NCBI RefSeq assembly: GCF_003590145.2
Contig: NZ_CP060436.1
Location: forward strand, 902,001 to 966,000
From: Pseudooceanicola algae
GTDB lineage: Bacteria > Pseudomonadota > Alphaproteobacteria > Rhodobacterales > Rhodobacteraceae
Direction: 5' to 3'
DNA: 64,000 nt
Shown here: piece by piece, positions 1-64,000 of the stretch
How positions within the stretch are numbered: the first letter of the stretch is position 1
Layout: each line of letters starts with the position of its first letter
The notes under the pieces: model-generated
What the model was told of the DNA's origin: nothing
Seen by the model: the letters and a program-made list of their open reading frames with translations, nothing else
Databases searched by the model: none
Translations under genes and position numbers: made by a program

Positions 1-1392
1 GTCCAGCCCAAGGTCAGCTACGCGTTGGAGTTCCAGCCCTGGGAATGGGTGGTCGGCACCGGTACCACCATTTCCGACATTGATGCCCAGATCGGCCAGA
101 TTCGAAATCGCGGCCTGATGGTCCTTCTGCTTGGTATCGTCGTCATGTCGCTGGTCAGCTGGGGGATCGCGCGCAGTGTGACCGGACCAATTCTTCGACT
201 GAACGATCGTATGCGGGGCCTCTCGGCCGGCAATCTGAGGGATGCAATCCCTGGGACCGGGAACAGCGATGAAATCGGCGAAATGGCGCGGTCAGTGCAG
301 GCGTTCCAGAAAGATCTGCAGAGCGGCGAAGCGATGAAGATGGAAGCCATCAAGGCGAAAAACGAGCAGGAAGCCGCTGTGTCCGCCCTGGCCGACGGTT
401 TGAAAGCTCTTTCAGAAGGTGATCTGAGTACGCAGATCGCAGGGCCATTCCCGCCAAGTTACGAAGATCTGCGGACCGATTTCAATGAAACGGCAAGTAA
501 TCTTGCGACCCTGATCGGTACCATATCGGACACAGCGGGCATGTTGCAGCAAAAGGGCGAGGCGATCAGCCAATCGGCCGAAGTGGTCGCCAAAAGATCC
601 ATTGAATCTGCGGCATCGCTTGAAGAAGCTGCAGCCGCCATCGAAGAACTGACGTCCTCCACCATTCTCGCTGCCAAGGGTGCGACCGAGGCCAACAAGA
701 TCGCCAGTGAGGCGACCTCCAATGCCGAGCGCAGTGGGGATGTCGTTGGCCGTGCGGTGACTGCGATGGGCTCGATCGAAGGGTCTTCAGGCAAGATTTC
801 GCGGATCATGGACGTGATCGACGACATTGCCTTCCAGACCAATCTGCTGGCGCTGAATGCCGGGGTCGAAGCAGCAAGGGCCGGCGAGGCCGGCCGCGGG
901 TTCGCGGTGGTGGCGTCGGAGGTGCGCGCACTTGCGCAACGGTCTTCCGAAGCGGCGCGGGAAATCAACGCGCTGATTACCGAAAGTGGCAATCAGGTCA
1001 CGGAGGGTGTCTCGCTCGTGGGGGCGGCTGGCAAGACGCTGGAGGAAATTGCCGGCTCGGTTCAGAAGATCGCAGCGCATATCTCGGACATCTCGACTTC
1101 GGCGAACGAGCAATCGGCCGGGGTCAGTGAAATCAACACCTCGGTTTCCTCCCTGGACCGCGCGACCCAGGAAAACTCGGCGATGTTCCAGGAAACTCTG
1201 GATGCAAGCCGGTCGATGACTGAGGAGGCGATAAACCTTCGCCACGCGGTCGGACGGTTCAAGCTGACAAAATCGGGAAACAGCATGGCCGCACGGTCGC
1301 CACAGCGCGCTGCAGCGGCGCCGACTGCCCGAGCCGTGGTGAACGGTCCTTTGGCCGGGAGCGGCGGAAGCGATGATTGGGAAGATTTCTGA
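1..1392 (+). CDS. Methyl-accepting chemotaxis protein, 5' end cut off by window edge
   Basis: The reading frame is open from the first base, so the start lies outside the window; 463 residues are visible. The first 35 or so residues look like the tail of an extracytoplasmic sCache-type sensor domain (PWEWVVGTG, then DIDAQI). Next come a membrane segment at about 40-58, a HAMP domain to about 110, and a methyl-accepting signalling domain whose hairpin tip reads [20 protein letters not shown], the CheA/CheW-contact signature. The protein ends in DWEDF, which resembles the NWETF pentapeptide that tethers CheR/CheB in other receptors. It therefore probably senses a small ligand in the periplasm and is adaptation-competent. 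No other chemotaxis gene is visible in the window. The ligand cannot be inferred. Confidence 0.93.
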
Positions 1393-1688
1393 AACCAGGG
1401 AGAGGATCAAATTACGTCAGCAATCGAGTTCGGGGTCGTGGGGGTGTGAAGAAGCCAGCGCTTGAGTTGGTAAAATACACCTAGGAGACTGACGGCCTCT
1501 TGGAAGAGGGCGCAGGAGATCGTGGCGCCCAGTCATAGGCACTGAATAGGATGCCGGAAGTCTCCTGCCCGAGATTACTCGCTCTATTGCGACCATCCGC
1601 AGGGTCCAAGACAAATACTTGGATCTATTCCGAAGGGAACAACCTAAGCCTGCTCCCTTTCCCGAACATGCTTATTTTAAATGGAAGG

Positions 1689-2642
1689 TCAGGAGCTTGG
1701 TTGGAAACAGGACTCTTCCATCTCTGCCTGTGGGTACAAGAAGCTCTTCAATTTGCTGATGTGTCGAGGCAGATCGCGGACCTTCGGACGGGCTTCGTCA
1801 GGCACATGCGGCGGCCATTGGGCAAGTGCATTTTGTTCGGTATGACTGATCAGCCAGTCGGCCTCCGCCAGGCAATTGTCCACCATGTAATCCATACCGC
1901 CGATCCGCGCTTTCAAGGCATCAGACATGCCCCCCGCGGCGCGGCCATCCAGGCGACAGGAGGCCTGGACCGTGACGTCGCTGGCATGTCTGACCTTGCG
2001 CCCTAGGCTGCGCAGGTCCCGAATGATCCGGCGGTCTTCACTGCATTTGATCTGCGCAAATCCTCCGACAGCAACGTAGGCGGGCTTTGTGATCCCCAGG
2101 CTCGCTCCGGCGGCTTCTCCGTGGGTACCGGCGATATCCGTGCATCCCGGAGCATACCGCGCATAGATGTCTTGCACCAACTCCCGGTAGGTGCCTTCCA
2201 GGGTGGCAAGCCGTTGATCCATGCTGCGCAGAATGTCTGCCTCCTCCGTGATCACATCGACCTTTCCGCAAACGGCGTCCACCTTGCGCAGGTGGGACCG
2301 GTTTCGGACGATCCAATTCCGGCCAATGATGCAATCCGCATCTGTTGTCAGCAAGAAGCGCAAGTTGGCCATTCTTTTCAGGGCGTGGTCACAACCTATC
2401 TTTCGTGCCGTCCCGACGCCCTGATCGGCAGGCAGGGTGTGATCAAGCACCACAAGGTGCAGGCCAAAGCGGTTGGCAACGGTCCTTGCGATCTCGCCCG
2501 TGCGATCGGTGGTGTTGTTGACGACCAGGATCACCGTGACACCCGCTGTGGATTGGGGGGCGAGGGCGGCAAGGCACGCGCCGATCCGGTCCTCTTCGTT
2601 GCGGGCCGGGATGATGACGGCCGTGTCATTTGCGCGGCTCAT
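1689..2642 (-). CDS. Family 2 glycosyltransferase, last gene of the seven-gene operon
   Basis: A 317-residue protein starting MSRANDTAVIIPARNEE. The GT-A opening IIPARNEEDRIG, the nucleotide-sugar contact region VVNNTTDRTG and a DxD-like TTDADC mark a family 2 glycosyltransferase using a nucleotide-sugar donor. No membrane segment is obvious, so it is probably cytoplasmic or peripheral. The open frame runs 19 codons further upstream, but the ATG at 2642 forms a 4-bp ATGA overlap with the stop of the methyltransferase gene, as at every other junction of this operon, so that start is preferred. Donor and acceptor are unknown. Confidence 0.88.
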   Translation of the reverse strand: MSRANDTAVIIPARNEEDRIGACLAALAPQSTAGVTVILVVNNTTDRTGEIARTVANRFGLHLVVLDHTLPADQGVGTARKIGCDHALKRMANLRFLLTTDADCIIGRNWIVRNRSHLRKVDAVCGKVDVITEEADILRSMDQRLATLEGTYRELVQDIYARYAPGCTDIAGTHGEAAGASLGITKPAYVAVGGFAQIKCSEDRRIIRDLRSLGRKVRHASDVTVQASCRLDGRAAGGMSDALKARIGGMDYMVDNCLAEADWLISHTEQNALAQWPPHVPDEARPKVRDLPRHISKLKSFLYPQAEMEESCFQPSS

Positions 2643-3205
2643 GGACGGACCCTCGGCAGGCCGCGATCGATGCGGTACCCGTCCGTTTGATCGACACAAC
2701 TGAAATCATGGGTCCGCAGCGCGGTGGTCAGGACTGTCAAAGCCTCCTGGCCCTGAAGATCGTGATCCGTATCCCCCAGCCAATTGACGCAAAGGATCTC
2801 TGCCTGGGGCCACGCGCTTTGGATGTCGGAGGCCAGCTTGCGCAGGCTGTCGTGATCCAGAAAATAAAGGATCTCGGACAGGATCAGCAGATCGAAACTG
2901 CCCTCGGGCAGGGGACAAGGATAGTAATCGCGCAGGAAGGCGGCCTTGGGCACCGACTCCCGCGCCGCTTCGATGGCCGTCGCGACGGCGTCGAGGCCCG
3001 TGTAATTGTCGCAGAAATCCACCAGATGTCTGGCCAATTGCCCGTTGCCACAGCCCAGTTCGAAGGCGTGGGCGTAATGCCTGCGAGACAGGGCGCGCCG
3101 AGTGGCGGCGAATTTGGCCTGCTCGTACTCGCTTTGCCGGAAATTCCAAGGGTCGGTGGTATCGGCATAAAGCCCATGAAGATGATCGCGTCCTACGCCC
3201 ATCAC
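2639..3205 (-). CDS. SAM-dependent methyltransferase, NodS-like
   Basis: A 188-residue class I methyltransferase. The SAM-binding motif I is FELGCGNGQLA; an acidic residue follows in YTGLDAV, and motif IV-like FDLLILSEILYFL follows. The short length, the opening (DPW followed by an FRQSEYEQAKF helix) and the position next to a PIG-L deacetylase and glycosyltransferases resemble NodS, the N-methyltransferase acting on the deacetylated terminal glucosamine of Nod factors. The NodS profile family is broad, so N-methylation of an amino sugar is an inference from context. It overlaps both neighbours by 4 bp. Confidence 0.85.
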   Translation of the reverse strand: MMGVGRDHLHGLYADTTDPWNFRQSEYEQAKFAATRRALSRRHYAHAFELGCGNGQLARHLVDFCDNYTGLDAVATAIEAARESVPKAAFLRDYYPCPLPEGSFDLLILSEILYFLDHDSLRKLASDIQSAWPQAEILCVNWLGDTDHDLQGQEALTVLTTALRTHDFSCVDQTDGYRIDRGLPRVRP

Positions 3206-3906
3206 GGTATCCTCCAGAAGATTTCATCGCCGTTTGCGAATGTCTCGACAAAGCCCGGCGGCAGGGTAAAGCCCGATGGATCATCCCGAACGACCTGGCC
3301 CAATTGGCTTTGATGAGCCTCGATTGCTGCGCGCTTGCGGGCGCTCAAGCCGCCAAGGGGGATGTGAACCGGGTCGTGGGCGGCGATCTTCCTGTCGAAA
3401 TCCGGTTCATCCCAGCGGGACCAGACGGGGTAGGCGTAGTAGGCCCAGTCCGGTCTTCTTGCGCGAAGCGCTTGTGTAAATGCAGCGGTTGCCTGGTGAT
3501 CCTCGTGCCCGTCTTCGATGGCCGGGGCGAAGATCTGCGCGATGCCCAGCCCGTCGATGATCCGTTCCAGGTCTCCTGCGATAACCTTGGGGTCGGCGCG
3601 GTAAAGCTGGCTGTCAGGCATGCCGAGCCACGTCAGGTCACGGTCCGAGCCGCCAAGGCGGTCAATCGCCTCGATCAATTCTGCGCGGCGCTGACGGGCC
3701 AAAAGCTGCGGCGGCCAAAGGGTCGAACCGGGGTGGCTGGCGCTGCCGTCTGTCAGGCAGATCACATGCGCGCCGGCACCCGAGAAGGCCCGCGCCAGCA
3801 GCCCCCCGCACCCCAGGGATTCATCGTCTGGATGAGGAGACAGGACGACAAGCCGTTCCTGGCCTGCGAACACGCCTTGCAGTCGGGGATCCAGGGCGAT
3901 GTTCAT
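3202..3906 (-). CDS. PIG-L (LmbE-like) family deacetylase
   Basis: A 234-residue protein with the zinc-binding signature HPDDE (in LSPHPDDESLGCGG) near residue 25 and a second metal-ligand region GHEDHQA near residue 140. The family removes N-acetyl groups from GlcNAc-containing substrates (GlcNAc-PI, GlcNAc-inositol, bacillithiol precursors, lincosamide precursors). Length is typical. Placed between a NodS-like methyltransferase and an acyl-CoA-dehydrogenase-like gene among glycosyltransferases, it most likely exposes an amine on a sugar built by this operon. Substrate is not known. Confidence 0.9.
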   Translation of the reverse strand: MNIALDPRLQGVFAGQERLVVLSPHPDDESLGCGGLLARAFSGAGAHVICLTDGSASHPGSTLWPPQLLARQRRAELIEAIDRLGGSDRDLTWLGMPDSQLYRADPKVIAGDLERIIDGLGIAQIFAPAIEDGHEDHQATAAFTQALRARRPDWAYYAYPVWSRWDEPDFDRKIAAHDPVHIPLGGLSARKRAAIEAHQSQLGQVVRDDPSGFTLPPGFVETFANGDEIFWRIP

Positions 3907-4997
3907 GCGAAGACCCCCCAGGCCTTGCCCGACGCGCCAAGGGCTCTTTCGGCCGCGCGTTGCAGAAACGCGTCCCGCGCCGCCTGGCGCAGGTAGACCG
4001 ACAGGTCGCGCGCGATGCGTCCAGTTTCCGACCTGGTTTCGAAATGCCGCAGACCGATGCTTTGTTCGACCGCCCGGATCGCGTCGAGGCCGACCTCTTC
4101 CGTGATCAGACGGGCGGTGATCGAGGTGGCCACGATGTCTTCTGCCGGAAGATGCCGGTCAAGGGTCGCTTGCGCCGCGCGGTCGGTCAGGGTGACGCCG
4201 GCCCAGGCGCGCATCAGAACACTCATCAGGCGGGCCTTTTGCGCCTCTGCCTGCATACGGTCCAGGGCGCGCAAGTCGGCGGCGGCCCGGTCGATCAACC
4301 CGATGACAGCGCCGACCTGCAAGGCCGCGATCCGCCAGACACCGCCGACGAAATGCGGCTCGGTCGTGTAATCGCCGGGCGCGCCGATCCAGTCAAAGCT
4401 GCCCGCTGGCATGTCCGTGAAATCATATGACCCCGAGGCGGTCGCTTTCATGCCGCGCATGGCCCAGGTCGCGGCATCCGCGCGGCCCGGATCGGTCACA
4501 TCGACCAAGGCCAGGTGCACCTGGGGACCGGAATTGACCGTGATCAATGCATGGGTGACCGTCCCGAGGCCGGAGGCGAAACATTTGCTGCCGCTCAACT
4601 GCGTGCCTGCGCCCTGCACGGGGGTGCCGCCGTCGGCGCCCCAGACGCCCAGCACGGCGTCGTTTGAAATGCGGCGCGCGACGGCCTGTTGTTGCGCCTC
4701 GGTGCCATACAGACGGATCAGGTGCAGCGCGTTGATATGGCCTTCGTAAAGGCGGCCGACAGCAAGGTTCGCAGCCCCCACCTGCATCAACGCGCGCGCG
4801 GTCCGGGCGGGATCACTGGCGCCGTCGTCCTCCAACAGGTCTGCGGCGCGCAGAAGATCGATTGAGCCCGCGATGGGGCGGTCGCCGCGTTCTTCGCCGG
4901 CGGCCGCCTTTGCCAATGCTTCGGACAGGTCGCGGGGCACCGGCCCGCCGTCATCCAACGCCGCAAGCGGGGGGAAAAGAGGTTGGGGATGTGTCAT
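3903..4997 (-). CDS. Acyl-CoA-dehydrogenase-fold flavoprotein of unknown substrate
   Basis: A 364-residue protein from ATG 4997; the frame is open about 100 codons further upstream, but that part overlaps the preceding glycosyltransferase gene and is Arg/Gly-rich shadow sequence. The ATGA overlap at 4994-4997 supports the chosen start. The middle (VLGVWGADGG, then LSGSKCFASGLGTVTHAL, then MRGMKATASGSYDF) is the characteristic beta domain of acyl-CoA dehydrogenases, followed by an all-helical C-terminal domain. I could not place the usual catalytic Glu with confidence. Within this operon it may oxidise an acyl chain or, as in ACAD-fold sugar N-oxygenases (KijD3/DnmZ type), an amino sugar produced by the neighbouring deacetylase. 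Both are inferences. Confidence 0.8.
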   Translation of the reverse strand: MTHPQPLFPPLAALDDGGPVPRDLSEALAKAAAGEERGDRPIAGSIDLLRAADLLEDDGASDPARTARALMQVGAANLAVGRLYEGHINALHLIRLYGTEAQQQAVARRISNDAVLGVWGADGGTPVQGAGTQLSGSKCFASGLGTVTHALITVNSGPQVHLALVDVTDPGRADAATWAMRGMKATASGSYDFTDMPAGSFDWIGAPGDYTTEPHFVGGVWRIAALQVGAVIGLIDRAAADLRALDRMQAEAQKARLMSVLMRAWAGVTLTDRAAQATLDRHLPAEDIVATSITARLITEEVGLDAIRAVEQSIGLRHFETRSETGRIARDLSVYLRQAARDAFLQRAAERALGASGKAWGVFA

Positions 4998-6046
4998 TGC
5001 GACACCTCGCTCATCTGCTTTTGGGGGGCGGTGGCGTGCTTGAACACCTGTATCCAGGCATCGGCGACGGCGCTCAGGCGGAATTCGGGGTTGGCGCATA
5101 CCTGCATCGGCGCGCGTCGCCAGGCCCGGATGCGGGCGAGGATCTGATCGGGGTCCTGCCCATCCACCCGCTGGCGCGGATCGGCGACAATTTCGGCGTT
5201 GGCCCCAAGGTCTTCCTGCACCAGCACGGGCGTTCCCACGGCGTTGGCTTCCGCCAGAACCAGCCCGAATGTCTCGGCAAAGCTCGTCTGGGGATAAAAG
5301 AGGCATAGCGCGCGACGCATCTGCCGGATGAGGGCGGCGTGCGACAGCGAGCCAAGAAAGACCACGCCTTCAGGCACTGGCCCGGTTTCCCAGTTGAGAT
5401 AGCCGGGGTCGGCCACGCAAAGGGTCAGGTCGGGAAAGTGCTGCCGGAGCGTCCGAAACTGGCAGAACACCTCGGCCAGCCCCTTGTGAGGGGAGCTCGC
5501 GAACAGCAGCCTGTCGGGATTTCGGGTCGTTTCGTCGGGGCGCAAATTGTCGTCGATCGGATTGTAGATTACCTGAATGTTGGGCGTATTGTCCGGACCC
5601 AGAAAGTGCCTCAGGTCCTCGGCATGCGTTCTGGAGACACAGATGACGGTAACATCGGCGGCCTTCAGCGCAGCCCCCATCTTGCGATTGTGGCGGCCGG
5701 GATAGACATGCAGCCACAGAAAGATCGGGGTATCGCGGTGTTGCTTGCGCAGTTTCAGCGCAACTTTCCAGCGATTGATGACCACGATGGCGTCCTGCCG
5801 GGCCTCAAGTCGCCGGTCGTTCAGACTGCGCAGCGGACCGGCGCGGGACACCTGCTGCTCGGTCCGGCCATTTTGGTAAACTGTCACGTCAACATGCGCC
5901 CGAAGCGCCGAGGCCACCCGCAGGATCGTCGCTTCGGTCCCGCCCAACCCGCCTTTTTCAAGGTCTTGCGAGGCATAGCCCGCAGCACAGCAGGGATCGA
6001 CGATGGCAATCCGCGCCGGGCTGATCAAAGATGAGATCTGGTTCAT
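4994..6046 (-). CDS. Family 4 (group 1) glycosyltransferase
   Basis: A 350-residue GT-B fold transferase. The C-terminal half shows the retaining-transferase E-x7-E signature in AETFGLVLAEANAVGTPVL, preceded by the donor-domain pieces LLFASSPHKGL and VVFLGSLSHAAL. The N-terminus has GLGGTEATILRVA, the acceptor-side glycine loop common in GT4. It overlaps the upstream GT2 gene and the downstream flavoprotein gene by 4 bp each. Donor and acceptor cannot be told from sequence. Confidence 0.9.
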   Translation of the reverse strand: MNQISSLISPARIAIVDPCCAAGYASQDLEKGGLGGTEATILRVASALRAHVDVTVYQNGRTEQQVSRAGPLRSLNDRRLEARQDAIVVINRWKVALKLRKQHRDTPIFLWLHVYPGRHNRKMGAALKAADVTVICVSRTHAEDLRHFLGPDNTPNIQVIYNPIDDNLRPDETTRNPDRLLFASSPHKGLAEVFCQFRTLRQHFPDLTLCVADPGYLNWETGPVPEGVVFLGSLSHAALIRQMRRALCLFYPQTSFAETFGLVLAEANAVGTPVLVQEDLGANAEIVADPRQRVDGQDPDQILARIRAWRRAPMQVCANPEFRLSAVADAWIQVFKHATAPQKQMSEVSQ

Positions 6047-7023
6047 TGCGCGGCCATTTCAGCGGCGGCCTCTTCGGCCAGATGTGTCGACAGGATCCGG
6101 TCGAGTTGCGCCGAGGTGCCGGGCGCGGTCGGCACATCGCGCCGCCGCAGCAGGTCGGGACGGCTGGTGAAACGCAGGCCCAGGGTCGGGATATCCAACG
6201 GGACCGGCCGGACGGTCGCGTCGCGGCGCCATGCCTCGACCTTGCCCCAGACCATCTGGCGATCCGCCCTGCGGCGTGCGCTGTCGTAATCCGAAACCGC
6301 CGATTGGGTCAGACTGTCGGGGGTTTCGATCTTGGTCAGCAGCAGTTCATCGACGACCCAGATGATTTCTCCGTTCAGGATCAGACGGTTGCGGAATTCC
6401 CGGTCCTCTTCGATGCAATCTTCGAACCCGCCAAGGCGGCGGAACACATCCGTCCGGAACAACCCGGAATTGATATGCGTCCAGTCTCCGGGCACCTGCG
6501 TGCCCATCTGCAGGTTGGGAAACACGTCATCCAGCAGCGAGATATTCCGCCGGATAGCGACGCGACGCCCGTCCGGCAGGATCAATTCGTGATGGGTCAG
6601 CGCGGCCGTCACCTCGAGCGTCTGACCGGCCTGCTTGCCGGACATCGACCAGTTCAGGCATTCATCCGCCCCGATATCCTGCGCGGTCAGGGCCCGGACC
6701 TGATGCAGGACCTTGTCGCGGTGCGGGATGTCGTCGGAATCGTGAAAGGTGACCGCGTCGCCATCGGTCAGCAGCAGCCCGGCATTCTTGGCCTGCGCGG
6801 TCCCGAGGTTGGCCGACAGGCGGATGTAGTTGAACCGGGGGTCGGCAAGGAAGCCCGAGACCGCGTCCCGGGTTGCATCCGTACTGGCGTCATCGATGAC
6901 CGTGACGCGAATGTTCCACCAGCTTTGATCAAGTGCCGCGCGGATGGCGCCCGCTATCAGGTGCGCGCGGTTGTAGGTCGGGATGATGATGTCGACGAGG
7001 GGGGCCAGAGGATCGGATGTCAT
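6043..7023 (-). CDS. Family 2 glycosyltransferase
   Basis: A 326-residue GT-A transferase. It begins PLVDIIIPTYNRAHLIAGAI, with ASTDATRDAV and the metal-binding FHDSDDIPH (DxD type) following. The C-terminal 100 residues contain a helix-rich, charged segment and no clear membrane span. Both ends overlap neighbours by 4 bp, so it is the second gene of the operon. The product is unknown; the enzyme probably adds one sugar to a growing chain or lipid acceptor. Confidence 0.9.
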   Translation of the reverse strand: MTSDPLAPLVDIIIPTYNRAHLIAGAIRAALDQSWWNIRVTVIDDASTDATRDAVSGFLADPRFNYIRLSANLGTAQAKNAGLLLTDGDAVTFHDSDDIPHRDKVLHQVRALTAQDIGADECLNWSMSGKQAGQTLEVTAALTHHELILPDGRRVAIRRNISLLDDVFPNLQMGTQVPGDWTHINSGLFRTDVFRRLGGFEDCIEEDREFRNRLILNGEIIWVVDELLLTKIETPDSLTQSAVSDYDSARRRADRQMVWGKVEAWRRDATVRPVPLDIPTLGLRFTSRPDLLRRRDVPTAPGTSAQLDRILSTHLAEEAAAEMAAQ

Positions 7024-8480
7024 GCGGTAATCTCCATGTCGGAAGAGACGATCGTTTTACGATAGGCGCGCAGGCTGTGATCGGTGATCAGCGCGGCGGG
7101 CAGGGGCAAGAGCAGGGTCAGGACCGCGAAGATGACCAGCGGATTGTGGGGCTGAAGACCGGCAAGCAGAAGCGCGGCCGCGAACAGAAGCAGATGATGG
7201 AACGGCAGCGGGGGAAGGCGCCCGGCGTCCCCTCCGGACTTGTCCGTGACAAGGAACGTCAGTCGCGTCCCCGCCAGCGCATCAAAGGTCGCCCTGGCCG
7301 ATTGCGGTGCGAGGGCGATGCGGCAGGCCAGCGCCTGCAGGACCACAGACAGGGGCAATCCGTCCCGCGCCCCGCGCGCGATGACGCGAATGGCAGTGTC
7401 ACACAGGCTGAGCACGATTATACCGGCCGCCAGGGACGCCGCTACCGAGTGTTCCTGTCCGGTCATCAGCCAGACTGTCATCAGAAGGCAAGGTACGAGC
7501 GTCAGGTTCAGCCAGGCGGTCAATTGCGACACGATCACCAGCCGCTTGTGCAGATTGACCGACCCGGCGGGGGTAAAGATCGTGCCGGTGTGTTTCAGCA
7601 GGGTCTGGAAGTTGCCACTGCACCAGCGATAGCGCTGCTTTTCCAGATCCCTGAGCGACAGCGGCAAGAGCCCTTTGCCGACCACCTGGTTGATGAAACG
7701 TCCCGCAAATCCGGCCTGGCAAAGCCTCACGCCCAGTTCCGCGTCCTCGGTTGTGGTCGCGCCGGACCATCCGCCGGCGGCAATCAGGGCCTCCTTGGAA
7801 ATCACGCATAGGGTGCCGGTCAGAAGCACGGCTTCGGCCTCGTCCGCGACGACGGCATTGGTGCGAAAGTACTCTTCCAGTTCGGCATCCACGCCCGCGG
7901 CCCAGGGGGCGGTGCCGATATAGGATTGCGGAAACTGAACGAAATCCGCGCTGGTTCTGGTCAGGGCGCCCGCGGCGAGGCCGAGGAAGCTTCGGTCGAC
8001 GATGTAATCGGCATCAACGGTGACGATATGCGTGGTGCGGGGATCCGTATGGGTCAACGCGATGTTGAGCGCTCCGGCCTTGGCGCCGGCAACACCCGTC
8101 CGGTGAAGGAACGTGATCCGGTCGGAATGTGGAGCGCAGAAAGCCTCGACCGGCTTCCAAAGGGCTGGATCGGCCGTATTGTTGTCCATCAGTATGATCT
8201 CGTAGTCCTTTGCCGGCCAATCCTGGTCCAGCAAGGCGGCGAGGGTCCGTATCACCAATTCGGGTGGTTCCGAATGGGTCGCGACATGGACCGAGAACCG
8301 CGGCGACAGGTCCTTGTGCTTTTCCGCTGAAGACCGTGAAGGCAAATGCGCCAGGTTTGGGCGGAGGACCATCAGGGCAATCTGGACCGTCAGGATCACT
8401 GCGCAAAGAACTGCGCCGACCGCCGGAACGACAGCTGCCGTCAACAGCACCCCGCAGATCGTCAATAGCCTGAAGTCCAT
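7020..8480 (-). CDS. Membrane GT2 glycosyltransferase, cellulose-synthase-like, first gene of operon
   Basis: A 486-residue protein. Hydrophobic N-terminal segments (residues about 2-35) lead into a cytoplasmic GT2 domain with VDADYIVD, TTEDAELG and the QxxRW-type QRYRW motif, the set found in processive enzymes such as cellulose, chitin and hyaluronan synthases; further membrane segments occur at about 310-400 and 425-460. This suggests polymerisation and/or membrane translocation of a beta-linked sugar, although non-processive members also carry QxxRW. It is the promoter-proximal gene and overlaps the next gene by 4 bp. Its chain length is shorter than BcsA and it has no PilZ domain. Confidence 0.88.
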   Translation of the reverse strand: MDFRLLTICGVLLTAAVVPAVGAVLCAVILTVQIALMVLRPNLAHLPSRSSAEKHKDLSPRFSVHVATHSEPPELVIRTLAALLDQDWPAKDYEIILMDNNTADPALWKPVEAFCAPHSDRITFLHRTGVAGAKAGALNIALTHTDPRTTHIVTVDADYIVDRSFLGLAAGALTRTSADFVQFPQSYIGTAPWAAGVDAELEEYFRTNAVVADEAEAVLLTGTLCVISKEALIAAGGWSGATTTEDAELGVRLCQAGFAGRFINQVVGKGLLPLSLRDLEKQRYRWCSGNFQTLLKHTGTIFTPAGSVNLHKRLVIVSQLTAWLNLTLVPCLLMTVWLMTGQEHSVAASLAAGIIVLSLCDTAIRVIARGARDGLPLSVVLQALACRIALAPQSARATFDALAGTRLTFLVTDKSGGDAGRLPPLPFHHLLLFAAALLLAGLQPHNPLVIFAVLTLLLPLPAALITDHSLRAYRKTIVSSDMEITA

Positions 8481-8986
8481 CGTTCGCCCCCGGGCGTTGA
8501 AACAAGGTAGAACCTTCTGTAATCAGCAACTTTCTCAGGTACGCAGCTGCCGAAAAGGCAACGATCCTCGGCGTTGATCAGTTCCCCTCAGGGTGGCAAA
8601 TAGACCGGTTTGCCGGGGCGTGGAGGCACCCGGAGGTGTCGTTCTTCCCGCCACATTGACGGGCCGCGCAGGCTGAGACGTCGGGGGATGGGCCTTTGGC
8701 ACGCCTTCCGGAACGGTATCGCCAAAGCCTGACCACCGTGCAGGGCAGGGCGGACCTAGGCCGGCCGGGGTCGGGCAAGACGGAAATCGACGAGGGCTTG
8801 GCCGGCTGCGTGCCGCGCGCGGCGTCGCCTATGCTGCAGCGGGCGAGGTGGGACGCGGGGGCATCGACAGTGGCCGGCAGGTGGCTCCCATCAGCGCTCC
8901 ATCAGCGGCCAGGACTGCTACCTGTGTACATGGCACGGTGGGAATGATCGCACTGCGCCAATGTCGCCCCGACGCGGTGTCTTCCA
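8481..8986. other. Intergenic region, no gene seen
   Basis: About 500 bp separating the start of the glycosyltransferase operon from the end of the hybrid-kinase gene. Short open frames exist on both strands but none shows a recognisable domain, a convincing ribosome-binding site or neighbour-like coding character. The operon promoter should lie in the first 150 bp, but I could not pick out a clear -35/-10 pair. Confidence 0.5.
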
Positions 8987-11900
8987 TCACACTGCCCCTT
9001 TAGGACGCCCGGATCCTTCCGAACCGCAGGATGCAAGGACATCTGCAATCGCGCGGGCAATCTCCACCACGGGGGCGGGCTTTTGCAGGACCGGAACGTC
9101 CAGGCTGCGAAGCTCGCTCATGTCGATATTGGCATGGCCGGACATCAGGATGATGGGAAGACCGGGGAAACGGGCGGCGATGTCCTGTGCCAGATCCCCA
9201 CCCGAGACGCCTCCGGGCATCACTATGTCGCTGAGAACAAGATCGAATGTCTCTCCGCTTTCCAGGCGCGCGATCGCTTCGACCCCCGTATCGACATCTT
9301 CGACCTCATAACCGAGCCGCATCAGGATCGCCACCAGGGGCTCGCGCAGCTCGATCTGGTCCTCGACCAGCAGAATCTGCTGACCTGATCCGTGGGAAAC
9401 CGCTTCCTTCACGGCTGGCTTCTGCGCACCTTCCGCGTTGACCTGCGGCAGGCGCAAGCGGACGGTCGTGCCCTGTCCCGGCTCCGAATAGATCGACAGA
9501 TCGCCCGAGGCGCGGTCAACGAAACCCGCCACCATGGACAGCCCGAGCCCCGAGCCCCCGCCGTCCTTCTTGGTCGTGTAGAACGGGTCCGTTGCGTGGC
9601 GTTTCACGACCGCGCTCATGCCCGGACCATTGTCGGACACGGAAATTTCCAGGGTATTCCGAAGACCATGTGCCGACTCCGTCATCTGGTCGCTGTCGTA
9701 GGTACGTACCCGGACGGTGATCCTGTCGCCCACCCCAGAGCCCTGCAGGGCGTCCCGGGCGTTGATGATGAGGTTCAGCATGGCGTTTTCCAATTCGCCC
9801 ACATCGCAGAAGATGAAGAAGTCCGTGTCGACTGTCGGCAGATCCAGAGAGATCGCCTCCGTGATCGCGGAGTTGGCCAGAACCGCGAGTTTCTGGAAAC
9901 TGCGCCCGACGTTCACGGGCCTCGGATCCTGAGGTGTATCGCGCGAGAAGGCCAGAAGACGTTCCGTCAGGTTCCGCCCCGCGTCCACCGCGGCAATGAT
10001 GCGGCCCAGGATCTCGGGGGCTCGGTCCGCTTCGCCCATCTGTCCCATTTCGGCATTGAACAGAATACTGCCGAGGACGTTGTTGAAATCATGGGCAAGC
10101 CCGCCCGTCAGCATCCCAAGAGACGACAGGCGCATGGATCTGTCCAGCTTCTGCCGGTTCATTTCGTTCACGTGATCATCCTCGACGATCATGATCGACG
10201 CCAGCCCGCTTTCAGGGGCGCGAACAGTGTCGGAGGTGACACGCACATAGCGCGGTGGATCCGCCGGGTCCGACCGGAAAAGGCAGGCCTGACCATGGAT
10301 GCGCGTCGCCCGATCCGACGTCGGCCCGTCGTTTTCCGCAAGGCGACAGGTGTCTCCGGTGCCGGGATCGATGAAGGCCGCGGCCTCGGGCCAACGTGCG
10401 GGCTCTTCAGGATCCAGTCCCAGAAGACGCCGGCCACTTGGATTGGCGATCGCCAGAGACCCATCCCCGCCGAAGCCGAAGACCGCCTGGCTGGTGCTTG
10501 ATAGAACGGCCGCAAGGCGCGAATTGGAAGCCTCTGCAATCGATCGCAGTCGGTCAGAGGCTTTCCGCGCGCGCCAGTTCTGAATGAACATGCCCAAGGC
10601 TGCCAAAGCCATGAGGACCCCGATGGCATAGAGCAGAAGGGTGACACGCGCGGGCGTCCAGAACTGCGGCTTCTCGAGCCATTTCGTGGCCAGGTCCCGA
10701 TACTGACCCGATCCGATAAAACCCTGGATCACCACGTTGAGCCGCTCGCGCAGGTCTCCCAGACCAGGCCGCAAGGCAATCGAAAGGTCATTCTGGAAAG
10801 CCGGCTCCGAGAGGCGCGCGAACTGGCCCTCCTTTCCAGCTTGTGTCACGAAATCCTCGAAGGCGCGTCGGGGAAAGATCACCGCATCCAGGTTTCCGTC
10901 CCCCAGCATGGTCACCGCTTCTTCTGTATCGGCAACCGGGATCAGTTCAGTGCCGAGTGTCCGGGCGATGCCGGCCCGCTGTGGCGAACTGGCAAGTATC
11001 CCGACCCTCCGGGTTGCCGGGGTCAGTGGCTGCCCGGCGTCCTCGGCGCGCACGAAGGTCAGGTAGTCGATTGTCTGGATCGGATTGGTGAATTGCAGGA
11101 ACTCGGCTTCCGTTTCGGTCGCACTGCGCGCAGGCAAGAGGTCGAAGGCATCCAGGCGCGGGCCCTGCGCCCAGCTTTCCTGGGAAATGGCCTCGAACTT
11201 CAGGGCGATATTGGCACGGTCTGCCAGTTCTCGGATGACCTCGACGGCAAAACCGCTGAAGCTTCCGTCTTCCGCAATCAAGGAATAGGGGGGGAATTGC
11301 GTGACCCCGACTGTCAGCACGTCCGGGATCGGAACGGCCGGCACCATGAACCACTTGCGGCGCAGTTCGGGCAATGCGCGGTTGGCTTCGAGCCGCTCAA
11401 TGGCCTGCTCTATATCCGGCAGGAGGTCGGCGTGCTCTTGTCGCAGGGCGACGTAGCCCAGCAGCGACCGGATCGCCGGAAAACTGGGCCTTATCAGGCT
11501 GTCCAACCCGGTCTTGCGCAGCGTGCGCATGCCAAGGGGCGACAGGGCGATGACACCGTCCACATCCCCGTTCAGCAGCTTTGCAAAGGCGCTGATCTGA
11601 TCGTCGAACACGACCATCTCGACACCCTCGGGCGGGGGGATGAGGCTGGCAGCGGTGTTGCGGACCGCCCCGATGCGGGTCCCATCGAAGGTGGCGAATG
11701 TCGTCTCCTGTGGGGCATCACCACGCACGAACAGAAGAAACGGCGTCTCGGCCACGGGGCCGGCAAAGGCAACGGGGTGGCCCTCCAGAACCTGGCGCCC
11801 GACGCCGGCGAGCATATCTGCAGTGCCGTCCCGGATTGCCTGGGTCACCGCAAGGGCCGAGGGATACTCGACGAACTCGATGTCGAAATCGGCTTCGGCA

Positions 11901-12106
11901 GCGACCATGCGTGCCAGCTCGATCGAGAAGCTGTGCGGGGTCCCATCCGGATCGGTAAAACTGTAGCCGGAACTGTTCGTCCAAGGCACACGCAGGACCG
12001 TCCGCCCGCCCGGTTGGGCATCAGCGCCGGGCGCAGCCGTCAAGCAGGCAAGGAAAAGAGCTGCGACAAGGCATCCCCGCAGGATCCTGATGAAATGTAA
12101 CCGCAA
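8987..12106 (-). CDS. BvgS-like hybrid sensor histidine kinase with two periplasmic solute-binding domains
   Basis: About 1039 residues from a TTG at 12106 that has AAAGGGG ten bases upstream; the frame stays open to 12349, but that extension is Ser/Arg-rich and precedes the hydrophobic signal sequence, so it is probably not translated. Order: signal peptide; two tandem family-3 solute-binding domains (about 40-260 and 265-480); a membrane helix near 490-510; a PAS-like region; a histidine-kinase core with H-box GGLAHDFNNVLGS, N-box LNLIINARDAL and G-boxes DNGPGM and GSGLGLSM; and a C-terminal receiver domain with LLVEDQ, acceptor Asp in LVLSDIVMPGG and Lys in LQKPAP. A fused receiver implies a phosphorelay or output through an unlinked regulator. 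The ligand is probably an amino acid or similar small polar molecule, by family analogy only. Confidence 0.88.
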   Translation of the reverse strand: MRLHFIRILRGCLVAALFLACLTAAPGADAQPGGRTVLRVPWTNSSGYSFTDPDGTPHSFSIELARMVAAEADFDIEFVEYPSALAVTQAIRDGTADMLAGVGRQVLEGHPVAFAGPVAETPFLLFVRGDAPQETTFATFDGTRIGAVRNTAASLIPPPEGVEMVVFDDQISAFAKLLNGDVDGVIALSPLGMRTLRKTGLDSLIRPSFPAIRSLLGYVALRQEHADLLPDIEQAIERLEANRALPELRRKWFMVPAVPIPDVLTVGVTQFPPYSLIAEDGSFSGFAVEVIRELADRANIALKFEAISQESWAQGPRLDAFDLLPARSATETEAEFLQFTNPIQTIDYLTFVRAEDAGQPLTPATRRVGILASSPQRAGIARTLGTELIPVADTEEAVTMLGDGNLDAVIFPRRAFEDFVTQAGKEGQFARLSEPAFQNDLSIALRPGLGDLRERLNVVIQGFIGSGQYRDLATKWLEKPQFWTPARVTLLLYAIGVLMALAALGMFIQNWRARKASDRLRSIAEASNSRLAAVLSSTSQAVFGFGGDGSLAIANPSGRRLLGLDPEEPARWPEAAAFIDPGTGDTCRLAENDGPTSDRATRIHGQACLFRSDPADPPRYVRVTSDTVRAPESGLASIMIVEDDHVNEMNRQKLDRSMRLSSLGMLTGGLAHDFNNVLGSILFNAEMGQMGEADRAPEILGRIIAAVDAGRNLTERLLAFSRDTPQDPRPVNVGRSFQKLAVLANSAITEAISLDLPTVDTDFFIFCDVGELENAMLNLIINARDALQGSGVGDRITVRVRTYDSDQMTESAHGLRNTLEISVSDNGPGMSAVVKRHATDPFYTTKKDGGGSGLGLSMVAGFVDRASGDLSIYSEPGQGTTVRLRLPQVNAEGAQKPAVKEAVSHGSGQQILLVEDQIELREPLVAILMRLGYEVEDVDTGVEAIARLESGETFDLVLSDIVMPGGVSGGDLAQDIAARFPGLPIILMSGHANIDMSELRSLDVPVLQKPAPVVEIARAIADVLASCGSEGSGRPKGAV

Positions 12107-12401
12107 TTTGCGCGTGCCCCTTTCGTCCAACGACAGGGTTTCGCACCCGCTGTCGCTTCCCGACCTGCCGTGATCCTGACAGGATTGACCGTTGCCCGAC
12201 CCTTTGCAAGAAGTCTCGCGCCGCATTGCCCGGAAAATCAGACGGCCCAATGGCGCGCGCCTGGATGTGGGACAACTGCGGTCCTGTCGTGTTTCACGAT
12301 CGTTTCCAGATGACCCGTCAAGCAGAAGCGCCGCCTGCGTGGAGCGCATCCCCGCGAACTGCTTCAGTCGGTCCGTCTCGGAGAGGGTAGAGTGGTTCTG
12401 A
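12107..12401. other. Intergenic region upstream of the hybrid-kinase gene
   Basis: About 295 bp holding the kinase promoter region and 5' leader. The minus frame is open through most of it, but the would-be peptide is Ser/Arg-rich with no recognisable domain. No promoter could be assigned with confidence. Confidence 0.4.
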
Positions 12402-12890
12402 ATGAAAGTTCCTCAGTTCCCCCAATATGACAGTGATTGAGAACATCGGCTAAGGGCTGAAGATCGGGGGTGTCCGGAAGACCGACATCGCCACGCGTGT
12501 CGCCGGATTGCTCGATCTGGTGAAGCTGCCACAGGTCGCAGACAAGATGCCCGGCCAGCTTTAAGGCGGGCAGCAGCAGCGCATCGCCCAGGCGCGGGCG
12601 ATTGCGATCGATCCGCGGGTCTGCTGCTGGACGAGCCGCTTTCGGCGCTTGACGCCAAGGTCTGCGCAGAGCTGTGCGACGAGATCCGGCAGGTGCAGCG
12701 CTCCCTTCGCATTCCGACCCTCATGGTGACGCAAGATCAGGATGAAGCGTTGGCCCTGGCGGACAAGATCATCTGCATGACCCATGGCAATCTCGTGCAG
12801 GCCGGCACGCCGGAAGATCTGTATCATCGGCCTGCCACGGGCTTTGTCGCGGAGTTCATGGGGATCGGCAACCTGGCCGAACTTACCCTG
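12402..12890 (+). pseudogene. Remnant of an ABC-transporter ATPase (PotA/FbpC-like)
   Basis: Read across frames this is the C-terminal two-thirds of a spermidine/iron/phosphonate-type importer ATPase: FP, a one-base insertion, then NMTVIENIG, a TAA at 12451, GLKIGGVRKTD, MPGQL, a TAA at 12562 where the signature Ser should be, GGQQQRIAQARAIAIDPRV, a one-base deletion near 12620, then Walker B LLLDEPLSALDAK, the Q/D-loop and the switch region. Walker A and the N-terminus are missing. Two in-frame stops plus two frameshifts make this a dead gene. From about 12890 the open frame continues into a different gene remnant. No permease or binding-protein gene survives nearby. Confidence 0.88.
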
Positions 12891-13185
12891 TCCGAGATCC
12901 GCCGCTTCGCGGTCGACATCTGCTTTTCCCCGCCCGTCGCGTTGCACCCCGAGAAAGGGGCGTTCTTCTACGACCTGCAGGAGGCGGAAATTTCGATCGC
13001 GATGGAAGCGCAGGCGGCACGGACAGTGGTTCTTGCCCACCATGCAAAGCTGGGTGTTACCAGCCGTGTGCGGTCCTGAGATGTGATCGGGATCGGAGGA
13101 CTGGTCGCCAATCGCGCCGCTTCGGACACTGTGCGCGACCTGTTTCGGAAGGCTGGGATCGAGGTCGTCCGAGCGGGTGCAACGG
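12891..13185 (+). pseudogene. C-terminal remnant of a DeoR-family regulator, joined in frame to the ABC remnant
   Basis: Downstream of the transporter remnant the same frame reads ELTLSEIRRFAVDICF, HPEKGAFFYDLQEAEIS, TVVLAHHAKLGVTSRVR, a TGA at 13077-13079, then GLVANRAASDTVRDLFRKAG. This is the order found in the sugar-phosphate-binding C-terminal domain of DeoR/GlpR-type repressors (the DLEEAEI, VVLADHSKFG and LVTNRA blocks, from memory of the family). The N-terminal helix-turn-helix is absent and a stop interrupts the domain. A deletion probably fused a transporter ATPase gene to its neighbouring regulator gene. Confidence 0.7.
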
Positions 13186-13531
13186 GATCGGTTCGGGCCC
13201 ATCTGGTCGTCCACCACGCGCTGTCACGGATCGCCGCCGGTTCAACGGAATGCCTGTCCATGCGAGACACAAGGAACAGATGCGCGCACCGCGATTTCGG
13301 TGGCTGGAAAGCGGATGCAGTGGTTCGGGCGGAAACCGGACCTTCGCCGTGGGAGGGACCCCGATCCGCATTCGGGAGGCGTGGGCATTCAGAGACACCC
13401 GCAAATCCAACTCCGTTCCGCGAGGGGGCAGGGGGCCGTGAACCCATTCTGCGGGTTTCGCTGCCAGGATGCCGGAAGTCAGCTGTGCAAGGTGGCACGA
13501 TTTATGTCCCACCTTGCAGCTGTTGTTTTAC
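13186..13531. other. Intergenic region, no gene seen
   Basis: About 345 bp between the DeoR remnant and the end of the secreted-protein operon. Overlapping open frames on both strands are compositionally driven and show no domain. Further decayed sequence from the same lost locus is possible but I cannot recognise it. Confidence 0.45.
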
Positions 13532-14179
13532 CTATTCGCTGATCGTCAGGCGACACAGCAGCGTGTTGTCCTGCGTCAGGCTTTCCCCCCAGACCAGCTT
13601 GGCGCTGTCGTCCCACGTAATCTCGTCATAGCCATCCTTGGGGCCGACGTCGGCGGCGGAATGAACGGTCGCGGCAGGCCAGTCGCTGTCGTCGAAATCG
13701 GGCGAGGTCCAGTCAGCCGGGATGTCGGTCGCGACAAAGCCGCAGGCCCCTTCGCCCGCGACGGGGTTCGCCTCATCCGCGCAGGACGGCTCGATGGGAG
13801 CGTGTTGCACCACGAGGCATTTCATGTCCGCGTCGGTCACGGCCAGGGTTTCGCCTGACACCGCATCCATGAACTGCGCGATCATGCCGCCGTCGCCCAT
13901 CTGCTGGCGGTTGGTGCCGATATATTCCAGCCCGCTGTCGTTCTCCTTGAAGTCCTTGGCCTCGATCGCGATGACGGCTGGCAACTCGACCGAAAAGGTC
14001 GCGGTTTCCGCGTTGAACGACCGCTCGGTCGTGATCGAGACCGAGTCTTCCAGGACCGCTTCACCGTTTGCGGAAAGCGAGAACCAGTTGTCGACCCAGA
14101 CATCGGCGGTGATGTCGCGGGTGCCCGCCTGTGCGGCGCAAGCCGTCAGGGCCGTGGCAGCAGCAAGGATGAAGCGCAT
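13532..14179 (-). CDS. Secreted protein of unknown function
   Basis: 215 residues with a Sec signal peptide (MRFILAAATALTACAAQAG, cleavage probably after AQA). The mature part is acidic and Trp-rich, with a segment DWTSPDFDDSDWPAA that resembles the loop of galactose-binding-like beta-sandwich domains, and at least four Cys that could form disulfides in the periplasm. It is the third gene of an operon with a YHYH protein and a PEBP-family protein, 33 bp after the latter. I do not recognise a family with certainty. Confidence 0.75.
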   Translation of the reverse strand: MRFILAAATALTACAAQAGTRDITADVWVDNWFSLSANGEAVLEDSVSITTERSFNAETATFSVELPAVIAIEAKDFKENDSGLEYIGTNRQQMGDGGMIAQFMDAVSGETLAVTDADMKCLVVQHAPIEPSCADEANPVAGEGACGFVATDIPADWTSPDFDDSDWPAATVHSAADVGPKDGYDEITWDDSAKLVWGESLTQDNTLLCRLTISE

Positions 14180-14212
14180 GTTGTATCCGATCTTGTTGAG
14201 TTCAGTCGTGGA

Positions 14213-14773
14213 TCAGTTCAGGAAAGAGATGGCATCGGCCGCAAGGACGTGCCCGTTCAGCGCGGCCATCACATCGCTCCAACCAACGTTGATGTCGTCT
14301 TGTTCCGGCAGATCGCCGAGGTGCGCATCAAGGGCATAGACCCAGATCGTGTATTCATGTGTGCCGGCACCGGCGGGCGAACAGGGTGGCGTGTAGCCGG
14401 TGGCGCGATTGTCTTTGTCCGACCCCTCAACCCCGAGGGAGCCCGGATTTCCCCGCGCCACGCCATCCGCATCGCCGGGAATGTTCCAGACCAGCCAATA
14501 CTGACTGGGCGCGTTCACGCCTGGATAGGTGCCATTGGGATAATGCTGCATGACGATGGCATAGGCCCGCGTGTCTGCTGGTGCATTTTCCCACGTCAGC
14601 GGTGGCGATACACCGTCCCCGCCGCTGCGGGTGCAGCGCAGATCGGCGGGCAAGGGCGCGCCGTCGATCAGCGCGGGGCTGCCAACGGTGAAATCTGGGC
14701 CCTGCTGCCCAAGAGCGGGCAGCGCGGATGTGCAGCATATCAATGCAAGGCCAAGTGCGCTTGAACGGCTCAT
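14213..14773 (-). CDS. Secreted PEBP-family (YbhB/YbcL-like) protein
   Basis: 186 residues starting at ATG 14773, which overlaps the stop of the YHYH gene (ATGA). A signal peptide is followed by the phosphatidylethanolamine-binding-protein fold: DGVSPPLTWENAP, AYAIVMQHY, QYWLVWNIPG and the closing GTHEYTIWVYALD. Bacterial relatives (YbhB/YbcL) are periplasmic or cytoplasmic and of poorly known role. The extra N-terminal codons in the open frame are rejected because the chosen start begins with a signal peptide and matches the overlap pattern. Confidence 0.88.
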   Translation of the reverse strand: MSRSSALGLALICCTSALPALGQQGPDFTVGSPALIDGAPLPADLRCTRSGGDGVSPPLTWENAPADTRAYAIVMQHYPNGTYPGVNAPSQYWLVWNIPGDADGVARGNPGSLGVEGSDKDNRATGYTPPCSPAGAGTHEYTIWVYALDAHLGDLPEQDDINVGWSDVMAALNGHVLAADAISFLN

Positions 14774-15747
14774 TCGCGGCAAAGCTCCTGCTCGAACAAT
14801 TCGCCGCCGTTGGTTACGGTGCGGGTCTCGAAGTTGTAGCAATTCTCGGTCTCTGACGGGGCGTATTTGATGTAGTAGTCTGCGCCCTGATAGCTGTAGG
14901 TCATCGTCCGCTCGCCGTCCTCGCCCTGCACAAACACCAGATCGTCAACCCCGCCCCGCGGCGGCTGGCCTGCCTCTGGTCCGGGCCCGCCATCGGCAGC
15001 ACCCAGAGGGCGCACGCGCGGCAAGGCATCGATGTCAGGCACTTCGCCCATCAGGCACTGGATGATGTAAGGCGCGCCTTCGGAGGTGTGGTAGCGATAA
15101 CCGAAGACGTCATCGGCCTGCCCATTGCACACATCCAACACGCCACCCGCAATTGCCGTCCCGTCCGGATTGCTGTCCGCGTAGATAGGGAAGCCGTCAA
15201 AGGCCCAACCGATGATCGCATCCGGGCCCTTGTTCGCCATCTGGTCAATCATGCAGGTCGGTGCGGCGTGATAGTGATAATCGTCACCCCGGCCCGCATG
15301 GCCACCGCAGGCGTCAAGCTGCCCGGTTGCGACGGTGTCCAGATCCGCCTGATAGGTTCCCAGATCCTCTTGCGACATCTCTCCACCAGCGGTGTAATCA
15401 TAGATCGGCACACCGTTCACGGCGACGCCAAGCGCCGCGTCACGGGTGTGCGGCGCCGTCCCAAGCGTCGGGGCCAACGTGATGGGCGAGGCGTAGTTCA
15501 CCGCAGGCACGGGCACCTGCTCATTGGTACCGGTGATGCCGGTCATCATCTCGTGGTCCGGATAGGTATCGCCCGAGATCAAGGCGTGGTTATCGGCGCA
15601 GGTGACCGTGACGACATCGTCAAAGCCCGCCGCCGCGACCGAGGCAGTGACGGCCTCGCAATGAAATGTTGCCTCGTGGGCTTGCCCAGTGGTGGCGTAA
15701 AGACAGGCAAGGACGGCGAAGCCGGGCGAAAGGACGAGATGACGCAC
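14770..15747 (-). CDS. Secreted YHYH-domain protein
   Basis: 325 residues from a GTG at 15747 with AGAGGA seven to eight bases upstream; the longer frame to 16005 lacks signal-peptide character. After the signal peptide come a Cys-containing head, the NHALISGDTYPDHEMMTG segment, GVPIYDYTAGGEMS, and the family-defining DYHYHAAP followed by GWAFDGFPIYAD. YHYH proteins are secreted or surface proteins of unknown activity, often near PEBP genes as here. First gene of a three-gene secreted operon. Confidence 0.88.
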   Translation of the reverse strand: MRHLVLSPGFAVLACLYATTGQAHEATFHCEAVTASVAAAGFDDVVTVTCADNHALISGDTYPDHEMMTGITGTNEQVPVPAVNYASPITLAPTLGTAPHTRDAALGVAVNGVPIYDYTAGGEMSQEDLGTYQADLDTVATGQLDACGGHAGRGDDYHYHAAPTCMIDQMANKGPDAIIGWAFDGFPIYADSNPDGTAIAGGVLDVCNGQADDVFGYRYHTSEGAPYIIQCLMGEVPDIDALPRVRPLGAADGGPGPEAGQPPRGGVDDLVFVQGEDGERTMTYSYQGADYYIKYAPSETENCYNFETRTVTNGGELFEQELCRE

Positions 15748-16205
15748 AGGTTTTCCTCTGAAAAGGTTCGTGACCGTATGAGAGTCTGAACGTTGTGTTC
15801 GGGCATTTCCGTCGGTTCCTGATCGCGGTTTTTGCGACAAAAAGCTCGGCCAGCGGGCACGCTTCCGGGCATAATTCGACGTTGCACTTGCTTGGATACA
15901 TAGGAGGGAAACAGTGTTCGTCAATGAAAGCCAACGGCGCCTCGTCTTTCTGAACGCCGCCTTGGGCGCGGCGCAAAAGCACAATCTCTCCACAGAGACG
16001 ATCAAGCATGTAAGATACTGCTGGATGCACGATCACCGGCTTTTGCCAAGCTGCGGCGCGGTATCAGGTGTGCCGGTGATCGGCGGCACTGGGCCGCAGA
16101 CGTCGCGCGACCCAGAGGCGGATCTTGCTGTGGAAGGCCCGCCGACTGCGCATAGCGAAAATTGGAGACATACGCAGTTGATGGCCGCGCAATGCGGGCG
16201 GGGCA
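15748..16205. other. Intergenic region, no gene seen
   Basis: About 460 bp between the YHYH gene start and the hairpin after pgm. A plus-strand frame from 15914 begins in a protein-like way but soon becomes Pro/Ser/Arg-rich and runs into the pgm gene antisense; I do not call it. The YHYH operon promoter should lie near 15770-15900. Confidence 0.4.
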
Positions 16206-16222
16206 GGCCGCCTTTCGCGGCC
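16206..16222 (-). terminator. GC-rich hairpin just after pgm
   Basis: GGCCGC, a 5-base loop and GCGGCC lie 6 bp past the pgm stop, with partly paired flanking G and C runs. There is no U tract, so intrinsic termination is only plausible. Confidence 0.45.
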
Positions 16223-16227
16223 CCCCG

Positions 16228-18349
<2,122 letters not shown>

Positions 18350-18369
18350 TTGGCTCCGGCGGTAGGGAT
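18350..18369. repeat. Left attachment repeat (orphan tRNA-Asn 3' end)
   Basis: Twenty bases (TTGGCTCCGG then CGGTAGGGAT) identical to 23226-23245, the CCA end, acceptor strand and part of the T arm of tRNA-Asn. After one mismatch, GAA also matches. No rest of a tRNA follows, so it is an attachment-site scar rather than a second tRNA gene. Confidence 0.85.
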
Positions 18370-18681
18370 GGAAGCACTTGTTGTATAACTTGCTGAAAAC
18401 TAACAGTTAATTCTGTCCGGAAAATGGGCTTGGTTTGGTCTTGTGTATCAACCACAGAACATAACGGGATCGACCTGACGGGCGCAAGGGAGGATTTCTT
18501 CACAGGGTGCCGTGTGGCGTGAACGGCCCGAAGCTGCCTTCCACCCACCACGCGGCGCCGCATTGTCGGGGATGAATGTCTGCTGTGCGGACTCGTCCGA
18601 CATTCGCCTTGCCGCAGCCCCTCAGTATCTAGCGCTGAATAGCGCTTCGGCATTCGGCAAGCGCATCAAACCCTTTAAGGT
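18370..18681. other. Non-coding stretch inside the left end of the island
   Basis: About 310 bp with no gene I can support. A 107-codon minus-strand frame (18330-18653) covers it, but it includes the attachment repeat and has no recognisable domain. Confidence 0.45.
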
Positions 18682-19047
18682 TTAGGGCTCTGCAGGCTCC
18701 CAAAGTTCTATCGGGTTTCCTTCTGGATCGTGGATGCGTGCAAACTGTCCCACCCCATCCATGCTGACGATGTCACCACTGTCGATGCCTGCTGCATTGA
18801 GTTCCGCTAGCGCGGAAGTAAGGTTTTCAACACGAAAGTTGAGCATAAACGCATGATCTTTTGAGAAATAATCTGTGTCATGGGCGAAGGGTGAGAGGAT
18901 GGTAACTCCCGCTTCCGTGATCCAAGGTTCCATTGTTGCCGACGTTGGGGCAGGATCGATCCCCAGGTGGGTTTGATACCATTCAGCCAAAGCGTTTGGG
19001 TCTTTGGCCCTGAAAAACAAACCACCAATTCCGAGAGTTTTTACCAT
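18682..19047 (-). CDS. VOC-family (glyoxalase/bleomycin-resistance-like) protein
   Basis: About 121 residues from ATG 19047 (MVKTLGIGGLFFRAKDP); an ATG four codons upstream is also possible. The beta-alpha-beta-beta-beta repeat is visible: GLFFRAKDPNALAEWYQTHLG at the start, and FARIHDPEGNPIELWEP at the end with the metal-ligand Glu. Members include glyoxalases, dioxygenases and small-molecule-sequestering resistance proteins; the substrate here is unknown. It is cargo of the tRNA-Asn island and stands alone. Confidence 0.88.
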   Translation of the reverse strand: MVKTLGIGGLFFRAKDPNALAEWYQTHLGIDPAPTSATMEPWITEAGVTILSPFAHDTDYFSKDHAFMLNFRVENLTSALAELNAAGIDSGDIVSMDGVGQFARIHDPEGNPIELWEPAEP

Positions 19048-19301
19048 GGAAATTTCCATCTTCTGTTGGACAAAGCCTGTCGTTTCAGTTGAACAGAAAA
19101 CTAAAACGAAAGCAATTTCGCAACCTCAACTTGGGTCCGGTATAGGCACAAACCCGACCTCGGATGCGGCGCGGCATCGGGCCTTCAAAACGTTTGATCG
19201 GATGTAAGGAGGGCCCAAACCGGACATTCACAAACGTCAACGACGCTGCAGCGTAGTTTCCCTAATGCCGACCTTCACTGCGAGCGCTCCTAGGTCCGGT
19301 A

Positions 19302-19496
19302 TTAGCAAGTAGCCGAATTTTTTAGGGTGCGCTCAGCGATCCGGCGGCGCTCAAAATGGGCGATGGATGCAAAGACGGGGAAAATCAGCTCTCCGGCTGG
19401 CATTGTCGTGTCGATATCCTCGGCCAAGGATCGAAAACCCGTGCCGCGTTCTTTGATAGTTATCATGGTGTCGAGAAGATCGCGCAACGGGTGATG
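19302..19496 (-). pseudogene. Fragment of a serine recombinase (Tn3-type resolvase)
   Basis: About 62 codons match the second half of a resolvase catalytic domain: RDLLDTMITIKERGTGFRSL, DTTMPAGELIFPVFASIAHF, then ERRRIAERT. The catalytic-Ser N-terminus and the DNA-binding C-terminus are both absent; upstream the frame ends at a stop (19497-19499). It marks an earlier transposon or resolvase gene in the island. Confidence 0.8.
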
Positions 19497-20036
19497 TCAC
19501 GTGGAATACGGTGTTTCGACTGGCTTGGTGTAAGCACCCTCGTAACGACGCGCGTCGCCAAATCGCTTGGTTTATGCAGGCGTTCCCTGTTTTGGGATGT
19601 TGGCGACAAAATGTCGCCGAAAAATCAGCGTCGCTCTACGTTTTCCGATAATTATTCCGGAAGTTGTTGACTGATCGTTTTGGTAAGATTAGCTCTTAAC
19701 GGTGAAGGATCGTTCCGGTTTGATTGAGGCTTGCATCGTCGAAGGGCGCGACGTCCGTGGGAAAAAGGAGGAGCCGTTTCATGTTTGTTATGGCTTTGAG
19801 ATATAAACCTTTTTGCCAAAAACTGGGCGCCTGGTGGTTTTGGGCTGTTGGTGAAACTCGAGCTTATCCGATGATCTTACCCTATGATCACGAAAACCCT
19901 CCAATACCCCAAACGTTTTGTCATCGATATTTGGAATGGTTAAAAGATTTATCTTTCGTGCGGAAATTAAGCATGACAAAAACGACCGTTTCAGATTGTC
20001 GTCGCAGTCCATGGTAATGTTCTGAGCCGACACACT
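19497..20036. other. AT-rich stretch, no supported gene
   Basis: About 540 bp of markedly lower GC than the surroundings. A plus-strand frame (19724-20017) and a minus-strand frame (19788-20033) overlap each other; neither shows a domain or an obvious ribosome-binding site. It may contain the promoter of the cassette that starts at 20037. Confidence 0.4.
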
Positions 20037-20363
20037 ATGACTTTGGATTTCAACCGATTACTGTTCTTGCTCTCCTCGGCATCAATTGCAATTATTTTTT
20101 TAGTTTTGGCAGCAGTAGCAATCGATTTAGTGGTTCCACCAAGTGGAACAGTGGGAAGCTACGTTAACTACAGAAAACTGGCAAAGACACTGATGTTTCT
20201 ATATGGAACGATGTTTGCACCTGGCGTGCTAGTTGCCATTATCTATATAGTATATGCGCCCTCCCGCATTCATGGCGAACGTAAGTCTTATGCACTGGAA
20301 ATAATTACCGCTTTCGTAGCGGTTCAGACCGTCTTCACTTTCACTATTCTTCAAGACGAATGA
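20037..20363 (+). CDS. Small three-span membrane protein, unknown
   Basis: 108 residues with three hydrophobic segments: about 8-33 (FLLSSASIAIIFLVLAAVAI), 50-73 (TLMFLYGTMFAPGVLVAIIY) and 87-104 (IITAFVAVQTVFTFTIL). A short positively charged loop with SRIHGERKS lies between the last two. Base composition is AT-rich unlike flanking core genes, consistent with transfer. The stop is 11 bp before the ATG of the next, broken gene, so the two form a cassette. I recognise no family. Its size and setting resemble membrane effectors of defence or toxin-antitoxin cassettes, but there is no direct evidence. Confidence 0.65.
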   Translation: MTLDFNRLLFLLSSASIAIIFLVLAAVAIDLVVPPSGTVGSYVNYRKLAKTLMFLYGTMFAPGVLVAIIYIVYAPSRIHGERKSYALEIITAFVAVQTVFTFTILQDE

Positions 20364-20374
20364 GGTAATTCAGC

Positions 20375-20766
20375 ATGGCTGATGAAACACCTTCTTTGAT
20401 TTCGATAGCGATAAGTTGCAGACAAAGAACCGTTCGTTTGAATGGATTTCAGATGAATCGAGAGTTTCACATGTTCCTTCACCATCTGAGATCTTCGAGA
20501 CGGTTAGAAACATAAAGGATGTAAGTGATGCCTGAATTGTAAGAGGTAAAATGGTTGCGCAATTTTTGATAAAGTTCCTTAAATGTCTCACTCAGAACTT
20601 TAGAAATCGCGGCAAAATTAATGGAAAGAAATGTACCGTGAGAGTAGAGCTGGGTGGCGGTAACTTTGCCCAGCAGCTCTCAAGCGCGACGGCGGAGTCT
20701 GGGCGGCTATCTGACTTTTTAGACGATCTATTGGTAAGAGTGAAAGATACAGCTATCGCCTCTTAA
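20375..20766 (+). pseudogene. Broken second gene of the AT-rich island cassette
   Basis: An ATG at 20375 is preceded by GAGG at good spacing and opens MADETPS. The coding signal then moves to another frame near 20391, where it reads FDFDSDKLQTKNRSFEW and VPSPSEIFETVRNIKDV, meets a TGA at 20533-20535, and continues in the same frame as IVRGKMVAQFLIKFLKCL and VRVELGGGNFAQQLSSATAE to a stop at 20764-20766. One frameshift and one nonsense change would restore a protein of about 130 residues. No family recognised. The last 71 codons alone could be read from the internal ATG at 20551. Confidence 0.6.
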
Positions 20767-20844
20767 CAGGCTACCTAAGCTGCCGTTGGTACGGGGTGCA
20801 GCGAACGGTAGCTCCCCACCCATCTCCCTCGCCATCCTGTCCCC

Positions 20845-21396
20845 TTAAATCACCTTGAGCAATTGTTCGATTGCCTGTGCCAGATCTGTTAACGGGGCGG
20901 ATTTGCGGTAAACTTTGTCGTGAATATCTTTGCCTTCATGACCGATGATGTCCCGGACAAATTTGTCGTCTACACCTGTGTGATCCAATTGGTTCTGGAC
21001 GTAATGCCGTAGGCTGTGAAACGAGAGGTTTTTGCCCTCTGTTCCTAGCTCCTGGTCGATAATCTGGCGCATGCGGCGTCCGACTTTACGGCCAAAGGCG
21101 TTGTTTCCCGCTTCATATAGGTCCGGGAAGAGACTGATTTCATTGGTGCTATTCGCTTTTCGGACGTGATCGAGAAACCCCAGATCAATCAGGTGCGAAT
21201 GGATCGGGATCATGCGGCGCGATGACAGGTTTTTGATGCGGCGCAGCTCTGAATCCTCAATGGAAAAGCACCAGATCCCTTCAATTTCAACGATGTCGGA
21301 CGGCGAAAGCCCTGCGATTTCTTCGCGCCTCCCCGGATTCATGCGTATAAACCCTGCGTGGATACACGCTCCAAAGCCGGGCCAATGGCGCGGCAA
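20845..21396 (-). pseudogene. N-terminally truncated tyrosine integrase
   Basis: About 180 codons covering only the catalytic half. Arg I sits in GRREEIAGLSP, the H-x-x-R box in SFHSLRHYVQNQL, the third His in DIIGHEGKD and the Tyr in DKVYRKSAP. The arm- and core-binding domains are missing and the first 20 codons no longer look like integrase. It resembles the intact integrase next to it in order and motif spelling (FRHY/LRHY, GH-G), so it is probably the relic of a related island. Confidence 0.82.
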
Positions 21397-21574
21397 AAGA
21401 CGTTGATCTCATATGAAAACGGTATTTGTCTTTGACCGGATTTGTTATGTTTGATTGTCGAATAAAATTTGCGCGCGGTTCCGAAATAGCCGCCGGAAAA
21501 GCTATGCACAGGGACAGACTATAGGTAGGTAAAGCTACCTCGTCTGCCCCTTGCGCCGGGGAGGCGCTCCGTCT

Positions 21575-21611
21575 GTTCGTAAAACCCATGCGGGGCATGT
21601 GTTTTACGAAC
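21575..21611. repeat. Long near-perfect palindrome between the two integrase genes
   Basis: GTTCGTAAAAC (21575-21585) is matched exactly by GTTTTACGAAC (21601-21611). Inside, CATG on each side extends the stem past a single mismatch, leaving a 5-base CGGGG loop. It lies 70 bp beyond the stop of the intact integrase. There is no T run, so it is not a classical terminator; a recombination, transfer-origin or regulatory role is possible. Confidence 0.75.
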
Positions 21612-21680
21612 AAACTGCGCGGCTGGCGTTGCCAACCTTGCCTGGCGTCCCACAGGGCGGACGCGAAAGCCCCACGATGC

Positions 21681-23105
21681 TCAAACGGTCCGGCGTGACA
21701 ACCGTTGATCGGGCCGCGCGACCGGCAGCCACGGCAGTTGGCGGATCGCCCCGGCCTTTGCCTCCAGCGGCGTTGTCTCGCTGTAGCGCTGCGAGGTAAT
21801 CGATCCACCGGCATGGCCCATGATATCCTTGCGGTCGGCCTCTGGCAGGTCGGGTATCCGGCCAAGCTGCGTCGCCACATAGTGCCGGAAACTGTGGAAC
21901 ACCTTGCCATCCCGATTGCCGTTGAGCCGGGTCTGGACCAGATTCCGGAAGCGGTAATCGAGCTGACCTCCGAACCCTTTGCCCTTGCGCGGGCGCAGGT
22001 CGGGAAAGAGATCGGCTTGCGGCCCGTGGCGGGCGATCTGGCGGGCGGCGTGGTCATTCAGGCCAAGATCCACCAGTTGCGGATGCAGGGGCAGGTCGCG
22101 TCTGGCCGTGAGCGATTTGAGAGCGCGATTGGCGTTCGGCGCGATGATCAGGGCGGGCAGGCCGTCCATCACGGTGATTTCGGCGGCTTTGAGAGCCGCG
22201 ATTTCCTCGCGCCGTGCGCCGGTCAGCGCGGCGATCATCGGCACCCAATAGAGCCCGTCTTGCACCAGCCGCACCCCGGGTTCCTGCCAGTGGGTCTTGT
22301 CCTTCCAGCCATGCCAGACAGGGTGGGTAAACAGCTTTTGCACATCACCGGCGTTAAAGGCGGGCCGCTCGTCACGCTCGCGTTGGCTCTTGCGCTGACG
22401 CAACGCGCCGAGGTCGAGATCGCCGACAGATGGCACGCCTTCAGCCCGCGCTTTGGTGAACAGCTGGCCGAGGTAATCCAGATTGCGGTTGATCGTTGTG
22501 ACCGACAAGCGCCTGTCCTCGCGCCCCCTGGCGTCTGCAATGATCTGGCGGATCGGCTTGTTCCGGTCCTTGGGCGATTTGCGATAGCTTTGCGGCAGTT
22601 GCTCCAGAACATCGACGAACACCGCCAGATGATGCTGTCGCAGCTGGCGCATGTCCTGAACGCCGGTGATCTCGCGGAAGAGATCAAAGACCTTGGTCAT
22701 CTGTGCAATCATCGCCTCGGACATGCCCGCCTTGCGCTTTTGCGCCATGAGACGGGTCGCAATGGCCTTGATCGAGGCGGAATAGGTCTCGATGCGTGGC
22801 TGCGCGTCAGATTTGGGCAGTGGCTTTGCCTGTGGCGGGCGACGGACGGGCAGGGGCTGGCCGAGTTCGGCTTGGATCACCCCCCGCAACCGATCAACCG
22901 TGCCCGCGTGATCGCAGCGGCCTTTGGCCATGTCCTCAAATGCCCGGGCGCTCTCGGCGGTCACCAGCGCGGCAAGGCGGCGGGCGGCGTTTGGATCAGG
23001 GGTTTGCAAGCTGATGAGGAAGGTCTTTCCACCAAGGGCGGTGGGGTAACGCCTGCGCCAATAATAAATCGCGTTGCGTCGGACGGTATGAGCGGCAAGG
23101 GCCAT
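21681..23105 (-). CDS. Tyrosine site-specific integrase of the island
   Basis: 474 residues, full length for a tRNA-targeting phage-type integrase. The N-terminus (YYWRRRYP, then GGKTFLISLQTPDP) is the arm-binding-type head common in rhodobacterial integrases. A core-binding helical region spans about 110-220. Catalytic residues: Arg in ALTGARREEIAAL, H-x-x-R in FHSFRHYVATQL, His in DIMGHAGG and Tyr in SQRYSETTP. It starts 122 bp from the end of tRNA-Asn, its probable target, and reads away from it. Confidence 0.95.
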   Translation of the reverse strand: MALAAHTVRRNAIYYWRRRYPTALGGKTFLISLQTPDPNAARRLAALVTAESARAFEDMAKGRCDHAGTVDRLRGVIQAELGQPLPVRRPPQAKPLPKSDAQPRIETYSASIKAIATRLMAQKRKAGMSEAMIAQMTKVFDLFREITGVQDMRQLRQHHLAVFVDVLEQLPQSYRKSPKDRNKPIRQIIADARGREDRRLSVTTINRNLDYLGQLFTKARAEGVPSVGDLDLGALRQRKSQRERDERPAFNAGDVQKLFTHPVWHGWKDKTHWQEPGVRLVQDGLYWVPMIAALTGARREEIAALKAAEITVMDGLPALIIAPNANRALKSLTARRDLPLHPQLVDLGLNDHAARQIARHGPQADLFPDLRPRKGKGFGGQLDYRFRNLVQTRLNGNRDGKVFHSFRHYVATQLGRIPDLPEADRKDIMGHAGGSITSQRYSETTPLEAKAGAIRQLPWLPVARPDQRLSRRTV

Positions 23106-23225
23106 CGGTCACTCCTGTATGAGCGCCCAGAAAACCGTGCAAAAATAACCATTTGTGTATCACGCATGTGTATCAGCCGGGGCTGAAATACCAATTCCAC
23201 ATGTTCGTCAGAGACTTAAGGGAAA

Positions 23226-23245
23226 TTGGCTCCGGCGGTAGGGAT
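23226..23245. repeat. Right attachment repeat inside tRNA-Asn
   Basis: The copy of the 20-bp repeat that forms the 3' end of the functional tRNA-Asn gene; identical to 18350-18369. Confidence 0.85.
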
Positions 23246-23301
23246 CGAACCTACGACCAATTGATTAACAGTCAACTGCTCTACCGCTGAGCTACGCCGG
23301 A
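23227..23301 (-). tRNA. tRNA-Asn (anticodon GTT)
   Basis: Folds as a standard cloverleaf: acceptor TCCGGCG pairs with CGCCGGA, discriminator G, encoded CCA; D arm GCTC...GAGC; anticodon loop CTGTTAA between GTTGA and TCAAT; T arm GTAGG TTCGATC CCTAC. Anticodon GTT reads Asn codons. Its 3' end is the attachment site of the island. Confidence 0.96.
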
Positions 23302-23436
23302 ACACTGGGCTTCGGACAGTGGCGCGTTGCGCTGCCGTCCTGCGGTGTGAGGGCGATATAGCAATGTGATTCAGAGGCGGCAAGGGGCATTCTAACATTC
23401 TTCCGACGTTTTTTGCTCGACCTCGGGGAAGCTTGG

Positions 23437-24348
23437 TCAAAGCCGCCGGAAATCCGCGTCCGCCTGCAAGGGGCCAAGCGGTTCCACGAGGTTTCTTGAT
23501 GTAAGATCAATGAGATGGGCCAGAACATTGCGCATGGCGGCCGGAAGGAGGGCGGGGGCGACTTCGCTGTAGATCCGTTCGGCCAGCTGCATCGGGGCGG
23601 CCGGGCCGCCTGCAAGGGCCTCCAGAATGTCGGTTTCGCGCTGTGTCCGGTGTTGAAGCAACCAGTCGAGCCGGCCGTGAGGATCTGTGATTTCTGCGCC
23701 ATGGCCGGGCAGGTAAAGGTTGGCGGGCAGGGATCTCAGCCGTCGGCAGGAGGCCATGAAATCCGTCAGGTCGCCGTCCGGAGGCGAGACGAGCGAAGTT
23801 GCCCAGCCCATCACGAGATCGCCGGTAAAGACGGTGCCGTCCCAGTCGAAACAGAGGTGATTGCCGAAATGCCCCGGCGTCCAGAGCGCGCGAAGCCGCT
23901 GATCGCCGGCGACGATCACCGCATTGTCCGGCACCTCGATATCGGGAACGAAGGTGCTGTCCACGCCTTCGCCACCCCCGATCGAGGACCGCGCGGCCAG
24001 GTCCTGCATGATGGCAGACCGCCCGGCCTCTGCATCCCCATAGGCGAGGATCGGCGCGCCGGTGGCGTTGGCCAGGGGGCGGGCAAGGGGCGAATGGTCG
24101 AGATGGGCATGGGTGACAAGAATATGGGTGATGCGCTGTCCCGGCTCCAGCGCGCCAAGCAGGGCCTGCAGATGGGCGGGATCATCGGGGCCGGGGTCGA
24201 TCACGGCGATGTCGCGCGTCCCCAACAGATAGCTGTTGGTGCCCGGCCCGGTGAAGGGCGACGGGTTGGACGCCAGAAGCCGGCGCAGGCCCGGGCGCAG
24301 GGTTTCCACCTGGCCGGGAACCGGGGTTTCGCGCTTGGCCATGTCCAT
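23437..24348 (-). CDS. MBL-fold metal-dependent hydrolase
   Basis: 303 residues. The metallo-beta-lactamase signature HAHLDHS (in HILVTHAHLDHSPLA) is near residue 80, with further ligands in PGHFGNHLCFDWDGTVFTGD and LPGHGAEI. A helical winged-type C-terminal region (about 225-300) resembles LACTB2-like members, which are RNases or thioester hydrolases; the substrate is unknown. The start at 24348 (MDMAK) or two codons later (MAK) cannot be separated. Divergent from the sensor-kinase gene, with only 39 bp between starts. Confidence 0.9.
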   Translation of the reverse strand: MDMAKRETPVPGQVETLRPGLRRLLASNPSPFTGPGTNSYLLGTRDIAVIDPGPDDPAHLQALLGALEPGQRITHILVTHAHLDHSPLARPLANATGAPILAYGDAEAGRSAIMQDLAARSSIGGGEGVDSTFVPDIEVPDNAVIVAGDQRLRALWTPGHFGNHLCFDWDGTVFTGDLVMGWATSLVSPPDGDLTDFMASCRRLRSLPANLYLPGHGAEITDPHGRLDWLLQHRTQRETDILEALAGGPAAPMQLAERIYSEVAPALLPAAMRNVLAHLIDLTSRNLVEPLGPLQADADFRRL

Positions 24349-24387
24349 CCGGCTTTCCTCTGCTCGATTGCCGGCCTAGGTTAGCGC

Positions 24388-25683
24388 ATGTCCTTTGAAT
24401 GGCTCAAACACTATGTGCCCCGTGGCATCTATGGCCGCGCCGCGCTGATCCTGATCCTGCCGGTGGTCACCTTGCAGCTTGTCGTGTCCGTGGTCTTCAT
24501 CCAGCGGCATTTCGAAGGCGTGACCGTGCAGATGACGGAAACCGTGACCAGCGAACTGCAACTGGTCCTCGCTCCGCCCGATGGGGTCTCGGCCGACGGC
24601 GTCGCCTCGGCGCTGGCCATCGGCGTGATGGAGATGGCGCCGGACGAGATGCCGCGCGCGGATTACGCGCGCTGGTTCGACCTGTCCGGGCGGGTGGTGA
24701 TCCGGTCGCTGAAAAGTCGTCTTTTCGGGGTGCAGGCAATCGAATTGCCGGACGATCACGTGGTGCATCTTTACGTGCGGCGCGGAGAGGAGGCCTATCG
24801 GCTCAGCTTCGGGCGCAAGCGGGTCTCGGCCTCCAACCCGCACCAGTTGTTCGTCAACATGGCGGTCTTCGGGGTGCTGATGACGATCATCGCCTTCATA
24901 TACCTGCGCAACCAGCTGCGCCCGATCACCCGCCTCGCCGCCGCTGCCGAGGCCTTCGGGCGTGGTCGCCATGTGCCCTATCGCCCCGGAGGTGCTGTCG
25001 AGGTGCGGGCGGCAGGCAGTGCCTTTCTCGACATGCGGGCACGGATCGAACGGCAGATCGAACAGCGGACCCTGATGCTGTCGGGGGTGAGCCATGACAT
25101 GCGCACGCCGCTGACCCGAATGCGGCTGGCGGCGGCGATGCTGGATGATGAGGACCGCGTGCCGATGGAGCGCGACATCGACGAGATGCAGCGCATGCTG
25201 GACGAATTCCTGTCCTTTGCCCGCGGCACCACCGAAGAGGTCGTGCAAGAGGTCGATCCCCTCAGCCTGATCCACGCCATTGTCGAGGATTCTCGCCGCG
25301 CCGGGCAGGACGTTGATCTCGTGCATGCCGAAGGGGCCGGGCGGATGCCACTGCGCCCCCTGGCGATCCGCCGGGCGGTCGAGAACCTGATCGGCAATGC
25401 CGTGCGCTATGGCAGTCATGCCGAGGTCAGCATCGATCTGTCCGCCCGCAGCCTGCGCATCCGGATCGAGGACGACGGGCCGGGCATCCCCCCCGACCGT
25501 CGCGGCGAGGCGATGAAACCCTTCACCCGGCTGGAGCCTTCGCGGAATCAGAACCGCGGTTCCGGCGTCGGGCTGGGCCTGTCGATTGCGGGTGATATCG
25601 CCCGCGCCCATGGCGGGGTGCTGCGCCTGGGGGAAAGCGCGCGGCTGGGGGGGCTTCAGGCCGACCTGGTGATTGCGCGCTAG
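24388..25683 (+). CDS. EnvZ-like membrane sensor histidine kinase, no adjacent response regulator
   Basis: 431 residues. Membrane helix 1 at about 17-37 (ALILILPVVTLQLVVSVVFI), a periplasmic domain of about 115 residues, membrane helix 2 near 153-172, HAMP to about 225, H-box SGVSHDMRTPLTRMRLAAAM with phospho-acceptor His236, N-box VENLIGNAVRYG, and G-boxes EDDGPGIPP and GSGVGLGLSIAG. The layout and H-box wording match EnvZ-type kinases. No response-regulator gene adjoins it: the neighbours are an MBL hydrolase and a tRNA. Its partner must be elsewhere. Confidence 0.92.
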   Translation: MSFEWLKHYVPRGIYGRAALILILPVVTLQLVVSVVFIQRHFEGVTVQMTETVTSELQLVLAPPDGVSADGVASALAIGVMEMAPDEMPRADYARWFDLSGRVVIRSLKSRLFGVQAIELPDDHVVHLYVRRGEEAYRLSFGRKRVSASNPHQLFVNMAVFGVLMTIIAFIYLRNQLRPITRLAAAAEAFGRGRHVPYRPGGAVEVRAAGSAFLDMRARIERQIEQRTLMLSGVSHDMRTPLTRMRLAAAMLDDEDRVPMERDIDEMQRMLDEFLSFARGTTEEVVQEVDPLSLIHAIVEDSRRAGQDVDLVHAEGAGRMPLRPLAIRRAVENLIGNAVRYGSHAEVSIDLSARSLRIRIEDDGPGIPPDRRGEAMKPFTRLEPSRNQNRGSGVGLGLSIAGDIARAHGGVLRLGESARLGGLQADLVIAR

Positions 25684-25739
25684 GGGACAAGCCTTGCCCG
25701 GTCGTGCATAGCTGTCGGCAAAGGGAATGAGTGGGGGTT

Positions 25740-25815
25740 TGGTAGGCCCGGCAGGATTTGAACCCGCAACCAAAGCGTTATGAGCGCTCTGCTCTAACCG
25801 TTGAGCTACAGGCCC
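25740..25815 (-). tRNA. tRNA with CAT anticodon, probably tRNA-Ile2 (lysidine-modified)
   Basis: A 76-nt cloverleaf with encoded CCA: acceptor GGGCCTG, D arm GCTC...GAGC, anticodon stem GAGCG/CGCTT, loop CTCATAA, T arm GCGGG TTCAAAT CCTGC. CAT could be initiator Met, elongator Met or Ile2. The acceptor has C4-G69 and C5-G68 with A73, the known TilS determinants separating Ile2 from Met in E. coli, so Ile2 is favoured. Confidence 0.93.
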
Positions 25816-25836
25816 ACTCTGCGCCGTGGTAGCCAG

Positions 25837-25871
25837 CCGGGCGGCGGGCGTCAAGAGACGCCGCCGCCCGG
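25837..25871 (-). terminator. Strong GC hairpin downstream of the autotransporter gene
   Basis: CCGGGCGGCGGGCGTC pairs with GACGCCGCCGCCCGG around an AAGA loop, with a single bulged base. It lies 22 bp past the autotransporter stop and upstream of the tRNA. No U tract; probably a terminator or transcript-end stabiliser. Confidence 0.55.
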
Positions 25872-25893
25872 TCGTGCATGTCAGCCTGAAGGA

Positions 25894-27807
25894 TCAGAAC
25901 CGCATGCTGAGGCCGAGACCGGTATTCATGTTGCCGTCTCCGTCAAAGGCCGTTTCCAGACGCAGGTCGATGGGCAGGGCGCCATTGGTCAGGGTCAGCT
26001 CTGCCCCGATCCGGTAAAGCGTCAGATCATCATCCTCGACGTCGAACTGCGTGCTTGCCCCGGCAAGGCCCATGGTGACCGCATCGCCCTGAGCGGTGAT
26101 CAGGTCGATCCCGCCAAAGGGCCGCAGGGCACCGACGCCGGTCGCCAGAGAATAGCCGATTTCGCCGGTCAGGTAATAGCTGCCGGCATCGCGATCCTCG
26201 AAACCCGCACCACCAAGACCCGACAGGGCAAAGCCGTCGTAGCGCGCCCAGCTGGCCCCGAGCGAACCCGACAGGTCGATCCGGCCAATGACCGGGGTTT
26301 GGGCCACCTGCATGCCGATGCCGAATTCGCGGCTGTCGGTCGAGCCCGTGCCTGCCGCGTCCAATGCCGAAGTCAGATCGGTCGCGCCACTGGCGATATA
26401 GGCAAAGCCCAGACCGTCAAAGCCCTGGCCAAGCGCAAAGCCCTTGCGCAGACCAAGGGCAATGCTGCGCCGTTCCAGATCGGTCGCGCCATTGTCGCTG
26501 GTCATGTCCTGATTGGAGGCGCGGACAAAGACGCCGATGGCATCGAAATCGCGCCCCACGGTCAGCGCGCCGCCATGGGCCAGATCACCGCCCCAGCCGC
26601 TCAGATCTCCCCACCAGCCCGGCGCATAGGCGACCGCGCTCAGCGCGCGACCGATGTCGCGACTGCCAAGGGCGGCCAGGTAGTCCATCGAGGAAAACGC
26701 CTCGGCATCGGCGACGACCAGCGTTGTGCCTGCGAAAAGCGCGGTATCGGGGGCCTCGGCCATGTCGATGACCTCGGGCGCGGAAACGAAGCTGAGCGTG
26801 CCGGCTGAAACACCCGCGCCGACGATCAGCGTGTCGCTGCCATCGCCCAGGTCCACATCGCCGCTGATGCTGCCGCCTTGCAGCGACAGGGTGTCGTCGC
26901 CATCGCCCAGATAGATCGCGGTGCCGCCCGTGCCGGTGATCGTGCCGTAGTTGATGACCGTCTGGCCCATCGTATTGGCGCTGTCGACATTGACGCCCAT
27001 GTTGCCGGTGATTTCGCCGTAGTTGGTCAGGGTCGAGGAAGCGACAGTCGAGGGGTCGTAATCCACACCGTCTTCGGAGCCGAGGGCGCGGATTGTGCCA
27101 TTGTTGATGATCGTGCCGCTGTCGATGTCGATCCCGTCCTGATCGCCGGAGACCTCAAGCAGGCCGTTGTTGGTGACCATGGCGTTTTCACCGACGTTGA
27201 TCGCGTCGTCGATGGAATAGATCTCGCCCTCGTTCAGCACGGTAACACTGTCGCCATCGCCTTCGATGCCTTCGCCGAGGGAGTTCAGGACGCCGTAATT
27301 GGTCACCACGGAATTGTCGGCCACGTTGATCGACTGGCTGCCGGCATTGATGGTGCCATAGTTTGTGACGGTGGCGTCCTCGTTGATGTTGATGCCGTCG
27401 TCGTCCCAGGCGGTGATCGTGCCGTGGTTCACGACCGTGATGCCTTCGTCCCCGTCGATGCCCCGATCATCGGTCGAGGTGATCGTGCCATTGTTGGTGA
27501 TCTGTGCCTCGTCATCGACGAGGATCGCGGCCGAGCCGACCGAGGAGATCGCGCCGTCATTGGTCAGCACCAGGTCATCCTTGACCTCGAAAGCCGCATC
27601 CGCGCCGCCCTGCACATCGCCGGTGGCCGTGACGGTGATGCTCAGATCGTCAAGGCCGTCGTCCAGAATGCCGGCGCCGGTAGCGGCACAGGTGATCGTG
27701 TCGCCATCGACGGGATTGGCGGGAGAGCAGGCCTCGGCATGGGCCTGGCCGATCCAGGGCACGGTCGCCAGGGCAAGAAGGGATGTGCGGCTCAGAAGTT
27801 TGTTCAT
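25894..27807 (-). CDS. Autotransporter with NxGxI-type repeat passenger and C-terminal beta-barrel
   Basis: 637 residues from ATG 27807 (MNKLLSRTSLLALATVPW...AHA signal peptide). The passenger (about 60-340) is a run of short acidic beta-helix repeats of the type TNYGTI, NNGTI, NYGEI, then two Asp-rich RTX-like turns (GDGDDTL and GDGSDTL). The C-terminal 250 residues form a transporter barrel ending in LSMRF, with the terminal Phe typical of outer-membrane proteins. It is probably a surface-exposed adhesin-like or structural protein; no protease or esterase motif is seen. The extra upstream codons are rejected as they precede the signal peptide. Confidence 0.9.
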   Translation of the reverse strand: MNKLLSRTSLLALATVPWIGQAHAEACSPANPVDGDTITCAATGAGILDDGLDDLSITVTATGDVQGGADAAFEVKDDLVLTNDGAISSVGSAAILVDDEAQITNNGTITSTDDRGIDGDEGITVVNHGTITAWDDDGININEDATVTNYGTINAGSQSINVADNSVVTNYGVLNSLGEGIEGDGDSVTVLNEGEIYSIDDAINVGENAMVTNNGLLEVSGDQDGIDIDSGTIINNGTIRALGSEDGVDYDPSTVASSTLTNYGEITGNMGVNVDSANTMGQTVINYGTITGTGGTAIYLGDGDDTLSLQGGSISGDVDLGDGSDTLIVGAGVSAGTLSFVSAPEVIDMAEAPDTALFAGTTLVVADAEAFSSMDYLAALGSRDIGRALSAVAYAPGWWGDLSGWGGDLAHGGALTVGRDFDAIGVFVRASNQDMTSDNGATDLERRSIALGLRKGFALGQGFDGLGFAYIASGATDLTSALDAAGTGSTDSREFGIGMQVAQTPVIGRIDLSGSLGASWARYDGFALSGLGGAGFEDRDAGSYYLTGEIGYSLATGVGALRPFGGIDLITAQGDAVTMGLAGASTQFDVEDDDLTLYRIGAELTLTNGALPIDLRLETAFDGDGNMNTGLGLSMRF

Positions 27808-28025
27808 GATATCCTCGGATTCGTTATCCGGACCCTCCTGACTGCGCTCTGTGACGGCTGGATGATGACCGGCCCCGCGAAACCGCCAATTCCTGAGGTT
27901 GAGAGATTCTTGCCACAGGCGCCTTGCGGGGGCTTTGACGTTGCGCGAGGCCGGCAGATCGGCTACCCGAGGCCGCAATGTTTTCGCGCCCCGGCCAAGG
28001 GTCAGGCGCCATCAGGGAGCCGGCC

Positions 28026-29072
28026 ATGACCGAAGGCAAGAACGGGATCAGCTATGCGGATGCGGGTGTCGATATCCAGGCCGGGAATGCCCTGGTCGAA
28101 CGGATCAAGCCGGCGGCCAAACGCACCACGCGGCCCGGCACCATGTCCGGTCTCGGCGGCTTCGGGGCGCTGTTCGACCTGAAGGGCGCGGGCTACGAGG
28201 ATCCGATCCTTGTCGCGGCCACCGATGGCGTCGGAACCAAGCTGCGCATTGCCATCGACACCGGTCATGTCGGCACCATCGGGATCGACCTCGTTGCCAT
28301 GTGCGTCAACGATCTGGTCTGTCAGGGCGCCGAGCCGTTGTTCTTCCTTGATTATTTCGCCACCGGCAAACTGTCGGTGGACGAGGCCGCGACCATCATC
28401 GAAGGCATCGCGGCGGGCTGCGAAGCCTCCGGCGCGGCGCTGATCGGTGGCGAGACGGCGGAAATGCCCGGCATGTATGCCAAGGGCGATTTCGACCTGG
28501 CCGGTTTTGCCGTCGGCGCGATGGAGCGCGGCGGTGATCTGCCTGCCGGTGTCGCGCCTGGCAATGTGCTGCTGGGGCTCGCCTCGGACGGGGTGCATTC
28601 CAACGGGTATTCGCTGGTCCGCAAGCTGGTCGAGGTTTCGGGGCTGGGCTGGGACGCGCCTTGCCCCTGGGACGAGACGGCCACGCTTGGGCAGGCGCTG
28701 CTGACGCCGACGCGGCTTTACGTGACGCAATGTCTGGCCGCGATGCGCGCGGGTGGCGTGCACGGGCTGGCCCATATCACCGGCGGCGGGCTGACGGAAA
28801 ACCTGCCTCGTGTGCTGGGCGATTTCGGTGCCACCGTCGATCTGAACGCCTGGGAATTGCCCGGCGTCTTCAAGTGGTTGCAAGAGGTCGGCGGCACCTC
28901 GCCCGAGGATATGCTGGTCACCTTCAACTGTGGTCTCGGCATGATCCTTGTCGTCGCGGAAGATCAGGCAGAGGCCGTCACCGCGCTGCTGACCGAAGCG
29001 GGCGAAACCGTGCACCGCATCGGCACCGTCACCGAAACCCCGGGCATGACCTACGAGGGCCAGCTGGCGTGA
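28026..29072 (+). CDS. purM: Phosphoribosylformylglycinamidine cyclo-ligase (AIR synthetase)
   Basis: 348 residues, the family norm. Converts FGAM to AIR with ATP in purine synthesis. Recognisable blocks: [10 protein letters not shown] at the N-terminus, [41 protein letters not shown] and [15 protein letters not shown]. Start ATG 28026 gives [14 protein letters not shown]; upstream in-frame codons are not family-like. Its TGA overlaps the GTG of purN, so the two are translationally coupled. Confidence 0.97.
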
Positions 29073-29644
29073 AGCGCGTCGCGATCCTGATTTCCGGCGG
29101 CGGGTCCAACATGGTTCGCCTGCTGGAAAGCATGACCGGCGATCATCCGGCGCGGCCCGTTCTGGTAGCTTCCAATGACCCGCAGGCGGGGGGGCTGACC
29201 AAGGCCGCCGCCATGGGCGTTCCGGTTGCCGCCGTCGATCATCGCCCCTTCGGCAAGGATCGCGCCGGTTTCGAGGCACAGCTGCTGGAACATCTCGATG
29301 CGGCCCGGCCCGACATCCTGTGCCTGGCCGGTTTCATGCGCATCCTGACCCCCGATTTCATCCGCCGTTTCGAAGGCCGGATGCTGAATATCCACCCCTC
29401 GCTGCTGCCGAAATACAAGGGGCTGCACACCCATGCCCGCGCACTGGAGGCTGGCGACGCAGAGGCCGGCTGTACCGTGCACGAGGTCACCGCCGAGCTG
29501 GACAGTGGCGCGATCCTGGGTCAGGCGCGGGTGCCAATTCAGGCGGGCGATACGCCAGATGACCTTGCCGCGCGCGTACTGGTCGAGGAACATCGCCTTT
29601 ACCCGGAGGTGCTGCGCCGCTTTGCCGATCCCGCGCTGACCTAG
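29069..29644 (+). CDS. purN: Phosphoribosylglycinamide formyltransferase
   Basis: 191 residues from GTG 29069 ([15 protein letters not shown]), overlapping the purM stop as GTGA. Formylates GAR using 10-formyl-tetrahydrofolate. The catalytic region is intact: [26 protein letters not shown] and [13 protein letters not shown] with the essential Asp and His. Its TAG stop shares the CTAG palindrome with the stop of the convergent small gene. Confidence 0.97.
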
Positions 29645-29820
29645 CGCAACGCCGGAAGCGAGCCGGAATTGCCGCGCCATTCCATCCCCGCGGGCAGGTC
29701 GGAGGCAGGCACAAATGCGGCGCCGATCAACAGGATCGCCAACATGCCGGCCAACGTCAGGCCGGTGACGGAAACCCGCAAACGCGGGGCAGGGCGGGGC
29801 TGAGTTTGAGTGAAGGCCAT
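29641..29820 (-). CDS. Small single-span membrane protein, unknown
   Basis: 59 residues from ATG 29820, with AAGG eight bases upstream. One hydrophobic segment at about 22-40 (GLTLAGMLAILLIGAAFVPA) followed by a short exported tail. It converges on purN, sharing the CTAG at the stops. No family recognised; small size lowers confidence. Confidence 0.5.
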   Translation of the reverse strand: MAFTQTQPRPAPRLRVSVTGLTLAGMLAILLIGAAFVPASDLPAGMEWRGNSGSLPALR

Positions 29821-29913
29821 GGTGGCACCTTTCATAGCTGTTGAAAGGGCTATAACGGCGTCAGAAGTATTTCTGAAATGAATACTTGATGCATAAATCG
29901 TCACGAAAAGCGA

Positions 29914-30321
29914 TCATTCGCCCTGACGTTGATCATAGGCAACCCGCGCGGCTTCGACCTCTGACAGGTGGGATTTCGTCCAGCAGTACAGCGCCCGGAA
30001 GGCCGGCAGAAGCGAGGCGCCAAGCGCGCTCAATTCATATTGCACGGCGACAGGAGAGGTCGCGATGACCTCTCGGGTGATGATGCCGTTGCGCTCCAGT
30101 TTGCGCAGGGTCTGGCTGAGGCTTTTCTGGGAAATGCCCTCAAGCCGCCGTTTGATCTGATTGAAGCGCGACGGGCCGGGCACCAGCACCGTCAGGATCA
30201 TCATCGACCATTTGTCCGCGATCTGGTCGAACAACTCCCGGCTGGGATTGTCGGCGCTAAAGGTCTCGGAGGCACAGGCTTCGATGCCGCAGGTTTCGGT
30301 GAAAACAGTCAGGTCTTCCAT
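29914..30321 (-). CDS. HxlR-family winged-helix regulator
   Basis: 135 residues. The HxlR winged helix is clear: FDQIADKWSMMILTVLVPG, RFNQIKRRLEGISQKSLSQ, TLRKLERNGIITREV and the wing VQYELSALG. Two Cys near the N-terminus (TCGIEACAS) could sense redox or electrophile stress, as in some HxlR proteins (HypR, YodB); that is inference. It is divergent from an Old Yellow Enzyme gene and the spacer holds a perfect inverted repeat, so it most likely controls that gene. Confidence 0.93.
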   Translation of the reverse strand: MEDLTVFTETCGIEACASETFSADNPSRELFDQIADKWSMMILTVLVPGPSRFNQIKRRLEGISQKSLSQTLRKLERNGIITREVIATSPVAVQYELSALGASLLPAFRALYCWTKSHLSEVEAARVAYDQRQGE

Positions 30322-30363
30322 GTGGGTTACCTTCAGGTGACGTAGTGTGCTCAGGGTGCGTTG

Positions 30364-30391
30364 TTGACACTAGGTATCAAGAATATACCTA
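30364..30391 (+). promoter_or_regulatory. Candidate promoter of the Old Yellow Enzyme gene
   Basis: TTGACA at 30364-30369 is an exact -35 consensus; 16 bp later TACCTA (30386-30391) is a fair -10. The -10 lies inside the right half of the inverted repeat, so a bound regulator would block it. Confidence 0.6.
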
Positions 30392-30392
30392 G
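30370..30392. promoter_or_regulatory. Inverted repeat, probable HxlR operator
   Basis: CTAGGTAT, seven bases, ATACCTAG: perfect 8-bp half-sites in the spacer between the hxlR-type gene and the divergent flavoenzyme gene. Half-site spacing of about 1.5 helical turns suits a winged-helix dimer. Confidence 0.72.
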
Positions 30393-30423
30393 ACGCCAAG
30401 ACATTCTGAAAGGACCTCCTCCC

Positions 30424-31533
30424 ATGTCGCATTCCAACGATATCCTGTTTCGCCCCTTTTCACTGAACGGGCTCGAACTGAAGAACCGCATCGTCATGGC
30501 GCCGATGACCCGTGGCATGGCCCCCGAAGGACAGCCGGGCAAGGCGCAGGCCGACTACTACCGCCGCCGCGCGGAAAACGAGGTCGGCTTGATCCTGTCC
30601 GAAGGCACGGTCATCGACCGGCCCGCATCGCGCAACCTGCCGGGCATTCCGTTCTTCCACGGCAAGGCGCTGGACGGCTGGCAAGAGGTGATCGCGGCCG
30701 TGCATGGCGCGGGCGGCAGGATGGGTCCGCAGATCTGGCACACCGGATCGACCCGCGCGTCGGAATGGGAGCCCGAAACGCCGGTCGAAAGCCCCTCTGG
30801 GCTGATCGGGCCCGGCAAGCCGCGCGGTGTCGCGATGAGTGAAGCCGATATCGAGGCCACCATCGCCGCCTTCGCCAAGGCCGCCGCCGACGCCAAGCGA
30901 CTTGGCTTTGACGTGGCCGAACTGCACGGGGCGCATGGGTATCTGATCGACCAGTTCTTCTGGGCTGGCAGCAACCTGCGCGACGATACCTGGGGTGGGT
31001 CCACCATCGCGGATCGGTCGCGTTTTGCGGTGGAAACCGTCAAGGCGGTGCGCGCCGCCGTCGGGCCCGAATTCCCGATCATCCTGCGTCTCAGCCAGTG
31101 GAAACAGCAGGATTACACGACGCGTCTGGCCGAAACCCCGCAGGAAATGGCGAAATGGCTGGAACCTCTGGCCGAGGCGGGCGTCGACATCTTCCACTGC
31201 TCGCAGCGCCGCTTCTGGGAACCTGAATTCGCGGAGGTGGACGGCGAAAACGGTCTGAACTTTGCCGGCTGGGCCAAGAAGATCACCGGCAAATCCACGA
31301 TCTCGGTCGGCTCGGTCGGCTTGTCGGGCGAATTCCTTGCGGCCTTCGCGGGCGAGGCGTCTCAGGCGACGCCGCTTGAAAAGCTGACCACCCGGATGGA
31401 GCGCGACGAATTCGATCTGATCGCCGTGGGCCGCGCCCTGATCAGCGACCCGGCCTGGGCCGCCAAGGTGCATCGCGGGGCGGCCGATGAACTGACCGGG
31501 TTCAACAGCGCGGACCTGGCTGAACTGGTCTGA
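30424..31533 (+). CDS. Old Yellow Enzyme family NADH:flavin oxidoreductase
   Basis: 369 residues from ATG 30424 (MSHSNDILFRPFSLNGLELKNR). FMN-binding TIM barrel reducing activated C=C bonds or nitro compounds. Visible: KNRIVMAPMTRGMA, ELHGAHGYLIDQFFW (active-site His/His pair region), NLRDDTWGGS and the phosphate-binding end DLIAVGRALISDP. AGGACC precedes the start. Divergent from an HxlR regulator, a common pairing for electrophile-stress response. Confidence 0.94.
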   Translation: MSHSNDILFRPFSLNGLELKNRIVMAPMTRGMAPEGQPGKAQADYYRRRAENEVGLILSEGTVIDRPASRNLPGIPFFHGKALDGWQEVIAAVHGAGGRMGPQIWHTGSTRASEWEPETPVESPSGLIGPGKPRGVAMSEADIEATIAAFAKAAADAKRLGFDVAELHGAHGYLIDQFFWAGSNLRDDTWGGSTIADRSRFAVETVKAVRAAVGPEFPIILRLSQWKQQDYTTRLAETPQEMAKWLEPLAEAGVDIFHCSQRRFWEPEFAEVDGENGLNFAGWAKKITGKSTISVGSVGLSGEFLAAFAGEASQATPLEKLTTRMERDEFDLIAVGRALISDPAWAAKVHRGAADELTGFNSADLAELV

Positions 31534-31546
31534 TCGCCATGAAAAA

Positions 31547-31575
31547 GGGCAGGGCGCGCCGATCACGCCCTGCCC
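31547..31575. terminator. Hairpin after the flavoenzyme gene
   Basis: GGGCAGGGCG pairs perfectly with CGCCCTGCCC across a 9-base loop, 13 bp past the stop. An A5 run lies on the 5' side, giving a U run only for minus-strand transcripts. It could work in both directions. Confidence 0.6.
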
Positions 31576-31691
31576 GAAACCGCCCGTGCGGCAAGGCGCC
31601 CCCGTCGCGCCACTTGGCCTTTCAATCGTTGGCAGAGCGCCTTATGACGGATGCGTGAAGCGGGATGAGCCCGCAGCAGCGAAAGAGCGAC

Positions 31692-32852
31692 ATGCAGACC
31701 ATTACCACGACCGAAGGCCTGGCGGCTTTCTGCGACAAGGCGCGCAGCCAACCCTATGTCACCGTCGATACGGAGTTCCTGCGGGAACGGACATATTATT
31801 CCCAGCTTTGCCTGATCCAGCTTGCCTATCCCGGCAAGGGTGACGAGAACGCCGTGCTGGTCGATCCCCTGTCCGAAGGCCTGTCTCTGGAGCCGCTTTA
31901 CGCGCTGTTCCAGAACACCGAGGTGGTCAAGGTCTTCCATGCGGCCCGGCAGGATCTGGAAATCTTCTACGTCGACAAGGGGATCATCCCCGAACCGCTG
32001 TTTGACACCCAGGTCGCGGCCATGGTCTGCGGGTTCGGTGAACAGGTCGGCTATGAAACGCTGGTGCGTAAGATCGCCCGCCAACAGCTGGATAAATCAT
32101 CCCGTTTCACCGATTGGTCGCGCCGTCCACTGACCGAGGCGCAGGCGAAATACGCCCTGGCCGACGTGACCCATCTGCGCGAGATCTATGAATTCCTGGC
32201 GTCCGAACTGAAGAAGGCCGGGCGCGAGGAATGGGTGGAAGAAGAGCTTGGCATCCTGCTGAATCCGGAAACTTATATCACCCGTCCCGAAGAAGCCTGG
32301 CAGCGGGTGCGCACGCGCACCAGTTCGGGCCGGTTCCTGGGGGTCTTGCGCGAATTGGCCCGGTTCCGCGAATCCTATGCCCAGACCCGCAACGTGCCGC
32401 GCAACCGGATCTACAAGGATGATGCGATGGTCGAGCTTGCCTCGACCAAGCCCAAGAACCATCAGGATCTGTCGCGGTCGCGCCTGCTGCTGCGCGAGGC
32501 CCGCAAGGGCGATATCGCCGACGGGATCCTTGCTGCCGTGCAGGCGGGCCTGAATTGCCCCGACGCGGATCTGCCGCGTCCGGACAAGGACGACGAAAAG
32601 TTGCAGGTCAATCCGGCCCTGGCCGATCTGCTGCGTGTGTTGCTGAAGGCCAAGTCCGATACCGCAGGTGTCGCGGCCAAGCTGATTGCAGCGACATCCG
32701 AACTGGATGCCCTGGCCGGCGGGGTGCGCGACGTGCCTTCGCTGCATGGCTGGCGCAAGGATGTCTTCGGCGCCGAGGCGCTGCGCCTTTGCGACGGGGA
32801 AATCGGTCTGGCGACCAAGGGTCAGAAGGTCATCACGGTCGAACTGAACTGA
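31692..32852 (+). CDS. rnd: Ribonuclease D
   Basis: 386 residues starting MQTITTTEGLAAFCD (an ATG nine codons earlier is possible). 3'-5' exoribonuclease acting in tRNA and stable RNA maturation. The DEDD catalytic set is present: VTVDTEFLRE, VFHAARQDLEIF and YALADVTHL, followed by HRDC-type helical domains (about 210-290). A strong intrinsic terminator follows directly. Monocistronic. Confidence 0.95.
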   Translation: MQTITTTEGLAAFCDKARSQPYVTVDTEFLRERTYYSQLCLIQLAYPGKGDENAVLVDPLSEGLSLEPLYALFQNTEVVKVFHAARQDLEIFYVDKGIIPEPLFDTQVAAMVCGFGEQVGYETLVRKIARQQLDKSSRFTDWSRRPLTEAQAKYALADVTHLREIYEFLASELKKAGREEWVEEELGILLNPETYITRPEEAWQRVRTRTSSGRFLGVLRELARFRESYAQTRNVPRNRIYKDDAMVELASTKPKNHQDLSRSRLLLREARKGDIADGILAAVQAGLNCPDADLPRPDKDDEKLQVNPALADLLRVLLKAKSDTAGVAAKLIAATSELDALAGGVRDVPSLHGWRKDVFGAEALRLCDGEIGLATKGQKVITVELN

Positions 32853-32880
32853 CCGGTCGACCCGAGATCAAAATGCGAAA

Positions 32881-32904
32881 AGGGCGCCTTCGGGCGCCCT
32901 TTTT
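32881..32904 (+). terminator. Intrinsic terminator after rnd
   Basis: AGGGCGCC, TTCG loop, GGCGCCCT followed by TTTTT, with AAAA on the other side; a stable UUCG-capped hairpin. It can also serve the convergent lipoprotein gene. Confidence 0.92.
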
Positions 32905-32925
32905 CGTGGCAAGTGGCGGAAAATC

Positions 32926-33399
32926 TCAGGGAGAGACGCTGAGCACGTTCTGCACACCGACGACTTCGACGCGTGAGATCCCGGCGAGTTCGATATTGGA
33001 CAGGCGGAAGGCGGCGGTCACTTCGCGCGATTGCGCGGTGCCGACGACCGCGCCTTTGGTATAGGCGGCCACATCTGCCAGCATCAGATAACGGATCACG
33101 CCGCTGCCTTCCGGTGCCGCCGCGCTGCCCTGAGGCGCCTGGAACGAGATGTTGTAAGACCCCTGAACCGAAGCCGTCGCGGTGACGGTAAAGACCTTGC
33201 CACCGGGCACATCAACCACGTCGATCGTGTCGATATGGGCCAGCGGGTTGCGCCGGTCCGGGGCCGGTGGCTCGTAATCAGCCGGCAGAAGGGGATTGAG
33301 ACTGGTGCCCTTGTCGACGGCGGAACCGCCGCCTCCGAACCAGCCGCAACCGGCGAGCAGAGCAAGGGAAAGTATCGTGACGGGAAGGGATTTGCGCAT
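32926..33399 (-). CDS. Putative lipoprotein, unknown function
   Basis: 157 residues with a lipoprotein signal peptide ending in the lipobox LLAGC (Cys near residue 18), then a Gly-rich linker and a soluble domain of beta-strand character (VFTVTATASVQGSYNISF). Probably anchored to a membrane facing the periplasm. No recognised family. Convergent with rnd. Confidence 0.8.
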   Translation of the reverse strand: MRKSLPVTILSLALLAGCGWFGGGGSAVDKGTSLNPLLPADYEPPAPDRRNPLAHIDTIDVVDVPGGKVFTVTATASVQGSYNISFQAPQGSAAAPEGSGVIRYLMLADVAAYTKGAVVGTAQSREVTAAFRLSNIELAGISRVEVVGVQNVLSVSP

Positions 33400-33583
33400 C
33401 TATAGGGGCCTCCGCGACCCTGCTCCGTGAACCTGCTACACGTCTAACCCAGACCTGCCCCATTGAAAAGGCACCGCTGAGCGCAATGGACGGCCGGGCA
33501 CCGCCGGTCGGGGGCTGGACGCGGCGAGCCGGGGGCCTTAGGTCACAATGCAGGTGGCCGAGACAGCGACGGAAAGGACCCCC

Positions 33584-33982
33584 ATGGCGCAGGAAGCATT
33601 CGAGGATATCGTTGCGGATTTCGAATTTCTCGACGATTGGGAAGACCGCTATCGGCATGTGATCGAAATGGGCAAGGCGTTGCCGCCGCTGCCAGATGCG
33701 TTGAAGGTGCCCGCGACCAAGGTCGACGGCTGCGCCAGCCAGGTCTGGCTGCATCCGCACCCCGAGGCGGGCGTGTTTCATTTCGACGGGGAAAGCGACG
33801 CGATGATCGTGCGCGGGCTGATCGCCGTCCTGCATGCGCTTTACGAGGGCGTCCCCATGTCGGAGTTGTCCAATATCGACGCCCACGCAGAGCTTGCCCG
33901 TCTCAGTCTGGAGGACCACCTGTCCGCACAGCGCTCCAACGGGTTGCGCGCGATGATAGAGCGGATTCGCGAACAGGCTTGA
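33584..33982 (+). CDS. sufE: SufE family cysteine-desulfurase activator
   Basis: 132 residues from ATG 33584 (MAQEAFEDIVADFEFLDDW). Accepts persulfide sulfur from a cysteine desulfurase for Fe-S cluster assembly. The active Cys is in KVDGCASQVW near residue 49; the C-terminal helix RSNGLRAMIERIR is typical. No suf operon genes adjoin it. Convergent with the Cys-rich gene. Confidence 0.94.
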   Translation: MAQEAFEDIVADFEFLDDWEDRYRHVIEMGKALPPLPDALKVPATKVDGCASQVWLHPHPEAGVFHFDGESDAMIVRGLIAVLHALYEGVPMSELSNIDAHAELARLSLEDHLSAQRSNGLRAMIERIREQA

Positions 33983-33988
33983 GCCCGC

Positions 33989-34492
33989 TCATTCCCGCGC
34001 GACGTAGCGGGACAGTGACCGGATGAAGGCATCGACCTCGGCTTCCTCGGCGCTGCCCGGAAAGCTCTCGACACGGGCCAGGGGCAGGGTTCCGGACAGG
34101 GTGTCGATCGAGGCGCGCCGCTTGTTCCGGTCAGCGGTGTCCAAAGGCAGGGCACCGGCCGCCTGCAACAATTCCAGCCGCTGATGAATTGCCCGCATCC
34201 CGGCAAAGGCGCGGATCATCGGGTCGGTCAGCCTTGGATCATCCTGCCAGCTACGCCCCTGAAACAGATCCTGCGTTACCCTTTGTCCCGCCCCAAGGCA
34301 TTCATAGGCGCGACAACCGTCAAAGCCCTGTTCCTTCAACTGCCCATGGATCCGGCAGGCATGCCCCGTCAGATTAGGGCAGGCAAGGCCCGCAGGCTTG
34401 TCTATGGCAAAGCTTTGACCGGCATCCAGTGCCAATGCCATGCAGCAGAGGGCCGCGCATTGGGCGCAATCCGATTGCAGCTCGATACTCAC
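33989..34492 (-). CDS. Cysteine-rich protein (possible metal or Fe-S binding), unknown
   Basis: 167 residues from GTG 34492, which overlaps the stop of the DUF1638 gene as GTGA. Cysteines cluster at the N-terminus: DCAQCAALCC, then LACPNLTGHACRIHG, then GCRAYECLG, a YkgJ-like metal-binding pattern. The C-terminal half is helical and Cys-free. Third gene of the operon with the corrinoid protein and DUF1638, so a role in corrinoid or methyl-transfer chemistry is an inference from context. Confidence 0.75.
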   Translation of the reverse strand: MSIELQSDCAQCAALCCMALALDAGQSFAIDKPAGLACPNLTGHACRIHGQLKEQGFDGCRAYECLGAGQRVTQDLFQGRSWQDDPRLTDPMIRAFAGMRAIHQRLELLQAAGALPLDTADRNKRRASIDTLSGTLPLARVESFPGSAEEAEVDAFIRSLSRYVARE

Positions 34493-35157
34493 GCCAATAG
34501 CCCACGCGCCAGTTCGGTTGCGAGGTCGCCGTAACCGGTAAAACGTCGCTCGAACGTCAGTCCAAGCCGCTCGGCGCAAGCGCGGGCCTGTTCGGTCAGC
34601 GCCGCGTCTTCGGTCTGGGCGAGGTAGACGAGGCGGTCGTAATTGCCGAAATACATGTCCCGCAATTCCGGATGGCGATCCAGTCCTAGGGGCTTCCAGA
34701 CGAAGGTATCGAACTGGCGCGCAAGGAAGTCCGTCAGATAAAACGCGGTTACCTCGTCACGGGCGGCAAAGGCGGCCAGTCCGTCGAAGAAGGCATAGCA
34801 ATGCGCCCCGGCGATCATCTGCACCCCGAGCCTGTCGCATGTTGCCTGTAGCAGGCCGCCGGTGCCGCAATCGGCATAGGCGACGAAGATCCGGGCATAG
34901 CCCGGCCTGTGCTGCGTCACCGCCTGTTCCACGGCGTCGGGGATGCGGTCGGGGCGATTGTGCAGGATGGCGGGAAGGCAGTGCAGATCGACATGCGACC
35001 AGCCGTTGAGGTCGATCAGCGCCAGGATTTCACGCGCCAGCGCCCCGCAGGCCAGCACCAGGATCCGCCCGTCCGGCTGCGTCACCGCATGGCCCCGACG
35101 GGTCAGCGTGGCATCGTCGGGGATGGGCATATTCCGGGGCATTCGAAACCTTTTCAA
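34489..35157 (-). CDS. DUF1638 domain protein
   Basis: 222 residues. The DUF1638 body is recognisable: ILVLACGALAREI, then LHCLPAILHNRPDRIP, the YADCGTGG box and CYAFFDG. From memory this family sits beside corrinoid methyltransferase genes in methylotrophic and betaine-using microbes, as it does here, downstream of a B12-binding protein with a 70-bp gap. Biochemical function unknown. It overlaps the Cys-rich gene by 4 bp. Confidence 0.85.
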   Translation of the reverse strand: MKRFRMPRNMPIPDDATLTRRGHAVTQPDGRILVLACGALAREILALIDLNGWSHVDLHCLPAILHNRPDRIPDAVEQAVTQHRPGYARIFVAYADCGTGGLLQATCDRLGVQMIAGAHCYAFFDGLAAFAARDEVTAFYLTDFLARQFDTFVWKPLGLDRHPELRDMYFGNYDRLVYLAQTEDAALTEQARACAERLGLTFERRFTGYGDLATELARGLLA

Positions 35158-35227
35158 ACGATTGCGGCGCGAGGCTGATCAGCCCCGCGCCGGTTCATGG
35201 GGGCCGAAACCCGGTGTCTGGTTGGCG

Positions 35228-35935
<708 letters not shown>

Positions 35936-36111
35936 GTGCGTTCCTGTACCATTGTGGCGCGCCGTTAAGGTCAGCCTCTGCCTGAATTCGACAGACGACT
36001 GGTCGGAATGCGACAGATCGCACCATTGTGCCGACTTATAGCTATCGGGGCGAAAAGAAATACTGAAAAAAATTCATGGAGATCATGGGGTGAAGTGCCT
36101 ATGTTCGACAT

Positions 36112-37200
36112 ATGTTCCGAACCAGCGCCCATCAGATCGACAAAGACAGCCGCCCGGGTCGCGGGGCTGCCAGCAATGCGCCCGGTCGGTACGAGCGGCG
36201 TGAACGGCAGGCAGAGCATGATGGCTGGGAGATTGCCGAGGATATGCCCAAGATCCGTACCGAGGTGACCGAGGAAATGCCGCGCAGCGTGATCACCCAT
36301 GTCGGTTCTCCCGATCTGCCGTTTGATCGGACGCTGAACCCATACCGCGGCTGCGAACATGGCTGCATCTATTGCTTTGCCCGGCCGACCCATGCCTACC
36401 TCGGGATGTCGGCAGGGCTGGATTTCGAAACCCGGCTTGTGGCGCGTCCTGATGCGCCAGCCGTGCTGGAGCAGGAACTGGCCAGGCGCATCTATCGCGT
36501 GGCACCGCTGGCGATCGGGACGAACACCGACCCCTATCAACCAATCGAGCGTGATTACAGGATCATGCGCGGCTGTCTTGAAGTGCTTGAAGCCCATCGT
36601 CACCCGGTGATGATCACCACCAAGGGCACCGGCATCCTGCGTGATCTCGATATCTTGCGGCGCATGGCAAAGCTCGGGCTGGTGAAGGTCGGGATTTCGA
36701 TCACCACGCTGGACGCCGATATCGCCCGCAGGTTGGAGCCCAGGGTGCCGCGCCCCGAAAAGCGGATAGAGATCATGCGCAGCCTGTCGCGGGCCGGGGT
36801 GCCGGTGCGGGTCATGGTCTCTCCGGTGGTGCCGGGCCTGACCGAGGCCGAGATCGAGTCGATCCTGACCGCTGCCAGGGACGCCGGGGCCGTTTCGGCA
36901 AGCTGGATCATGTTGCGCCTCCCACAGGAGGTTTCTCCGCTGTTTCAGGACTGGCTGCGCGAACATTATCCGGCCCGCGCCGAACGGGTCATGGCGCGGC
37001 TGCGGGAAATGCACGGTGGGCGCGATTATGACGGGGAATGGTTCCGGCGCATGCGCGGGTCGGGACCTTATGCGCAAATGATCGGGCAGAGGTTCCGGTT
37101 GGCAGCGAAGCGCCTGGGGCTGGACAGGCCGCAACCGGAATTGCGGTGTGACCTGTTCCGTGTCCCGGTCAAACCCGGCGAGCAATTGTCGCTGTTCTAG
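36112..37200 (+). CDS. Radical SAM protein, PA0069-like
   Basis: 362 residues. The radical SAM cluster motif is RGCEHGCIYCFARPTHAYLG (C-x3-C-x2-C). Later blocks include TNTDPYQPIER, TTKGTGILRDLDIL and ISITTLDADIARRLEP, and VMVSPVVPGLTEAEI. The architecture is that of PA0069/SplB-related proteins of unknown substrate. It sits alone on the plus strand between the corrinoid gene and the homocysteine methyltransferase gene. Confidence 0.9.
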   Translation: MFRTSAHQIDKDSRPGRGAASNAPGRYERRERQAEHDGWEIAEDMPKIRTEVTEEMPRSVITHVGSPDLPFDRTLNPYRGCEHGCIYCFARPTHAYLGMSAGLDFETRLVARPDAPAVLEQELARRIYRVAPLAIGTNTDPYQPIERDYRIMRGCLEVLEAHRHPVMITTKGTGILRDLDILRRMAKLGLVKVGISITTLDADIARRLEPRVPRPEKRIEIMRSLSRAGVPVRVMVSPVVPGLTEAEIESILTAARDAGAVSASWIMLRLPQEVSPLFQDWLREHYPARAERVMARLREMHGGRDYDGEWFRRMRGSGPYAQMIGQRFRLAAKRLGLDRPQPELRCDLFRVPVKPGEQLSLF

Positions 37201-37223
37201 GCTGACCTGGACTGGAAGTACAT

Positions 37224-37249
37224 GCGCCGAACCCAGTGAGGTTCGGCGC
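37224..37249. terminator. Perfect hairpin between convergent genes
   Basis: GCGCCGAACC and GGTTCGGCGC form a 10-bp perfect stem with a 6-base loop between the ends of the radical SAM gene and the homocysteine methyltransferase gene. No clear U tract. Confidence 0.6.
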
Positions 37250-37270
37250 GCAAGGTATTGATGTTTATGT

Positions 37271-38284
37271 TCAACCCCGCCGCCGACGACGCGGGCGGAC
37301 AGGGGCGCCGGCATCGTCGCCGGTTCCATCGCTGGCCGAGGAAAAGCCACCTAGTTTTTCGGTGATCTCTTCCAGGGTCGGGCGCGGTCCGCGCGGCCGG
37401 GTTTCCAGCGCTTCGTGCATCTTTTCAAGGTGTTCTGCCATGGTCCCGCAACACCCGCCGATCACCGTGGCCCCGCAATCGCGCGCCATGACGGCATATT
37501 CGGCCATCAGCTCGGGCGTGCCATTGTAATGGATATGGCCGTCTTCATATTTCGGGATCCCGGCATTGCCCTTGGCGATAATCGGACGATCCACGCCCTG
37601 CGCCGAGAAGCCCAGTACGGTGCGCAGCAGATCCGACGCCCCCACGCCGCAATTGGCGCCATAGGCAATCGGGGGGTTTTCCAGCTTTTCCACCATCTTG
37701 ACCATCGACTCTGAAGTCAGGCCCATCATTGTACGGCCGGCGGTGTCAAAGCTCATGGTGCCGCACCAGGGCATATCGGCCAGCTTGAAAGCTTCGGCGG
37801 CGGCGCGATATTCCTCGGGGGCGGAAATCGTTTCCAGCCAGAGCACATCGGCCCCGCCTTCCTTCAGACCCTCGGCCTGCTGATGAAAGATCTCGACAGC
37901 CAATTCGTGGGTCATCGGGCCCATAGGGGCCATGATCTCTCCGGTTGGGCCGACGGAACCGGCAACAACGACCGTGCGTCCCGAAGCATCCGCAACCTCG
38001 CGGCCAAGTTCGGCCGAGATGCGCGACAATTCCCCGGCGCGCTTTTCGGCGCCGTGCAGTTTCAGTCGCGACGCATTTCCGCCAAAGGAATTCGTCAGAA
38101 AGATGTCAGAGCCGGAATCGACCGCGAACTTGTACAGTTTCTTGATCCGGTCCGGATGTTCCTCGTTCCACATTTCCGGCGCGTCGCCGGAGCTGAGGCC
38201 CATGTTGAAAAGATTGGTGCCGGTGGCGCCATCGGCCATCAGCCAGTCACGGGTCTCCAGCAGGCGGGAGAGGGCATTGGTCAT
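37271..38284 (-). CDS. bmt: Homocysteine S-methyltransferase (BHMT-like or split MetH homocysteine module)
   Basis: 337 residues. A zinc-thiol TIM barrel: LMADGATGTNLF, the zinc ligands in GANCGVG and GGCCGTM, and FDTAGRTMMGL. Usually annotated betaine-homocysteine methyltransferase in Rhodobacterales; with a free corrinoid protein close by, transfer of methyl from corrinoid to homocysteine is at least as likely. The tail is a basic PRRRRRG stretch. AAGGAG lies 7 bases upstream. The mprF-like gene ends 69 bp upstream on the same strand, so co-transcription is possible. Confidence 0.9.
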   Translation of the reverse strand: MTNALSRLLETRDWLMADGATGTNLFNMGLSSGDAPEMWNEEHPDRIKKLYKFAVDSGSDIFLTNSFGGNASRLKLHGAEKRAGELSRISAELGREVADASGRTVVVAGSVGPTGEIMAPMGPMTHELAVEIFHQQAEGLKEGGADVLWLETISAPEEYRAAAEAFKLADMPWCGTMSFDTAGRTMMGLTSESMVKMVEKLENPPIAYGANCGVGASDLLRTVLGFSAQGVDRPIIAKGNAGIPKYEDGHIHYNGTPELMAEYAVMARDCGATVIGGCCGTMAEHLEKMHEALETRPRGPRPTLEEITEKLGGFSSASDGTGDDAGAPVRPRRRRRG

Positions 38285-38353
38285 AACGGACTCCTTGCGG
38301 GTTTCGCGGGCGTTTGCGCGGGGCGGTGTCGCGATGAAGCCCCCGGCGCGGGA

Positions 38354-40270
38354 TCACCTCCGCGCGGCAGGAGCGGCTGCCCCATCCCGTTCATACGCGC
38401 TGCGCGCCGGGGTTGAAAGGGTCGGGGCCCGTGGGGCCGGGCGTCGCATCGCCAGGGCCAGGTCGGCTGCCCCCAGGATAAGCTGCAGGCGACCCGGGGC
38501 TGCCATGTAAAGAGGCACCCGGCGCGGAGAGAAGCTGTCCTTGAAGCGGATCAGCCCCTCGCCACCCGAGCGGCGCGCGACATACTGGCGCAATCGGGCC
38601 AAAAGGGGGGCTTCGCGCAAATCACGGGCAGGCATGGCGGCCAGGGACAGCGCCCGGCCTTCTTTCGCGCCATCCCGGGCGGCCGCGACGATCAACTTAT
38701 GCATGGTCCCGTCCGGAAGACCCAGTCCATGACGCATGAGATCGAGGCAGAGTTCGTGTCGGTTTTCGTGGAATGTGACATAGGCCACCAGCGCATTATT
38801 TTCCCAGGCACAGTAAAGTCGCTGATGCGCCACGTAATCCGGGTCATAGCGTCCGGTCGACAGACCTCGGGCCTGACCATGCTCCCTGACCCAGATCCGG
38901 TCGAGGGCGGCCATCGTCTCAACGGGCATGGTGTCAGGCCGGGTCACTGTAATACCGGCCTTTTCGGCATTGCGCAGCTTGCGGCGCAGTTGGCGATATC
39001 GTGAGCCCTCAAGAGTCAATTCGCCCGGTTGGATCACAGCCTCGTCCGCGATGCGCAGCACGTTCCAGCCGGCACGCCGTGCTTCCAGCGCCGGGGCGGC
39101 CGTGCATTTGTAGACCAATGCCATCCGGTTGGACGACCGCGCGGCGCAGGCCAGCCGCGGCAGCAAGGGACCGAGACCGCCGGTCAGCGGATCGAAGAGC
39201 AGTGTCAGGCTTTGCGGTGTGTCGATGACCAGCCCCGCGCAGTGGGAAGCGCCCAGCAGACGCGCCCCGTTCTGCCGCGCCAGTCCGGATTCCGATCGGG
39301 GCGCCAGGTCCAGTAACAGCTCCGGAATGCTGCGTGGAACGTGTCGGCGGGGGATGTCGAACAGGGTGGAACGACGTCTCTGGAGGATCTGGAATGACGC
39401 GTAAGTTACTGCGATAAATGCGGGAATCGCATAGTAGACCAGTCGAAAGGCCAGGACGGCGGCCATCAGTTCGCTGCCCGGAATCTGCGGCAGCAAGGCC
39501 AGCAAGGTCAACTCGAACGGGCCGACGCCACCGGGTGTGCCTGCAAACAGCCCCGCTCCCAGTGCAAGCAGGAAACAGGGCAACAGTGTCCCGAAGGATA
39601 CCCCTTCGGGCAGAAGGATGTGAAACGCAATCGCCGCTGAAAAGGTGTCGATCATCGCAAAGAAGGCGATGGCCAGCATGGCCTGGATCGAGGGGAACCG
39701 GAATCTCCACCAGCCAAGACGTAGCTCCGGCAGCAATAGCGAACAGGCCGGCAGTGTCAGGCCGACAGCCAGTGACAGGACCGCCAACCCCTTGGGGATC
39801 AGCGCCGGGGCCAGGATCAGCCCTGAAAGGCCGGTCACGACCGCCCAGGCCATCAGGAAGGACACTGAAACCGCCGCTGTCACCTGTGCTGCCTTCAGAG
39901 TGCCAATCTGGGGCAAAAGTTTCCAGCGTGCGACGGTGCCGGTCACGATACCAAGGCCCAGGACCTGCCCCAGGGCGATGGCGCTGGCGCCCGATGCCTG
40001 GGCTTCGGCGTCCGAAACCCCGGTGCGCAGATGCCGGTGCATGACAGCGTCATAGCGCCCAAGCGCCCAGAAGCTTAACGCCGTGGCGGCGAAGGAGCCT
40101 GCCCATTGGGCGGCCGTGACTTCGCGAAAAGCCTGCCAGAGCGTCTCGGGATCGAGCGCCGAAAGCCGTCCGGCCAGCAACCAGATGCAAATACCGCCAA
40201 CGACAAGCGGCAGACCAAGACGCATCCATCCATTGCGTCTGCGCGGGGGAGCGTCATTCGCCATGGTCAT
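38354..40270 (-). CDS. MprF-like protein: membrane flippase domain plus DUF2156 aminoacyl-phosphatidylglycerol synthase domain
   Basis: 638 residues from ATG 40270 with AAAGGAC seven to eight bases upstream. The N-terminal 310 residues hold about eight hydrophobic helices (for example LPLVVGGICIWLLAGRL, GTPGGVGPFELTLLALLPQI), the LPG-synthase membrane family. The C-terminal 300 residues are a GNAT-like DUF2156 domain (YRQLRRKLRNAEKAGI, LSLAAMPARDLREAP, FKDSFSPRRVPLYMA). MprF enzymes add Lys or Ala from tRNA to phosphatidylglycerol and flip it, lowering surface charge. Shorter than Firmicute MprF (about 840). Confidence 0.9.
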   Translation of the reverse strand: MTMANDAPPRRRNGWMRLGLPLVVGGICIWLLAGRLSALDPETLWQAFREVTAAQWAGSFAATALSFWALGRYDAVMHRHLRTGVSDAEAQASGASAIALGQVLGLGIVTGTVARWKLLPQIGTLKAAQVTAAVSVSFLMAWAVVTGLSGLILAPALIPKGLAVLSLAVGLTLPACSLLLPELRLGWWRFRFPSIQAMLAIAFFAMIDTFSAAIAFHILLPEGVSFGTLLPCFLLALGAGLFAGTPGGVGPFELTLLALLPQIPGSELMAAVLAFRLVYYAIPAFIAVTYASFQILQRRRSTLFDIPRRHVPRSIPELLLDLAPRSESGLARQNGARLLGASHCAGLVIDTPQSLTLLFDPLTGGLGPLLPRLACAARSSNRMALVYKCTAAPALEARRAGWNVLRIADEAVIQPGELTLEGSRYRQLRRKLRNAEKAGITVTRPDTMPVETMAALDRIWVREHGQARGLSTGRYDPDYVAHQRLYCAWENNALVAYVTFHENRHELCLDLMRHGLGLPDGTMHKLIVAAARDGAKEGRALSLAAMPARDLREAPLLARLRQYVARRSGGEGLIRFKDSFSPRRVPLYMAAPGRLQLILGAADLALAMRRPAPRAPTLSTPARSAYERDGAAAPAARR

Positions 40271-40653
40271 TGTTCTGTCCTTTCCACTCACTCCCTCGAA
40301 GGGATTAGGGCGGCTTTCTTGCTGGTTGCTTAAATCAGGAGGACGAGACCGCACGAATTTGACCGATTACCCCGGCACTGCACAATCTTGAATGAATAAT
40401 AAATATTTTTAATCAGATAATTGCAGGGCAAACTTCATGTAGGAAGTCGGCGGATGCAGGTGTCGGCGTCAATAAGGCTCATAGAGCGAGACCTGGCCGC
40501 CTCACCGGCCGGAGATCCGGGAAATGGTCGATATATAGGAAAAACCACGGCTCTATGCGCGGTAAGCTGACGCTCACTTGCGGCAGGGGCGGCCTTGCAC
40601 TAAGAGATCGCATCGGCAAGACTCTTCCGCTCATTCACGAGAGGCCCAGGCCC
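40271..40653. other. Divergent intergenic region between mprF-like gene and purC
   Basis: About 380 bp with an AT-rich core around 40390-40425 that probably carries the two divergent promoters. I see no further gene. A clear regulator site or riboswitch fold was not found. Confidence 0.45.
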
Positions 40654-41412
40654 ATGGCGCGACGCAAGAAAATCTACGAAGGCAAGGCCAAGATCCTCTA
40701 TGAAGGCCCCGAACCAGGGACCATCGTGCAGTATTTCAAGGATGATGCGACTGCTTTCAACGCCCAGAAAAAGGACGTGATCGAAGGCAAGGGTGTGCTG
40801 AACAATCGCCTTTCGGAGTTCTTCATGAGCGGGCTGAACGGGATCGGAGTGCCGACCCATTTCATTCGTCGCCTGAACATGCGCGAACAACTGTGCCGCA
40901 GCTGCGAGATCATCCCGCTTGAGGTCATCGTGCGCAATGTCGCCGCCGGCAGCCTGTCCAAGCGTCTCGGGATCGAGGAAGGCACGCCGCTGCCGCGTCC
41001 GATCGTGGAATATTGCTACAAGGACGACGCGCTTGGCGACCCTATGGTCAGCGAAGAACATATCGCGGCCTTCGGTTGGGCCAGCCAGCAGGATATGGAT
41101 GACATCGTGCACCTCGCGCTGCGGGTGAACGATTTCCTGTCCGGCGTGATGCTTGGCGCAGGCATTCGACTGGTCGATTTCAAGATTGAAATCGGGCGTG
41201 TCTATGACGGTGATTTCCAGCGGCTTGTCGTCGCGGATGAGATCAGCCCCGACAGCTGCCGTCTCTGGGATATGGAATCGGGGGAGCACCTCGACAAGGA
41301 TGTCTTCCGCCGCGATCTGGGCAGCCTGACCGATGCCTATACCGAAGTCGCCCGTCGTCTGGGCGTGATGCCCAAGTCCTCGGGCCCAAGTAAACCGACC
41401 CTGATCAACTGA
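40654..41412 (+). CDS. purC: SAICAR synthase (phosphoribosylaminoimidazole-succinocarboxamide synthase)
   Basis: 252 residues from ATG 40654 ([18 protein letters not shown]). Joins CAIR and aspartate in purine synthesis. Typical blocks: [48 protein letters not shown] and [13 protein letters not shown]. purS starts 11 bp later, so both are one transcript. Confidence 0.97.
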
Positions 41413-41423
41413 GGAGCCCGCCG

Positions 41424-41654
41424 ATGAAAGCCCGTATCCATGTCATGTTGAAAAACGGCGTTCTGGATCCCCAGGGAGAGGCCGTGCGCCATGCGCTCGG
41501 CGGTCTCGGTTTCGACGGGGTCGAAGGCGTGCGTCAGGGCAAGGTGATCGAGCTGGATCTGGCAGATGGAACGCCAGAGGACAGCGTGGCCGAGATGTGC
41601 GAAAAGCTGCTCGCCAATACTGTGATCGAAAGCTACTCGATCGAGTTCGTCTGA
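41424..41654 (+). CDS. purS: Phosphoribosylformylglycinamidine synthase subunit PurS
   Basis: 76 residues starting MKARIHVMLKNGVLDPQGEA; the small subunit that bridges PurL and PurQ in FGAM synthase. LGGLGFDGVEGVRQGKVIEL and the closing ANTVIESYSIE are typical. It follows purC by 11 bp and is followed by a strong intrinsic terminator. Confidence 0.95.
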   Translation: MKARIHVMLKNGVLDPQGEAVRHALGGLGFDGVEGVRQGKVIELDLADGTPEDSVAEMCEKLLANTVIESYSIEFV

Positions 41655-41687
41655 AGGCTGTAGTTTCACGTCTCCTGCTATTGTTTC

Positions 41688-41718
41688 TGCCCGCCGAAGC
41701 CTCTTCGGCGGGCATTTT
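41688..41718 (+). terminator. Strong intrinsic terminator between purS and purQ
   Basis: TGCCCGCCGAAG and CTTCGGCGGGCA form a perfect 12-bp stem with a 3-base loop, followed by TTTT. It should end most purCS transcripts before purQ. Confidence 0.9.
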
Positions 41719-41756
41719 CAATCGCGTCTGTCTTGCTTGTTCGCGCTGTCGTTATT

Positions 41757-41803
41757 GGGGGCTCTGCCCCCTGGCCCCCCGGGATATTTCCAACAGGGAA
41801 ACA
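41757..41803 (+). repeat. Dispersed intergenic repeat, copy A
   Basis: GGGGGCTCTGCCCCC is followed by a C run, GGGATATTTC and CAACAGGGAAAC. The same ordered blocks occur at 42656-42720 (inverted), 45972-46083 and about 56019-56150. The first block is itself a hairpin. Confidence 0.8.
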
Positions 41804-41953
41804 TGCGAAGGGAGGTCGGTCGGGTCAGACCTTTGGTCGGGAAGATGCAAATAAGTCAGATGGCTTGCCTTGAAGGCCCCAGCGGGCGTAAAGAGCACGA
41901 GATGATGCAAGCCATTCCGACACCCATTTTCCAATGCCCAGAGGTGCCTGCCG

Positions 41954-42622
41954 ATGAAAGCCGCTGTTCTCGTTTTTCCCGGGTCCAATTGCGACCGTGA
42001 TCTGAAAGTCGCTCTGGAGGCCGTCGGCGCCGAGGTGACCATGGTATGGCACAAGGAAAGCGCGCTACCCGATGGGGTCGATCTGGTCGGAGTGCCGGGT
42101 GGCTTTTCCTATGGAGACTATCTGCGGTGCGGCGCAATCGCGGCCAATTCTCCGATCTGTGCCGAGTTGAAGCGCCATGTGGACCGCGGCGGCTATGCGC
42201 TCGGTATTTGCAATGGGTTCCAGATCCTGACCGAAACCCGAATTCTTCCCGGCGCGTTGATCCGCAACGCCGGGCTCAAATATATTTGCAAACATGTGCC
42301 GTTGAATGTGCAGACTTCGGACTCGATATTCACTCAAGGCTATAATGCCGGGGCCATGGTCTCGATCCCGATCGCGCATCACGACGGAAATTACCAGGCT
42401 GATGCTGCACTGCGTGCCGACCTTGAACAGGCCGATCGGATCGCCTTTACCTACGAACACAATCCCAACGGCTCGGCTGGCGATATTGCCGGCGTTCTCA
42501 GCGCAAACCGCCGCGTGCTTGGTATGATGCCGCATCCAGAACGGGCCGCCGATGCCGGTCATGGCGGCACCGAGGGCGCCGCGCTCTTTACCGGGATTGC
42601 CGGCGCTCTTGTCGCCGCCTGA
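41954..42622 (+). CDS. purQ: Phosphoribosylformylglycinamidine synthase glutaminase subunit PurQ
   Basis: 222 residues. Class I glutamine amidotransferase that feeds ammonia to PurL. Nucleophile Cys in ALGICNGFQIL near residue 86, catalytic His and Glu in MMPHPERAAD. The start MKAAVLVFPGSNCDRD is canonical. It is separated from purS by a terminator and an intergenic repeat, so it probably has its own promoter; purL is not in the window. Confidence 0.97.
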   Translation: MKAAVLVFPGSNCDRDLKVALEAVGAEVTMVWHKESALPDGVDLVGVPGGFSYGDYLRCGAIAANSPICAELKRHVDRGGYALGICNGFQILTETRILPGALIRNAGLKYICKHVPLNVQTSDSIFTQGYNAGAMVSIPIAHHDGNYQADAALRADLEQADRIAFTYEHNPNGSAGDIAGVLSANRRVLGMMPHPERAADAGHGGTEGAALFTGIAGALVAA

Positions 42623-42655
42623 GTTTGTCTTCCGGTCAAAACGGAACATTTTCTC

Positions 42656-42720
42656 CGTTTCCCTGTTCCAAATATCCCGGGTGAATTGCGCCCCTCGGGG
42701 CGCAAGAGGGCAGAGCCCTT
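42656..42720 (-). repeat. Dispersed intergenic repeat, copy B (inverted)
   Basis: Read on the minus strand: AAGGGCTCTGCCCT, a GCGCCCC/GGGGCGC hairpin, CCCGGGATATTTGG, then AACAGGGAAAC. Same block order as copy A in opposite orientation, so copies A and B face each other around purQ. Confidence 0.8.
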
Positions 42721-42818
42721 CTTCTTCAGCCACAAGGTATCTGTCCATAGGCGGGGGTCTGCCCAAACCCACTTCGCGCTCTCTTGAGCGGCGCTGCGGG
42801 GCGGCGTAATCTGCGCCG

Positions 42819-44585
42819 ATGGTAGTTCCCCAATCCAGTAAGGTCCGCTCTCGGGTCAGATCAGGCCGCACGGTCAGCTGGCGCGCACGGCTGGCGCTTG
42901 GGCTGTTCCTCGCACTGGTCATCAGTGTCGTGGTGACCACCAACGGTTTTCTCATGGCCCGGTTCACGGAAACGACTCGCAATCGGGCTGAATTGCGTCT
43001 CGCCCTGTTCGGTGCCAATCTGGTCAGCGAGCTGCGGCGGAATTCCATCGTTCCGCAATTGCTGGCACGCGATCCCGAGTTGATCAGCGCGCTCAACACT
43101 GCCGATTACAGCCAGTCGACGCAACGACTGCTGTCCTTCCTCGACGAAATTGGCGCGGCCAGTCTGATGTTGCTGGATAGGGATGGTCGCACGGTGGCGG
43201 CGACGGATCGCAATCGGCTGGGAGAGCAGCACCGTGGCGACGCCTTCTTCATCGAGGCGCAGCGGTCCAATGAAACCGTCTTTTCGGTGATCGCACGTGA
43301 AGCTCCCGGGTTTTTGTTTACCTATTCTCGACGGATTGAAAGTCAGGGCCAACTGATTGGCGTCATCGTTGTCGAGGTCGACCTGCAGAAGTTCGAACGA
43401 AGCTGGGCGGGAATTTCCGACGCGCTTCTGGTCATGGATGGACCGGGACAGATCATCCTGTCGACCGAACCACGCTGGCGCACCCTGACCGAAGCCGAGG
43501 CCGTGGCCCGCGAAACCCCAAGTTCGGCGATCCAGAAGGCGTTGCAGGCCACGGCGGATTGGGGTTCTGATGTCGATGGCTATCTGGAAGGCGAAGCCGT
43601 CATGCGGGTTTCCAACCGCATTCCGTTCCGCGGCTGGACTGTGGCCAGCTATACCACCTATGCCAGTGTGCGCGAAAAGGTGAACGGCGTGTTGGCCTTG
43701 GAAATCATGGGTTTTGCCATCCTGCTGGCGCTGGCTTTCTATGCGCTCAGCCGCAAGACCATGTTGCGGATGGATATCTTCCGCCGCGAATCCGCCGATC
43801 TGCGCGCCCTGAACGAACGCCTCCAGCGCGAAATCGCGGAGCGGGAGCGGATGGAGAAGAGCCTTGAGGTGGCAGAACAGACCCTGCTGCAAAGCCAGAA
43901 GCTGGCAGCTCTGGGCGAAATGTCGGCTGCCGTTAGCCATGAACTGAACCAACCCCTGGCGGCGATGAAGACCTACCTCGCCGGGGCAATGCTTCTGCTG
44001 CGGCGCAACCGCCCGGAGGAGGCGCTGTCGAGCTTCGGACGTATCGACGATCTGATTGGCCGCATGGGCCAGATCACACGCCAGCTGAAAAGCTTTGCGA
44101 GCAAGGGGGGGGCGACCTTTGTGCCGGTGAATGTGGGCGAGGCACTTGCCTCGGCCCTGGCGATGATGGAACCGCAGTTGCGCCAGCGCAAGGTGCGCAT
44201 CACCCGCGCGGTGCCCGAACGCCCGGTGATGATCATGGCCGACCGCGTGCGCCTGGAACAGGTGATGATCAACCTGCTGCGCAATGCGCTGGATGCAACG
44301 TCGAACCTGGCAGAAGCGCAGATCGACATCCTGCTGTCGGCAGGCGAGACCGCAACGCTGACCGTGCGTGACAACGGCACCGGCATTCAGGACCTCGAGG
44401 CATTGTTCGAACCTTTCTACACCACCAAGAAACCCGGCGACGGGGTGGGGCTTGGCCTCGCCATCTCGACCGGGATCGTGAATGACCTCGGCGGACGCCT
44501 CACCGCGCGCAATGCGGAAGATGGGGGGGCTGTTTTTGAAGTACAGCTGCCTATCTTGTCAGAAGAGATCGAAGCCGCGGAATAG
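42819..44585 (+). CDS. dctB: DctB-like C4-dicarboxylate sensor histidine kinase
   Basis: 588 residues. Membrane helix 1 at about 26-48, a double-PAS (dCache-like) periplasmic domain to about 285 with the DctB-style RDGRTVAATDRNRLG and FLFTYSRRIESQGQ, membrane helix 2 near 288-308, a coiled coil, H-box EMSAAVSHELNQPLAAMK, N-box MINLLRNALDAT and G-boxes DNGTGIQD and GVGLGLAIS. DctB senses succinate, malate and fumarate. It is followed 40 bp later by its cognate regulator gene. Confidence 0.92.
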   Translation: MVVPQSSKVRSRVRSGRTVSWRARLALGLFLALVISVVVTTNGFLMARFTETTRNRAELRLALFGANLVSELRRNSIVPQLLARDPELISALNTADYSQSTQRLLSFLDEIGAASLMLLDRDGRTVAATDRNRLGEQHRGDAFFIEAQRSNETVFSVIAREAPGFLFTYSRRIESQGQLIGVIVVEVDLQKFERSWAGISDALLVMDGPGQIILSTEPRWRTLTEAEAVARETPSSAIQKALQATADWGSDVDGYLEGEAVMRVSNRIPFRGWTVASYTTYASVREKVNGVLALEIMGFAILLALAFYALSRKTMLRMDIFRRESADLRALNERLQREIAERERMEKSLEVAEQTLLQSQKLAALGEMSAAVSHELNQPLAAMKTYLAGAMLLLRRNRPEEALSSFGRIDDLIGRMGQITRQLKSFASKGGATFVPVNVGEALASALAMMEPQLRQRKVRITRAVPERPVMIMADRVRLEQVMINLLRNALDATSNLAEAQIDILLSAGETATLTVRDNGTGIQDLEALFEPFYTTKKPGDGVGLGLAISTGIVNDLGGRLTARNAEDGGAVFEVQLPILSEEIEAAE

Positions 44586-44625
44586 AAAATTACCATTCGC
44601 AAAACGCGAGACCGGAGAGTTACCC

Positions 44626-45960
44626 ATGCAAAAGGCCATGAAAATCGCGATCGTTGATGACGAGCAGGACATGCGTCAGTCGATCAGCCAATGGCTTGCC
44701 CTGTCAGGCTACGACACAGAAACCTTCCCGAGCGCGGAAGACGCCCTGAAGAAGCTCGGCCCGGACTATCCCGGTATCGTGATTTCCGACATCAAGATGC
44801 CGGGTATGGACGGGATGTCCTTCCTCAAGAAACTGATGGGATCGGACAGCGCCTTGCCGGTTATCATGATTACCGGCCATGGCGATGTGCCCATGGCGGT
44901 TGAGGCCATGCGCCTTGGGGCCTTTGACTTCCTTGAAAAGCCCTTCAATCCTGAAAAGATGACCGCCCTTGCCAAGAAGGCCGCCAATGCGCGCCGCCTT
45001 GTCATGGACAACCGCCAGCTACGCCGGGAATTGTCGGACGGCGGCCAGATCATGAAGAAGCTGATCGGCACCTCGCCAGTGATGGAACGGTTGCGCGAAG
45101 ATATCCTCGATCTTGGTCAGGCGGATGGCCATGTGTTGATCGATGGCGAGACCGGGACCGGCAAGACCCTTGTCGCCCATGCTCTGCACGCGGTCGGCGC
45201 GCGGGCCGGCAAGAAGTTCGTGCTGATATCCTGCGCCGCCCTCGAAGAAGAAGCGCTGGCGAAGCGCCTTTTCGGTCCGATGCAGCCCGAGGACAGCCAG
45301 TTGCCCGCCATCGAAGAAGCCCGCGGTGGCACGCTGGTCCTGGAAGATGTCGAGGCCCTGTCCGACAGCCTGCAAGCCCGCCTTCTGAACGCTATCAACG
45401 AACAGGGGATGCCCGGCGAGACCCGAATCGTGGCGATTTCCAACCTGCAGGAACAGGACCGCACCTGCGAAGATGTGCTGCGCCCGGACCTGTTCTACCG
45501 TCTTGCCGCCCTGCGCATCACGGTCCCGCCACTGCGTCAGCGCGGCGAGGATATCCTGACGCTTTTCACGCGTCTGGGTGAGCAGTTCGCCGATGAATAT
45601 GGCTGCGAATCCCCCCAAGTCACAGCGCAGGAAGCCGCCCAGCTTCTTCAGGCCCCTTGGCCGGGTAACGTGCGTCAGTTGATCAACGTCGCCGAACGTG
45701 CGGTTCTGCAATCCCGTCGAGGCTCCGGCACGATCGCCTCGTTGTTGATGAGCGATCACGAGGAAATGCAGCCAGTCATGACGACAGAGGGCAAGCCGCT
45801 GAAGGAATATGTCGAAGCATTCGAGCGGATGTTGATCGACAACACGATGCGGCGGCACAAGGGCTCTATCGCCAGCGTGATGGACGAACTCTGCCTGCCG
45901 CGTCGCACATTGAACGAAAAAATGGCGAAGTATGGACTGCAACGGGCCGATTACCTCTGA
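44626..45960 (+). CDS. dctD: DctD-like response regulator lacking the GAFTGA loop
   Basis: 444 residues from ATG 44626. Receiver domain 1-125 (IAIVDDEQD, acceptor Asp in IVISDIKMPGMDG, Lys in EKPFNP), AAA+ domain with Walker A GETGTGKT at 174-181, and a Fis-type helix-turn-helix at the end (LCLPRRTLNEKMAKYG). Between Walker A and B, where sigma54 activators carry GAFTGA, the sequence goes from RLFGPMQPEDSQ directly to EEARGGTLVLEDVEAL: the loop is missing, and Walker B reads LVLEDV rather than LFLDEI. This argues for sigma54-independent activation, as described for Rhodobacter capsulatus NtrC. Confidence 0.92.
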   Translation: MQKAMKIAIVDDEQDMRQSISQWLALSGYDTETFPSAEDALKKLGPDYPGIVISDIKMPGMDGMSFLKKLMGSDSALPVIMITGHGDVPMAVEAMRLGAFDFLEKPFNPEKMTALAKKAANARRLVMDNRQLRRELSDGGQIMKKLIGTSPVMERLREDILDLGQADGHVLIDGETGTGKTLVAHALHAVGARAGKKFVLISCAALEEEALAKRLFGPMQPEDSQLPAIEEARGGTLVLEDVEALSDSLQARLLNAINEQGMPGETRIVAISNLQEQDRTCEDVLRPDLFYRLAALRITVPPLRQRGEDILTLFTRLGEQFADEYGCESPQVTAQEAAQLLQAPWPGNVRQLINVAERAVLQSRRGSGTIASLLMSDHEEMQPVMTTEGKPLKEYVEAFERMLIDNTMRRHKGSIASVMDELCLPRRTLNEKMAKYGLQRADYL

Positions 45961-45971
45961 TTTCCAGGCAG

Positions 45972-46083
45972 TGGGGGCTCTGCCCCCGCCACGGCAAGCC
46001 GTGTCCCCCCGGGATATTTGAAACAGGGAAACGGGTAGAGGTTCCTGCATGTTTCCCTGTCGGAAATATCCCCGCCGGAGGCA
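45972..46083 (+). repeat. Dispersed intergenic repeat, copy C, double-armed
   Basis: GGGGGCTCTGCCCCC, a CACGGC/GCCGTG hairpin, CCCCGGGATATTTG and AAACAGGGAAAC, then after about 20 bp an inverted partner GTTTCCCTGT plus GGAAATATCCCC and CCGCCGGAGGCATG. The two arms could pair into a long hairpin directly after dctD. Confidence 0.8.
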
Positions 46084-46670
46084 TGAAAACTCTTGTTCCG
46101 TTGGGGTGGAGCTGCGGTGGGGCAATGTCGGAGGCACCCTGTTGGATGGCGGCCCCGTCTGGGAAAACGCATCGACCAATCGGCGCTCGAAGTGCGAAAA
46201 ACTGCTCTTGAAAAGGGAATGTGCCAATTTGGTCATTGTCAGGGCATGGCTCTCCACCTTATGTTCATGAAACGGCCCCTAGTTTGGGCCGAGACAGTTT
46301 CGCCGGATCCGGGTTGGCATGTATGACCACCGGCTTCGGGCCGATTGAACCCGCAAGGGTTTCGCACTCGCCGGAAGGCTTCGGGACAAAAACCCAAGTC
46401 TGTTCGGCATAGAATGGGCGGGCGACCGTTCGGGGCAGGGTCTTCGTGAAGGCCACCTCGGGTGGGTACAGCACCGTCGGAGAAGAAACGCGATGAAGCG
46501 TGCGAGGATCGAGACAGCCCTGGGAAGCGCCGTAACCGGCGCCCGCGGCGCTGCCGACCGTGACGCCTTTATCGCCCCTGACAGTCGCAACCTCAGCACC
46601 TCCGCCCCGCCGGGCAGGCCCATTGGGTCGTCCGCCGCCAGGGGGCGTTCGCGTTGCGCATATGGTTATC
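46084..46670 (+). other. Leader region upstream of rne, no gene seen
   Basis: About 590 bp. Open frames here lack domains. A long 5' leader is a known feature of RNase E genes, which autoregulate through it; this stretch is a candidate. A weak promoter candidate is listed separately. Confidence 0.4.
46236..46265 (+). promoter_or_regulatory. Weak candidate promoter for rne
   Basis: TTGTCA and TATGTT are separated by 18 bp, about 400 bp upstream of the rne start. Each matches consensus only in part, so this is a suggestion. Confidence 0.3.
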
Positions 46671-49505
46671 ATGGCAAAGAAGATGCTTATCGATGCGACC
46701 CACGCGGAAGAAACCCGCGTTGTGGTCGTGGACGGAAACAAGGTTGAGGAATTCGACTTTGAATCAGAGAACCGGCGCCAGCTTGCCGGCAATATCTACC
46801 TCGCCAAAGTTACGCGGGTAGAGCCCTCGCTTCAGGCGGCCTTTATCGATTACGGCGGCAACCGGCACGGTTTCCTGGCCTTTTCGGAAATCCACCCGGA
46901 TTATTACCAGATCCCCGTCGCCGACCGTCAGGCGCTGATGGAGGAAGAGCGGGCCTATGCCGAGGCATTGAAGGCGCGCGAAGACGAAGACGAGAAGCCC
47001 AAGCGCCGGTCCCGGTCGCGGTCCCGCTCCAAGGCTCAGGAAACGGCTTCGGACGATGCGGTCGCGACGCAGGAGGTCTCTGGCGAGGACGCGGGCGACA
47101 AGACCGACGCCGCTTCGGCGAAACAGATCGGTGGCATGGAAACCATCGATCTGGACGAGGATGACAACGACGACGTGGAAGAGGGCAGCTCTCCCATGGA
47201 GACCGTGCGTGAGACTCCGGTCGCCGAATCCGAGGATGACGACGACAGCAATGATGACGACGACAGCGACGACGGGGATGATGCTCCGGGCCGTGGTCGG
47301 AGAGATGCGCAGTCCAAGGACAGCGAGATCGAGAGCGTCGCCGACGAAGACGATCACGAGGATATCCGTCCTCCGCGCAAGCCGCGTGCCAAGCGGTATC
47401 GCATCCAGGAAGTCATCAAGGTCCGCCAGATCCTTCTGGTGCAGGTCGTCAAGGAAGAACGCGGCAACAAGGGCGCGGCGCTGACCACCTATCTGTCGCT
47501 GGCGGGACGCTATTGCGTGCTGATGCCGAACACTGCCCGCGGGGGCGGCATTTCGCGCAAGATCACCAATGCCGTCGACCGCAAGAAACTGAAGGAAATC
47601 GCGACCGAAATCGACGTGCCCTCGGGGGCCGGTCTGATCGTGCGGACTGCCGGTGCCAAGCGCACCAAGTCCGAGATCAAGCGCGATTACGAGTACCTGC
47701 AGCGCCTTTGGGAACAGATCCGCGAGCTGACGTTGAAAAGCATCGCTCCGGCGAAGATCTATGAAGAAGGTGACCTGATCAAACGCTCGATCCGCGACCT
47801 TTACAGCCGCGAGATCGACGAGGTTCTGGTGGAAGGCGAACGCGGCTACCGCAACGCCAAGGACTTCATGAAGATGATCATGCCGTCCCACGCCAAGAAC
47901 GTGAAGCATTACGCCGAACAGTTGCCGCTGTTTGCCCGCTTCCAGGTCGAAAGCTATCTGTCGGGCATGTTCAATCCCGTCGTGCAGCTGAAATCCGGCG
48001 GCTATATCGTCATCGGCATCACCGAGGCGCTTGTTGCCATCGACGTCAACTCCGGCCGGGCCACCAAGGAAGGTTCGATCGAGGAAACCGCGACGAAGAC
48101 CAACCTTGAGGCCGCCGAAGAGGTTGCCCGCCAGTTGCGTTTGCGCGACCTTGCCGGGCTGATCGTCATCGACTTCATCGACATGGACGAGCGTAAGAAC
48201 AACCTCGCCGTCGAAAAGCGTATCAAGGACAAGCTGAAGACGGATCGCGCCCGTATCCAGGTCGGTCGTATCTCGGGCTTCGGCCTGATGGAGATGTCGC
48301 GCCAACGTCTGCGGCCCGGCATGCTGGAGGCAACAACACAGCCTTGCAGCGTCTGCCATGGCACGGGTCTGATCCGGTCGGACGACAACGTGGCGCTGAA
48401 CATCCTGCGCCAGATCGAGGAAGAGGGCACCCGTCGCCGCACCCGTGAAGTTCTGGTGAAGGCCCCGATCGCGATCGCCAACTACCTGATGAACCAGAAG
48501 CGCGAACATGTCGCCCAGATCGAGTCGCGCTATGGCATGGCTGTCCGGATCGAAGGCGACCCGCATCTGATCTCCCCCGATTTCGAGATGGAGAAGTTCA
48601 AGACCGCGACTCGCAAGGTTGTCGAAGCGGCGCATGTGGTTTCGGCCAATACCTCGCTGATGGATGACATCGACGACGAGGCACAGGACGATGTTCACGA
48701 GGAAGCGGTCGAGGAAATCGAGACCCCCGAGACGGCAGACGCTCCGGCGCAGGAACAGCAGCCCGAAGGCGAACGGTCCGATGATCAACCCAAGCCCAAG
48801 CGGCGCCGTCGGCGTCGGCGCAAGAAGAAGGGTGGGTCGGGCGATGACGACATGTCCTCGGATAGCGACAACGGGTCCGACAATGGGTCCGACAGCGAGA
48901 CGCGCAGTGACGAGACGGAGAACGCATCGGGCAACGACGGGAAATCGTCGAACCGCCGGTCTTCGGGTCGGGGACGTCGCGGTGGCAACAGGGGTCAGGA
49001 TACCGACACCGTTGCTGCGGAAACCGGGACCGAAGCTGCGGTGCCAGTAGCCGAAGCTGCCGTGCCCGAAAAAGGGACACCCGAGACACCGGCCGAAGCC
49101 GTTGCAGCAGCGGAGGTTGCCGCACCGGCACCTGCGGAGGTCGCGGATCTGCCCCCGGCAGAGATCCCGGTCGATGCTCCGGCTGAAGTTGTCGCTGCCG
49201 CCGAAGAAACCCATGAGGCACAGGAACCTGTCACGCAGGATCCTGAACCCGAAGAAGCGGTCGAAGCGACTGCGGCTCCCGAAACGGTGACCGAGGCAGA
49301 CACAGCCACGGATGAGGTTTCCAAGGCGGTTGCTGCCGATCCGGTCGCAGAAGAGGCCCCCGAGGCCGCGCAACCCGAGGCACAATCCGATAGCGCAGTG
49401 ACGCCCGAACCGTCCCCCGAGCCGGTCATGGCCGAGGAAACCACCGAGGCCAGCGCCGAGGCGGACGACAAGCCCAAGCGTCGTGGCTGGTGGTCGCGGG
49501 GCTGA
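46671..49505 (+). CDS. rne: Ribonuclease E
   Basis: 944 residues from ATG 46671 (MAKKMLIDATHAEETR; an ATG three codons earlier is possible). Endonuclease core of the RNA degradosome. An S1 domain begins near 38 but is interrupted at about 98-240 by an acidic, Ser/Arg- and Asp-rich insertion (RSRSRSRSK, DDDDSNDDDDSDDGDD). The catalytic core then follows: AIDVNSGRATKEGS, VIDFIDMDERKNN with the metal-binding Asp residues, and the zinc link CSVCHGTG. From about 680 the tail is disordered, with a basic RRRRRRRKKK patch, Ala/Pro/Glu-rich repeats and a terminal RRGWWSRG. Confidence 0.95.
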   Translation: MAKKMLIDATHAEETRVVVVDGNKVEEFDFESENRRQLAGNIYLAKVTRVEPSLQAAFIDYGGNRHGFLAFSEIHPDYYQIPVADRQALMEEERAYAEALKAREDEDEKPKRRSRSRSRSKAQETASDDAVATQEVSGEDAGDKTDAASAKQIGGMETIDLDEDDNDDVEEGSSPMETVRETPVAESEDDDDSNDDDDSDDGDDAPGRGRRDAQSKDSEIESVADEDDHEDIRPPRKPRAKRYRIQEVIKVRQILLVQVVKEERGNKGAALTTYLSLAGRYCVLMPNTARGGGISRKITNAVDRKKLKEIATEIDVPSGAGLIVRTAGAKRTKSEIKRDYEYLQRLWEQIRELTLKSIAPAKIYEEGDLIKRSIRDLYSREIDEVLVEGERGYRNAKDFMKMIMPSHAKNVKHYAEQLPLFARFQVESYLSGMFNPVVQLKSGGYIVIGITEALVAIDVNSGRATKEGSIEETATKTNLEAAEEVARQLRLRDLAGLIVIDFIDMDERKNNLAVEKRIKDKLKTDRARIQVGRISGFGLMEMSRQRLRPGMLEATTQPCSVCHGTGLIRSDDNVALNILRQIEEEGTRRRTREVLVKAPIAIANYLMNQKREHVAQIESRYGMAVRIEGDPHLISPDFEMEKFKTATRKVVEAAHVVSANTSLMDDIDDEAQDDVHEEAVEEIETPETADAPAQEQQPEGERSDDQPKPKRRRRRRRKKKGGSGDDDMSSDSDNGSDNGSDSETRSDETENASGNDGKSSNRRSSGRGRRGGNRGQDTDTVAAETGTEAAVPVAEAAVPEKGTPETPAEAVAAAEVAAPAPAEVADLPPAEIPVDAPAEVVAAAEETHEAQEPVTQDPEPEEAVEATAAPETVTEADTATDEVSKAVAADPVAEEAPEAAQPEAQSDSAVTPEPSPEPVMAEETTEASAEADDKPKRRGWWSRG

Positions 49506-49538
49506 TCGCCCGGCACTGCTGACGAACTGTAAACGGAA

Positions 49539-49574
49539 ACGCGCCTCGCAGGGACATCCTGCGGGGCGCGTTTT
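49539..49574. terminator. Intrinsic terminator between rne and tusA-like gene
   Basis: GCGCCTCGCAGG and CCTGCGGGGCGC pair (one G-T) around GACAT, flanked by AAAC on one side and GTTTT on the other, serving both convergent genes. Confidence 0.85.
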
Positions 49575-49617
49575 CATTTGTGGGCGGGAAATGCGTTGTG
49601 GCGCGGCGGCAGCGGCC

Positions 49618-49845
49618 TCAGGCCGATTTGCGGATCACGAAGACATGATGCCCGCCGCAGTCTTCTGCTGACAGCATCTCGTGCCCCGATTGATTGCAGA
49701 AATGCGGCATGTCGATCTGCGCCATTGGGTCATCGGTCAGCACCCGCAGGCAGGTACCGGGCGCAATGGCGTTCAGGCGTTTGCGGGCGCGCAGGACGGG
49801 CAGGGGGCAGCGCAGGCCACGGGCATCTACTTCCAGTATCTCCAT
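49618..49845 (-). CDS. TusA-family sulfur-carrier protein
   Basis: 75 residues. The CPxP motif is in GLRCPLPVLRARKRL near residue 13, with its persulfide-carrying Cys. Family members relay sulfur for tRNA thiolation, molybdenum cofactor or sulfur oxidation; which one applies here cannot be told. Convergent with rne. Confidence 0.93.
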   Translation of the reverse strand: MEILEVDARGLRCPLPVLRARKRLNAIAPGTCLRVLTDDPMAQIDMPHFCNQSGHEMLSAEDCGGHHVFVIRKSA

Positions 49846-49888
49846 CCCCTTGGCTTAGGCACCCTTGGCCATCCTGTCCAGCGGACAC

Positions 49889-49920
49889 GAAAAAAGGGGC
49901 CCCATCCGGAGCCCCCTTTC
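49889..49920 (-). terminator. Intrinsic terminator after katG
   Basis: On the minus strand AAAGGGGGC and GGGCCCCTTTTTT form a stem with a T run, 38 bp after the katG stop. Confidence 0.85.
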
Positions 49921-49957
49921 GATTTCAGCCAAGCCACCCGCAGGCGGCAGGGATCGC

Positions 49958-52553
<2,596 letters not shown>

Positions 52554-53303
52554 ATGTTCGGAATCGAGATCATGGATGCGGCCCTGTTGCCCGCAATGCT
52601 GGTGGCCGCCCTTGCCGGGCTGGTGTCCTTCCTCAGCCCCTGTGTGCTGCCCATCGTGCCACCTTACCTGGCCTATATGTCCGGGGTCAGCATGGCCGAT
52701 CTGGGGCGCGACGGCGCGCGGTGGCGGGCGCTTTTGCCGGCGCTGTTCTTCGTGCTGGGGCTGTCCACGGTCTTCCTGTTCCTCGGCTTCGCGGCTTCGG
52801 CCCTTGGCGCGGTCTTCCTGGCCTATCAGGGCTGGTTCAACACGATCGCCGGGATCGTCGTCATGATCTTCGGCCTGCATTTCCTCGGCATCCTGCCCAT
52901 CGGCTTCCTGAACCGCGAGGCGCGTATGGATGCGGGCGACCGGGGTGGCACGGCGTTCGGAGCCTATGTGCTTGGCCTCGCATTTGCCTTCGGCTGGACG
53001 CCCTGCATCGGCCCGCAGCTTGGCGCGATCCTGTCGCTGGCCGCCTCCGAGGCCTCGGTGACGCGTGGGATGCTGTTGCTGGGCGTCTATGCGGCCGGTC
53101 TCGGCATTCCCTTCCTTCTGGTTGCGGCCTTCCTGCCACGGCTGGCGGGCACCATGGCCTGGATCAAGCGCCATATGGGCGCCATTGAACGGCTCATGGG
53201 GCTGTTGCTCTGGACCATCGGGCTGATGATGCTCACAGGGGGCTTTTCGCGCTTTTCCTACTGGCTTCTGGAAAGCTTCCCCGGTCTTGCCACCCTCGGC
53301 TGA
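52554..53303 (+). CDS. ccdA: CcdA-type cytochrome c biogenesis / thiol-electron transfer membrane protein
   Basis: 249 residues from ATG 52554 (MFGIEIMDAALLPAM). Six membrane helices; the redox Cys pair lies in SFLSPCVLPIVPPY and FGWTPCIGP. CcdA carries reducing power from cytoplasmic thioredoxin to periplasmic thiol proteins, needed for haem attachment to c-type cytochromes. Followed after 89 bp by an unrelated gene pair on the same strand. Confidence 0.93.
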   Translation: MFGIEIMDAALLPAMLVAALAGLVSFLSPCVLPIVPPYLAYMSGVSMADLGRDGARWRALLPALFFVLGLSTVFLFLGFAASALGAVFLAYQGWFNTIAGIVVMIFGLHFLGILPIGFLNREARMDAGDRGGTAFGAYVLGLAFAFGWTPCIGPQLGAILSLAASEASVTRGMLLLGVYAAGLGIPFLLVAAFLPRLAGTMAWIKRHMGAIERLMGLLLWTIGLMMLTGGFSRFSYWLLESFPGLATLG

Positions 53304-53392
53304 GCAGCGGCACAGGCTTTGCCCCTTGGGGGCTTAACTTCGCGGCTTCGGCCTTCTAACCTGATCCCCTGAAGCAGGGGCAGGAGAGATCA

Positions 53393-54661
53393 GTGACCGG
53401 CGCAGCCAGGATCGAGGGCAGGGATGGCATGCGCCCCGTAACGCGGCGCAAGGTGTTCTATATCCCCGGTTTCGACCCGATCCACCCGCGCCGCTACCGA
53501 GAGCTATATCGCAAGGAATCATCCGTTCAGGCCGCGATATCCGGTTACGAGATTTCACAGACCCCGCAACCCGGAGGCCGGGCCGTGGGGATCCCCTATG
53601 GCTGGACCGTTGCCGCACGGATTGAAGGGGCGGATGTGACGGCCGATATCTCGGTTCTCACCTGGACGGATATCGTGCGCGACAGCATGGGCACTTCGAT
53701 CGCGGCGACCTACGGCGCGCTGCTGCGCACGGCCTGGGTCTATATTTCGACCGGAGCGTTGTTCCGCCTGATGCGCCTGCGCAAGGGGCCGGTGATCGCG
53801 GCGCTTTACCCGGTGGGGTTTTTGTTGCTGCAACTGGGGATCGCGCTTGGGTTGGGCCTGCTGGCCGCCCGACTGGTGGCGATGGGTGTCGAGGGGATCG
53901 CCCCGATGATCGGGCCTGTCGTCGGGGCGCTGATGGGGGTGGCGTTGTGCGTGGCGGTGCTGATCTGGTTCCGGCGGCGCGATGGCCGCTATTTTGCCTA
54001 TTACCTGATGCATGATTACAGTTTCTCGGCCCGGCACCGGGGCGCCAATCCCGCGGCGCTAGAAACCCGGATGCGGGACTTTCGCGCCCTGATCACCGAG
54101 GCGCTGGACCAGGATTGGGACGAAGTGCTGGTGATCGGCCATAGCTCTGGCGCGCATCTGGGCATTTCGATTCTGGCCGATCTGCTGCGCGCGGGGCCGC
54201 TGGCGAAGACTGGCCCGGCGCTGTCCTTCCTGTCGCTGGGGCAGGTGGTGCCGATGGTCTCCTTCTTGCCGAAGGCGGACCGGTTGCGCGGTGATCTGGC
54301 CTTTCTTTCCGCGCAAACAGATGTCTTCTGGCTGGATGTCAGCGCGCCGGGGGATGGCTGCGCCTTTGCGCTTTGCGATCCCGCCGGGGTCAGCGGCGTC
54401 GCGCCCGAGGGCCAGGTTGCGCCGCTGATCCTGTCCGCGGCCTTCACCCAGACCCTCAGCCCCGCTCGGTGGAAAGCCTTGCGCTGGCGGTTCTTCCGCC
54501 TGCATTTTCAGTACCTCTGTGCCTTCGATAGACCTGGCGCCTACGACTATTTCCGCATCACGGCCGGGCCCCAAAACCTGCGCGACAGGTTTGCAGGTGC
54601 CGCTCCGTCGCAAAGCCGGATCACCAGGGCGGTCAACCGCCATACCTCGGTCTCGTCATGA
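53393..54661 (+). CDS. Membrane protein with alpha/beta-hydrolase-like motif, unknown
   Basis: 422 residues starting MTGAARIEGRDGMRP. The first 110 residues contain KVFYIPGFDPIHPRRY, an opening like that of hydrolase-fold proteins; two membrane helices lie at about 140-163 and 172-196 (GPVVGALMGVALCVAVLIWF). A nucleophile-elbow motif VIGHSSGAHLG follows near 248, so serine-hydrolase activity is plausible. The stop overlaps the cytochrome P450 start (ATGA), implying a shared pathway, perhaps lipid or fatty-acid modification. Family not recognised. Confidence 0.8.
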   Translation: MTGAARIEGRDGMRPVTRRKVFYIPGFDPIHPRRYRELYRKESSVQAAISGYEISQTPQPGGRAVGIPYGWTVAARIEGADVTADISVLTWTDIVRDSMGTSIAATYGALLRTAWVYISTGALFRLMRLRKGPVIAALYPVGFLLLQLGIALGLGLLAARLVAMGVEGIAPMIGPVVGALMGVALCVAVLIWFRRRDGRYFAYYLMHDYSFSARHRGANPAALETRMRDFRALITEALDQDWDEVLVIGHSSGAHLGISILADLLRAGPLAKTGPALSFLSLGQVVPMVSFLPKADRLRGDLAFLSAQTDVFWLDVSAPGDGCAFALCDPAGVSGVAPEGQVAPLILSAAFTQTLSPARWKALRWRFFRLHFQYLCAFDRPGAYDYFRITAGPQNLRDRFAGAAPSQSRITRAVNRHTSVSS

Positions 54662-56016
54662 GCCCGCACGATCCACCGCTGCCACCCAAGCCCCCGGCAC
54701 GTGCTGGCCGTGTCAGCCTGCTGGCCTATGCGCGGTTGTTCCGCAAGGATATCCTGTCGGCCCAACCGGCGCGGCTGTATCGGGCCTGGATGGCCGAATT
54801 TCGCACGCCCTTCTTCCGCTCCTACCTGATCAACCAGCCCGACCTGTTGCGCCAGGTGCTGAAGGAACGCCCGGCGGAGTTCCCGAAAAGCAACCGGATC
54901 AGCGAAGGGCTGCGCCCGCTTCTGGGCAATAGTGTCTTTGTCACCAATGGCGACACCTGGGCGCGCCAACGCCGCATCATCGACCCGGCCTTCGAAGGCG
55001 GGCGGCTGAAGGACACCTACCCGGCGATGAAATCCGCCGCCGAGGCCTGCGTCGTCCGCCTGCGCCCCGGTCCGGTCGAGATCGAAGAGGAAATGAGCCA
55101 CGCCACCGCCGACGTGATCTTTCGCACGCTGTTCTCGATCCCGATCGACGATGCGCGGGCGGCCGAGGTCTTTCACGCCTTTCAGGCCTATCAACGCAGC
55201 CAGCCGATCCTGAACCTTGCGGCCTTCCTGCCGCTGCCCCGCCTGATGCCCCGCCTGTTCCGACGCGACACGCGGGCCAATGCGCGTCGCATCCGGGCGC
55301 TGATCACCGAGATGACCGAAGCACGCAGCGCCGAGATCGCCGCCGGCACCGCGCCGGATGATTTGGCCACCAAGATCATGACGACGCCGGACCCTGAAAC
55401 CGGTGCCTGTTTCGAAGCGCAGGAAATGGTCGATCAGGTCGCGATCTTCTTCCTGGCGGGGCATGAAACCAGTGCGTCGGCGCTTGGCTGGACACTCTAT
55501 CTGCTGGCCACGCATCCGGAATGGCAGGAAAAGGCCGCTGCCGAGGCCCGGCTTGTCGCGCCCGGTGTCGCCGGTCTGGCGCGGCTTGATCTGACCCGGG
55601 ACGTCTTTCGCGAAGCCCTGCGCCTGTATCCCCCCGTGCCGATGATGGTGCGCGAAACCACCCGCCCGGAGCGTTTCCGGGATCGGGACCTGCCGCGCGG
55701 CGGGCAGATCGTTTTGAGCCCCTGGCATCTTCATCGCCACGAAAGGCTCTGGGATAATCCCGACGGCTTCGATCCTTCCCGCTGGCAGACCGACAACGGA
55801 CGGCGCTGCCAGCGCGATGCCTACATGCCGTTTTCGGCAGGGCCCCGGATCTGTCCGGGGGCGGGGTTCGCGATGATCGAAGGGGTGCTGATCCTGTCGG
55901 AAATCCTGCGCAGCTATCGTCTGGAACCCATTCCGGGTGACATCCCGCGCCCCGTGGCCCATCTGACGGTGCGCAGCGAAAACGGCATCCGCCTGCGTCT
56001 GGTGCCGCGGACCTGA
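54658..56016 (+). CDS. Cytochrome P450
   Basis: 452 residues, a normal soluble bacterial P450 length. I-helix oxygen-activation motif FLAGHETSASAL, E-x-x-R in FREALRLYPPVPMMV, and haem-ligand loop FSAGPRICPGAGFAM with the Cys. The WXXXR C-helix is seen in DTWARQRRIIDP. It resembles fatty-acid or terpene hydroxylases (CYP4/CYP102-like wording), but the substrate is unknown. No ferredoxin or reductase gene adjoins it. Translationally coupled to the hydrolase-like gene before it. Confidence 0.94.
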   Translation: MSPHDPPLPPKPPARAGRVSLLAYARLFRKDILSAQPARLYRAWMAEFRTPFFRSYLINQPDLLRQVLKERPAEFPKSNRISEGLRPLLGNSVFVTNGDTWARQRRIIDPAFEGGRLKDTYPAMKSAAEACVVRLRPGPVEIEEEMSHATADVIFRTLFSIPIDDARAAEVFHAFQAYQRSQPILNLAAFLPLPRLMPRLFRRDTRANARRIRALITEMTEARSAEIAAGTAPDDLATKIMTTPDPETGACFEAQEMVDQVAIFFLAGHETSASALGWTLYLLATHPEWQEKAAAEARLVAPGVAGLARLDLTRDVFREALRLYPPVPMMVRETTRPERFRDRDLPRGGQIVLSPWHLHRHERLWDNPDGFDPSRWQTDNGRRCQRDAYMPFSAGPRICPGAGFAMIEGVLILSEILRSYRLEPIPGDIPRPVAHLTVRSENGIRLRLVPRT

Positions 56017-56018
56017 AG

Positions 56019-56150
56019 AGGGGGCTCTGCCCCCCACAGTGTCCGGCAACCCCGTCCCCCGGAGTAATTTCGACAGGATGAAACCGGACAGAGGATACGC
56101 CGAGCCCCATTTCCCCTGTGCGAAATGCTCCCGCCGGAGGCATGAAGGTC
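56019..56150 (+). repeat. Dispersed intergenic repeat, copy D, diverged and double-armed
   Basis: GGGGGCTCTGCCCCCC at the P450 stop, then CCCCCGGAGTAATTTCG and ACAGGATGAAA, and an inverted partner TTTCCCCTGTGCGAAATGCTCCC with CCGCCGGAGGCATGAA. Same plan as copy C but with several base changes. Confidence 0.7.
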
Positions 56151-56163
56151 TTCGGTCCCGCCG

Positions 56164-58566
56164 TCAGCCACGCATACGGCTGGCATCGGTGTCAAAGCCG
56201 GTGTTTTCGATCACGACAGCCGGGCACATCCTGCCGAGGATCTCGATCTCGGCCTTGGTGCCGGGGATCGCGTCACCGACCGGCAGGAAGCCGAGCGCGA
56301 GGCTCTGGCCAAGATGATGCGAATAGCCGCCCGAGGTGCAATAGCCGACGACCTTCCCGCCCAGCCAGATCGGTTCATAGCCCTGCACATCGGCGTCCTG
56401 CGCCGTGACGCGGAAACCGCAAAGCTTGCGGGTGGGGCCGTTTGCCCGGTCCGCTTCGGCGGCCGGTTTGCCGATGAAATCGCGGGTCCAGTCGATGAAC
56501 CGGTCAAGCCCGGTTTCCGCGGGTGTGTAATCGGGCGAAAACTCGTGCAGCCAGGATCCGAACAGCCGGTCGAGGCGCAGCGACATCATGGCCCGCATTC
56601 CGAAGGGTGTGATCCCGAGCGGTTCGCCCGCCTTCCAGAGCACCTGCCAGAGCGCCCGTTGCGCCATCGGGTCGCAATAAATCTCATACCCCAGATCCCC
56701 GGTGTAGGAGACCCGCTGCACCAGACAATCGACCATCCCGATGCTCATCTGCGCCACGTCGAGAAAGCGCATCGCGGCGACATCGCTGCGTGTGCAGGCC
56801 TGCAGCAGCGCGCGGGCCTTCGGGCCGGCGATCTGGAACCCCGTCGACAGGTCCGAGATGTTGCGCACCTCGACGCCGTCTTCGGCCTGCGCCTCGAACC
56901 AGCGCATGTGGTAATCCTGCGCGGAATAGGAGGCGGTCAGGCGGAACGCGTCTTCGCCCAGGCAAGAGATCGTGAAATCCCCGATGATCCGCCCCGATGG
57001 CGCCAGCATCGGGGTCAGGGAAATCCGGCCGGGCCGGGGCAGGCGTCCGGCCATGACCCGGCCCAGCCAGGCCCGCGCGCCGGGGCCGGTCACGCTGTAC
57101 TTGCCGAAATTCTGCACCTCGTTGATCCCGACCGCGCCGCGCACGGCGGCGACCTCTCGCCCGGTGGCTGCGAAAGCGTTGGAGCGGCGGAAGCTGGGGG
57201 TTTCATAGCGTGGTTCATCCGCGGCGGCGAAGTAATTGACCACCTCCAGCCCGTATTGCTGACCCCAGACCGCGCCCATGGTATCGAAAATGTCGTACAT
57301 CTGCGTGGTGCGGAAGGGGCGTGCGGCGGGCTTTTCCTCGTTCGGGTAGGCGACCGAGAACCGGGTCTGGTAGTTCTCGATGACCTTGGGGCGTGTATAG
57401 CCCGGCGTGATCCAGCGCCCGTAGCGGGCCACGTCCAGCGCCGAGGTGTCGCGTTCGCATTCGCCCTCGACCATCCATTGCGCCAGCATCAACCCGACGC
57501 CGCCGCCCTGGGAAAACCCGGCCATGACGGCGCAGGCTGACCAGTAGTTGCGCATTCCCGGCACCGGCCCGACCAGTGGATTGCCGTCGGGTGCAAAGGT
57601 GAAGGGGCCGTGGATCACCGATTTAACACCGGCGGTTTCCAGCACCGGGAAACGGCGATAGGCGAATTCGATGGAATCGCCGATCTTGTCCAGATCATCG
57701 GGCAGCAATTCGTGACCAAAGCTCCAGGGCGTGCCATCCACGGCCCAGGGTTTGGCCTGTTGTTCGTAGAACCCGATGCAAAGCCCGCGCCCTTCCTGTC
57801 GCAGATAGCTTTCGCCGGCCGGATCCATGACATGGGGATGTTCGCTGTCGCGTTCGTAGATCTCGGGGATATCGTCGGTGACGATGTAGTGATGCTCCAT
57901 CGGGTGCAGTGGCAGGTAGAGCCCGGCCATCGCCGCGACTTCGCGCGCCCAGAGACCGGCGGCATTGACCAGATGTTCGGCATGCACGGTGCCCTTGTCG
58001 GTCACCACGTCCCATGTGCCGTCGGGGCGCTGGTTGGTTTCGCGCACCATGCAATGGGTTTCGATCGTGGCCCCGGCCATGCGGGCGGCGCGGGCATAGG
58101 CGTGTGTTGTCCCGGACGGGTCCAGGTGTCCGTCGAGGGGATCGTAGAGCGCGCCGATGATCCCGTCGAGATTGGTGATCGGGCTGAGGTCGCGGATCTC
58201 GTCCGGCATCACGATCCGCGTATCCAGCCCCATGTGGCGATGCTTGGCCCGTTCGGCCAGTAGCATGTCGAACCGGTCCTGGCTGTCGGCCAGGGTCACG
58301 CCGCCGACATGATGCAGCCCGCAGGACATGCCGGTGATCTCTTCAAGCTCGCGATAAAGCCGGATCGTGTAGCCCTGCAGCGCGGCCATGTTGGTATCGC
58401 CGTTCAGGGTGTGGAACCCGCCCGCTGCATGCCAGGTCGATCCGCTGGTCAGTTCGGAGCGTTCCAGCAACAGGACATCCGTCCAGCCGAGCTTGGTCAG
58501 GTGATAAAGCACCGAACAGCCGACGACGCCGCCGCCGATGACCGCGACGCGGGTGGTGGTTTGCAT
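56164..58566 (-). CDS. FAD-dependent dimethylglycine/sarcosine dehydrogenase-like protein with GcvT domain
   Basis: 800 residues from ATG 58566 with AAGGAAT upstream. N-terminal FAD domain: VAVIGGGVVGCSVLYHL, and TSGSTWHAAG with the His that binds FAD covalently in this family. C-terminal half: GcvT-type folate-binding domain (about 430-800), e.g. YTGDLGYEIYCDP and GMRAMMSLRLDR. These enzymes oxidatively demethylate dimethylglycine or sarcosine and pass the one-carbon unit to tetrahydrofolate, fitting betaine breakdown. Related Rhodobacterales paralogues act on other methylated compounds, so the substrate is inferred. Confidence 0.92.
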   Translation of the reverse strand: MQTTTRVAVIGGGVVGCSVLYHLTKLGWTDVLLLERSELTSGSTWHAAGGFHTLNGDTNMAALQGYTIRLYRELEEITGMSCGLHHVGGVTLADSQDRFDMLLAERAKHRHMGLDTRIVMPDEIRDLSPITNLDGIIGALYDPLDGHLDPSGTTHAYARAARMAGATIETHCMVRETNQRPDGTWDVVTDKGTVHAEHLVNAAGLWAREVAAMAGLYLPLHPMEHHYIVTDDIPEIYERDSEHPHVMDPAGESYLRQEGRGLCIGFYEQQAKPWAVDGTPWSFGHELLPDDLDKIGDSIEFAYRRFPVLETAGVKSVIHGPFTFAPDGNPLVGPVPGMRNYWSACAVMAGFSQGGGVGLMLAQWMVEGECERDTSALDVARYGRWITPGYTRPKVIENYQTRFSVAYPNEEKPAARPFRTTQMYDIFDTMGAVWGQQYGLEVVNYFAAADEPRYETPSFRRSNAFAATGREVAAVRGAVGINEVQNFGKYSVTGPGARAWLGRVMAGRLPRPGRISLTPMLAPSGRIIGDFTISCLGEDAFRLTASYSAQDYHMRWFEAQAEDGVEVRNISDLSTGFQIAGPKARALLQACTRSDVAAMRFLDVAQMSIGMVDCLVQRVSYTGDLGYEIYCDPMAQRALWQVLWKAGEPLGITPFGMRAMMSLRLDRLFGSWLHEFSPDYTPAETGLDRFIDWTRDFIGKPAAEADRANGPTRKLCGFRVTAQDADVQGYEPIWLGGKVVGYCTSGGYSHHLGQSLALGFLPVGDAIPGTKAEIEILGRMCPAVVIENTGFDTDASRMRG

Positions 58567-58872
58567 GGCAGATTCCTTATGGCTATGCAGCGATGCTAGA
58601 AAGGCGACAGGCGCAGGCAAGCCGAAACGCGACATCCGGTGTCGGAAACAGGATTGGCGGTGCTGGCAAGGGGCTGCGCGGACCCCATGGCGGGCTGGCC
58701 GGCGCCGGCGTGGGCAATGGGACGGTCACGGATTGAGCAGGATGGACACCGGTGGCGGACATCGGACGCGATCCCGGCAAGGCACCGAAAAGACGATGGA
58801 TCGGGTCGCGGTTCGGGTTAGTTAGTGGGGAGACCGCCCCCTTCATGCGCCGTCACGAGGAACACCATCCCG
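58567..58872. other. Divergent intergenic region, no gene seen
   Basis: About 305 bp separating the flavoprotein gene and the DUF2254 gene, both starting outward. Probably holds both promoters. A minus-strand frame here is Pro-rich and not supported. Confidence 0.4.
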
Positions 58873-60045
58873 ATGCTGCCATCCCTGCTTCGCAAAATTC
58901 ATGAATTCTCGCGCCGTCTCGTGGTGCGGGTGCTGCTGATCGCGCTGCTGGCCGTGCTGGCGGTGCTGCTGTCCAAGCTGCTGGGGCGCGGCCTGCCGGA
59001 GGGGCTGGAAGGCCGTGTCGGGGCCGAGGCCGTGGACCGACTGTTGTCGATCATCGCCAATTCGATGCTGGCGGTCACCACCTTTTCGCTGACCGTGATG
59101 GCGGCGGCGCATCGCAATGTCTCGACCCTCTGGACGCCACGGGCGCATCAGATCCTGCTAGAGGACACCACCACCCACACGGTGCTTGCCACCTTCGTCG
59201 GGGCCTATCTTTTCGCGCTTCTGGCGATCATCCTGAAGGAAATGGACATCTTCGAAGGGCCGGGGCTGGTGGTGCTTTTTGCCATGACCCTGCTCGTGAT
59301 CCTGTTGATCGTCGCGGCGATCATCCGCTGGATTTCCCATCTGGAGATGCTGGGCAGCCTGATCGGCACTGCCCAGAAGATCGAGGACAAGACCCGGGAG
59401 GCCTGGAAGATCCGGTCGGAATTTCCCTGTCTCGGGGCCAGCCCCCTGGAGGCCACCAGGATCCCCGAAGGCGCCACCGGGATTCGGGCGCCGCAAACGG
59501 GCTACCTTCAGGAAATCTATCAGGACCTGCTGCAAGAGGCCGCCAAGAAGGCGGATGGCCGGATCTGGATTACCGTGCCCGTGGGCGGTTTTATCTATCA
59601 GGGCCAGGTCTTTGCCCATTGCGAGGGCGATCTGGGGGAAGGCGTGCTGGAGAATATCCGCATCGGCTCCTTGCGGGACTTCGTGCAGGATCCGCATTTC
59701 GGCCTGACGTGTCTTTCCGAAATCGCGGTGCGCGGGCTGTCACCCGGCGTCAACGATCCGGGCACTGCCGTCGATATGCTGCGCCGGATCACGCGGATTC
59801 TGCTGGACGGCGCCTGTGCGCGCCATGACGGCCCGCTGCATGACCGGCTGTTCCTGCCGCCTCTGGATGTCGATGCGTTGGTCAACCGCCCGCTCTGGCC
59901 GGTGCTGATGGACGGGGCCGGGCGGCCCGAAATGGTGGGGCCGGTGGATGAAACCCTGACCGCGCTGGAAAGCCATGACCACGACGGTATCGCCGAGGCC
60001 GCCCGCGCCCTGCGCCGGAAGGCCAGGGATCTCAAGGCAGACTGA
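58873..60045 (+). CDS. DUF2254 family membrane protein
   Basis: 390 residues from ATG 58873 (MLPSLLRKIHEFSRR) with GAGGAA upstream. Four hydrophobic segments: about 17-36, 60-80, 112-132 and 140-162. The cytoplasmic part has LSEIAVRGLSPGVNDPGTAVD, the family's best-kept block. Function of DUF2254 is unknown; small-molecule or ion transport has been suggested by its topology only. It ends 18 bp before the convergent CorC-type gene. Confidence 0.88.
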   Translation: MLPSLLRKIHEFSRRLVVRVLLIALLAVLAVLLSKLLGRGLPEGLEGRVGAEAVDRLLSIIANSMLAVTTFSLTVMAAAHRNVSTLWTPRAHQILLEDTTTHTVLATFVGAYLFALLAIILKEMDIFEGPGLVVLFAMTLLVILLIVAAIIRWISHLEMLGSLIGTAQKIEDKTREAWKIRSEFPCLGASPLEATRIPEGATGIRAPQTGYLQEIYQDLLQEAAKKADGRIWITVPVGGFIYQGQVFAHCEGDLGEGVLENIRIGSLRDFVQDPHFGLTCLSEIAVRGLSPGVNDPGTAVDMLRRITRILLDGACARHDGPLHDRLFLPPLDVDALVNRPLWPVLMDGAGRPEMVGPVDETLTALESHDHDGIAEAARALRRKARDLKAD

Positions 60046-60063
60046 GCCCGGGCCCGATACGCT

Positions 60064-61383
60064 TCAGGACCAGGAGGAGGTTTCCAGCGGACGGATCTTG
60101 AGCCGGGTCAGGCGGTTTTCCTTGCGCGACAGCACCTCGAAGCGGAAGCCGTGGAACATGAAGACCTGGCCCACGGTGGGGATCATCTGCGCTTCGTGGA
60201 TCACCAGACCGGCGATTGTGTTGGCCTCTTCGTCGGGCATCGACCAGTCCATTGCCCGGTTGAGATCGCGGATCGTCATCGAGCCATCGACCGTGTACTG
60301 CCCGTCGGCACCGGGGCGGACCTCTTCATCCGAGGTGGCGGGGTCGTGTTCGTCGGTGATCTCGCCCACGATCTCTTCCAGGATGTCTTCCAGCGTGATC
60401 AGCCCCTGCAACGCGCCATATTCATCGACCACCAGGGCAAAATGGGTGCGCATATGCAGGAACTGGCGCATCTGTTCATCGAGCGTCGTGGTCTCGGGGA
60501 TGAAGTAGGGCTGCATCATCACGTCGCTCAGCTTGAAGGCATCCAGGGTCTCCTGCCGGGTGCGATCGCTGGCGCGCAGCGAATAAAGCGCCCGCAGCAG
60601 GTCCTTGGCATGCAGAATGCCGATGATGTTCTCGGGCTCGTCGCGGAACACGGGCAGGCGCGTGTGGTTCGAGGTCAGGCACTGGCTCAGGATGTCGTCG
60701 GGCGTGTCGTCGGCATTGATCGTCTCGATCCGCGAGCGGTGCAACATGATCTCTTCCACCGTGCGTTCGGACAGGTCGAGCGCGCCAAGGATCCGGTCGC
60801 GGTCTTCCTTTTCGACGACGCCTTCGGAATGGCCCAACTGCAGGGCGCCGGCGATTTCCTCGCGCACCGCAAGGATGCGGCTGTCCGGGTCGATGCGCAC
60901 TCCGAAGATGCGCAGCACGGCCCGGACCAGCAGGCGGACGGCCGAAACCACGGGCGAAAAGATGCGGATGAAGATCGCGATGGGGGCCGCGACAAGCGAA
61001 GCCGCCGCCTCGGAATTGGTGATCGCGTAGGTCTTTGGCAGCACCTCGGCGAAGATCAGCACCAGCAGGGTCATCACCAGGGTCGCCAGCGCCACGCCGC
61101 TGTCTCCGAACAGGGTGGTGAACAGCGCGGTGGTCAGCGATGTGGCCAGGATATTGACCAGATTGTTGCCCAGCAGGACCGAGCCGATCAGGCGTTCGTT
61201 GTCTTCGGTGATCGTCAGCGCGCGTTCGGCACCGCGCGATCCCTTGTCGGCAAGGTTGCGCAGTTTGCCGCGCGAAGCCGCGGTCAACGCCGTTTCAGAG
61301 CCCGAAAAGAAGGCCGAGCAGACCAGCAGGGCGATGATCGCCCCGGCGGTGATCCAGAATGTCATGTCGAGACTGCTCAGCAT
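60064..61383 (-). CDS. CNNM/CorC-HlyC family membrane protein with CBS pair
   Basis: 439 residues. N-terminal CNNM membrane domain with four helices (for example FWITAGAIIALLVCSAFFSG and SETALTAASRGKLR), a CBS pair at about 200-330 (LTSNHTRLPVFRDEPENIIG, ALVVDEYGALQGLITLEDI) and a C-terminal CorC_HlyC domain (DEEANTIAGLVIHEAQMIP). Family members are linked to magnesium or cobalt efflux. Downstream of xerD on the same strand with a 140-bp gap. Confidence 0.93.
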   Translation of the reverse strand: MLSSLDMTFWITAGAIIALLVCSAFFSGSETALTAASRGKLRNLADKGSRGAERALTITEDNERLIGSVLLGNNLVNILATSLTTALFTTLFGDSGVALATLVMTLLVLIFAEVLPKTYAITNSEAAASLVAAPIAIFIRIFSPVVSAVRLLVRAVLRIFGVRIDPDSRILAVREEIAGALQLGHSEGVVEKEDRDRILGALDLSERTVEEIMLHRSRIETINADDTPDDILSQCLTSNHTRLPVFRDEPENIIGILHAKDLLRALYSLRASDRTRQETLDAFKLSDVMMQPYFIPETTTLDEQMRQFLHMRTHFALVVDEYGALQGLITLEDILEEIVGEITDEHDPATSDEEVRPGADGQYTVDGSMTIRDLNRAMDWSMPDEEANTIAGLVIHEAQMIPTVGQVFMFHGFRFEVLSRKENRLTRLKIRPLETSSWS

Positions 61384-61524
61384 GGGGCCTTCTGCCTTTG
61401 TGTGCGGGCCGGGCGGTCACCCGGCGCCGGCGTTTTGGTTCAAGCGGTTATGGGACGCGCAAGGCCGGGTTTCAAGGCCTCCGGGTGCGCATCGGCCGGC
61501 GTCCCATGCCCCTTGGAGGCCGGT

Positions 61525-62469
61525 TCAGGGTTGGCGGTTCAGCGGATGGTGCCCTTCCACCAGGTCCTTCAGCCGGTCTTCCAGCACATGGGTATAGATC
61601 TCGGTCGTGGTCAGGTCGGCATGGCCCAGCAGGGTCTGGATCGCGCGCAGGTCGGCGCCGTTTTCCAGCAGGTGGGTGGCAAAGGCATGGCGCAACCGGT
61701 GCGGCGTTACCCGGTCGGGCGACACCCCGGCGGCCACCGCGATTTCCTTGATCAGCAGGTAGAACCGGTGCCGCGTCAGATGGCCTTCGCGGGAGCGCGA
61801 GGGGAACAGGAACCGCGACACGGGCTTGCCGTCCAGCCGGGCCTGTTCCCCGATTTCGTCCAGCCGCGCCAGCCAGAGCGTCAGGGCCTCCTGCGCGGGG
61901 CCGGACAGGGGCACCATGCGTTCGCGCCCGCCCTTGCCTTGCACCAGAAGCATTTCTGGCCGCCCGCGCGCCGAGGCAATGGGCAGGGTCACCAGTTCAG
62001 TCACCCGCATTCCGGTGGCGTATAGAAGCTCGGTCAGGCAGGTGTTGCGCAGACGGTCGGCCTCGGTCCGGCCGGTGGTGCGTGCGGCGGACAGAAGGCG
62101 GTCGACCTCATCTATGCTGAGGGTCTTGGGCAGGCTGCGTGCGCGGCCCGGACCCCGGATGCGGATCGCGGGATTGTCGCTGCGCCAGCCTTCCTCGAAG
62201 GCAAAGCGATAGATCTGGCGGATCGCGGACAGGCGGCGGGCGCGGGTGGCGCGGGACAAGCCGTCCGCATCGCAGGCCACAAGGTAGGCTTCGATATCGG
62301 TCTGTTCGGCGTTGCGCCACCCCTTGCCCTTGCCGGTCAGCCAGCTGCGCACGTCCTTCAGGTCGCGGCCATAGGCCAGCAGGGTGTTGCGCGCCGCACC
62401 CGCCTCGGCCGCCTGGGCATCCAGAAAGGCGGGCAGCCAGCGGTCCTCGGGGGCCGGATCGGCGCCCAT
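61525..62469 (-). CDS. xerD: Tyrosine recombinase XerD
   Basis: 314 residues. With XerC it resolves chromosome dimers at dif near the terminus. Full N-terminal core-binding domain (LLAYGRDLKDVRSWL) and catalytic set: Arg in LLYATGMRVTEL, Lys region VQGKGGRERMVPL, H-x-x-R in PHRLRHAFATHLL, His in TLLGHADL and Tyr in TTTEIYTHV. The start overlaps the upstream gene by an ATGA. Confidence 0.95.
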   Translation of the reverse strand: MGADPAPEDRWLPAFLDAQAAEAGAARNTLLAYGRDLKDVRSWLTGKGKGWRNAEQTDIEAYLVACDADGLSRATRARRLSAIRQIYRFAFEEGWRSDNPAIRIRGPGRARSLPKTLSIDEVDRLLSAARTTGRTEADRLRNTCLTELLYATGMRVTELVTLPIASARGRPEMLLVQGKGGRERMVPLSGPAQEALTLWLARLDEIGEQARLDGKPVSRFLFPSRSREGHLTRHRFYLLIKEIAVAAGVSPDRVTPHRLRHAFATHLLENGADLRAIQTLLGHADLTTTEIYTHVLEDRLKDLVEGHHPLNRQP

Positions 62470-64000
62470 CAGCCGCGCCGTTCCAGCAGCAGCAGTTGCA
62501 GCGCGCCGCGACGGGCCGTGTCCTCGAGCCCCATGGCGCGGAAGGCGGCAAGGGCGGGTTCGGCATCCTTCATCTCGCCGGACATGGCGTTGGCATAAAG
62601 GCGCATGGCGGCCAGGATGGCTTCGCCAGAGCGCCCCTCGCCCAGAAGCGACAGGATGCGGGCGGGGGGCCGGGTGTCGGGGGAAAAGCCGCTGGCGACA
62701 AGGCGGGAATCGCGGTCATAGGCGCTGGCCTGATCGGGTTGACCCGCCGCGAGCGCCAGCAGGAAAGCGCTTTCCCGGTCCCGCGCCGTCAGGCGGCTGG
62801 CCTGTTCGGCGGGGTCCGGGCCCAGAAGCGCGGCATGCAGGGCCAGTTTACCCGCCTCGCCCGGCGCATCGGCATAGGCTGTCAATTGCGGGCCATAGAT
62901 CTGGGCGAAGGGCACCTCCAGTTCGACCGCCATCATGGCCTGCCAGGCGGCAGGCAGGCGGGCCAGGATCGTCGCGCGATCCGGTTGGGCGGCCGAAATC
63001 GCGGTGTCGAACCGCTGAACGGCCGTCACCCGGTCCCAGATCCCGCCCGAGGCGGCGGGCCGGCCTTGCGAATAGATCCCCAGCAGCCGGTTGTCGGCCA
63101 GGGCACCGCTGGCCGCGACCCGTTCGGCGGCCTCCAGCTCGGCCTTCCAGCCGGTCAACCCGCGCAGGTCCGACACCGCAAAGGCGCGCGGCAGGGAAGA
63201 GGTCGGCAGCGGCTCTCCGATCCCTTCGGACAGGCGGAACAGCAGCGGCGTCACCGTGGCGGGCGGCGGCAGGGGCAGGGCGCCATCGTCCAGATCGTCA
63301 TGCAGGAACCGGGTCAGCAGTCGCTCTTCGGTCGGGGAAAAGCGGCCAAGCACGCTACCGGTATCCAGGATCAGCGCCGCCGTCATCCAGTCCTGCGCCC
63401 GCGCCAGGCAAAAGACCTGGGCCGCTTCGCCAGGCGCAAGCTCGGGCGCGGCAATCATCGCGGCGCAGGCCTCGGTTTCAGTGCCGGCGATCAGAGACAG
63501 GTCGAACCAATCGGCGAACAGCCCCGGATCGCGGGACGGTCCAGCCAGGTCAATCAGTGCCAGCGCCGGTTCGACCGCGCCAAGATCCCGCAGCTTGGCA
63601 ATCCGCGCGCGCAGCAGGCGAACGCCGCTGTCATCCGCAGGCGCCTCGGCCTCGGCCAGCAGCAGCATGTAAAGCAGGGATTGCATCGCCGGGGCGCCAT
63701 CGACATTCAGCGTTGCGATTTGGCGGCCCAGTTCGCGGGACGAGCTGCCTTGCCAGAGGTCCGGTGACAATCCGGTGACCGACGCGGGCAGCAGGCCGAC
63801 CGTCCCGCCCGATGTCTCGCCCAGTCCCAGCGTACGAACCGTGGGCACCGTGGCGCTATTGGCGACAGGGACTTCTTCGGGGGCAGGGGCGCGGCGGCCG
63901 GGGTCGTAATCGGGCATGGCGACGCTCAGCACCCCATTGCCCGAGGGGCGCGGCGTGACACCGGGGGCCGGGGTCGTGCCTGCGCCGGGCGCCGATCCGG
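62469..64000 (-). CDS. Large helical protein of unknown function, 5' end beyond window
   Basis: The frame is open from the right edge, so the start is not seen; 510 residues are visible. The visible N-terminal part is a Pro/Ala/Gly-rich linker (TTPAPGVTPRPSGNG), followed by a long Ala/Leu-rich helical region without catalytic motifs, perhaps a repeat-type solenoid (ALLGPDPAEQASRL, AFLLALAAGQPDQA). The linker suggests a tethered or exported N-terminal part outside the window. It is translationally coupled to xerD by an ATGA overlap. Not recognised. Confidence 0.75.
   Translation of the reverse strand, partial: GSAPGAGTTPAPGVTPRPSGNGVLSVAMPDYDPGRRAPAPEEVPVANSATVPTVRTLGLGETSGGTVGLLPASVTGLSPDLWQGSSSRELGRQIATLNVDGAPAMQSLLYMLLLAEAEAPADDSGVRLLRARIAKLRDLGAVEPALALIDLAGPSRDPGLFADWFDLSLIAGTETEACAAMIAAPELAPGEAAQVFCLARAQDWMTAALILDTGSVLGRFSPTEERLLTRFLHDDLDDGALPLPPPATVTPLLFRLSEGIGEPLPTSSLPRAFAVSDLRGLTGWKAELEAAERVAASGALADNRLLGIYSQGRPAASGGIWDRVTAVQRFDTAISAAQPDRATILARLPAAWQAMMAVELEVPFAQIYGPQLTAYADAPGEAGKLALHAALLGPDPAEQASRLTARDRESAFLLALAAGQPDQASAYDRDSRLVASGFSPDTRPPARILSLLGEGRSGEAILAAMRLYANAMSGEMKDAEPALAAFRAMGLEDTARRGALQLLLLERRG

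What the first reader, a model, noticed from the sequence alone, without database searches (positions are those of the whole stretch)
18350..23245. Small island bounded by a 20-bp copy of the tRNA-Asn 3' end
TTGGCTCCGG + CGGTAGGGAT at 18350-18369 is identical to the 3' end of tRNA-Asn at 23226-23245. A full integrase sits next to the tRNA, and the enclosed DNA is partly AT-rich with recombinase relics. This fixes both ends of a 4.9-kb element and leaves a functional tRNA.
Basis: seen in the sequence. Interest (0 to 1): 0.75.

Follow-up and report, generated by a model that had tools for sequence, protein, structure and literature searches.

The report
Small hitch-hiking island at tRNA-Asn gene
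A 4.9-kb piece of foreign DNA sits at the end of a bacterial tRNA gene; it has an intact insertion enzyme and, it appears, a start signal for transfer between cells, but no enzyme to read that signal, so it probably travels only with help from related elements.

Summary
The 20-bp repeat (18350-18369 = 23226-23245) is exact and occurs only twice in the 4.09-Mb genome. Genomes of two other genera carry the empty site: the window's left flank (18100-18349) runs straight into an intact tRNA-Asn. A contig titled uncultured Sulfitobacter (L033) carries a homologous 8.1-kb element at the same tRNA gene, with an 84%-identical integrase, the same ends and a different interior.

A 72-bp hairpin block, the oriT candidate, lies upstream of the relaxase gene in 10 of 10 unbroken relaxase loci compared (a fragmented one in G034 lacks it). 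The window element has this block (21502-21573, 94% identical to L033) but no relaxase. I read it as a relaxase-less integrative mobilizable element ("MGI"/"iOriT"). Its own genome showed no relaxase of this family and no VirB4. Genome G329 holds a parallel pair: a complete element at tRNA-Arg and a relaxase-less sibling at tRNA-Ser. Integration is well supported; transfer is inferred. New variant of a known kind.

The parts
18100..18349 (.). Left flank; in G109 and G242 joined directly to an intact tRNA-Asn (empty site)
   Evidence: also borders the distal repeat copy in G014, G018 and G378
18350..18369 (+). Distal attachment-site copy (20 bp of the tRNA-Asn 3' end)
18350..18498 (.). Distal arm, 78.5% identical to the distal arm of the L033 element
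18442..18450 (+). TGTGTATCA, candidate integrase arm site (1 of 3)
18682..19059 (-). VOC/glyoxalase-like protein, 125 aa (cargo)
   Evidence: PF18029 E 3.5e-6
19302..19487 (-). Serine recombinase (resolvase) fragment, relic
   Evidence: PF00239 positions 79-134 of 145
20037..20363 (+). 108-aa hydrophobic protein, AT-rich cargo; no match (E 0.001) in the other 393 of 394 family genomes searched
20551..20766 (+). 71-aa ORF, cargo, unknown
20845..21396 (-). C-terminal half of a second tyrosine integrase; 62-64% identical to integrases beside tRNA-Asn in G021 and G034; relic
21307..21661 (.). Stretch downstream of the integrase gene; 85% identical to the stretch between integrase and relaxase genes in L033
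21502..21573 (-). Candidate origin of transfer: 72-bp hairpin block found upstream of the MobV-like relaxase gene in 10 of 10 unbroken relaxase loci compared
21562..21624 (.). 30-bp inverted repeat just downstream of the integrase gene (terminator or part of the oriT region)
21681..23105 (-). Tyrosine integrase, 474 aa, DUF6538 + Phage_integrase, open reading frame intact
23154..23175 (+). Two TGTGTATCA copies (23154, 23167), candidate integrase arm sites
23226..23245 (+). Proximal attachment-site copy at the tRNA-Asn 3' end
23227..23301 (-). tRNA-Asn(gtt), intact target gene

Best explanation
18350-23245 is an integrated element that entered the 3' end of tRNA-Asn by site-specific recombination, most simply by its own DUF6538 tyrosine integrase, leaving a complete tRNA gene. 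It is a relaxase-less relative of an integrative mobilizable element (IME) such as the one in L033. It has both recombination arms with three TGTGTATCA sites, the integrase, and a 72-bp candidate origin-of-transfer block. It has no relaxase gene; the L033-like sequence stops at 21307, where an old integrase fragment and other cargo begin. That the relaxase was lost here, rather than gained in L033, is inferred. Most likely life cycle: the integrase excises a circle of about 4.9 kb; a MobV-like relaxase and a conjugation pore from another element act on the oriT block in trans; the integrase reinserts the element at tRNA-Asn in the recipient. Shown by sequence: ends, empty site, target, integrase conservation, presence of the block, absence of the relaxase. 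Inferred: that the block is an oriT, that TGTGTATCA is bound by the integrase, and that the element still excises and moves.
For: Unique repeat. Empty site in 2 genomes of other genera. L033: integrase 84% aa, dN/dS 0.19, arms 78-85% identical, 8,094-bp element, rest of the interior unalignable. TGTGTATCA: 3 copies in 64 kb, all in the arms (shuffle mean 0.06; 0 of 100 shuffles reached 3), at matching places in L033. L033 relaxase: PF01076 E 3e-5, MobV NF041497 E 4e-5. The block lies upstream of that relaxase in 10 of 10 unbroken loci. It is better conserved than the aligned stretch around it between window and L033: 68 of 72 against 237 of 285 columns, Fisher p 0.014. Scan of 394 genomes with model R1: 12 hits in 10 genomes, namely the 9 with a strong relaxase match plus the window's own. 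No relaxase match in the element. Parallel relaxase-less sibling in G329.
Against: No excision or transfer was observed. No excisionase gene was recognised. Model R1 was built from blocks in 8 of the 9 relaxase genomes, so their recovery is by construction. The fragmented relaxase of G034 (L168, 13 kb) has no block near it; G034's block is about 108 kb away. The 12 genomes with only weak relaxase matches (E 8e-21 to 3e-11) have no R1 hit. The hairpin shows no compensatory changes, and the window copy breaks one stem pair. No nic site was identified. Of 7 relaxases scanned, only 2 pass Pfam's Mob_Pre cut-off. The TGTGTATCA motif was picked after looking at the arms. The own genome shows no VirB4 and no relaxase of this family at E 1e-10, so no helper is at hand. 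Two relics inside point to decay.
Confidence: 0.72

Rival explanations
1. A dead island: it integrated by the same mechanism, but loss of the relaxase and replacement of the interior ended its mobility, and the block at 21502-21573 is a leftover.
For: Two recombinase relics, one broken stem pair in the block, no helper found in the genome, no recognised excisionase.
Against: Integrase open with pairwise dN/dS 0.19; both arms and all three TGTGTATCA sites kept; the block is better conserved than the stretch around it. dN/dS and conservation average over both lineages, so they do not exclude recent death.
Confidence: 0.22
2. The 72-bp block is the promoter or operator of the relaxase gene (or a regulatory RNA leader), not an oriT.
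For: It lies 96-454 bp upstream of the relaxase gene on the same strand in 9 of 10 loci (coordinates).
Against: In L146 it is 1.55 kb upstream with an ORF of 333 aa on the other strand between. Three of 12 copies in 394 genomes have no relaxase match in the fetched surroundings (window, G034:C1:2426831, G329 tRNA-Ser island), and two of the three sit in tRNA islands.
Confidence: 0.15
3. Remnant of a prophage or phage satellite rather than a conjugation-dependent element.
For: A phage-type tyrosine integrase at a tRNA gene.
Against: Among the seven ORFs scanned the only PHROG matches better than E 0.01 are integrase or invertase families. Only 4 of 50,697 phage records match the integrase at E 1e-5, all under 60% identity. 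The closest homologue carries a relaxase; no phage gene was recognised among its two large cargo ORFs.
Confidence: 0.03
4. The 20-bp match is coincidental or a duplicated tRNA fragment without an island.
For: None found.
Against: Empty sites and the L033 element with the same ends.
Confidence: 0.01

Closest known systems
IMEs devoid of relaxase (MGIs such as MGIVflInd1; 'iOriT' class)
   Same: Own tyrosine integrase, no relaxase, carries a sequence related to the candidate oriT of a potential helper (PMC5704250 section 10 read; PMC11389934 passages read).
   Different: The Vibrio-type MGIs are 18-33 kb, gammaproteobacterial, encode an RDF and match the oriT of SXT-type ICEs, which supply a MobH relaxase. 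This one is 4.9 kb, probably alphaproteobacterial, has no recognised RDF, and matches the candidate oriT of other IMEs and plasmids with a MobV-like relaxase.
Canonical MobV-relaxase IMEs (Tn4451, Tn5520, IMESag-rpsI)
   Same: The L033 relative has integrase + MobV-like relaxase; no pore gene was recognised among its ORFs.
   Different: The window element lacks the relaxase. The 2017 review says that none of the described proteobacterial IMEs is a canonical, relaxase-bearing one (PMC5704250, passage).
tRNA-gene genomic islands of the Islander type
   Same: Tyrosine integrase, target gene restored, displaced fragment marks the far end (PMC4383910, abstract start seen in a search listing).
   Different: None at this level.
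Other tRNA-Asn islands in the same genus (G006, G014, G018)
   Same: Same tRNA gene.
   Different: 46-bp repeats reaching the anticodon loop; integrases of the Arm-DNA-bind_3 type (G006 and G014 scanned); 12.6-15.8 kb long.

Membership tests
Relaxase-less IME (MGI / iOriT) | Site-specific integration with direct repeats and restored target | tested here: met
Relaxase-less IME (MGI / iOriT) | Own integrase, open reading frame intact | tested here: met
Relaxase-less IME (MGI / iOriT) | No relaxase or pore genes in the element | tested here: met
   (relaxases of this family and VirB4 sought; six element ORFs scanned against Pfam)
Relaxase-less IME (MGI / iOriT) | oriT related to that of a potential helper | tested here: inconclusive
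   Sequence block shared with 10 relaxase loci; oriT activity not shown
Relaxase-less IME (MGI / iOriT) | Excision and transfer with a helper | not testable with these tools
   Needs PCR and mating
Relaxase-less IME (MGI / iOriT) | Excisionase / RDF (reported for the Vibrio MGIs) | tested here: inconclusive
   None among the ORFs scanned; short ORFs not all scanned
Canonical MobV IME | Relaxase encoded in the element | tested here: not met
   present in L033
ICE | Conjugation pore (VirB4) | tested here: not met
   PF03135: 0 matches in the whole genome
Prophage or phage satellite | Phage structural or packaging genes | tested here: not met
   (six ORFs of the element scanned besides the integrase)

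The most novel reading that the evidence does not exclude
A group of tRNA-integrating mini-islands in this bacterial family (the window at tRNA-Asn, G329 at tRNA-Ser) has repeatedly shed the relaxase but kept integration ends and the oriT block. They would live as conjugative satellites of full MobV-like IMEs and plasmids, carrying defence or accessory cargo. In G329 the putative helper and satellite sit in one chromosome.
Probability: 0.4. Interest if true: 0.65.

Novelty: new variant of a known kind. Interest (0 to 1): 0.5.

Why it matters
Many small tRNA islands have an integrase and no visible way to move between cells. This one comes with a concrete, testable sequence for that step and a defined set of possible helpers. 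The helper/hitcher pair in G329 would let one test directly whether IMEs lose their relaxase and turn into satellites of their own relatives. The 2017 IME review (PMC5704250, passage) reports no canonical relaxase-bearing IME in Proteobacteria, so the L033-type family also fills a gap, unless it was described later in papers I did not see.

Tried and rejected
pgm as the ancestral neighbour: rejected. tblastn with pgm at E 1e-5 hit none of 25 loci (L033-L057); they reach from 0.3 kb (L043; L033 has 0.4 kb beyond its far repeat copy) to 18.7 kb on that side. Of the 5 genomes that share the left flank, 4 could be checked further left (2.7 to 12.1 kb, no pgm); the G242 contig ends 127 bp left of the flank. 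The only listed near-identical pgm DNA match is G018:C12 (90%; that list was cut), while G018's tRNA-Asn is on C48.

Defence cargo in the window element: PADLOC gave 0 hits for the four window ORFs given. The 108-aa ORF has no match in the other 393 family genomes sampled. The integrase in plasmids and phages: distant or partial matches only (37 of 72,556 and 4 of 50,697 records). PDB search with the L033 relaxase gave no relaxase. Covariation in the oriT block: none; too conserved to test. Further degenerate copies of the repeat left of 18350: none convincing. Other copies of the block in the own genome: none beyond chance-level hits.

Whether 18100-18349 is plain chromosome or an arm left by an older element stays open: it is in only 4 of 394 sampled family genomes, own included, plus G014 and G018, and in G378 an integrase lies about 0.6 kb left of it.

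Literature: 7 searches, 3 papers opened (PMC11389934 and PMC11104534 passages; PMC5704250 passages and section 10). No paper on this element family appeared in those listings; the library lacks most subscription journals and preprints.
Full report
OBSERVATION. The 20-mer occurs at 18350-18369 and 23226-23245 only: 2 sites in the window with up to 3 mismatches, 0 of 100 shuffles reaching 2, and 2 sites in the 4.09-Mb, 4-contig genome with up to 2 mismatches. GC drops to 42-47% at 19.5-21.0 kb; outside the element it is mostly 58-69%. The integrase (474 aa) has a DUF6538 domain and a weak Phage_integrase match (22 bits, cut-off 27.1); PHROGs confirms integrase (E 2e-21).

EMPTY SITE. The DNA query tRNA-Asn + metallo-hydrolase gene matched in 22 of 22 genomes of the genus, the own one included. 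The 75-bp tRNA was identical in the 21 congeners and in L033 and L034; in later loci it was 94.7% (L114) to 100%. What lies on the island side differs between most species, with some pairs alike. A search with the window's left flank (18100-18349) in 394 family genomes found 4: own, G109, G242 and G378. In G109 and G242 the flank (79% and 76% identical) runs without interruption into an intact tRNA-Asn followed by the hydrolase gene, that is, the empty site. In G378 (tRNA-Asn 25.7 kb away), G014 and G018 the same flank (68-81% identical) instead borders a displaced tRNA-Asn 3' fragment at the far end of another island. So in 5 of 5 other genomes found with this flank, its right edge is the tRNA or its fragment. 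pgm was not found left of the flank in the 4 of these 5 with 2.7 to 12.1 kb to look at (the G242 contig ends there) and not beside tRNA-Asn in any of the loci. The flank is rare, and G378 has an integrase just left of it, so it may itself be an arm of an older element; this does not affect the boundary.

HOMOLOGOUS ELEMENT. The one genome-contig scan gave 2 loci. L033 (NZ_CANMFS010000001.1, titled uncultured Sulfitobacter sp.) has an 84% identical integrase next to tRNA-Asn and a 21-bp copy of the tRNA end 8,094 bp away. Window and L033 share the distal arm (18350-18498, 78.5%) and the stretch from 21307 to the tRNA (about 85%). Nothing else between the repeats aligned (blastn E 0.01; tblastn of window ORFs E 1e-5). 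The integrase pair has dN 0.086, dS 0.448, ratio 0.19 over 467 codons. The 9-mer TGTGTATCA, noticed by eye in the arms, occurs 3 times in 64 kb: once in the distal and twice (13 bp apart) in the proximal arm, all in one orientation; shuffles give 0.06 on average. L033 has it at the same three places and nowhere else in 15.4 kb. I infer these are integrase arm-type sites.

TRANSFER MODULE. L033's interior encodes a 481-aa MobV-like relaxase (PF01076 E 3e-5, 24.3 bits against a cut-off of 25.5; NF041497 E 4e-5, far below its cut-off) and a 1,299-aa SMC-type ATPase whose best PADLOC match is LmuB of Lamassu (E 1.5e-20). In 394 family genomes the relaxase matches 21 at E 1e-10 or better, 9 of them at 2e-60 or better (G034's in fragments); the own genome is not among them. 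Around the 9 strong unbroken loci fetched (8 genomes), plus L033, a 72-bp block lies upstream of the relaxase gene on the same strand in 10 of 10, at 96-454 bp in nine and 1.55 kb in L146 (coordinates). The fragmented G034 relaxase (L168) has no block within the 13 kb fetched. The core is a hairpin, and the 381-nt stretch around it folds better than shuffles as single-stranded DNA (z -3.5). The window carries the block at 21502-21573 (-), 94% identical to L033; 50 of 76 columns are invariant in the set of 11, window included, and one stem pair is broken in the window copy alone. Between window and L033 the block has 68 of 72 identical columns, the rest of the BLAST-aligned stretch 237 of 285 (Fisher p 0.014; the p of 7e-4 also counted ends that do not align). 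No relaxase remnant is detectable in the element.

DISTRIBUTION. A covariance model of the block (R1) run on 394 family genomes gave 12 hits in 10 genomes: the 9 with a strong relaxase match plus the window's own. Because R1 was built from blocks in 8 of those 9, their recovery is by construction. What is informative is 1 hit genome among the other 385, and two extra copies with no relaxase match in the 20 kb around them (G034:C1:2426831, G329:C1:75960). In the other tRNA-Asn islands given, R1 found nothing above 20 bits (window 91.9; best of the rest L116, 19.4).

A PARALLEL CASE. In G329 a complete element sits at tRNA-Arg (L146: 16-bp repeat, oriT block, relaxase, DUF6538 integrase). A second, 3.7-kb island sits at tRNA-Ser (L167), bounded by a 20-bp copy of the tRNA-Ser 3' end. 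It has the oriT block, an AAA_15 ATPase, only a 101-aa ORF of integrase N-terminus, and no relaxase match. The two share 347 bp at the integrase end (84%) and 896 bp at the oriT end (85%). As in window versus L033, ends and block are kept and the middle differs.

WHAT THE REST OF THE WINDOW ELEMENT IS. At 21307 the L033-like DNA ends in the C-terminal half of a second integrase, 62-64% identical to integrases beside tRNA-Asn in G021 and G034: most simply a scar of recombination with another tRNA-Asn element. Further in are small AT-rich ORFs, one of them sought and without relatives, a serine-recombinase fragment and a VOC-family gene.

MECHANISM AND LIMITS. Integration at tRNA-Asn by the resident integrase is strongly supported. 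The transfer step is inferred: the block's place, hairpin and presence without a relaxase suggest oriT, but nicking is not shown. The own genome lacks a VirB4 match (PF03135; positive in 1 of 14 control genomes, Caulobacter) and a relaxase of this family, so movement would need an incoming helper. The class is known (MGIs / iOriT: PMC5704250 section 10 read, PMC11389934 passages read). New here, as far as my searches show, are the family, its MobV-like partner and the small size with a tyrosine integrase. The genome itself is unnamed; a Rhodobacteraceae-like origin is inferred from L033 (Sulfitobacter) and L034 (Gemmobacter), which share the tRNA-Asn/hydrolase gene order.

Noticed in passing
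L167:7139-10902 and L146:6191-12160 (G329): Complete MobV-like element at tRNA-Arg and a relaxase-less sibling at tRNA-Ser with an ATPase cargo in the same chromosome: a possible helper/satellite pair.
   Followed up: partly
L033:10657-14556: 1,299-aa SMC-type ATPase with LmuB (Lamassu) similarity as cargo of the homologous element; no LmuA partner looked for.
   Followed up: partly
L040, L048, L052 (G006, G014, G018): Other islands in the same tRNA-Asn use a 46-bp repeat that reaches the anticodon loop; they carry type I restriction-like genes (G014, named by eye from the ORF list), AbiTii (G018) and reverse-transcriptase genes (G006, G018).
   Followed up: partly
window 16228-17901: pgm is 90% identical in DNA (96% aa) to a copy on another contig of G018, while the tRNA-Asn/hydrolase stretch of G018 is 74%: likely a horizontal or rearranged segment left of the island.
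   Followed up: no
window 15534-16105: 85% identical second copy in the same genome at C1:1418757-1419341; nature not determined.
   Followed up: no
L113:6979-8980 (G107:C11): An integrase of this family next to a 21-bp tRNA-Asn fragment with no tRNA gene in the 38 kb fetched; the relaxase and oriT block lie 23 kb away on the same contig.
   Followed up: no
L056 (G006:C23:290793): A second complete tRNA-Asn about 41 kb from the first in G006.
   Followed up: no
L145:9758-10632 (G280): Only the C-terminal part of an integrase (82% identical to the window's) next to an oriT block, with relaxase and an AAA_13 ATPase ORF open: the opposite loss from the window element.
   Followed up: partly
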